Position numbers and translations under genes: made by a program | Part shown: in pieces, positions 1 through 32,811 of the stretch | Layout: each line of letters opens with the position of its first letter | How positions within the stretch are numbered: position 1 is the stretch's first letter | The notes under the pieces: generated by a model | The model's database searches: none | What the model was told of the DNA's origin: nothing | What the model saw: the letters and a program-made list of their open reading frames with translations, nothing else | NCBI GenBank assembly: GCA_903837595.1 | Contig: CAILVI010000360.1 | Coordinates: 1-32,811 of the forward strand | Direction of reading: 5' to 3' | From: an uncultured Thiodictyon sp. | GTDB taxonomy: Bacteria; Pseudomonadota; Gammaproteobacteria; Chromatiales; Chromatiaceae | DNA: 32,811 bases

Positions 1-578
1 AGCCGTTCGGCCAGGGCCGCCAGGGCGTGGAGGCTGCCGGTCGCGACCGCGGCAGCGGTGTCGGTCGCCCAGGGCTCGACGGTCGGCTCGGGCGCGCCCG
101 GGGGAATCTGGGTGCCGGCCAGCAGGCTGTCACGCATCATGGTGAGCCCGGGCAGGATCAGGCCCCCAAGGTGAAGACCGGCGGGGGCCAGGACATCGAA
201 GGTGACTGCGGTGCCGGCATCCACGATCAGGGCCGCGTCGCACCCCTGGGCGCCGAGCAGCGCCAGCCAGCGGTCGACGCCCAGTCGCGCGGGTTCGGCA
301 TAGGCGACCCGCAGCCCCAGGCATCCCTGGCGGGGGAGGGCAAACTCGGCCTCGCGACCCCAATAGGCACGCACCACCCGGGCGACGGCCTCGCCCAGCC
401 GCGCCCCGCCGACGTTGCCGATCAGCACACGCTGCGGCGGCGGCACGACCTCCCAGGCGGCGAGCAGGTCGAGCGGGACGCCGCGGCTATGGCGCACCCC
501 ATCCATCGGGCCGAGCACCCCGTCGGCCTGCAGTGCCCAATGCAGGTTGGTATTGCCTATATCGATCAATAAGTTCAT
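1..578 (-). CDS. coaX: Type III pantothenate kinase (CoaX), 3' part cut by window edge
   Basis: This gene encodes the ATP-dependent kinase that phosphorylates pantothenate, the first step of coenzyme A synthesis, in the cytoplasm. I translated it by hand from the ATG at 578. It begins MNLLIDIGNTNLHWAL, the ASKHA-fold phosphate loop (DIGNTN) typical of type III enzymes. It then shows LGVDRWLALLGA, the acidic active-site motif IVDAGTAVTFD and GGLILPGLTMMRDSL, all family hallmarks in the right order. The reading frame is open to the window start, so about 192 residues of a usual 240-260 are visible. Its ATG overlaps the birA stop codon (ATGA), so the two genes are probably translationally coupled. 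The birA-coaX pairing is common in proteobacteria. Confidence 0.93.
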   Translation of the reverse strand, partial: MNLLIDIGNTNLHWALQADGVLGPMDGVRHSRGVPLDLLAAWEVVPPPQRVLIGNVGGARLGEAVARVVRAYWGREAEFALPRQGCLGLRVAYAEPARLGVDRWLALLGAQGCDAALIVDAGTAVTFDVLAPAGLHLGGLILPGLTMMRDSLLAGTQIPPGAPEPTVEPWATDTAAAVATGSLHALAALAER

Positions 579-1621
579 AGCAGTTCGTCCGCAGACCGGG
601 GCGCCGCGGCGACCGTCGGAAAGCGAAGGCTGACCTCCCCCGAGTGCACGCTCAGGGCTCCGTCCGCGGTGTTGAGGCGCAAGGCACCGTCCGGGTCGAT
701 TCCGGCGTAATCGCCCAGGATCAGCCGCTCGCCCAGTTGCAGTTGGACGGGCTTCCCGCGCAACAGGTCGAATCGCGCCCATTCGGCGAGATAAGGCGTG
801 AGCCCGACCTGGCCGAAGCGCTCCAGCATCTCCAGCAGGGCGTCGATGAGCGCGGCGGCCAGCTGATTGCGCCCCGGCGCCGCCGCTCCCAGGGCCTCGC
901 GCAGGTCGACCCAGGGTTGGTCGATCCCCTGGGCCTGGTCCGAGTCCAGGCGCAGATTGAGCCCCAGGCCCACCACCAGGTGGCTCGGCCCCTGGGCCTC
1001 GCCGGCCACCTCCAACAGCAGACCACCGAGCTTGCGGCGCTGCCAAAGCAGGTCATTGGGCCACTTGAGCCCGATGTCGGTGAGCCCGTAGCGGTGCAGC
1101 ACAGTGGCGACTGCCACTCCCGCCGCCAGGCTGACGCCGCCCAGCCCGGCCGGACCAACCGGATAGCGCCACAAGACGGAGAGATACAGGTTGGTGCCAA
1201 AGGGCGACACCCAGACCCGACCACGTCGGCCGCGCCCGGCCGTTTGGCGTTCGGCAAGACAGACGGTGCCGGCGGCTTCCCCCGCCACCGCCGCCGCCAT
1301 CAGCCGCTCGTTGGTCGAACCGAGCTGGTCGTGGACTTCCAGCCGGGCGAGCCGGGACCCACCGGCGGCGCCGAACCCACCAAGGATGCGCTCGGGCTCC
1401 AGGAGTTCCAGGGGGCTGGCCAGCCGATAGCCGTGGCTAGGGATGGTTTCCAACGCGAGACCATAGTCTTCGACGGCCTTGTGGAGGGCCTTCCAGACGC
1501 CAGCGCGGGTCATCCGCAGACACCGCGCGAGTGCAGCGCCGGAGTGACAATCCCCGTCGGCGAGCAATCGGATCAGTTGGAGGCCAGTCGACACGGCGGG
1601 TTCCAAGGTCACGTCAGGCAC
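575..1621 (-). CDS. birA: Biotin-[acetyl-CoA-carboxylase] ligase / biotin operon repressor BirA
   Basis: BirA activates biotin to biotinyl-AMP and attaches it to the biotin carrier protein of acetyl-CoA carboxylase; versions with an N-terminal helix-turn-helix also repress biotin synthesis genes. The 348-residue product has a winged-helix N terminus (about 10-68, including LARCLRMTRAGVWKAL). It also has GSTN at 101-104, the biotin/ATP loop GRGRRGR at 129-135 and KWPNDLL at 186-192 with the catalytic lysine, followed by a C-terminal SH3-like domain. It is therefore a bifunctional class II enzyme. The start is GTG at 1621, overlapping the end of the upstream M61 peptidase gene by 8 bases. Its stop overlaps the coaX start. 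Confidence 0.95.
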   Translation of the reverse strand: MPDVTLEPAVSTGLQLIRLLADGDCHSGAALARCLRMTRAGVWKALHKAVEDYGLALETIPSHGYRLASPLELLEPERILGGFGAAGGSRLARLEVHDQLGSTNERLMAAAVAGEAAGTVCLAERQTAGRGRRGRVWVSPFGTNLYLSVLWRYPVGPAGLGGVSLAAGVAVATVLHRYGLTDIGLKWPNDLLWQRRKLGGLLLEVAGEAQGPSHLVVGLGLNLRLDSDQAQGIDQPWVDLREALGAAAPGRNQLAAALIDALLEMLERFGQVGLTPYLAEWARFDLLRGKPVQLQLGERLILGDYAGIDPDGALRLNTADGALSVHSGEVSLRFPTVAAAPRSADELL

Positions 1622-3497
1622 CGCTCGCGAGCCACGCGGCCCGCGCCTGGACCGCTGCCTCGGGCGCCGCCGCGAGCAGCATCAGCTCGCAGGTATCGGC
1701 TGCGGCCGGCCGGGGGCTGGCCACCAGCTCCAGGAGTTCGTCGCGGCGGAACAGGTGCAGTCGCACCGGCGCCTCGACCGCGGCCACCAGTCGCTCCAGG
1801 TTATCCGCCGTGGCGCGCAACCCGTCGACGGCCACCACATGATCCCCCGACGCCAGCCCGGCGCACTCCCCGGCCCCGCCGGTGAGGACGGTCTGGATCA
1901 CCGCGTCCGTGGTCCCGGCGCGCAGCCGGATCCCCAGGGTGGGCCCGGCACTGACCGGGCCGAAGCACTCGACCGCGCCACCCAGGTCCTGCGCGCCCGT
2001 CGCCGGACGCAAACGCATCTGGATGCCGACCGTGGCGAGCAGCGGCTCCAGGTCCAGGTCGTCAGTCGAATCCAGTGCCTGGGCAAAGAATCCGTCCAGG
2101 TCGAGCCCGGAGACCTGCGCGGCGATCACCTCCACACCCCGTTCGGGCACGCCGATCCCGGTGCGGCCATGGCGCTCCCAGAGGGCGCGCATCACGTCAT
2201 CCAGGCAGACCCGGCCGGCCGTCCCCTGGCGGATGGTCAAATCGAGCGCGAGCGCCACCAGCGCCCCTTTGACATAGTAGCTAACGACGGCATTGGGGCC
2301 GTTTTCGTCGGCCCGATAGAACTTGGTCCAGGCATCGAAACTGGATTCCGCCAGGGTCTGGACCAGCCGGCCGGGGGTGCGCATGACCCGGGTGATGGTC
2401 TCGGCCAGGAGTTGCAGGTAGGCGCCAGTGTCGATACAGCCGCTACGCACCAGGGCCAGTTCGTCGTAATAGGAGGTGATGCCCTCGAAGGCCCACAGCA
2501 GGCGGGTGTGGACTTCACCGCTCAGGTCCCCCGCCATGAGTGCCTGGGGGCGAATGCGGGTGACGTGCCACAGGTGGAAATATTCGTGGCTGCACAGGCC
2601 AAGAAAGCGCCGATAACCCGGGGTGGGTGCGGCGGGGACGGTCTCGGCTACTACCTGGCCGGGGCTCGCGGCCCCCCTCTCGAGCGGGCGCGGGAGATCA
2701 TCACGGGCACACAATAGACTCGACGAGAAACGGTGTTCCAGGCCGCCATAGCCCTCGGCCACCGCGGTGGCCAGAAAGAGATAACGGTCGAGCGGTAACT
2801 CACCGAAGAGCGCCGCGTGCTCCTCGCACAGACGCGTCAGGTCCTGGCGCAAGCGTTCGTGATCGCACCGCTGCCGGCCGCTGATCGCGAGCGCGTGGGG
2901 AACGCCGCGGACCGCGAATGCCACCCGATCGAAGCGGCCCATCTCGACCGGGTGATCGATCAGATCGGCATAGTCGTCCGCCTGGTAGGCACCAAACCCG
3001 AGCGGCTCGGCGGTGAGGGGCCGCAGACTGGTGGCGAGGCGCCAGTCGCGATAGGCATCACCCGCGGGCGGACGCAATTCGATGCGACAGGCGCGATCGG
3101 CGAGCCCCACGACTTCAAGCAGTAGACTGGGGCCGTTGAAATAGGCATGGGTGCAGTCCAGATGGGCCGAGCGCACCGTGAAGTCCCAGGCGTAGACCTG
3201 GTAGCGGATGATCAGTGGGCCGCTGCAAGCGACGCCGGTGGCGATCTCCCAGGTCTGTTTGTCGTGCTTGGTGAGCGGGAGTGGCCGCCCCTGGCCGTCT
3301 TGCGCAGTCAACTGCTGGAGGTTGCGCGCGAAGTCCCGGATCATGTAGCTGCCCGGGCACCAGGCCGGCATGGCAAGTTGCAGCGAACCCGCCGGTGGGT
3401 CGCCGATCACCAACTCGACGGCGAACAGATGCGCCTGCGGGTGCTGCGGACAGACCCGGTAGGTGAGGGCAAATGGCTCCGTGGCGGGGCTCGGCAT
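1614..3497 (-). CDS. M61 family (glycyl aminopeptidase-like) metallopeptidase with PDZ domain
   Basis: This 627-residue protein resembles M61 peptidases, zinc aminopeptidases with a C-terminal PDZ domain. An N-terminal beta domain (about 8-185) contains MPAWCPGSYMIRDFARN, a typical M61 block. GYGGLEHRFSS lies at 249-259. The zinc motif HEYFH is at 304-308 (His304, Glu305, His308), and WAFEGITSYYDE at 335-346 supplies Glu338, the likely third zinc ligand. A PDZ-like segment near 510-590 contains GLASGDHVVAVDG. No signal peptide is visible, so it is probably cytoplasmic. The ATG at 3497 has only a weak ribosome site. It is the first gene of a tight unit with birA and coaX; no functional link between a peptidase and cofactor genes is evident, so the grouping may only be transcriptional. 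Confidence 0.9.
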   Translation of the reverse strand: MPSPATEPFALTYRVCPQHPQAHLFAVELVIGDPPAGSLQLAMPAWCPGSYMIRDFARNLQQLTAQDGQGRPLPLTKHDKQTWEIATGVACSGPLIIRYQVYAWDFTVRSAHLDCTHAYFNGPSLLLEVVGLADRACRIELRPPAGDAYRDWRLATSLRPLTAEPLGFGAYQADDYADLIDHPVEMGRFDRVAFAVRGVPHALAISGRQRCDHERLRQDLTRLCEEHAALFGELPLDRYLFLATAVAEGYGGLEHRFSSSLLCARDDLPRPLERGAASPGQVVAETVPAAPTPGYRRFLGLCSHEYFHLWHVTRIRPQALMAGDLSGEVHTRLLWAFEGITSYYDELALVRSGCIDTGAYLQLLAETITRVMRTPGRLVQTLAESSFDAWTKFYRADENGPNAVVSYYVKGALVALALDLTIRQGTAGRVCLDDVMRALWERHGRTGIGVPERGVEVIAAQVSGLDLDGFFAQALDSTDDLDLEPLLATVGIQMRLRPATGAQDLGGAVECFGPVSAGPTLGIRLRAGTTDAVIQTVLTGGAGECAGLASGDHVVAVDGLRATADNLERLVAAVEAPVRLHLFRRDELLELVASPRPAAADTCELMLLAAAPEAAVQARAAWLASGA

Positions 3498-3689
3498 GGG
3501 ACGTCAACTGGCTCGGCTGATCGAGGGTCAACAGTAGCAGATCAGGCGGCTATCCGCAGCACACAGCCGGTGTGATGGCACGCTGACAAGCGGCGGCGAT
3601 CCGAGCCCCAAGCGGTTCAACCTAAATCAGGCAAGATCGCTCAGGGGTCAGGGGATCAATCACGGGAGAACGGCGGTCATACAAAATGG

Positions 3690-3730
3690 AAACGCCAGCA
3701 GCACGCGAACAGTGTCGCGCGCCGCTGGCG
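3690..3730 (-). terminator. Hairpin downstream of the first RRM gene
   Basis: CGCCAGC at 3693-3699 pairs with GCTGGCG at 3724-3730, and an inner CGCGA/TCGCG pair (3704-3708, 3715-3719) can extend the fold. Read on the minus strand the stem is followed by TTTCCATTTT, so it can act as an intrinsic terminator for the RRM gene ending at 3782. The tail is an imperfect U tract, hence moderate confidence. Confidence 0.45.
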
Positions 3731-3781
3731 CAAGCCCTTTGCCAAGCAGACCGGAGCGGGCGCCCCGGCCTTGCGCCTGGC

Positions 3782-4072
3782 CTACCAGCGCGGCCCGCGG
3801 GAACCACCGCCGCCGCCACCGCCGCCTTCACCGCGCGGCTTGGCCTGGTTGACCTTCAGATTGCGACCCTTCAGCGGGGTCTCGTTCAGGGCCTTGATGG
3901 CCGTGTCGGCCTCCGAGTTGTTCGACATCTCGACGAAGCCGAAGCCCTTGGAGTCGCCGGTGAACTTGTCGGTGATCAGGTTGACGCTGGAAATTTCGCC
4001 ATAGGCGGCGAAAGCGTCACGCAGGTCATCTTGGGTCACAGAGTAGGCCAGGTTGCCAACGTAGATATTCAT
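3782..4072 (-). CDS. Glycine-rich RRM RNA-binding protein, copy 1
   Basis: This is a 96-residue single-RRM protein of the type often called cold-inducible RNA-binding protein in proteobacteria and cyanobacteria. RNP2 is IYVGNL at 3-8 and RNP1 is KGFGFVEM at 42-49, both carrying the aromatic residues that stack on RNA. The RRM covers about 1-76, followed by a basic linker and a run of eight glycines before SRGPRW. It probably acts as an RNA chaperone in the cytoplasm. It is almost identical to the neighbouring gene at 4463-4735 except for the glycine tail and a few substitutions, so it is a recent tandem duplicate. The start lacks a strong Shine-Dalgarno site (GAAAG immediately upstream). The conserved leader described separately may control expression. 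Confidence 0.9.
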   Translation of the reverse strand: MNIYVGNLAYSVTQDDLRDAFAAYGEISSVNLITDKFTGDSKGFGFVEMSNNSEADTAIKALNETPLKGRNLKVNQAKPRGEGGGGGGGGSRGPRW

Positions 4073-4426
4073 CTTTCAAATGTTCCGTCAAAGTGCATTA
4101 AAGAGAGAGTGAGAACGGTCGAACGATCAATGCACAACTGATTCGACAGCCTGTTTCCCCAACCATTGGGGCGAAATCACTCCGCGCGCGGGCAGCGCGC
4201 GGGAAAACCGTTCATGGCCTGGCGTCCAGACCCACTCGGCCACCAACCACACGTTGGGGCTGCCCGAACCGTTCCAACGTGCTTGGCGAAAAAGAGCAAG
4301 GGATCGCGAAAAAAAGTTTACTCGAACCAGCGCCCGAGAATAAATCGCTTAAAAGTATAAATAAACCACACAACACAAAAACTTAACAGAGTGCAAACAA
4401 GCACCGGCACCACGGTCGCGGTGAAG
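4073..4426 (-). promoter_or_regulatory. Upstream region of RRM copy 1 with a structured leader
   Basis: This 354-base gap holds no gene. On the minus strand it carries a leader with GTGCATT/AATGCAC arms (4093-4099 and 4129-4135) and a dyad CCCCAA-CCA-TTGGGG (4157-4171). Both features are repeated upstream of RRM copy 2. Further upstream (about 4290-4390) the DNA is sharply AT-rich and is the likely promoter zone; a TATACT hexamer is present there, but I see no convincing -35 box. Confidence 0.5.
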
Positions 4427-4456
4427 AAAAGGCCGGGGCCAATGCCCCGGCCTTCC
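4427..4456 (-). terminator. Rho-independent terminator of RRM copy 2
   Basis: The perfect 10-bp arms AAGGCCGGGG (4429-4438) and CCCCGGCCTT (4445-4454) surround a 6-base loop. On the minus strand the stem is followed by TTTTC. It begins about 10 bases after the stop of the RRM gene at 4463. Confidence 0.85.
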
Positions 4457-4462
4457 GCGTTG

Positions 4463-4735
4463 CTACCAGCGCGGCCCACGGGAGGGACGCTCACCGCGCG
4501 GCTTGGCCTGGTTGACCTTCAGGTTGCGGCCTTTCAAAGGGGTCTCGTTCAGGGCCTTGATCGCCGCATCAGCCTCCGAATTGTTCGGCATCTCGACGAA
4601 GCCGAAACCCTTGGAGTCGCCGGTGAACTTGTCCGTGATCAGGTTGACGCTGGAGATCTCACCATAAGCGGCGAAGGCATCACGCAGGTCATCTTGAGTC
4701 ACGGAATAGGCCAGGTTGCCAACGTAGATATTCAT
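4463..4735 (-). CDS. RRM RNA-binding protein, copy 2
   Basis: This is a 90-residue single-RRM protein, nearly identical to the product at 3782-4072. It has the same RNP2 (IYVGNL, 3-8) and RNP1 (KGFGFVEM, 42-49). The difference is the tail: the polyglycine run is replaced by a short GERPSRGPRW end. The expected role is binding single-stranded RNA, perhaps as a cold or stress RNA chaperone. It lies downstream of rhlE on the same strand, and RNA chaperones and DEAD-box helicases often act together on structured mRNA. No good ribosome-binding site precedes the ATG. It has its own terminator and its own leader, so it is probably a separate transcription unit. Confidence 0.9.
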   Translation of the reverse strand: MNIYVGNLAYSVTQDDLRDAFAAYGEISSVNLITDKFTGDSKGFGFVEMPNNSEADAAIKALNETPLKGRNLKVNQAKPRGERPSRGPRW

Positions 4736-4835
4736 CGTGCAAGTGTTCCATCAAAGTGCATTGAAGCGAGAGTGAGAACGGTCGAACAATCAATGCACAA
4801 CTGATTCGACAGTCTTTGTCCCCAACCGTTGGGGC
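4736..4835 (-). promoter_or_regulatory. Structured leader of RRM copy 2, duplicated with the gene
   Basis: This block is closely similar to 4074-4172 upstream of copy 1. It contains inverted arms GTGCATT (4756-4762) and AATGCAC (4792-4798), able to close a roughly 43-base hairpin in the mRNA, and a dyad CCCCAAC-C-GTTGGGG at 4820-4834. The absence of good Shine-Dalgarno sites in both genes makes post-transcriptional or temperature-responsive control plausible. That is inference. Confidence 0.5.
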
Positions 4836-4843
4836 GCAATTGT

Positions 4844-4878
4844 TCCGTGAACTGGTCCGCGGCTGCGCAGTTCACGGA
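4844..4878 (-). terminator. Strong hairpin between rhlE and RRM copy 2
   Basis: TCCGTGAACTG (4844-4854) and CAGTTCACGGA (4868-4878) form a perfect 11-bp stem with a 13-base GC-rich loop, 16 bases after the rhlE stop. There is no long U tract, so it may be a weak terminator or an RNA-stability element for the rhlE transcript. Confidence 0.5.
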
Positions 4879-4893
4879 CAATCGATCCGGATC

Positions 4894-6189
4894 TCAACGA
4901 CCGCGGGCGGGAGCGGCCCGGCGCCCCCCCTGGCTACCCGGGCGCGCGGCTTGCCCCGCTCCCATCCGGTCGCCGCGCCCCGCGGAACGCTGGCGTTGGG
5001 TGAAATCGGTACGCACCCGTGAGCGGTCATCGTCCTCGTGCTGATCCGCCGGCGGGTTCGCGGACGGCTCGAAGCCGATCACCGGGGTCATGGGAATCTC
5101 ACGGCGCAGCAGGCGCTCGATCCCTTTGAGCAACCCCCGCTCGTCATGGCTGACCAGGGACAGGGCCGAGCCAACAGCACCGGCGCGGCCCGTACGTCCG
5201 ATGCGGTGGACATAGTCCTCCGCCACATTCGGCAATTCGAAATTGACCACTTGGGGAAGATTGGCGATATCCAGACCACGCGCGGCGATATCGGTCGCCA
5301 CCAAGGCCCGGACCAGCCCACGCTTGAACTCATCCAGCGCCCGGGTGCGCGCCGACTGACTCTTGTTACCATGGATGGCGGCGGCCGTGATCCCGTCGCG
5401 CGTGAGTTTCTCGGCGAGCTTGTTCGCCCCATGCTTGGTACGCGTGAAGACCAGCACCTGTTCCCAGCCCTCACGATGGATCAGATGGGCCAACAGGTCT
5501 GGCTTGCGGCTGCGGTCGACCGGGTGAGCGGATTGGGACACCGCCGCGATCGGGGTGTTACGCCGGGCGACCTCAACCGTCTTGGGGTGCTTCAGCAGGC
5601 CGTCGGCCAAGCGCCGGATTTCATCTGAATAGGTGGCGGAGAACAGCAGGTTCTGCCGCCGCTCCGGGATCAGACGCAGAACCCGCTTGATGTCATGGAT
5701 GAAGCCCATGTCGAGCATCCGATCCGCCTCATCGAGCACCAGGATTTCGACCCGTGACAGGTCCACGGTGCGCCGGGTGGCGTGATCGAGCAGACGCCCG
5801 GGGGTCGCGATCAGGATATCGACGCCACGCTGGAGCTTGTCCACCTGCGGCTGCATGCCGACACCGCCAAAGATGATCGCGGAACGCAGCGGCAGATGAA
5901 TCCCATAGGCGTGGACCCGCTCCCCGACCTGGGCCGCGAGTTCACGCGTCGGTGTCAGGATCAAGGCACGGGGATGGCGCTGCGGATGCCCTTGCTCGGC
6001 CAAGAGATTCAACACAGGGAGTACGAAGGCGGCGGTCTTGCCGGTGCCGGTCTGGGCTCCGGCCAAAAGATCATGACCGGCAAGTATCTCGGGGATGGCT
6101 TGCGCCTGGATCGGCGTCGGCCGACCGTAGCGCTGCGACGCAACGGCGCGCAGCAAGTCGGCCCTTAGGCCGAGCGAGTCAAAGGACAT
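4894..6189 (-). CDS. rhlE: DEAD-box ATP-dependent RNA helicase, RhlE type
   Basis: This 431-residue DEAD-box RNA helicase unwinds RNA duplexes in ribosome assembly, RNA decay and cold adaptation. It shows the Q motif (GRPTPIQ, 22-28), motif I AQTGTGKT (45-52), PTRELA, DEAD, SAT, and [10 protein letters not shown] in the second RecA domain. The core is followed by a basic, Arg/Gly-rich C-terminal tail (about 385-431) typical of RhlE proteins, which adds nonspecific RNA binding. It starts MSFDSLGL, the usual RhlE beginning. The gene has a long untranslated upstream region and sits between RRM proteins and an H-NS-like gene on the same strand. The subfamily (RhlE rather than SrmB or DbpA) is inferred from the start and tail. 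Confidence 0.92.
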
Positions 6190-6600
6190 TTAGGCTCCGC
6201 GCCTGTTAGCCAGGCGGCCTACCCAGGGGTTCTGGGACCGATCTAGGCAAAGTGAAAGATAGAAAGTACGTTCGAGGATCATGCCTGAAATTCAAGGACT
6301 CAGCCGCGAGACGGGCGCATCGATCGGGCGATGCAAGGTTTGGAGTGTAGACACATACAAAACGAAAAGCCAGCGGATTTATTGAATCTACTCGACCCCT
6401 GGCGCAAGCGGCCGATCGACCACCACACCAGACTCTTGAACACATTTTTTTCAAAGACTTAAAGAAAGCGCGCGGACACCCGACCGGGCCCCGCCCAGGT
6501 TGAAATAAAGAGACAATAGAGAGGACGACCACCCCACAGAGCCGACCAGCGGCGAGTGCCGACTGACGCCGCTCACACCCAACAGCGATCAGCCTCGCCG
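6190..6600. other. Gene-free stretch upstream of rhlE
   Basis: I see no credible gene here. A 108-codon minus-strand frame (6206-6532) has no recognisable domain and an unusual composition. On the minus strand the segment is locally AT-rich (about 6330-6460) and includes TACACT (6344-6349) as a weak -10 candidate. A long rhlE 5' untranslated region is therefore possible, as is common for cold-responsive helicases. No clear -35 element was found. Confidence 0.3.
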
Positions 6601-6604
6601 AAGG

Positions 6605-6639
6605 TTCGCGCCGGGTCCGACTCGCGGATCCGGCGCGAA
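6605..6639 (-). terminator. Hairpin downstream of the H-NS-like gene
   Basis: TTCGCGCCGG (6605-6614) and CCGGCGCGAA (6630-6639) are perfect 10-bp arms; after one mismatch TCC/GGA extends the stem to a 7-base loop. It lies about 40 bases past the stop at 6681. No U tract follows, so it is a structural terminator candidate only. Confidence 0.5.
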
Positions 6640-6680
6640 CATCAAGCGCCGCGATCAGATGCTGGGATCAGACGCCGGGA

Positions 6681-7088
6681 TCAGGCTTCAAGGACCTGGA
6701 GATAATTGGCCTTGAATGCCTCACGATCTGCCTTCTTGGAGGCATCGTAACCCTGCTCCTGCATCTTCTGCTTCATCCACCCCGGCAGGACGCCGCGCAC
6801 ATAGATGTTCTGCGCGTTTTCCGGATCGACATAACGGGTGTAGTCACGTCCGCTGGGGGTCGCGCGGGGCGTGGCGGCAGCGCCGCGACGACGCCGGGTC
6901 TGGATCAAGGGGACGATCTCGTCGAGCTCATAGCCGTTGTGGCTGATCAGGTCCCTGATCTGCTGAACCACCCCCTGCTTCGCTTCTTGCCGACGGGTCA
7001 CCAATGCCCGCTGCAATTCGGACTTGTTCTGCTCGATTGTCTCGAGGTGCTGCCGGATCTCATCAAGGCTTAGGTTCGCGTACTCCAC
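6681..7088 (-). CDS. H-NS family nucleoid-associated protein
   Basis: This is a 135-residue H-NS-like DNA-binding protein that probably silences AT-rich genes and bridges DNA. I place the start at GTG 7088: GGAGG lies 7 bases upstream (7096-7100), and the in-frame ATG at 7187 falls inside the promoter. Residues 5-50 are a charged coiled-coil-like oligomerisation segment (SLDEIRQHLETIEQNKSELQ). A basic linker QTRRRRGAA (63-71) and an H-NS-type C-terminal block follow, with YVDPENAQNIYVRGVLPGWM at 86-105. The usual minor-groove loop GRGR is replaced by VRGV, although the flanking D-P-E-N and P-x-W-M are kept. Family assignment is fairly secure; DNA preference is uncertain. Confidence 0.78.
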   Translation of the reverse strand: MEYANLSLDEIRQHLETIEQNKSELQRALVTRRQEAKQGVVQQIRDLISHNGYELDEIVPLIQTRRRRGAAATPRATPSGRDYTRYVDPENAQNIYVRGVLPGWMKQKMQEQGYDASKKADREAFKANYLQVLEA

Positions 7089-7169
7089 GTGGGTACCTCC
7101 GATCTGAAAATGGTTGGTTAGAAACTTTCTGCGTATCACCGCGCGAATCCTGACGAGCGCGTACCTACT

Positions 7170-7197
7170 AATGTATTCGTTTCGCAATGAAAGTCAA
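7170..7197 (-). promoter_or_regulatory. Sigma70-type promoter of the H-NS-like gene
   Basis: On the minus strand TTGACT (7192-7197) is separated by 16 bases from TACATT (7170-7175). Transcription would begin near 7162, leaving a roughly 75-base leader before the GTG at 7088. This supports the short start chosen for the gene. Confidence 0.6.
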
Positions 7198-7727
7198 GCC
7201 AACCGGAGAAAAATATGGAGCGATTGCCAAACGACCGCAGCGGACATCGGGTATCACGCACAGCCACTGGTGCCAGGTCGCGGCGCATCCGCGGCGCCGC
7301 CCTCGCCCATCGCGGGCCAGCACCAAGCAGCGCGGACCATTCAATCACAGACCGGGGCGGCGATCATTCTCGCGCTGACTGACCACGGGGATAAGGTGCA
7401 CGCCAGACATTGCGTCGCCGCGATCGCGACGCACCAACTCATCGACTTCATCGCACCGGTCGGCCGGCCGGCGCACCGATAGCGCGGCCCGCGACCGACC
7501 GCTGACGGGCAGCAGGGCAGCACTACCGCGGGACTTGAAACAGCGCTCGACAGAGAACCTGTGAGCGTCGTCGACAAAGGAAAGAGAGGTGATCGCGAGC
7601 CGGAGCGGACCGGCAGCCCGATGAAGGAGAGGCACTCAATAGCGTGAAAGACACCCAGTCGCAGTGAAGCGCCGGAGCACTCACCGGCAGCGGCGCAAGG
7701 ATCCCGGCGACAGCAAGAACCGCCGAT
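7198..7727. other. Gene-free stretch between the H-NS gene and tRNA-Leu
   Basis: About 530 bases without a convincing gene. Overlapping open frames on both strands (for example minus 7341-7757 and plus 7187-7482) are rich in Arg/Ser/Pro, show no domain I recognise, lack good ribosome sites, and one runs into the tRNA. It may be decayed sequence or the untranslated 3' region of the tRNA transcript. Confidence 0.35.
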
Positions 7728-7812
7728 TGGTGCCCGGGGCGGGACTCGAACCCGCATGCCTCGCGGCGAGGGATTTTAAGTCCCTTGCGTCTACCGATTT
7801 CGCCACCCGGGC
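7728..7812 (-). tRNA. leuZ: tRNA-Leu (anticodon UAA)
   Basis: This is an 85-base tRNA including an encoded CCA end. The acceptor arms GCCCGGG and CCCGGGC pair, the T loop GGTTCGAGTCC is standard, and a long variable arm marks a class II tRNA. The anticodon loop CTTAAAA gives UAA (7776-7778), decoding UUA/UUG leucine codons. It follows tRNA-Cys on the same strand, the order seen in the enterobacterial glyW-cysT-leuZ operon. Confidence 0.95.
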
Positions 7813-7971
7813 GGGGAGAGCTTGGACGCCACCAGGAAGGCTCATGAAGAGCCGCCAGAGGGCCTTATTGGGCTTTATATCTGCGGAGAACTCCGGCGAG
7901 CTTGCCGTGCCGACCGAGCAGCACGAACCGAGCCAAGGGAAGCAGGCGACCGATCATGGCGATGGCGAGTT

Positions 7972-8045
7972 TGGAGGCTGAGCCCGGAATCGAACCGGGG
8001 TGCACGGCTTTGCAGGCCGCTGCATGACCACTCTGCCACTCAGCC
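7972..8045 (-). tRNA. cysT: tRNA-Cys (anticodon GCA)
   Basis: This is a 74-base tRNA with encoded CCA. The acceptor GGCTGAG pairs with CTCAGCC, the anticodon loop CTGCAAA gives GCA, and the T arm GGTTCGATTCC is standard. It is the first gene after a strong promoter and is followed 159 bases later by tRNA-Leu(UAA). The glyW gene that precedes cysT in enterobacteria is not found here. Confidence 0.95.
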
Positions 8046-8055
8046 CAAGAGCGCC

Positions 8056-8084
8056 ATTATAGTAGGTCGCCGCGGCGTTGTCAC
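8056..8084 (-). promoter_or_regulatory. Strong promoter of the cysT-leuZ tRNA unit
   Basis: On the minus strand GTGACA (8079-8084) is followed after exactly 17 bases by a perfect TATAAT (8056-8061). Transcription would start near 8049, only about 4 bases before the mature tRNA-Cys 5' end. The segment after the -10 box is GC-rich, as in stringently controlled stable-RNA promoters. Confidence 0.75.
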
Positions 8085-8123
8085 CACACCGATGCACCAG
8101 CGAGGAGGCAGACGGGATTCCAC

Positions 8124-9077
8124 TCAAAACGCAGCGATGAAGGCCGCCGTGAAGCGGTCATAGTCCGTGTCGGGCAGGTGATTGATTCCCGCCGCGGCCG
8201 CGCGCCCGCCGCCGGTCGCGAATTGGCGGCACAGTTGATCAGCGCCCTGCGGACGGGCCAGCGGCGCGCGCACGCTCACCAGGAAGCCGCCCTGCGGCAA
8301 TTGCGTCAGCAGGGCATGGGCACGCCCCGGCGCCTGCTGTGCCAGCGCGTTGGCAAACACGCCGCCGACGCGACGCGCCCACGGCTCACCGGGCAGGATG
8401 TGCAGGCAGTGGCGCTCGAGCGCAAGTGTCGGCACGGCACCCTGCGCCCGCGCCATGTCATGCGCGTAGCCGTCACGCAGAAGCGGATAGGTTGGGTCCT
8501 CGCGCATGAAGGCCAACGGGTCGGCATAGGGGCGCAGGCGCCGATACAGCTCATCCGGGGGACAATGCAAATCGGTCACTTCGGCACCGTAGCCATTGTA
8601 ATTGATGCAGATGCCCAGTTCCCGCAGGCGTTCCAACTCAGGCCCCGCCAGTCCGAGCACAGCGGCGGCGCGCCGGGCCGCGGCATCGAAATTGTCGCCG
8701 AAGGTGCCGACGACCGCCCAGGCGCGAAAGCGCCCGCCGAGAAATTCATCGACCAGCAGGCTCGTGCCCTTGTCCGTACCGGTCTCGATGTGGCAAGCGA
8801 ACCCGGGATGACGGGGAATCTCGCCAGAATAGTGGTGGTCGAAATAGCGCACCCGAGCACCCGCGGCCAAGACCCGGGCGAGGGCCACGCGATTCTTGTC
8901 CAGCGCGATATCGAGCACGGTGACCTGGTCCCCGGCACTGGCCGGGACGCGCTCCAGCAGCGCGATGTCGCGCTTGACCCCGGTCACCAGGGTACTGTCC
9001 AAGGGCTGCGCGAACCGCAGTTGCAGCAACGCGCAGATGCCGTCCGCGTCACCGTTAAAAACATCAAACTGGGTCAT
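8124..9077 (-). CDS. DHH-family phosphoesterase
   Basis: This 317-residue protein belongs to the DHH phosphoesterase superfamily (RecJ/nanoRNase/pyrophosphatase relatives), metal-dependent phosphodiesterases. Motif I is DVFNGDADG (5-13), motif II includes Asp56 in VLDIALD, and the signature DHH is at 80-82. A C-terminal DHHA1-like motif GGGRAAAAG starts near 289, with Arg where GGGH is usual. It is shorter than RecJ and lacks CBS domains, so it resembles small nanoRNase/pAp phosphatase-like proteins, but the substrate cannot be read from sequence. AAGG lies about 7 bases before the ATG. It is divergent from ndk across a 263-base spacer that must hold both promoters. Confidence 0.82.
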   Translation of the reverse strand: MTQFDVFNGDADGICALLQLRFAQPLDSTLVTGVKRDIALLERVPASAGDQVTVLDIALDKNRVALARVLAAGARVRYFDHHYSGEIPRHPGFACHIETGTDKGTSLLVDEFLGGRFRAWAVVGTFGDNFDAAARRAAAVLGLAGPELERLRELGICINYNGYGAEVTDLHCPPDELYRRLRPYADPLAFMREDPTYPLLRDGYAHDMARAQGAVPTLALERHCLHILPGEPWARRVGGVFANALAQQAPGRAHALLTQLPQGGFLVSVRAPLARPQGADQLCRQFATGGGRAAAAGINHLPDTDYDRFTAAFIAAF

Positions 9078-9340
9078 GCTATACCTTCAGAATATTAAGT
9101 TTTTTGACGCCCTGACAGACTGCGGCCGCAGCCAACGGACACCCGACCACAGACTGCAGCCGCCCCTCGGCGTCAGTAAAAGATGCCCGCCATTGCCGCT
9201 CACTCCCCTAGCCGGTAGACTGCGCGTCTTGCCTTGCCCCGGTCCGCATCTGCCGGTGGCCAGTGCCGGGTGACGGCCCGTCGCCCCGGACACACCATTA
9301 TCCCCGCGGACACCCTCGAACACCTCTATCTGGAGTCCTC

Positions 9341-9769
9341 ATGCCCGTCGAACGCACCCTTTCCATTATCAAGCCGAATGCCGTCGCCAAGGATGCCATC
9401 GGGGCCATCCTGAGCCGCTTCGAGACCGCCGGCCTGCGCATCGTCGCCGCCCGCATGCTGCACCTCAGCCATGAACAGGCCAGCGCCTTCTATGGGGTGC
9501 ACCAAGGCAAACCGTTCTTCGATGAACTGGTGGGGTTCATGACCTCCGGACCCGTGGTGGCCCTGGCCCTGGAAGGCGAGGACGCGGTCGCCAAGAACCG
9601 GGAGATCATGGGCGCCACCAACCCGGCCAATGCTGCCCCCGGGACCATCCGCGCGGACTTCGCCGACTCCTTTACGGAAAATGCGGTCCATGGCTCCGAC
9701 GCCCCGGACACCGCGGCGGTCGAGATCGCATTCTTCTTCCCGGAGGGTGTCTGCCCGCGCACGCGCTGA
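9341..9769 (+). CDS. ndk: Nucleoside diphosphate kinase
   Basis: Ndk transfers the gamma phosphate of ATP to other nucleoside diphosphates through a phospho-histidine, balancing nucleotide pools in the cytoplasm. The product is 142 residues, the usual size. It begins [15 protein letters not shown], contains the nucleotide-binding [17 protein letters not shown] segment (91-107), and has the active-site NAVHGSD with His117. The start at 9341 is chosen because GGAG lies just upstream and the family start ([11 protein letters not shown]) begins here; the frame is open further upstream, but that part is not conserved. It is the first gene of the conserved cluster leading to der. Confidence 0.97.
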
Positions 9770-9836
9770 CTGCCGCAATACTGCCGAGCCGTCAGATCAC
9801 CTCATTATTTGGATACACCAGTTGCTGAATAACCCC

Positions 9837-10940
9837 ATGGAAACCCCGGCCCCTAAGCCGAACCTGCTGGACCTGGACCTCGCCGCGTGCGCGGCCCTGG
9901 TGGCGGCACTCGGCTTCAAGGCCTTCCACGGGCGCAATTTGTTCAAGTGGATCCATAAGCACGGCATCATCGACTACGACCGCATGACCGACTGCCCGAA
10001 GGGCCTGCGCGCGGCCTTGGACAGCGCGGTAACCTTGGGGTTGCCGCGCATTATCCACACCCAACCATCCGCCGACGGCACCATCAAATGGGTGATGGAA
10101 CTCGACGACGGCCAGCGGGTGGAGACGGTCTACATCCCCGAAGACGGACGCAGCACGCTGTGCGTCTCCTCCCAGGTGGGGTGTGCACTGAACTGCGCCT
10201 TCTGCGCCACCGCCCGGCAGGGATTCAATCGCAACCTGCGGGTGAGCGAGATCGTCGGCCAGGTCTGGCACGCCACCCGCCAACGAGGGGTTGCGCCGAC
10301 CAATGTGGTCATGATGGGCATGGGTGAGCCGCTCGCGAACTTCGAGGCCGTGGTCACGGCGATGGCCGTCATGCAGGACGACCTGGCCTACAATCTCTCC
10401 AAATACCGGGTGACCCTGAGCACCTCCGGTATCGTGCCCAATATCTATCGGTTGCGCGAGGTCTGCGACGTCTCACTGGCGGTGTCGCTGCATGCGCCCA
10501 ACAACCCGCTGCGCGACGAACTGGTGCCGATCAATCGCAAATATCCACTGGAAGAACTGCTGCCCGCCTGTCGCGCCTACCTCGCCGCAGACCAGCGGCG
10601 CAAGATCACCTGGGAATATGTGATGCTGGACGGCATCAACGACAGCCTCCAGCATGCCAAACAATTGATCCGGTTACTGGAGGGCACCCCCTCCAAGCTC
10701 AATCTGATCCCCTTCAATCCGTTTCCCGGCAGCGGTTTCGCCGCCACGCCGCCGGAGCGCCTGGCGGTCTTCCGTGAGCGACTGATGCGCTCTGGCCTGC
10801 TGGTCTTCACCCGCAAAACACGCGGCGACGAGATCGCCGCCGCGTGTGGGCAATTGGTCGGCCGGGTGGACGACCGCACCCGGCGCGGCACCCACCCGAT
10901 CCCCGTCGCCATGCCCCAGTTGGGCCTAGCAAGCCGATGA
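9837..10940 (+). CDS. rlmN: Dual-specificity 23S rRNA/tRNA adenine-C2 methyltransferase RlmN
   Basis: RlmN is a radical-SAM enzyme that methylates C2 of A2503 in 23S rRNA and A37 in some tRNAs, tuning translation fidelity. The 367-residue product has the iron-sulfur motif CALNCAFC (Cys116, Cys120, Cys123). It also has FNRNLRVSEIVGQVW, the GMGEPLAN motif and a C-terminal TRGDEIAAACGQL whose cysteine (about 337) is the methyl-carrying residue of the family. The ATG at 9837 gives the usual N terminus. No strong ribosome site precedes it, which suggests coupling with ndk 67 bases upstream. Its stop overlaps the pilW start (ATGA). Confidence 0.97.
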   Translation: METPAPKPNLLDLDLAACAALVAALGFKAFHGRNLFKWIHKHGIIDYDRMTDCPKGLRAALDSAVTLGLPRIIHTQPSADGTIKWVMELDDGQRVETVYIPEDGRSTLCVSSQVGCALNCAFCATARQGFNRNLRVSEIVGQVWHATRQRGVAPTNVVMMGMGEPLANFEAVVTAMAVMQDDLAYNLSKYRVTLSTSGIVPNIYRLREVCDVSLAVSLHAPNNPLRDELVPINRKYPLEELLPACRAYLAADQRRKITWEYVMLDGINDSLQHAKQLIRLLEGTPSKLNLIPFNPFPGSGFAATPPERLAVFRERLMRSGLLVFTRKTRGDEIAAACGQLVGRVDDRTRRGTHPIPVAMPQLGLASR

Positions 10941-11731
10941 CAATTGACATGAGCCGGACCTTTAGATATACCGCCGCGGCGACCCGGGCCTGCTGCGCCG
11001 CCTGTCTGACGCTGGCCGCCTGTAGCCATCAGGCACCCCTGCGGACGGAGGCGCAAAACTCCGTTGCGATCGGCGATCAGAGCACTCCGGCAGACATCTA
11101 TTCCGCCATGGCCGGAGAGTATTACAAACTCGGGCAACTCGACATCGCGCAGCAACAGGCCAACAAGGCCATCACCGCGGACAAACAAAACCCCCGTGGC
11201 TATTACATGATTGCCATCATTTACGAACGCACGGGTCAACCGGCCCTCGCCGAGGAGAACTTCAAGCGGGCCTTGACACTCGCCCCCAAGAACTCCGATA
11301 TATTGAATGCCTACGGCAATTTTTTCTGCTCCCAGCGCCGCACCGCCGAGGCCCAGGCGCAGTTTGCCAAAGCGATCGAGAACCCGCTCTATACGACGCC
11401 GTGGGTCGCCATGACCAACGCCGGCACCTGTGCCCGCAATGCAGGTAATCTCACCCAGGCGGAGGCGGACTACCGCCGTGCCCTGGCGGCCAATCCCAGC
11501 TTCGGTCCAGCCCTCGCGGAAATGGCGGGCATCGAACTCGGGCGCGGCAACGCCAAGGCCGCCAAAGGCGCCGTGGATCGCTTTTTCCAGGCCAACGCCC
11601 CCGAACCCCGGGCGCTGCTACTGGCCGCCAAGACCGAGCGCAAGCTGGGCAACACCAAGGCCGCCGCGACCTATGAGCAGATTTTGCGGCAAAAATTTCC
11701 GGACGCACCCGAACTTCGGGACCTTAAATGA
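10937..11731 (+). CDS. pilW: Type IV pilus biogenesis/stability lipoprotein PilW (PilF)
   Basis: PilW/PilF is an outer-membrane TPR lipoprotein required for multimerisation of the PilQ secretin of type IV pili. The 264-residue product has a short signal ending in a lipobox (LTLAAC, Cys29) and then repeated TPR units (about 58-255). These include YYKLGQLDIAQQQANKAI, family-typical NAYGNFFCSQ, and TTPWVAMTNAGTCARNAG. The ATG at 10937 overlaps the rlmN stop; a second in-frame ATG at 10949 is also possible. Its place between rlmN and rodZ is the standard gammaproteobacterial order. It implies that type IV pili are made from genes elsewhere. Confidence 0.93.
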   Translation: MTIDMSRTFRYTAAATRACCAACLTLAACSHQAPLRTEAQNSVAIGDQSTPADIYSAMAGEYYKLGQLDIAQQQANKAITADKQNPRGYYMIAIIYERTGQPALAEENFKRALTLAPKNSDILNAYGNFFCSQRRTAEAQAQFAKAIENPLYTTPWVAMTNAGTCARNAGNLTQAEADYRRALAANPSFGPALAEMAGIELGRGNAKAAKGAVDRFFQANAPEPRALLLAAKTERKLGNTKAAATYEQILRQKFPDAPELRDLK

Positions 11732-11741
11732 GCCCCTTGCG

Positions 11742-12710
11742 ATGAATCCAACTCAAGCCATCAGCCCGGACGACCAGAAGGTCGTCGAGTTCTCTGAGAA
11801 CCCCGGCCGCCGTCTGCGCGTGCAACGCCAGTCCCGCGGCATTGAAGTCGAGCGTATCGCCGCCCAACTGCATCTGCGGGTGGCCGCGGTGGAGGCACTG
11901 GAGCAGGACCGCTATCAGGACCTCCCAGGCCCCGTGTTCGTCACCGGCTACCTGCGAAACTACGCGCGCCTGGTAGGCCTCGACCCGGAGCCCCTGATCG
12001 CCACCTACCGAGCGGCCAATCCAGCGGCGGAGCCGACCGGCCTGCGCGTCAGTCCGCTGCCCCGGCAGGAAATCGGCAGCGGCCATATCCTGGTGCGCCT
12101 GATCAGCCTCGCGCTGTTGGCCGCGGTGATCGCCATGCTCGTGCTGTGGTGGCAGAGCCGCAGCGACTTGCTGTCCTCAGCGCCGCCCGGGGAGGCGAGC
12201 GGCCTCGCACGCACAGCGCCGGCCGGCCAGCTGCCGCTGAACCGCCCGCCGGGGCCGGCCGCGCCAGAGGCGGTCGCGACCAGCCCCACCCTGCCGCTAC
12301 CGACGGCCACCGCAAGCCGCCCGGAACCCGGCAGCGATAACGCAACGCCCGTCAGCCGGACTCCGGCCCCCGCCACCGAGGCGCCGCCGACCCCGACTGC
12401 CGCCGCCAGCGGCGCCCAGGACACCCTCGCGACGCCCGCGGCACCGGCACCGGTCAACCCGACGGAGGTCGTCTTGACCTTCTCCAGCTCCAGTTGGATC
12501 AGCGTCCGCGACGCCGCGGGCAGCGCGCTCGTCAATGGGCAGATGCACAAGGGCGATACCCGGGTGTTGACCGGTAGCCCGCCCTATACACTCGTCATCG
12601 GCAATCCGGGGGCGATTGCGGTCACCGTCGGCGGTCGTCCCGCCAACCTCGGCCGCCACATTCCGGGCAACGCCAAGCGCTTCAAGTTCGACCCGAGAAA
12701 CCCGGAGTGA
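11742..12710 (+). CDS. rodZ: Cytoskeleton protein RodZ
   Basis: RodZ links the MreB cytoskeleton to the cell-wall elongation machinery. The 322-residue product has a cytoplasmic helix-turn-helix domain (about 18-90, with [19 protein letters not shown] and [17 protein letters not shown]). A single membrane helix lies at about 116-137, followed by a long Pro/Ala/Thr-rich periplasmic linker (about 145-250) and a C-terminal DUF4115 beta domain ([17 protein letters not shown] through [13 protein letters not shown]). All parts match RodZ in order. It begins 10 bases after the pilW stop, and its TGA overlaps the GTG of hisS. Confidence 0.93.
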
Positions 12711-14020
12711 CCGCCCCACTCGACCCGACCCATCCCAGCGTCCCCGGCGGGAGCCGCAACATCCAGGCCATACGCGGGATGCACGACCTCCTGCCCGAGC
12801 GGGTCGGCACCTGGCAGCGTCTGGAGGACACCGCCCGGCAGGTGCTCGAGCGTTACGGCTATGCGGAGATCCGTACCCCGCTTGTGGAACTCACCGAGCT
12901 CTTCAAGCGCTCCATCGGCGAAGTCACGGACATCGTCGAGAAGGAGATGTATAGTTTCGCCGACCGTAACGGCGATTCATTGAGCCTGCGCCCCGAAGGC
13001 ACCGCCAGTTGTGTGCGGGCCGTCATTGAGAATGGCCTGCTGAACCAATCCCAGCGCCTCTGGTACCGCGGCCCCATGTTCCGCCACGAGCGCCCCCAGC
13101 GCGGGCGCTACCGGCAGTTCCACCAGATCGGGGTAGAGGTCTTTGGCCTGGCCGGGCCGGACATCGATCTGGAGGTCATCCTGCTCACGGCCCGGCTGTG
13201 GCGCGCCCTGGGGCTCGACGGCCTGCGTCTGGAGATCAACAGCCTGGGCGATGCGGCCGAGCGGGCTGCCTACCGCGAAGAACTGGTATGCTACCTGGAT
13301 AGGTACCGGGACCGGCTGGACGCGGACAGCCAACGGCGGCTCACCACCAACCCGTTGCGGGTACTCGACTCCAAGAGCCCGGAAACCCAGGCGATCGTCG
13401 CCGCGGCCCCCAGCCTCATGGATCGCCTGGAGACGCAGACACGCGACCACTTCGCGGCCATCTGCGCCGGACTCGATGCCGCCGCCGTCCCCTATTGCGT
13501 CAACCCGCGCTTGGTGCGCGGGCTGGACTACTACAACCGCACCGTCTTCGAATGGATCACCGACGACTTGGGCGCCCAAGGCACCGTCTGTGCCGGCGGG
13601 CGCTATGACGGGCTGGTTGCCCAACTGGGCGGACGCGATACGGCGGCCGTCGGCTTTGCGATGGGCATCGAGCGCCTGGTGGAGCTCATGGAACTGACCG
13701 GCGAAGGCGCGGCCCCGCAGCTTGACGCCTACTTCGTTGCCGTGGGTGAGTGGGCGCAGCGCCAGGCGCCAGTGCTGGCCGAGCGCTTGCGCGACGCCGC
13801 CCCCGGCGTGCGACTCATGACCCACTGCGGCGGCGGCAGTTTCAAGAGCCAGTTCAAACGCGCGGACAAGAGCGGGGCGCGCTATGCGCTGGTGATCGGG
13901 GACAGCGAACTGGAGCGCGGCGTAATCGGGGTGAAGGCGCTGCGCGAGGAAGCCGAGCAACAGGAATTACCCCTCGCCGCGACCGCAGCCTTCCTGTCCG
14001 CGAGCCAGCAGTCGACGTGA
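12707..14020 (+). CDS. hisS: Histidyl-tRNA synthetase
   Basis: HisRS charges tRNA-His with histidine and is an essential class II synthetase. The product is up to 437 residues. It has the N-terminal [13 protein letters not shown] (18-30), motif 2 around [20 protein letters not shown], HisA motif [13 protein letters not shown] and motif 3 [11 protein letters not shown], then an anticodon-binding domain (about 330-425). The GTG at 12707 overlaps the rodZ stop and adds about 17 residues before the conserved N terminus, so a slightly later start cannot be excluded. In many gammaproteobacteria ispG lies between rodZ and hisS; here there is no room for it. Confidence 0.96.
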
Positions 14021-14054
14021 GACGAGTGCCCAAACCCCTTAAAGGAAATTGAGC

Positions 14055-14684
14055 GTGAGCGAATACGAAACCGACGACGAGAAGGTCGAGTCCATCAAGA
14101 AATGGTGGAAGGAAAACGGCACGTCCGTGGTGGCCGGGGTAGCGCTCGGCCTCGCGGTGGTGTTCGGCTGGCGCACCTGGACCGACCACCGCAACAGCGT
14201 GAGCGGTGAGGCGTCTGCGGCCTTTGAGCAACTACTGGCCAGTGCCGCCGCCGGCGACGTGAAATCCACCACGACGCAGGCACAACTCCTGCGCCAGGGG
14301 TATGCCAGCACCCCCTACCCGGCCTTTGGCGACTTGGTGGCCGCCAAGGTACTCTACGACAGTGGCGATACCGCCGCTGCCATGGCCGCCCTCCAGCAGG
14401 TCGTGGCCAAGGCCCCGGACCCGGCCCTCCAGACCCTGGCAGCCCTGCGGCTCGCGCGCATCCAACTCGCCGAGGGCCAACTCGACGCCACCGCCGCCAC
14501 CCTGGCCACCCATGACCACAGTGCGGCATTCGCGGGCGACTTCGCCGCCGTGCGCGGCGATCTCGCCGCCGCCCGCGGGGATACGGCCGGCGCCCGCGCC
14601 GCCTATGAGAAGGCCATCACCGCCGGGACCGGCCTCCCCCAACTGATCCGGCTCAAGCTCGATAATTTGCCCGCGCCCGGTTGA
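14055..14684 (+). CDS. yfgM: YfgM-like periplasmic TPR protein (Sec translocon ancillary)
   Basis: This 209-residue inner-membrane protein has a short cytoplasmic start, one membrane helix (about 24-40, SVVAGVALGLAVVFGWR) and a periplasmic TPR-like region, matching YfgM/TPR_21. The characteristic start EKVESIKKWWKENG is present. In E. coli YfgM associates with PpiD and the SecYEG translocon and links to periplasmic chaperones. I choose GTG 14055 because AAGGA lies 8 bases upstream; the TTG at 14049 is too close to it. The gene sits between hisS and bamB in the standard order, with bamB starting 15 bases after it. Confidence 0.92.
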   Translation: MSEYETDDEKVESIKKWWKENGTSVVAGVALGLAVVFGWRTWTDHRNSVSGEASAAFEQLLASAAAGDVKSTTTQAQLLRQGYASTPYPAFGDLVAAKVLYDSGDTAAAMAALQQVVAKAPDPALQTLAALRLARIQLAEGQLDATAATLATHDHSAAFAGDFAAVRGDLAAARGDTAGARAAYEKAITAGTGLPQLIRLKLDNLPAPG

Positions 14685-14698
14685 GGCCGCCCCACACC

Positions 14699-16060
14699 AT
14701 GTTCACTCGGCATCCACGTCAAGCCCCCCGGCCAGACCACCGCTCGCTGCGTGCCTGGGCCGCGCTCCTGATCGCCGCCACCCTGGCCGGATGCAGCTAC
14801 ATCCCCTGGTTGGGCGGTGAAAAAGACCCGACCCCACCGACCAAGTTGGCGACCATCGCCCCCGAGGTCACCGCCACCACCCTGTGGTCGGCGCGCCTGA
14901 CCAAGGGCAGTGAGGAGCGGCGCCTCGACCTGGTCCCGGCGATCGGCGGCGGGCGCGTCTATGTCGCCGACGCCCGCGGCAAGGTGGTCGCCGCGAATGC
15001 GGACACCGGGCACGTCCTGTGGGAGCAGACCACCAAACTGCCGCTCAGCGCTGGCCCGGAGTTGAGCGGCAATCACCTGATCCTGGGGACCAGCAACGGG
15101 CTGGTGATCGCGCTGTCCACCGCCGACGGCAAGGAGCAATGGCGCACCCTGGTCAACGGCGAGGTCCTCTCGGTACCGCGTAGCACCGGCGACGGCAAAG
15201 TCGTCGTCCATACCCTGGACGACACCGTCTTTGGACTCGACGAGGCCAAGGGCACGGAACTCTGGCGGGCCACTTACCCAGCGCCGATCCTGACGCTGCG
15301 CGGCAGCAGCACCCCGGTCATCGTCCCCAAGGGCGTCATCGTCGGGCTCGCCGGCGGCAAACTGGTCAAGCTCGACACCGCCGACGGCGCGCCGCTCTGG
15401 GAGGTGATCATCACCCCACCCAGCGGACGCTCGGAACTGGCCCGTATTACCGATATCGACGCCGACCCGGTCGTGATCGGGCGTGTGGTCCTGGTCGGTA
15501 CCTACAACGGTGACCTGGCGGCGGTCGACCTGGAGGGCGGCACCGTCCTGTGGCGCCGCAGCCTGTCCTCCCACGCCGGGCTCGCCGCCACCGACGCCAA
15601 CCTGTTCATCACCGATTCGCAGGACTTGGTCTGGGGGGCGGACCCGGCGAGCGGCGCCGGGCGCTGGAAGCAAGAGCGGCTGCGCTACCGCCAGCTCACC
15701 GCCCCGACCCTCACCGGCAACCTCATCGCGCTGGGTGACCTGGAGGGCTGGCTGCACCTGATCGCCCAGACCGATGGCCGCCTGGTCGGTCGCACCCGGA
15801 TCACCAAGCGCGCCATCACCACTCCCCCGGTGGTGGCTGGCGGGCGGCTCTATGTCTACGCGACCGACGGCACCCTGGCCGCGCTCGCCACCGGCACGGC
15901 GCCCGCCGGCGGCGCTCGCGGCGGCGCTCAAGCCGCGGTGGCCGCCGACCTGACCAACCAACCGACGCAGGTCACTAAGAGCACGCCGGACATGCCCGCG
16001 ACACCACGACCGGTGCCCGGGCCGACACCCCAAACTGCGACCCCGGCAAGACCCCGGTGA
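14699..16060 (+). CDS. bamB: Outer membrane protein assembly factor BamB
   Basis: BamB is the beta-propeller lipoprotein of the BAM complex, which folds outer-membrane proteins. The 453-residue product has a signal ending in LAGC (lipid-modified Cys32). Repeated PQQ-like blades follow, with motifs such as YVADARGKVVAANADTGHVL, VIALSTADGKEQW, VFGLDEAKGTELW and LAAVDLEGGTVLW. The C terminus, about 60 residues after the last blade, is a low-complexity Ala/Gly/Pro/Thr tail not found in E. coli BamB. The ATG at 14699 is preferred; a TTG at 14681 overlapping the yfgM stop is the alternative. It is followed by der, as in most gammaproteobacteria. Confidence 0.95.
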   Translation: MFTRHPRQAPRPDHRSLRAWAALLIAATLAGCSYIPWLGGEKDPTPPTKLATIAPEVTATTLWSARLTKGSEERRLDLVPAIGGGRVYVADARGKVVAANADTGHVLWEQTTKLPLSAGPELSGNHLILGTSNGLVIALSTADGKEQWRTLVNGEVLSVPRSTGDGKVVVHTLDDTVFGLDEAKGTELWRATYPAPILTLRGSSTPVIVPKGVIVGLAGGKLVKLDTADGAPLWEVIITPPSGRSELARITDIDADPVVIGRVVLVGTYNGDLAAVDLEGGTVLWRRSLSSHAGLAATDANLFITDSQDLVWGADPASGAGRWKQERLRYRQLTAPTLTGNLIALGDLEGWLHLIAQTDGRLVGRTRITKRAITTPPVVAGGRLYVYATDGTLAALATGTAPAGGARGGAQAAVAADLTNQPTQVTKSTPDMPATPRPVPGPTPQTATPARPR

Positions 16061-16105
16061 CGCCCCCCAACCCAGCCCGTAACACACACTAGAGGCACCT
16101 CCGAC

Positions 16106-17524
16106 ATGCTGCCCGTCATCACCCTGGTGGGCCGTCCGAATGTCGGCAAATCCACCCTGTTCAACCGCCTCACACAGACGCGGGACGCCCTGGTTGCCAA
16201 CTTCCCCGGACTCACCCGCGACCGCCAGTACGGCGTAGGCCGCGTCGGCCCCCGCCCCTATGTGGTGGTGGACACCGGCGGCATCAGCTTCGACGTGGAC
16301 GGGGTCGCGGCCCTGATGCAGCGTCAGGTCCAGGCCGCCATTGAAGAGGCCGACCAGATCATCTTCCTGGTCGACGCGAAGGACGGCCTCACCGCCGGCG
16401 ACCACGAGATCGCCGAGCGCCTGCGCCGGCTCGGCAAACCCTTGAGCCTGGTCGTCAACAAGGCCGATCACGCCGAGCGCGAACTGGTCGCCGCCGAGTT
16501 CCATGCACTCGGGCTCGGCGATCCCATCCCCATCTCCGCCAGTCAGGGGCGCGGGGTGAAGACCCTCATGGAAGGCCTGCTGGAGGAATTGGAATTCCGC
16601 GCCGCGCAGAACGTCCCCGACCCCGATGTCATTGAGGAACCCACCGGGGCGGATGAGGGCATCAAGGTGGCCGTGGTCGGCCGGCCCAATGCCGGCAAGT
16701 CCACCCTGATCAACCGGCTGTTGGGCGAAGAGCGTCTGGTCACCTGCGACCTGCCCGGCACCACCCGCGACAGCATCTTCATCCCGGTCGAATACCGCGG
16801 ACGCCGCTATACGCTGATTGACACCGCCGGCGTGCGGCGCCGCGGCAAGGTCACGGAGGTGATCGAGAAGTTCAGCATCATCAAGACGCTCCAGGCCATC
16901 GAGGCGTGCAACGTCATCATTATGGTGCTGGATGCCCATGAGGGCATCGGCGAACAGGACGCGAACCTGGCCGGCCATATCGTCGACAGCGGGCGCGCGC
17001 TGGTGGTGGCCATCAACAAATGGGACGGGCTGGATACGGAGGCCCGCGCCCAGGTGCATACCCAGATCGAGCGCAAGCTCGGCTTTCTCGATTTCGCCGC
17101 CCAGCATCGCATCTCCGCCCTGCACGGCAGCGGCGTGGGGCTGCTGTTGGACGAGGTCGACAAGGCCTACGCCAACGCCATGCGCGACATCTCCACCCCC
17201 GAGATGACCCGCCTGCTGGAGTCCGCGGTGCAGGAGCACCAGCCGCCCCTGGTCCACGGCCGGCGGATCAAGCTGCGCTATGCCCACCAGGGCGGGCGCA
17301 ACCCGCCGCTCATCATCATCCACGGCAACCAGACCGAGAACGTCCCGGACACCTACCGGCGCTATCTCATCAACCGCTTCCGCAAGGAACTGGCGCTGTT
17401 CGGTACGCCGCTGCGCATCGAGTTCAAGAGCGGCACCAACCCCTACAAGGGCCTGAAGAACAACCTGACCGAGCGGCAGATCAAGCACCGGGCGCGACTC
17501 AAGGCGTACGTCAGGCGTAAGTAG
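16106..17524 (+). CDS. der: Ribosome biogenesis GTPase Der (EngA)
   Basis: Der is an essential double-GTPase needed for 50S ribosomal subunit maturation. The 472-residue product has two G domains. The first has GRPNVGKST at 9-17, DTGG and NKAD; the second has [13 protein letters not shown] and NKWD. A C-terminal KH-like domain ends in KAYVRRK. Length and order are canonical. AGAGG lies about 13 bases before the ATG. The strong opposite-strand open frame across bamB-der is only a GC-codon shadow. The core cluster ends here; the next gene, 17 bases on, is accessory. Confidence 0.97.
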
Positions 17525-17541
17525 CTGGGGGCCGGATATCC

Positions 17542-18789
17542 ATGCCGTCGTCCGTGTTCCTCACCCGGGTGGTGCTGCGCAATTACAAGAGCATCGCGGC
17601 CTGCGACGTGCGGCTCGGCCCATTGACCTATCTGCTCGGGCCGAACGGGTCCGGTAAGAGCAATTTCATTGACGCCCTCCATCTGGTGGCGGATGCACTG
17701 AATGGTTCGCTGGACCATGCATTGAACCAGCGTGGCGGGCTCAGCGAGGTACGGCGGCGGTCGAGCGGGCGTCCGACCAATTTCGGGATTCGGCTGGAAT
17801 TCCGACTACCGGACAGGCGCTGCGGCTTCTATGCCTTCATGGTCGGCGCCCTCAAGGATGGCGGTTACGAGGTCCAAGACGAACATTGCGTCATCGGTCG
17901 GGGGCGCACTGGGCTGGCGTTCAAGCTTCAACGCGGCCACCTGCTGACGACCAGTGAGGAGTCCTTTCCCGCAATCACGTCGGACCGGCTCGCACTGGTT
18001 GCCGCGTCGGGGCTCCCCGCCTTCCGACCCGTCTTCGATGCGCTGACGGCCATGGGCTTCTATAACCTGGACCCGAAGCTCATGCGCGAGCTTCAGAAAC
18101 CTCAGGAAGGCCGTCTCCTCAAGCCGGCCGGCGAGAATATCGCCAGCGTAGTTAGGCACTTGGTGCGAGCGGCGCCGGACACGCTCGCATTGGTCAGCGA
18201 ATACCTGCATGCCGTGGTTCCCATGGTACAAGGCGTGGAGCACAAGTCGTTCGGTCCCATGGAGACCCTGGAGTTTCGCCAAGACGTAGCGGGTTCAGAA
18301 TCTCCCTGGCGCTTTCCCGCCCAGGGCATGTCAGACGGGACCCTACGGGTCTTCGGTGCACTCGTTGCCTTGTTTCAGGGCGTCAGCGATGATTCGCTCA
18401 GGCTGGTCGGGATCGAAGAGCCCGAGACGGCGCTCCACCCGGCCGCCTTCGCCGCCTTGCGCGAGGCCCTGCAACGTGCTGCCGAAAAGACCCAGGTGGT
18501 GGTCACCAGCCATAGTCCGGACCTGCTCGATGACGCTGGGCTAACACCCGCCGCACTGCTTGCGGTCGTCTCTGAAGGCGGCGAGTCCCGGATTGCGCCG
18601 ATCGATGCAGCGTCGCGTCAGATGCTCGAAGAACACCTTTTCACCACGGGTGAACTCATGCGGCTCAATCAACTGGGTCCGGATCGAGAGGCGATCCCAG
18701 GCCCAGGGTCCCGGCCCGCCGATTTGTTCGAGGCACTCCCACCCCCGAATATGCCTGTGCGCATCCACCCGTCACGCAGAGTCGAATAG
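17542..18789 (+). CDS. AAA_15/AAA_21 (OLD/SMC-like) ATPase
   Basis: This 415-residue ABC-type ATPase resembles the nucleotide-binding part of OLD-family and related defence ATPases. Walker A is GPNGSGKS (33-40), after the typical VVLRNYKSI start. A signature-like MSDGTLR (Ser264-Asp265-Gly266) and Walker B LVGIEEPE (Glu292-Glu293) follow, then ALHP and the H-loop HSPDLLD (His324). No TOPRIM domain is fused after the ATPase, unlike class 1 OLD proteins; instead the next gene encodes a small TOPRIM-like protein. It probably senses a signal or DNA substrate and gates its partner. Defence is inference from this arrangement; a housekeeping DNA-repair role is possible. Confidence 0.85.
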   Translation: MPSSVFLTRVVLRNYKSIAACDVRLGPLTYLLGPNGSGKSNFIDALHLVADALNGSLDHALNQRGGLSEVRRRSSGRPTNFGIRLEFRLPDRRCGFYAFMVGALKDGGYEVQDEHCVIGRGRTGLAFKLQRGHLLTTSEESFPAITSDRLALVAASGLPAFRPVFDALTAMGFYNLDPKLMRELQKPQEGRLLKPAGENIASVVRHLVRAAPDTLALVSEYLHAVVPMVQGVEHKSFGPMETLEFRQDVAGSESPWRFPAQGMSDGTLRVFGALVALFQGVSDDSLRLVGIEEPETALHPAAFAALREALQRAAEKTQVVVTSHSPDLLDDAGLTPAALLAVVSEGGESRIAPIDAASRQMLEEHLFTTGELMRLNQLGPDREAIPGPGSRPADLFEALPPPNMPVRIHPSRRVE

Positions 18790-18799
18790 CATCGACGCC

Positions 18800-19387
18800 A
18801 TGCAGACCCTGTCATCCATCGTCGAAGGCGACGGAGAGGTCCCCGCGCTACCCGTCCTCTTGCGCCGGCTTGGCGAATGGCTGACACCCCATGTTTATAC
18901 GGAGATCGCCACGCCGATTCGGGTGCGCCGGGATCAATTTCTGAACAAGGAGCCCGAATTCTCACGACATCTCAAGCTGGCCGCCGCCAAGTGCGGTGGG
19001 ACCGGCTGGGTCCTGATCCTGTTGGATGCGGACGACGACTGCCCTGCAACCCGCGGTCCCGAGATCTTGACCCGTGCCCAGCTGGTGTTGCCCCACAAGT
19101 CTATCTCAGTGGTACTGGCAAATCGCGAGTATGAAGCCTGGTTTCTTGCCGCCGCGCAATCCTTGGATGGTCAGCGCGGATTCCGCTTCGATCCGGCCGA
19201 TGCGGTCGCTCCCGAGACTCCGCGCGACGCCAAGGGTCAGATCGGCCGGCGAATGATCGGGGGCCGGTATCGAGAGATCACCGATCAGCCAGCCTTTTCA
19301 GCGCGGATGAACTTGGAGCAGGCCCGAGCACGCAGTCGGTCGTTCCGCAAGCTGTGCAGCGAGTGGTCCCGACAGGTCGGGGAATGA
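18800..19387 (+). CDS. DUF4276 family TOPRIM-like protein, partner of the upstream ATPase
   Basis: This 195-residue protein matches the DUF4276 layout. The N-terminal strand-loop SIVEGDGEVPALPVLLRR supplies an acidic residue (Glu9), and a second motif LLDADDDCP supplies Asp76 and Asp78, together forming a TOPRIM-type metal site (E...DxD). ANREYEAWFLAA is another family-typical block. TOPRIM folds cut or bind nucleic acid. The gene starts 10 bases after the ATPase gene, so they are almost certainly co-transcribed. A 10-bp hairpin follows its stop directly. The pair resembles split ATPase/TOPRIM defence modules such as PARIS (AriA with the DUF4435 nuclease AriB), but with a different TOPRIM family. 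Nuclease activity is inferred. Confidence 0.8.
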   Translation: MQTLSSIVEGDGEVPALPVLLRRLGEWLTPHVYTEIATPIRVRRDQFLNKEPEFSRHLKLAAAKCGGTGWVLILLDADDDCPATRGPEILTRAQLVLPHKSISVVLANREYEAWFLAAAQSLDGQRGFRFDPADAVAPETPRDAKGQIGRRMIGGRYREITDQPAFSARMNLEQARARSRSFRKLCSEWSRQVGE

Positions 19388-19413
19388 CCGGACGGGCGTG
19401 ATCCGCCCGTCCG
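19388..19413 (+). terminator. Hairpin closing the ATPase/DUF4276 unit
   Basis: CGGACGGGCG (19389-19398) and CGCCCGTCCG (19404-19413) form a perfect 10-bp stem with the loop TGATC, starting one base after the DUF4276 stop codon. No U tract follows on either strand, so it may work as a convergent-gene barrier with glgC rather than a classical terminator. Confidence 0.55.
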
Positions 19414-19435
19414 ACATCGCCCCTGCGGCAACCCG

Positions 19436-19459
19436 TCGCGGCCAGGGGCCGCTCCTACG
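19436..19459. repeat. REP-like repeat, single copy
   Basis: The 24-base element starts TCGCGGCC and ends GGCCGCTCCTACG. It matches the left arm of the palindrome at 29275-29326 except for one substitution and one missing base. It sits in the convergent gap between the DUF4276 gene and glgC. A short GGGGCC/GGCCCC stem is formed with the adjacent bases. Confidence 0.6.
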
Positions 19460-19473
19460 GGGCCCCGACGCAC

Positions 19474-20736
19474 TTACTCGCCGTACCCCCCGCGCCGCGA
19501 GCCCTCCACATCCCGGGCGAAATAGCCCACCCGGCCGGCGGGGAGCACGGTGACGCCGCCGGCGGTGACGGTGAACCGCTTGGCATCCTGCTCGGCGTCG
19601 TAGCCGATTACCTCACCGGGCTCGATAAAGTTGTGCCGATCCACGATCACGTTACGCAGGTGCGTCCCGCGCGACACCCGCACATAGTCCATGACGATAC
19701 AGTTCTCCAACACCACGTCCTCTTCGATCACCGTCTCGCGACGGATGATGGAGTCGGTGACACGCGCCCCCTTATGGACCACGGTGGCCGCCCCGAGCAA
19801 GCTGTTGTTGATCTCGCCTCCCTGGATGCGCGCGACCGGCCCCTGATAATTGCTGGAGTAGATCGGCCACTCAGGGTTGAACATATCGAAGACCGGCTCG
19901 AGCCCCAACACATCCTTATGGGCCGCAAAATAGGCGTCGATCGTCCCCAGATCACGCCAATAGAATCGGTCCTCGTAGGGCTGTATCCGGGGGATCTCGT
20001 TGGTCGCAAAGTCATAGGCGAACAGCCGATGGGTGCGCAACAGGCGCGGCAGCACGTGCTGGCCAAAGTCGGTCTCGCCGGCCTCCTTGGTCTCGCGTAG
20101 GGCCTTGAGCAGCACCTCGGTGTTGAAGACATAGTTGCCCATGGAGGCAAAGGCCTGGGTGGGGTCCGAGGCCAGCGGCGTGGGGTGGGCCGGCTTTTCC
20201 TCAAAGGCGTGGATGCGCCCATCCGCCTCGGTCGCGATCACCCCGAAGCCCTCAGCGTCTTTGAGCGGCACCGGCAGGGCGGCGATGGTCACATCCGCGT
20301 TGCGCTCCTGGTGGAAATCGACCATCTGACGGATGTCCATGCGATAGATGTGGTCGGCGCCGAAGATCACCACCAGGTCGGGGCGATGCTCCTCGATCAG
20401 GTTGATGTTCTGGTGGATCGCATCCGCGGTGCCCTCGAACCAGTGATCGCCGGTGCGCATCTGCGGCGGCACCACGGTCACATATTGATTCTGGAGCAAC
20501 GGCGAAATCGTCCAGGCCTTGCGTACATGCTCGATCAAGGACTGCGACTTGTACTGAACCAGCAGATAGATGGTCTGGATCTGCGAATTGACCAAGTTAC
20601 TGAGCACGAAATCGACGATGCGGTAACGGGAACCGAAGGGCACCGAGGGTTTGGAGCGCGCCGCAGTCAGTGGTTGCAGCCGCGCCCCCTGGCCGCCGGC
20701 CATGACAAAGGCAATGATTCGATCACTCTTCTTCAT
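19474..20736 (-). CDS. glgC: Glucose-1-phosphate adenylyltransferase
   Basis: GlgC makes ADP-glucose from glucose-1-phosphate and ATP, the committed and allosterically controlled step of glycogen synthesis. The 420-residue product has the pyrophosphorylase loop GGQGARLQPLT, KPSVPFG, the FxGTADA-type segment WFEGTADA, GADHIYRMD and EEKP. A C-terminal left-handed beta-helix (about 300-400) contains repeats such as GARVTDSIIRRETVIEE. The start at 20736 is chosen because it gives the canonical MKKSDRIIAFVMAGG and has GGAGGAG at 20741-20747; the frame is open further upstream without conservation. It is divergent from gpmI. Confidence 0.96.
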   Translation of the reverse strand: MKKSDRIIAFVMAGGQGARLQPLTAARSKPSVPFGSRYRIVDFVLSNLVNSQIQTIYLLVQYKSQSLIEHVRKAWTISPLLQNQYVTVVPPQMRTGDHWFEGTADAIHQNINLIEEHRPDLVVIFGADHIYRMDIRQMVDFHQERNADVTIAALPVPLKDAEGFGVIATEADGRIHAFEEKPAHPTPLASDPTQAFASMGNYVFNTEVLLKALRETKEAGETDFGQHVLPRLLRTHRLFAYDFATNEIPRIQPYEDRFYWRDLGTIDAYFAAHKDVLGLEPVFDMFNPEWPIYSSNYQGPVARIQGGEINNSLLGAATVVHKGARVTDSIIRRETVIEEDVVLENCIVMDYVRVSRGTHLRNVIVDRHNFIEPGEVIGYDAEQDAKRFTVTAGGVTVLPAGRVGYFARDVEGSRRGGYGE

Positions 20737-21183
20737 GTCTCTCCTCCAATACCCGTGGTGCGAACACGTGCGGCACCGCCGCCCGCTGCTTGATCGATGG
20801 CGCCCCCGAAGCAGACATGCCCAAGGCCGCGACCCAAATGCCGCCGCACCCCCGCGTGAGGACGCAGCCGGTTCTTGAATGAGACGCTGATTGAACCAGC
20901 GTCGCCGCAGCGATGCCCGCCTCACCGGCGTCCCACCGCCGTGGCGGTGGCACCCTCCCCCACCGCCATCCGGCTGCGGGCATGGTACGGCAGAAGCGCC
21001 CAAATTTCCCGCGCTCCCGACCAGCCGTCGGTCAGCCGGCCGGGGGTGTAGAAACTTTGCGGCACACGGCGACCTTGAGCCACTAAACTAGGCCCCTTGC
21101 CCAGTACGGCCGGTCCGCGAACCGTGCCGCCCTGCCCCGGACACCGGCCGTCACCGGCGGCGCCACCCTTGAGGAGCGAAACG
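20737..21183. other. Divergent intergenic region between glgC and gpmI
   Basis: About 450 bases with no credible gene; the open frames on both strands are low-complexity Arg/Pro shadows. It must contain both divergent promoters. One perfect dyad is visible, CCACCGCC-GT-GGCGGTGG at 20933-20950. GAGGAG (21172-21177) is the gpmI ribosome site. I found no convincing -35/-10 pairs. Confidence 0.4.
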
Positions 21184-22731
21184 ATGAACACCCCCACCAC
21201 CCAGGCCCCGCGCCGACCGGTCATCCTGATCATCCTAGACGGCTTCGGGCTCAACCCGAGCAAGGCCAACAACGCCATTGCCATCGCCGACACCCCCCGG
21301 CTCGATGACTATTTTGCGCACTTCCCGCACTGCGCGCTCCAGGCCTCGGGCCTGGCGGTGGGCCTGCCGGACGGTCAGATGGGCAACTCCGAGGTGGGTC
21401 ACATGAGCCTGGGCTCAGGCGGTGTGGTCAAGCAGGACCTGGTCCTGATCGACGCGGCCATCGCCGACGGCAGCTTCTTTGAAAATCCGGTCCTGACCGC
21501 CGCCGCCCGCGCCGCGGCGGCCGCGGGCCGGCCGGTCCACCTGATGGGCCTGGTCTCGGACGGCGGCGTCCACAGCCATGTGACCCAGCTGGTCGCGCTG
21601 ATCGAGTTGTGCCGACGCGAGGGCGCGCGGCCCATGGTCCATGTGTTCACCGACGGCCGCGACACCCCACCGCGCTCCGCCAAGGGCTTCCTGCCCCCGG
21701 TGGAAGAGGCGCTGGCCGCGGCCAACGGGCGCATCGCCACCGTCACCGGACGCTATTACGCCATGGACCGCGACCAGCGCTGGGAACGCACCGAGATCGC
21801 CTGGCGCGGCCTGGTGGAGGGTGCCGGTCGGCACGCCGCCGATGCCCGCGCCGCCATCGATGCCGCCTACGCGGCCGGCGAGGACGACGAATTCATCCGC
21901 CCCACCATCATCGACGGCGCCGAACTGATCCAGGACGGCGACCAGGTCATCCACTTCAACTTCCGCAAGGACCGCCCGCGCCAGATGGTGGAGGCCTTCT
22001 TCCAGCCGGACTTCAAGCCGTTCCGCCGCCACGGCGTCACCGGGGTGAAGGTGACCTGCATCATGGAATACGACGACACCTACGGCCTGCCCTTCGCCTT
22101 CGACCACGACATCCCGCGCATCACCCTGGGCCAGGTCCTGGACGCGGCCGGTATCCCCCAGTTCCACTGTGCCGAGACCGAAAAGTTCGCCCACGTCACC
22201 TTCTTCTTCAATGGCGGGCGCGGCGAACCCTTCCCATTGGAAGAGCGCGCGCTGATCCCCTCGCCCAAGGTCGCTACCTATGACCTGCAACCGGAGATGA
22301 GCGCCCGCGGCGTCGCCGACGCCACCATCGCGGCCATCGAGGGCGGCGCCTTCCCCTTCATCGTGGTCAACTTCGCCAATGGCGACATGGTCGGTCATAC
22401 CGCCGTACGCGAGGCCGTGATCGAGGCCGTGCGCACCCTCGACCGTGAGGCCGGGCGGGTGATGGACGCGGCACGCGAGCACGGATACTCCATCATCCTC
22501 ACCGCCGACCACGGCAACTGCGATGAGATGATCGACCCGGCGAGCGGCGAGCCCCACACCCAGCACACCGTCTACCCGGTGCCCTGCCTGGTGGCCGACG
22601 AGACCCAATGGCGGCTCTCCACCGGCGGCGGACTGGACGCCATCGCGCCGACGGTGCTGCAACTGATGGGGTTGCCCATTCCTAAGCAGATGACCGGGCA
22701 TTCACTGCTGCTGGGGCCGGCGACGGTTTAG
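21184..22731 (+). CDS. gpmI: 2,3-bisphosphoglycerate-independent phosphoglycerate mutase
   Basis: GpmI interconverts 3- and 2-phosphoglycerate in glycolysis/gluconeogenesis through a phosphoserine intermediate and Mn ions. The 515-residue product is of canonical length. The N-terminal metal motif ILDGFG is at 18-23, and the catalytic serine is in MGNSEVGHM (Ser69). SDGGVHSH, FTDGRDTPP, NFRKDRPRQM and the C-terminal metal-binding FANGDMVGHT and LTADHGNCDEM are all present. A GAGGAG ribosome site lies 6 bases before the ATG. Its neighbours downstream (exonuclease, then DAHP synthase) follow closely and may share its transcript. DAHP synthase uses phosphoenolpyruvate, the product two steps later. 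Confidence 0.97.
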   Translation: MNTPTTQAPRRPVILIILDGFGLNPSKANNAIAIADTPRLDDYFAHFPHCALQASGLAVGLPDGQMGNSEVGHMSLGSGGVVKQDLVLIDAAIADGSFFENPVLTAAARAAAAAGRPVHLMGLVSDGGVHSHVTQLVALIELCRREGARPMVHVFTDGRDTPPRSAKGFLPPVEEALAAANGRIATVTGRYYAMDRDQRWERTEIAWRGLVEGAGRHAADARAAIDAAYAAGEDDEFIRPTIIDGAELIQDGDQVIHFNFRKDRPRQMVEAFFQPDFKPFRRHGVTGVKVTCIMEYDDTYGLPFAFDHDIPRITLGQVLDAAGIPQFHCAETEKFAHVTFFFNGGRGEPFPLEERALIPSPKVATYDLQPEMSARGVADATIAAIEGGAFPFIVVNFANGDMVGHTAVREAVIEAVRTLDREAGRVMDAAREHGYSIILTADHGNCDEMIDPASGEPHTQHTVYPVPCLVADETQWRLSTGGGLDAIAPTVLQLMGLPIPKQMTGHSLLLGPATV

Positions 22732-22741
22732 GGCCGCTTCG

Positions 22742-23359
22742 TTGGAAACCATCGCAGTCATCGATTTCGAGACCACCGGCCTGTCGCCGGATTGCGGCGA
22801 TCGCGCCACCGAGATTGCCGCCGTCCTGGTACGCGACGGGCAGATCGTCGGTCAGTACCAGAGTCTCATGAATGCGGGGGTCTCCATTCCCGCGTTCATT
22901 ACCGACTTCACGGGCATTACCAACGCCATGATCCGCAAGGCGCCACCGGCCGGGCAGGTCATGGCCGAGGTCGCCGACTTTGTCGGCGACTATCCGCTGG
23001 TGGCGCATAACGCCTCGTTCGACAGCAAGTTTTGGGACGCGGAGCTGACGCGCATCGGGCGCGCCCGGCGGCAAGGATTTATCTGCTCGATGCTGGTGGC
23101 CCGGCGCGTCCTGCCGCAGGCACCCAACCATAAGCTCGGCACCCTGGTGGAGTTTGCCAAGCTGCCCGTCACCGGAGCGTATCACCGCGCCCAGGCCGAC
23201 GCCGAGATGACTGCACATCTGGCGCTGCATCTGGAGCAGGAACTGATGCGGCGATTTGGGCTCGCTGCGGTGTCCTGCCAATTGCTGGCGAAGATACAGA
23301 AGACGCCAGCCAATCGGCTGGAGCAATGCGTCGCGCGCTTCGCCGCCAAATGCGCCTGA
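22742..23359 (+). CDS. DEDDh 3'-5' exonuclease (DnaQ-like)
   Basis: This 205-residue protein has the DEDDh exonuclease fold used by DNA polymerase proofreading subunits and RNases. Motif I is IDFETTGLSP (Asp8, Glu10). Motif II includes LVAHNASFDSKF, and motif III is HRAQADAEMT with the H-x4-D spacing of the DnaQ subtype. It is shorter than DnaQ and lacks a polymerase-binding tail I can recognise, so it is a stand-alone exonuclease of unknown substrate. I use the TTG at 22742, 10 bases after gpmI, as it gives the usual start just before IAVIDFETTG; the ribosome site is weak, suggesting coupling. The DAHP synthase gene follows after 17 bases. Confidence 0.85.
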   Translation: METIAVIDFETTGLSPDCGDRATEIAAVLVRDGQIVGQYQSLMNAGVSIPAFITDFTGITNAMIRKAPPAGQVMAEVADFVGDYPLVAHNASFDSKFWDAELTRIGRARRQGFICSMLVARRVLPQAPNHKLGTLVEFAKLPVTGAYHRAQADAEMTAHLALHLEQELMRRFGLAAVSCQLLAKIQKTPANRLEQCVARFAAKCA

Positions 23360-23376
23360 GTCATAGGTAACACGTC

Positions 23377-24444
23377 TTGCAACGCACAGAAAATCTCAAC
23401 ATCGCGGGGTTCGACCCGATGCCCTCGCCACGGGAGGTGCACCGCGCCGTCCCCCTCTCCGAACGGGCCGCGGCAACGGTACTGTCGGGCCGGACCAGTC
23501 TGGAGGCGATCCTGGATCGGCGCGACCCCCGCCGCTTTGTCATCGTCGGCCCCTGTTCGATCCACGACCCGGTCGCCGGTCTCGACTATGCGCACCGGCT
23601 CAAGGGGCTGGCCGATGCGGTCGCCGACCGCCTGCTGCTGGTGATGCGGGTCTATTTCGAAAAGCCCCGCACGACCACCGGGTGGAAGGGCTACATCAAC
23701 GACCCACACCTGGACGACACCTTCTGCATCGCCGAGGGAATGGAAAAAGCGCGACAGTTCCTATTGGACGTGACCGAGTTGGGACTGCCCACCGCGACCG
23801 AGGCACTCGACCCGATCGCTCCCCAATACCTGGGCGACCTCATCTCCTGGACGGCGATCGGTGCGCGCACCGCTGAATCCCAGACCCACCGCGAGATGTC
23901 CTCCGGACTCTCGACCCCGGTGGGTTTCAAGAACACCACGGACGGCTCGGTGGATGCGGCGATCAACGCCATGCTCTCGGCCGCCCAGCCGCACAGTTTC
24001 CTGGGCATCAATGCGCTGGGTAAGACCAGCATCGTGCGCACCCGCGGCAACCGCTACGGCCACCTGGTCCTGCGCGGTGGCGACCGCCCCAACTACGACA
24101 CCGTGAGCGTCGCCATGGCCGAGGAGGCCCTGACCAAGGCCGGCCTGCCCGCCAATATCGTCATCGACTGTTCACACGCCAACAGCTTCAAGCGCCCGGA
24201 ACTCCAGCCGCTGGTGATGCTCGATTGCGTCAACCAGATCCGCGTCGGCAATCGCTCGATCGTCGGCATGATGGTGGAAAGCTTCATCGAATCCGGCAAA
24301 CAACCGATCCCGGCCGACCACACGCAACTGCGTTACGGCTGCTCCATCACCGATGGCTGCATCGACTGGCCGACCACCGAGCGGATGATCCGCGAGGCCC
24401 ATGCGGCACTGCTGGAGCCGGCGGCAGAGCGGCGGTTGGTGTGA
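23377..24444 (+). CDS. aroG: 3-deoxy-7-phosphoheptulonate (DAHP) synthase, AroF/G/H class
   Basis: DAHP synthase condenses phosphoenolpyruvate and erythrose-4-phosphate, the entry to the shikimate pathway for aromatic amino acids. The 355-residue product matches the type I alpha enzymes (AroF/G/H of E. coli). It shows FVIVGPCSIHD, RVYFEKPRTTTGWKG, PTATEALDP, GARTAESQTHREMSS and NIVIDCSHANS. The start is TTG at 23377 with AGGT 9 bases upstream. Which feedback inhibitor (Phe, Tyr or Trp) it responds to cannot be told from sequence, so the symbol indicates class, not isoenzyme. No trp/tyr leader is visible in the 17-base gap from the exonuclease gene, so regulation would come from upstream. Confidence 0.93.
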   Translation: MQRTENLNIAGFDPMPSPREVHRAVPLSERAAATVLSGRTSLEAILDRRDPRRFVIVGPCSIHDPVAGLDYAHRLKGLADAVADRLLLVMRVYFEKPRTTTGWKGYINDPHLDDTFCIAEGMEKARQFLLDVTELGLPTATEALDPIAPQYLGDLISWTAIGARTAESQTHREMSSGLSTPVGFKNTTDGSVDAAINAMLSAAQPHSFLGINALGKTSIVRTRGNRYGHLVLRGGDRPNYDTVSVAMAEEALTKAGLPANIVIDCSHANSFKRPELQPLVMLDCVNQIRVGNRSIVGMMVESFIESGKQPIPADHTQLRYGCSITDGCIDWPTTERMIREAHAALLEPAAERRLV

Positions 24445-24545
24445 GGCACGGGTGCATGAGCAGCGGATCGTGAAATCCGCCATCATCCTCCCGCATTACT
24501 TCCACTCGAAATGAAACGCAAACCTTCACTTCGGAGCATCGGCTA

Positions 24546-25652
24546 ATGGCCCGCTACTATCTCAAACCCGTTTTTTGGAATACCGAAAATTACCAGAGAC
24601 CATCGGGTGTAAAAGCGAATAGCGGCTATCCCGCAGCGTATGGGTTCGGTCACGAGGAGTGGAATAATGCAGACTTCATGAGATTTGCCGATCAGGGAAG
24701 AAGCTTCCGAGCTTTCTATGTCGAGGGGCTAGGTAACACACCGGTTGACGACATCGAAGGAGAGGTGTTTCTGTTCATGTATGCCTCGCATGATCGTTTG
24801 CAACAGCTGGTCGGAATCGCTGGGAAAGCAACATGCTTATCGCCTGAAACGCACCAGCAAGAGCGGGAGGATCTCGTCGAGCGTCACGGCATAAAACCGA
24901 AATGGACCGAAGCGTGGGATTTGCCAATTGTTAGGAGACTCCACCAGAACAACCGTAGAGCATTTGAACGATTCTGGAACCATGACGTGCTTTGGACGCC
25001 AAATTGGAAGTGCCCAGAAGACTTGTTTTTCTGGCCGGATACACCGATCACGCTTGACTCGATAAAAATCACGGGAAAACAAAAGCTTCTGACTATGTTC
25101 GGCAGCTACACCGAGATCGCCCCCAATGCCGCGAACCGCATCATGGCGTCAGTCCCAATTGAGGCAAGAACCGCCGCTTGGCTGCGTATCCGCGATGAGA
25201 TAGACGTGTCGTTCGAGGACGCAAGCCCCGATATAGCAGATATCAAAGCGACGCAAGGCATGCGTGCAACTACCAAGCAGGCGCTTATTGACGCCCGTCT
25301 CGGCCAGGGCGATTTCCGGACTCGACTAATGGAACGTTGGGATGCCGCGTGCGCGGTGACAGGCTGCGACCAACCTCAGGTGCTGCGCGCATCGCACATG
25401 AAGCCATGGAGGTCGTCAAACAATACGGATCGGCTGAATCCGCACAACGGCCTCCTGCTTTCGGCAAACGTGGACGCGCTGTGCGATCGGGGGCTCGTAT
25501 CGTTTCAAGACAACGGCACGATGCTGATTTCGACACAGGTCAGTCAAACGACGCGTAACTTGCTGGATCTACCGGCAAGCCTGCGGAAGCAACTTCATGA
25601 CGAGGAAAAAGGCTTTCTCACCTTTCATCGGGACACAATATTCTTGCCATAA
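24546..25652 (+). CDS. HNH endonuclease with distinct N-terminal domain
   Basis: This 368-residue protein has a C-terminal HNH nuclease (HNH_2 type, about 260-335): ACAVTGCDQPQVLRASHMKPW with His284, then LNPHNGLLL and ALCDRGLVSF. The N-terminal half (about 1-200, including YGFGHEEWNNADF and QQLVGIAGKA) has no family I can name with certainty. Its style resembles the sensor part of modification-dependent restriction proteins. The gene is visibly poorer in GC than everything around it, with many AAA, AAT and TTT codons, which suggests recent transfer. It has no partner methylase. A role as an orphan restriction or defence nuclease is inference. Confidence 0.75.
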   Translation: MARYYLKPVFWNTENYQRPSGVKANSGYPAAYGFGHEEWNNADFMRFADQGRSFRAFYVEGLGNTPVDDIEGEVFLFMYASHDRLQQLVGIAGKATCLSPETHQQEREDLVERHGIKPKWTEAWDLPIVRRLHQNNRRAFERFWNHDVLWTPNWKCPEDLFFWPDTPITLDSIKITGKQKLLTMFGSYTEIAPNAANRIMASVPIEARTAAWLRIRDEIDVSFEDASPDIADIKATQGMRATTKQALIDARLGQGDFRTRLMERWDAACAVTGCDQPQVLRASHMKPWRSSNNTDRLNPHNGLLLSANVDALCDRGLVSFQDNGTMLISTQVSQTTRNLLDLPASLRKQLHDEEKGFLTFHRDTIFLP

Positions 25653-25752
25653 CGACGCCACCAGCGAGGAACTTCGTTTGCCCGCGACCGTCTATCGCCG
25701 CAGGTAGACGCGCGTCAGCAGCCATGCCATCTGGGCGGCCCCGGAGACGGAA

Positions 25753-26172
25753 TCAGATAATCAGGAATGCCGTTCCATCCGGCAGCCGATAGCGAGAAAA
25801 ATCGTTGCGGTCGACAGTCATGATCTCTGTGATGCCCGTCTGGGTCGCCAGCCAATACAAGGAGGCATCAGCCAAGTCCATCTCCCGTTTGCCCGGCTCA
25901 CTATAGCGCCGCATCCAACCGCGCATGGCTCCCAAGTGACCGATATCGAACGGGAAGACCTGCACGCCTCCCGCTTCGACGAAGGCCAGCATCTCCAGCC
26001 GCTGGATGGTGGCGAGGAGGTAAGACGCCTCGACGATGCACGGCCAGGTGGTGACGAAGCGCTGGCCGCGCATTTCGGACTCCAGGATCAGGTCGCGATA
26101 GCGTGCATGATGTCGGTCGTCGGCAGCAAACAGCGCGATCAGTGGACCGGCATCAACCAGGATAGTTTTCAC
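25753..26172 (-). CDS. PIN-domain toxin (VapC-like)
   Basis: This 139-residue PIN-domain protein is a metal-dependent ribonuclease of the kind that acts as the toxin of VapBC-type modules. The N-terminal VDAGPLIALF holds the first acidic residue (Asp7). Glu48 in IVEASYLL, Asp99 and Asp102 in MDLADASL, and Asp121 in VDRNDF complete the site. It overlaps the upstream antitoxin gene by 20 bases, a usual arrangement for such pairs. The target RNA (tRNA or rRNA) cannot be predicted. The gene points towards the HNH gene, end to end. Confidence 0.85.
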   Translation of the reverse strand: MKTILVDAGPLIALFAADDRHHARYRDLILESEMRGQRFVTTWPCIVEASYLLATIQRLEMLAFVEAGGVQVFPFDIGHLGAMRGWMRRYSEPGKREMDLADASLYWLATQTGITEIMTVDRNDFSRYRLPDGTAFLII

Positions 26173-26392
26173 GGAGTCTCGCTTTGACCTTGTCCGCCAC
26201 GTTCTCGGAGGCGCTGGGATCGCCCATCGGCGTAAAACTGCACACCTGACGATAGATCTCGGCAGGGCTCTTCATGCCGAGCGCCCGTTCCAGAACCTCG
26301 TTGACGAAATCCGACGGACTGACACCGAGACGGCGCGCCTCCGCGGCGAGGCGGGACTCCAGCAGTGGATCGACTTGGACACATAGCGTCAT
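26153..26392 (-). CDS. Ribbon-helix-helix-like antitoxin (VapB/CopG-like)
   Basis: This 79-residue protein precedes and overlaps the PIN toxin gene. The first 45 residues read like a ribbon-helix-helix DNA-binding unit: a short strand (TLCVQVDP) followed by two helices (LLESRLAAEARRLGV and SPSDFVNEVLERAL). The C-terminal part, rich in charged residues (ADKVKARLRENY), would wrap the toxin. GGGAGAG lies before the ATG. A dyad over the -10 box of the likely promoter (26492-26501) suits autorepression. The family name is tentative, as small antitoxins diverge quickly. Confidence 0.72.
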   Translation of the reverse strand: MTLCVQVDPLLESRLAAEARRLGVSPSDFVNEVLERALGMKSPAEIYRQVCSFTPMGDPSASENVADKVKARLRENYPG

Positions 26393-26491
26393 GGCGCTCT
26401 CCCGTGTTGCTCAGTCTCAAACGTGAAAATCCTGGCCCGCGGAACCATTCCTCGGGGCCAGACCGGACCCATATGACACAATCCCATGTCC

Positions 26492-26525
26492 TATAGCTAT
26501 ACTGCGTGTCGCATTCCCCTGGCAA
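26492..26525 (-). promoter_or_regulatory. Likely promoter/operator of the VapBC-like pair
   Basis: On the minus strand TTGCCA (26520-26525) is followed after 18 bases by TATAGC (26496-26501). The -10 box is half of the perfect palindrome TATAGCTATA (26492-26501), a suitable target for a dimeric antitoxin. The leader to the antitoxin ATG would be about 95 bases. Confidence 0.45.
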
Positions 26526-26771
26526 GCCTTGGCTCGGGCGCAGTCCAGCTCAGCGCGGCTGGCGACTCAAGCGCAAACCCTTTCGGACACAGGCAACATC
26601 TACCTTGACACCCCCAGTTCCGCGCGGCGGCCAACCGGTCGCTCCTGCCAAGGCTCCAGCCTTGGGCTCGACAAGAACACGCACCCCGGCCGGCTTCTAG
26701 TCCACCCCGCCGGGATGTGACCATCCGCAGCCAGCATCCCCGACCTGCTCCAGCGAGCTCGAAATCGCCCC
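26526..26771. other. Upstream region of the queCDE operon
   Basis: Together with 26393-26525 this is a gap of about 380 bases. Two plus-strand open frames of about 60 codons have no recognisable content. I searched by eye for a preQ1 riboswitch pattern ahead of queC and did not find one; AGCGAGC before the ATG is a weak ribosome site. The queC promoter was not located. Confidence 0.3.
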
Positions 26772-27467
26772 ATGAAAAATGCAGTCATCCTCTTGAGTGG
26801 CGGCTTGGACTCCACCACCGTGCTGGCCATCGCCAAGGCCGAGGGTTTCATGCCCTATGCCCTCTCCTTCCGCTACGGCCAGCGCCACCTGGTGGAGCTT
26901 GAGTCCGCCCAACGGGTCGCAAAGGCGCTCGGGGTGGCCGAACACGTCATCGCCGACATCGATCTGCACCGCTTCGGCGGCTCGGCACTCACCGCGGACA
27001 TCGCCGTGCCCAAGGGGCGCGACCCGGCGGCCATGGGCGCGGGCATCCCCATCACCTATGTCCCGGCGCGCAACACGGTGTTCCTGTCCTTCGCGCTAGC
27101 CTGGGCGGAGGTCCTGGGGTCCAGCGACCTCTTCATCGGGGTCAATGCGCTCGACTATTCGGGCTATCCCGACTGCCGGCCCGAATACATCGCGGCCTAC
27201 GAGCAGATGGCCAACTTGGCCACCGCGGCCGGGGTCGAGGGCCGCCAGCGCCTCAAGATTCACACCCCGCTGATCGCGCTCAGCAAGGCGCAGATTATCC
27301 AGCGGGGCCTAGCGCTTGGCGTGGACTACGGGCTCACCAGCAGTTGCTATGACCCGGGACCGGACGGGCGCCCCTGCGGCCAGTGCGACTCCTGCCAACT
27401 GCGGGCCAAGGGCTTCGCCGAGGCCGGCGTGGCGGACCCGCTGGCGGCCCGCTTTGGGAACGCCTGA
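26772..27467 (+). CDS. queC: 7-cyano-7-deazaguanine synthase QueC
   Basis: QueC converts 7-carboxy-7-deazaguanine to preQ0 using ATP and ammonia, the last shared step before queuosine-specific reactions. The 231-residue product has the PP-loop SGGLDS at 9-14, [36 protein letters not shown] and the zinc-binding cysteines 192, 202, 205 and 208 ([17 protein letters not shown]). Length is canonical. It starts a three-gene operon: queD begins one base after its stop, and queE overlaps queD. Together these three enzymes take dihydroneopterin triphosphate to preQ0; folE, queF, queA and tgt are not in the window. Confidence 0.96.
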
Positions 27468-27468
27468 G

Positions 27469-28563
27469 ATGGACACACAGCTCATCCACGTCGCCGCCGC
27501 GCCCTTCGAGGCCGCGCGCCGGGTCGCCATCCTCCCCGCCGGACACCGCGCCCGGCGTCTGCACGGACACAGCTTCCTCGCCCGGGTGCGGGCCGCGTTG
27601 CCGGCGGGCTGGGCGCCCTTCCCGGACGGCGAAACCGGCGCACTGACCGAGGCGCTTAGCACCTGTGTCGCTGCACTGGATTACCGGGATCTGAACGAGC
27701 AACTGCCGGTCCCGACCGACGAGAACCTCGCCCGCTGGGTCCGCGCGCACCTGCCCGTGCCCGGGATCAGGACGGTGGGCGTGCAGAGCACCCGCGACCA
27801 GGGGGCGGACCTGGACGGCGCGGACCACTGCCATCTGTGGCGGCGCTTCCGCTTCGAGGCCGCCCACCAGCTGCCGCGCGTCCCCGCGGGCCACCAATGC
27901 GGGCGGATGCATGGCCATGGCTTCGAGGTGATCCTGCACGCCAATCAGGACCTGGCGGGCCAGGACATGGGCCTGGACTTCGACGACCTGGGCGCCGTCT
28001 GGGCACCGCTCCAGGCGCAGCTCCACTACAGTTGCTTAAACGACATCGCGGACCTGGACAATCCCACCAGCGAACGGCTGGCACGTTGGATCTGGCAACG
28101 ACTCAAGCCCGCCCTGCCGGCACTCTCCTGGGTCAGTGTCTACGAGACCGCGACCGCCGGCTGTCACTATGATGGCGCCCACTACCGCATCTGGAAGGAA
28201 CAACGCTTCGAGGGCGCCTTGCGCCTCGCCGCCGCCCCGGCGGACGACCCGCGACGGCGCCTGCACGGTCACAGCTATCTGCTGCGCCTGCACCTCACCG
28301 CGCCGCTCGATGAGGTGCTCGGCTGGACCCTGGACTACGGCGACGTCAAGGCCCTTTTCAAACCGGTCTACGAACGGCTCGACCACCACCGACTCGACGA
28401 GCTGCCGGGTCTGCGCGACGGCGATCCGGGGAGTCTCGCCCGCTGGATGCGCGAGCGGATCGGCACCGCGCTGCCCGCGCTCGACCGCATCGACCTGCAC
28501 GAGACCCCCGGCTGCGGGGCGAGCCTGTGCTGGGGCGAGTTGGGACCGGCCCTGCCCGCATGA
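27469..28563 (+). CDS. queD: Three-domain QueD (6-carboxytetrahydropterin synthase) fusion
   Basis: QueD makes 6-carboxytetrahydropterin in preQ0 synthesis and is normally about 120 residues with one domain; this product is 364 residues with three. Domain 1 (about 5-118) has FEAARR and LHGH (His32, His34) but lacks the first zinc His (Arg17), the catalytic Cys (Ala28) and the Asp-His pair (Asp71-Tyr72). Domain 2 (about 124-238) has FEAAH (His133), Cys144, MHGH (His148, His150) and Glu226, but His186-Tyr187 replaces Asp-His. Domain 3 (about 242-360) lacks the zinc His (Leu251) and Cys (Arg262) but has RLDHH with Asp305-His306, and Glu345. One full site could thus form between domains 2 and 3. 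The ATG at 27469 is one base after queC. Confidence 0.9.
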   Translation: MDTQLIHVAAAPFEAARRVAILPAGHRARRLHGHSFLARVRAALPAGWAPFPDGETGALTEALSTCVAALDYRDLNEQLPVPTDENLARWVRAHLPVPGIRTVGVQSTRDQGADLDGADHCHLWRRFRFEAAHQLPRVPAGHQCGRMHGHGFEVILHANQDLAGQDMGLDFDDLGAVWAPLQAQLHYSCLNDIADLDNPTSERLARWIWQRLKPALPALSWVSVYETATAGCHYDGAHYRIWKEQRFEGALRLAAAPADDPRRRLHGHSYLLRLHLTAPLDEVLGWTLDYGDVKALFKPVYERLDHHRLDELPGLRDGDPGSLARWMRERIGTALPALDRIDLHETPGCGASLCWGELGPALPA

Positions 28564-29201
28564 GCTATAGCGTCAAAGAGGTCTTCTATACCCTGCAGGG
28601 CGAGGGCGCGCACACCGGGCGCGCGGCCGTGTTCTGTCGGTTTGCGGGCTGCAACCTGTGGTCTGGCCGGCAGCAGGACCGGGCAGCGGCGGTCTGCACC
28701 TTCTGCGATACCGATTTTCGCGGGACCGACGGCCCCGGGGGCGGGCACTTCCCGGACGCCGCCGCACTCGCCGACCGCATCCAGGCCGCCTGGCCCGCGG
28801 ACGCAGAGCCCGGCGGGACGCCCTATGTGGTCTGCACCGGCGGTGAACCGCTGCTGCAATTGGACCCGCCACTCATCGCGGCCCTGCATGAGCGTGGCTT
28901 CGAGATCGCGGTGGAGACCAACGGCACGCAGCCGGCCCCGCCCGGCATCGACTGGGTCTGCGTCAGCCCCAAGGCGGCGGCGCCGTTGCGGCTCCTGGCC
29001 GGCGATGAGCTCAAGCTCGTCTACCCGCAGCCGGAGGCACTGCCGGAGCGCTTCACCGCGCTCGCCTTTCGGCACTTCTTCCTCCAACCGATGGACGGCC
29101 CCAAGCTGCGCGCCAACACCGCGCAGGCCATCGCCTACTGCCAGGCGCATCCGCGCTGGCGGCTGAGGCTACAGACACACAAGCTGCTGGGCATTCCATG
29201 A
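28560..29201 (+). CDS. queE: 7-carboxy-7-deazaguanine synthase QueE
   Basis: QueE is a radical-SAM enzyme that contracts the ring of 6-carboxytetrahydropterin to 7-carboxy-7-deazaguanine. The 213-residue product opens with SVKEVFYTLQGEGAHTGR, typical of QueE. It carries the unusual long cluster motif Cys31-x14-Cys46-x2-Cys49 seen in one QueE subgroup including the E. coli protein. VCTGGEPLLQ and VETNGTQ follow, and HKLLGIP at the end is standard. The ATG overlaps the queD stop (ATGA), so production is coupled to the QueD fusion that feeds it. Confidence 0.95.
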   Translation: MSYSVKEVFYTLQGEGAHTGRAAVFCRFAGCNLWSGRQQDRAAAVCTFCDTDFRGTDGPGGGHFPDAAALADRIQAAWPADAEPGGTPYVVCTGGEPLLQLDPPLIAALHERGFEIAVETNGTQPAPPGIDWVCVSPKAAAPLRLLAGDELKLVYPQPEALPERFTALAFRHFFLQPMDGPKLRANTAQAIAYCQAHPRWRLRLQTHKLLGIP

Positions 29202-29274
29202 ACGCCGCCGGGCCGGCCTAGTCCAGGCCGGCCTTGGCCATCACTGCGGTTATGCCGGCGGTTGCGGCTACCCC

Positions 29275-29326
29275 TCGCGGCCTGGGGGCCGCTCCTACGC
29301 GGGTGGGAGCGGCCCCCAGGCCGCGA
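29275..29326. repeat. Perfect 21-bp palindrome, REP-like, between convergent genes
   Basis: Arms at 29275-29295 and 29306-29326 are exact reverse complements of 21 bases around a 10-base loop (TACGCGGGTG). The left arm plus TACG matches 19436-19459. It lies between convergent queE and the RlpA-like gene, so it could also stop transcription from both sides. The GGCCGCTCCTACG type of end is common in REP-like repeats of gammaproteobacteria. Confidence 0.7.
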
Positions 29327-29412
29327 AGAATGTTCGGCAGGAAACGATCAAGGCCCCCGGGCCGAGCAGATCACCGCGTCGGCAAATGAGCGCCAGACGA
29401 GAAGCTCAGCCG

Positions 29413-29838
29413 TTAGAACAGGTCGGCCAGGGTCAGGGACTGGGACTGGGACCTGTTCAGGACATCCAGACGGACCTCGGCCACGCCCTTGCGGGTGAGT
29501 CCGATCTCGGAGGCCGCGGCGCGCGACAGATCAATGACGCGACCCCGGGCGAAGGGACCTCGGTCGTTGATCTGCACCACCACACTGTCGCCGGAGCCAA
29601 CATCAGTGACCCGCACCTGGGTCCCGAGGGGAAGGGTGCGATGTGCAGCGCTGAGGGCGTTGCGGTCATAACGGGCACCGCTGGCGGTCCGGCGCCCGTT
29701 GAAACTATCGGCATAGTAGGATGCCTTACCCGCCTGGGAGGCGCCTGACTGTTCCTGAAGTAAACTTGCGCGAGCCTCGACTCCGACGCCGAGTGTGTAT
29801 GCCGCCAGCGCGGACGTGATCAGGGTTTTTTTCATCAT
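29413..29838 (-). CDS. RlpA-like double-psi beta-barrel protein
   Basis: This 141-residue secreted protein has the RlpA double-psi beta-barrel fold (about 38-130): GKASYYADSFNGRRTASGARYD, LPLGTQVRV and INDRGPF. RlpA proteins bind, and in some species cleave, glycan strands lacking stem peptides at the division septum. The N terminus (MMKKTLITSALAAYTLGVGVE) is a Sec signal with no lipobox cysteine, and there is no C-terminal SPOR domain. It is thus a short soluble periplasmic or secreted version, unlike E. coli RlpA. Lytic activity is uncertain. A double ATG starts the frame. A 14-bp palindrome lies about 100 bases upstream. Confidence 0.85.
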   Translation of the reverse strand: MMKKTLITSALAAYTLGVGVEARASLLQEQSGASQAGKASYYADSFNGRRTASGARYDRNALSAAHRTLPLGTQVRVTDVGSGDSVVVQINDRGPFARGRVIDLSRAAASEIGLTRKGVAEVRLDVLNRSQSQSLTLADLF

Positions 29839-30167
29839 AGCCAGCCGTTTATGTGGGCCGTCCTGCTCCCTCCTACCCGGGTAACGGGGGTGGGAAGTCG
29901 GTCGGTCGTTTGCGGATGGCGGGATACTAAGGGAAATCCCTAGCTAGGGAAACCCCTCATTTGCTCAAAAGGACACGCGGGAGCGGCACGTGACCTGGCG
30001 GCGTCACGTTTTCGTCACGCCATCCAGGCCCCGCCCACCATCCCAGAGGGCCTGAGTGTGCCCTACCCTCGCGCACACATCTTGCTCAACCTCATCGCCA
30101 CCGTCTCCAATAGGACCTCGCGTTGCGGCGTTCCCCAGTGTGAAGCGGCGGGTACCTCTGCTAAGAT
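29839..30167. promoter_or_regulatory. Divergent region between the RlpA-like gene and the UPF0175 gene
   Basis: There is no gene in this stretch of about 330 bases. It holds the perfect palindrome TCCCTAGCTAGGGA at 29937-29950, flanked by further GGGAAA/TTTCCC-like pieces, upstream of the RlpA-like gene. This is a candidate operator. I found no well-formed -35/-10 pair for either gene. Confidence 0.45.
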
Positions 30168-30189
30168 TATTCCCATCAGATATTCCCAT
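30168..30189 (+). promoter_or_regulatory. Two direct repeats ahead of the UPF0175 antitoxin gene
   Basis: TATTCCCAT occurs at 30168-30176 and 30181-30189, a 13-base period that is more than one helical turn, 11 bases before the ATG. The element is a plausible autoregulatory binding site for the antitoxin. GGAG right after it (30191-30194) is the ribosome site, so bound protein could also block translation. Confidence 0.4.
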
Positions 30190-30200
30190 GGGAGCTAGGC

Positions 30201-30545
30201 ATGGAGACCGTCAACGTCAGCGGACTCAAGAACAACCCCAGCGAGGCCCTGCGCAAGTCGCACCGGGACCTGGTTGTCGTCATGAACCGGGACAAGCCCG
30301 ATGCGCTGATGGTCGGGGTCGAACTGGCCGGCGTGTTGGACGCGAAGGGCGTCAGACCAGCGCTGGCCACAGCGCTGTTCCGTGACGGCAACCTGTCGCT
30401 GGCGCGCGCCGCCCGGTTGGCGGAGATGGCGCTGGGCGAGTTCGTGGCCCACCTCTCACGTCTGGGGATTGCCGTGGTGAATCTGAACGCGGACGAGGCC
30501 GAGCGAGACCTGGATACCCTGGAGTCATGGCTCGCCTCGTCCTGA
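30201..30545 (+). CDS. UPF0175 family antitoxin
   Basis: This 114-residue protein has a Phd-like N terminus (NVSGLKNNPSEALRKSH, then VVVMNRDKPDALMV) and a UPF0175 helix-turn-helix segment (about 55-90, with LFRDGNLSLARAARLAEMAL). UPF0175 proteins are usually encoded ahead of DUF3368 PIN-like toxins, and that is the case here. They probably neutralise the toxin and repress the operon. The gene overlaps the next one by 19 bases. The ATG at 30201 is preceded by GGAG. Confidence 0.82.
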   Translation: METVNVSGLKNNPSEALRKSHRDLVVVMNRDKPDALMVGVELAGVLDAKGVRPALATALFRDGNLSLARAARLAEMALGEFVAHLSRLGIAVVNLNADEAERDLDTLESWLASS

Positions 30546-31045
30546 CCGACGCAAGCCCGCTGATTGGGCTGGCGCGCATCGACGGACTGCCGTGGCTGGG
30601 CGAACTGTTCGGTGTGGTCTGGATGCCCCCGACGGTCCGCCGGGAAGTGCTGCCGAACCGCGGCTTGCGCGACGAGACGGCGATCCTCGCAGCCGAGGCT
30701 GCGGGCTGTCTGAAGCAGACCGATGCAACCCCCAGCGCCGTGGTGCTCCCCGACCTCGATGAGGGAGAGGCCGCCTGCATTCGTGTCGCCCTGGCCCACC
30801 CCGGACCCAGCCTGGTGTTGATGGACGAGCGCGCGGGCCGTGCGGTCGCCATGGAGCATGGCCTGGCCGTGGCCGGCACCGCGGCGATCATCGGGATGGC
30901 CAAGACGCGAGGGCTGATCGGCTCGGCGCGGGCGGTCTTTGCACGTCTGCACGGCTCCGACTTCCGAATCTCGGCGCAGGTGATCGAGACGGCGCTGCGA
31001 CGCGTCGGCGAGATAGAATCAAATCGTTGCGCAACGCGGGATTGA
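30527..31045 (+). CDS. DUF3368 PIN-like toxin
   Basis: This 172-residue protein is of the DUF3368 family, a PIN-like fold related to VapC ribonucleases. The start LVLTDASPLIGLARI holds Asp8; Glu40 (VRREVL), Glu79/Glu81 (DEGEAACI) and Asp100 (LMDERAGR) fit the acidic site. The C-terminal TAAIIGMAKTRGLI is typical of the family. It overlaps the antitoxin gene by 19 bases and is followed after 10 bases by a Fic gene. Toxin function is inferred from family and context; these proteins are less studied than VapC. Confidence 0.83.
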   Translation: MARLVLTDASPLIGLARIDGLPWLGELFGVVWMPPTVRREVLPNRGLRDETAILAAEAAGCLKQTDATPSAVVLPDLDEGEAACIRVALAHPGPSLVLMDERAGRAVAMEHGLAVAGTAAIIGMAKTRGLIGSARAVFARLHGSDFRISAQVIETALRRVGEIESNRCATRD

Positions 31046-31055
31046 GGCGAAGCCC

Positions 31056-32081
31056 ATGGTCGCCCCCTACTCACCACCCTTCGCGATCACCCCCGCCATC
31101 GTCACGCTCATCGCCGACATCGCCGAGCGGGTCGGCCATTATGCCCAGGCTGCGGATTCCGCCGCCGCCCTGCGGCTGCGGCGTATCAATCGCATACGGA
31201 CCATTCAGGGTTCGTTGGCGATTGAAGGCAATACCTTGAGCGAGCAGCAGATCACCGCCATCCTGGAGGGGAAGCGGGTGATTGCCCCACCCCGCGAGAT
31301 CCAGGAGGTGCGCAACGCGCTGCTGGCCTACGACCGGTTCGCGACCTGGAACCCGGACTTGGAGGATGACCTGCTCGCCGCCCATGCCCTGCTGATGGCC
31401 GGCCTGGTGGATCGGCCTGGCGCTTATCGCGGCGGTGGTGTCGGGGTCATGTCGGGTAGCACGGTGGTCCACATGGCGCCACCAGCCAGCCGCGTCCGCG
31501 GCTTGATGGAGAGTCTCTTCAGCTGGCTGCACGGTTGCGAGGTCCACCCCCTGATCGCCAGCTGTGTCTTCCATTACGAATTTGAATTCATCCACCCCTT
31601 TGACGACGGCAACGGGCGCATGGGTCGGCTATGGCAAAGCCTGATCCTGAGCCGCTGGAAACCGCTTTTTGCCGATCTGCCGGTCGAGAGCATCGTCCAT
31701 ACCCATCAGGACGACTATTATCGGGCGCTGGCTGACAGTACCCGCGAGGGCGCATCGACTCCTTTTATCGTCTTCATGTTGGGTGTGATCCGTGAGGCCC
31801 TGGGGGCCCACCCGACCGAACAAGTGACCGCACAAGCCACCGAACAAGTTCGGCGACTACTGGCGTCGATGGGGGACGGCTGCTACTCGGCCAAGTCATT
31901 GATGGTGCTTCTAAGGTTATCCCATCGCCCAACCTTTCTCTACGACTATCTGCAGCCGGCGCTCGCCGCTGGTTGGCTGGAACAGACACATCCGGACACG
32001 CCGAAGAGTCCCAGACAGCAATACCGTCTGACCCGGTCAGGACAACAGGTGGCACAGGACCTTACCCAGGACACCCTATGA
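31056..32081 (+). CDS. Fic family protein (AMPylase) with N-terminal inhibitory motif
   Basis: Fic proteins transfer AMP or related groups to target proteins. The 341-residue product has the complete core motif HPFDDGNGR at 180-188, with catalytic His180. In the N-terminal part the autoinhibitory motif [S/T]xxxE[G/N] is present as SLAIEGN (Ser53, Glu57, Gly58), so this is a class II, self-inhibited Fic. The preceding LRLRRINRIRTIQG and following TLSEQQITAIL are typical of this group. Residues about 260-341 look like a winged-helix domain ending in a QYRLTRSGQQ wing. GAGG lies about 11 bases upstream. It follows the DUF3368 gene by 10 bases, so it is probably part of the same transcript. Confidence 0.92.
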   Translation: MVAPYSPPFAITPAIVTLIADIAERVGHYAQAADSAAALRLRRINRIRTIQGSLAIEGNTLSEQQITAILEGKRVIAPPREIQEVRNALLAYDRFATWNPDLEDDLLAAHALLMAGLVDRPGAYRGGGVGVMSGSTVVHMAPPASRVRGLMESLFSWLHGCEVHPLIASCVFHYEFEFIHPFDDGNGRMGRLWQSLILSRWKPLFADLPVESIVHTHQDDYYRALADSTREGASTPFIVFMLGVIREALGAHPTEQVTAQATEQVRRLLASMGDGCYSAKSLMVLLRLSHRPTFLYDYLQPALAAGWLEQTHPDTPKSPRQQYRLTRSGQQVAQDLTQDTL

Positions 32082-32137
32082 TGGCCGGTGTAATCGCCGT
32101 AGTCTGACTTGACGGGGTATCATCGTGACGGACTACA

Positions 32138-32650
32138 CACCCCGGCGGATTCATCGGCGGCGTCTCGCCGGAAAACATCCTGCGTCACCGCCCGGTCCCG
32201 CGGAACCCCTTGCTGGTCAACGCCCTGGTGCGTCTGCGTCTGGTTAACCGCATGAACCTGGGGGTGCGCCGCATGTTTCAGTCCATGCTGATGGAGGGCA
32301 AGGCCCCGCCCACCCTGGCCGAGCAAGGCGAATCCGTGCTGGTGCGGTTCCGCAAGCAGCCCATCTCCGCCCCCTTCCGGCTCTTCGTCACGGACGAGGG
32401 CAAGGCCGGTCGCGTCCTGAGCGTGGAGCACTTGCTGGTGCTCCATCATCTGCTCGGGCATCCCGAGTTGGACACTGCCGCTGCGGCCCTCCTGTGCCAA
32501 CGCACCGACCCCGAGGCCCGCGAGTTGCTCAACGACTTGGAGACCGGCCTGGGCTATCTGGAGCGCGGCGGAACCGGACGCGGCACCTACTGGGCGCTCC
32601 GGCCCGATCTACACCAGCGCCTCGCCGGTTCCGGCCACCCGGAGCGCACA
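32138..32650 (+). pseudogene. C-terminal remnant of an ATP-binding RecG-like/AlbA_2 family protein
   Basis: From about 32138 the frame reads HPGGFIGGVSPENILRHRPV, then RNPLLVNALVRLRLVNRMN, and later LERGGTGRGTYWALRPDLH. These blocks match the C-terminal ATP-binding and winged-helix part of AlbA_2/HATPase_c_4 proteins. A stop (32126-32128) directly precedes the conserved start of homology, so the N-terminal half is missing. Homology also ends at about GHPER (near 32650), where a transposase fragment on the other strand begins. The piece is therefore truncated at both ends and probably not functional. A residual ORF with start at 32210 exists but begins inside the domain. Confidence 0.6.
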
Positions 32651-32811
32651 AAGCCGCTGCCATCGAGCACCAACCCCAGGGTCACCAGCGGGCAGTCGCT
32701 GCGCTTCTCCTTGGAATGTCCGCGCCGGGCTTTAGGGTTGGCGGCCGCCACACCCTCGAAGAAGGTGTTGGTCAGATCATAGAGCGTCACGGTCCAGTCC
32801 AGGCCGAACAG
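32640..32811 (-). pseudogene. Transposase fragment (IS4/IS1634-like DDE), cut at both ends
   Basis: Read leftwards from the window edge, the frame gives LFGLDWTVTLYDLTNTFFEG, a charged GHSKEKRSD segment and LVTLGLVLDGSGFVR. These are the hallmark of the central part of IS4/IS1634-type transposases, with the DDE aspartate in LYDLTNT. After GFVR the match stops near 32645, and the frame ends at 32587 in unrelated sequence. The upstream half lies beyond the window. The element is broken by junction with the ATP-binding gene remnant. Confidence 0.7.

Follow-up and report, generated by a model that had tools for sequence, protein, structure and literature searches.

We identified a gene for a three-domain QueD (queD3; 27469..28563 on the forward strand, stop included) in the window, i.e., the whole 32,811-nucleotide stretch of DNA that was analysed. 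QueD, which serves to make a modified tRNA base, is usually a hexamer of identical one-domain subunits. Judging from sequence, we put at roughly three in four the probability that queD3 is the QueD of the preQ0/queuosine pathway and works as a covalent pseudo-trimer, with its sole kept active site between domains 2 and 3.

Together, the three fused QueD domains would replace a trimer of the normal hexamer, and of the three sites that a trimer can form, only one would be retained. Its A-half, as termed here, would come from domain 2 and comprise zinc, the pterin anchor and the catalytic Cys. Its B-half or helper half would come from domain 3 and comprise Lys243, the beginning of helix 1, and Asp305-His306, by which the Cys would be activated. 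The loss of the other two sites would be matched, the A-half of domain 1 going with the B-half of domain 2, and the A-half of domain 3 with the B-half of domain 1. Two chains probably stack head to head, which would give two sites per particle versus six.

The gene and its operon

The open frame runs from an ATG at 27469 to a stop at 28561-28563 and encodes 364 residues. The Pfam model for PTPS (PF01242) matched three stretches, with 190 bits for the whole protein against a gathering cut-off of 22.4. This confirms the initial annotation made from the DNA, according to which three QueD-like domains lie in one 364-residue chain. Domain 1 comprises residues 1-117 (27469..27819), domain 2 residues 118-237 (27820..28179) and domain 3 residues 238-357 (28180..28539), domains 1 and 3 being supported by alignment and by conservation in 100 homologous proteins; all window features described here are on the forward strand. 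The NCBIfam QueD equivalog model (TIGR03367) scored 139.5 bits summed across three stretches, which passes its cut-off of 89.25, and the broader TIGR00039 model fell under its cut-off (102.6 of 125.5 bits). Only PTPS/QueD families were present among the Pfam and NCBIfam matches of the queD3 protein, and the QueF sequence family was absent from these. One domain per chain is a trait that is usual for QueD rather than defining, and queD3, with three, does not share it. The QueD family model labels the triple chain plain QueD and so hides its architecture.

The gene lies in a tight operon with the order queC-queD3-queE. Upstream, queC (26772..27467, 231 aa; PF06508, 248.2 bits; TIGR00364, 201.1 bits versus a cut-off of 150.3) ends one base before the queD3 ATG. 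Downstream, the ATG of queE (28560..29201, 213 aa; TIGR04508, 354.9 bits versus a cut-off of 240) overlaps the queD3 stop by 4 bases. Among 79 homologous loci (which include one frameshifted copy, L106), queC is immediately 5' in 66 and queE immediately 3' in 66, and 700 bases or more are available on the queC side in 75 and on the queE side in 76. No preQ1 riboswitch was found in the window at Rfam gathering thresholds; two tRNAs were found. The flanks of the operon encode an HNH_2 nuclease (24546-25652, +), for which the match to a phosphorothioate-DNA restriction enzyme is far under cut-off, and a DUF3368 protein adjoining a Fic-domain protein (30527-32081, +).

Two half-sites in domains 2 and 3

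Active-site residues were assigned via alignment to E. coli QueD (H16, C27, H31, H33, D70, H71 and E110), and every residue named in the initial annotation was found at the number given to it. Conservation was counted in 100 distinct, full triple proteins; one of them is the window's own, and the least similar shares 46% identity with it. Identical ORFs were merged, and the frameshifted copy (L106) and a gene with broken frames (L105) were left out.

Domain 2 carries the zinc and pterin half. The first zinc His (His133, 27865..27867), the catalytic Cys (Cys144, 27898..27900), the second and third zinc His (His148-Gly-His150, 27910..27918), Pro199-Thr-Ser-Glu202 at the start of helix 2 (28063..28074) and the pterin anchor Glu226 (28144..28146) are all present in 100 of 100 proteins. 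We take the Pro199-Glu202 stretch to be part of the pterin pocket; its domain 3 equivalents are found in at most 8 of 100 per position. The CxxxHGH motif of PTPS-I (as given in PMC5041015) extends from Cys144 to His150 and occurs in domain 2 only.

Domain 3 carries the helper half, also in 100 of 100 proteins. This consists of Lys243 in the first strand (28195..28197; E. coli Lys8), Trp286 and Asp289 in the stretch before helix 1 (Trp286 to Asp289, 28324..28335; E. coli Trp51 and Asp54), Phe297, and Asp305-His306 (28381..28386), the pair that would complete the site. With Lys243, Gly285-Trp286, Asp289 and Phe297 included, the helper half is wider than Asp-His. Equivalents of Lys8 occur in 100 proteins in domain 3, 4 in domain 2 and 0 in domain 1, those of Trp51 in 100, 0 and 0, respectively, and those of Asp54 in 100, 79 and 6.

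In domain 3 of the window protein, Leu251 replaces the first zinc His and Arg262 replaces the Cys, and Asp305-His306 is retained, exactly as initially annotated. The first zinc His and Cys occur together in domain 1 or domain 3 in none of the 100 proteins, and the complete set of QueD residues (three zinc His, Cys, Asp-His and Glu) is present once per chain, split between domains 2 and 3, in every one of them. This complementary pattern exceeds chance, and the losses in homologues are non-random. The proposal that the fusion rebuilds one complete site is supported as far as sequence can test it.

Other parts of the initial annotation hold for some residues and not for others. Domain 2 was said to be alone in keeping the zinc His, Cys and Glu, which is true of the first His and the Cys; however, HGH (the second and third zinc His) is kept by domains 1 and 3 in 90-100 of 100 proteins, and Glu345 of domain 3 (the Glu226 equivalent) in 70 of 100. 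Thus, domains 1 and 3 have not lost every zinc ligand; their losses are the first zinc His and the Cys. The reported loss of Asp-His from domain 2 applies to the window protein (His186-Tyr187) but varies in the family, the pair at this place being HH in 24, DH in 19, DY in 13, HL in 11 and other combinations in the rest. Domain 1 was described as having lost most of both halves. It is indeed without the first zinc His, the Cys, Asp-His and the equivalents of Glu110, Lys8 and Trp51, but it keeps HGH. The residues at the catalytic places of domain 1 in the window protein are R17, A28, D71-Y72 and S107, and in the 100 proteins the pair at the Asp-His place is DY (77), NY (21), RH (1) or DH (1).

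Domain 1 may plausibly be only structural, yet it has invariant residues of its own despite its loss of catalysis. Asp84 (27718-27720; 100 of 100) and Tyr72 (27682-27684; 98 of 100) are non-canonical, and His32-Gly33-His34 (27562-27570) is conserved in the same range (98-100 of 100).

The half-sites were also compared at 58 positions with 90% or higher conservation among single-domain QueDs (24 proteins and that of E. coli). At 12 of these, domain 2 keeps the residue in at least 90% of proteins and domain 3 in at most 50% (H16, P19, H25, C27, F35, N75, N82, P83, T84, S85, E86 and W93; E. coli numbering), and at 7 the reverse is found, with domain 3 kept and domain 2 lost (K8, S34, G50, W51, F62, D70 and H71). 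At the 90% level, 11 positions are kept by both domains and 18 by neither. The single-domain references were selected for their similarity to domain 2 and to the E. coli protein (over 140 bits), a bias toward domain 2 despite which domain 3 still wins at positions 41-72. The difference between block 41-72 and the other positions was equalled by 3 of 20,000 shuffles and, among 58 circular shifts, by the unshifted arrangement only; as the limits of this block were chosen after seeing the data, the argument rests on the per-residue counts.

These counts bear on the possibility that domain 2 alone is active, with the domain 2 copies of three chains trimerising and domains 1 and 3 being decaying passengers. 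Of the three domains, domain 2 resembles QueD most, by a wide margin, and has its own Asp-His in 19 of 100 proteins, but it is without this pair in 81 and without the Lys8 equivalent in 96. Both are present in domain 3 of all 100, as is not expected of a passenger, and we find this explanation barely credible. Some of the same observations nonetheless count against a single site between domains 2 and 3. Glu345 and the HGH of domains 1 and 3 would be unneeded there, and the Asp-His that some domain 2 sequences retain and the 18 positions kept by neither domain are further points of this kind.

If the preferred reading of one site shared by domains 2 and 3 is correct, queD3 would be a natural dissection of a symmetric enzyme. 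Since one half-site of each kind is kept, conservation alone would reveal the side of the interface from which each residue acts. The protein would illustrate how gene fusion can make an asymmetric enzyme, with one-third as many sites, out of a symmetric homo-oligomer, and would be a ready system for the question of why fewer sites suffice.

Location of the site and related T-fold enzymes

The AlphaFold2 model of the queD3 chain (pLDDT 94.1, pTM 0.91) has three domains, each consisting of two strands, two helices and two strands. The last strand of one domain runs directly into the first strand of the next (111-116 into 120-133, and 230-234 into 239-251). Pairs of domains in the model superpose on the tandem T-folds of urate oxidase, domains 2 and 3 doing so over 215 residues at 4.5 A. 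Closure of the urate oxidase barrel is described as involving pairing of the C-terminal strand with the N-terminal strand of the other subunit, where the active sites are located (PMC5138847). The substrate is held by Arg176 and residue 228, with Lys10* and Thr57* contributed by the symmetric subunit, according to PMC2490695. By this interface arrangement, the anchoring domain precedes the helper domain in the chain. Lys243 and Trp286-Asp289 appear to occupy places similar to those of Lys10*/Thr57*, a likening made by secondary structure and not a computed superposition.

We infer the site geometry, assembly and activity of queD3. From the T-fold geometry of urate oxidase and the matched losses of half-sites, the site would be placed at the interface of domains 2 and 3, where both halves are kept. 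At the interface of domains 1 and 2, the A-half of domain 1 would be lost and the B-half of domain 2 mostly lost, and at that of domains 3 and 1 both would be lost. Pairing in the reverse direction would give no complete site, though both halves are invariant. The Cys and the Asp-His of rat PTPS reportedly come from two subunits (an 'intersubunit catalytic triad').

The site might also form in trans within a dimer of pseudo-trimers, with domain 2 of one chain meeting domain 3 of its partner. PTPS sites are described as sitting between three monomers of the hexamer (PMC7546909), so that the other ring is near each site, and cis and trans arrangements are indistinguishable by conservation alone. 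However, domain 2 leads directly into domain 3, and the resulting contact of last and first strands corresponds to the position of the urate oxidase site; formation in trans is thus unlikely.

The QueD proteins of E. coli and P. aeruginosa (PTPS-I; PDB 4ntk, 4ntm and 2oba) have both halves in one domain, whereas queD3 splits them. Bimodular QueF (V. cholerae, E. coli) resembles queD3 in its tandem T-folds, its interdomain site and its pathway, and is described as having the QueF motif in one domain and Cys and Glu in the other (PMC5372742). Unlike queD3, it has two modules with the helper first and the anchor second, catalyses nitrile reduction and, in the same account, has no central tunnel. 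Urate oxidase is similar to queD3 in that it has tandem T-folds, sites at the interface of last and first strands, and Lys10*/Thr57* opposite the anchoring residues (PMC2490695). It differs in being a cofactor-free oxidase of two domains, with the site between chains rather than within one. Split-site tandem T-folds are therefore already known (bimodular QueF, urate oxidase), and the three-domain QueD is a variation of these. We found no description of a three-domain QueD in the open-licence PMC literature.

Other PTPS genes, two-domain forms and distribution

The CxxxHGH motif is given in PMC5041015 as the mark of PTPS-I (QueD) and ExxHGH as that of PTPS-III (folate type); proteins with CExxHGH can serve both the folate and queuosine pathways, according to the same source. 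A PF01242 search of the window genome identified queD3 and one paralogue with the folate-type ExxHGH, and no separate complete queD, a gene that the initial annotation had raised as a potential objection to its proposal. In a sample of 57 genomes of the family, 21 have the triple form, 24 a two-domain form, 8 a single-domain form with CxxxHGH, 1 an odd single form and 3 none. These architectures were counted from match rows; all 8 CxxxHGH singles were read, and 6 of the 24 two-domain cases (G008, G698, G700, G701, G706 and G708) were assigned by frame length and match pattern only. The triple and two-domain forms occur together in no genome among the 57, and queC is strong (at least 186 bits) in 55. 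The 21 triple-bearing genomes contain 15 extra PTPS genes, of which 10 have ExxHGH, 4 RLHGA, 1 CxxxxHGH and 0 CxxxHGH.

These genes bear on whether the chain is a QueD at all. It could be inactive, a scaffold or an enzyme for another reaction, with the QueD step carried out by another protein. The invariant but non-canonical Asp84 and Tyr72 of domain 1 would fit such a role. In addition, a congener from outside the 57-genome sample (G004) encodes, beside its triple QueD, a short single-domain frame (L034) with NCEKPHGH, i.e., the CExxHGH hybrid motif of PTPS-I/III that is able to serve both pathways (PMC5041015). Given this gene, the triple form is not always the sole QueD candidate of a genome. 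We nevertheless regard a function other than QueD as highly improbable. The chain as a whole has a complete and invariant set of catalytic residues for QueD, the gene lies in a queC-queD-queE operon, and neither the ExxHGH paralogue of the window genome nor any of the 15 extra genes has CxxxHGH. The CExxHGH gene of G004 and a CxxxHGG fusion gene of another congener beyond that sample (L033 in G006, also with the triple form) are further points against the one-site model.

The G006 gene is one of several ROS/MUCR-PTPS fusions (L195:751-2022, +; L212; L033) in which the PTPS domain lies behind about 250 residues with a weak N-terminal ROS/MUCR match, below cut-off. Their motif reads CxxLHGG, with one zinc His changed to Gly. 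The PTPS-like proteins with RLHGA (L197-L200), which occur in triple-bearing genomes, have lost the Cys and the third zinc His.

Many genomes of the same family that are without the triple form encode a two-domain PTPS of about 280-350 aa (L177-L194; e.g., L191, minus strand). Nearly all genomes with this form also carry queC, and neither queC nor queE was found in the flanks of the two-domain loci (about 1 kb on each side). All 18 loci read have GMxxDF...DH in domain 1, and 17 of the 18 have a Cys-HGH motif in the second domain. Alignment of 17 proteins shows no variation in the Asp-His of domain 1 or in the domain 2 residues Cys, HGH, T-x-E-N and Glu-Gly. The one protein scanned scored 57.1 of 89.25 bits, under the QueD cut-off. 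Like triple QueD, the two-domain PTPS belongs to the PF01242 family and has a complementary split of half-sites; unlike it, the halves are in reverse order (helper first) and the motif is CxxxxHGH. The two-domain protein seems to represent another, independent splitting of the PTPS site. Should its halves come together, it would be a second division of labour, with the chain order reversed as in bimodular QueF.

We tentatively suggest that PTPS fusions may lead repeatedly to a division of labour between anchor and helper, in triple QueD and separately in two-domain PTPS, and that domain 1 of the triple form, once released from catalysis, may have acquired a new fixed role. It could, for instance, form the third-subunit wall at the site of the other chain, or dock a partner enzyme.

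Judging by its matches, triple QueD occurs in purple sulfur bacteria and some relatives. Among named homologues, one from a Thiodictyon MAG is the closest (94% identity), which makes a purple sulfur bacterium of the Chromatiaceae the probable host of the window. Many Chromatiaceae, Plasticicumulans, Chromobacterium, Aquitalea and marine gammaproteobacterial MAGs are among the named hosts. The triple form also turns up in single MAGs labelled Nitrospinaceae, Planctomycetota and Magnetococcales, which may be binning errors. A triple-length match was found in at least 14 of 398 genomes sampled from the phylum, the window's own genome included. Among the best 80 of 170 viral places encoding relatives, no match was triple-length (the longest was 444 bases), and the best viral structure matches are of single-domain size or weak. 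Of 72,556 plasmid records searched, 182 match, and in none is 80% of the protein covered at a single location.

In a tree of 148 domain sequences (38 triples, 25 singles and 9 distant singles), which is midpoint-rooted and has few columns and long branches, domain 1 forms a single clade (support 100/100), as does domain 3 (100/99). Domain 2 forms a grade, with Chromobacterium-type rows separate from the remaining domain 2 rows. The simplest reading is that the fusion arose once. In Chromatium okenii (L105), the triple gene is split into several frames, and Thiorhodococcus minor has, along with an intact triple gene (L044), a second, frameshifted copy (L106) on a short contig.
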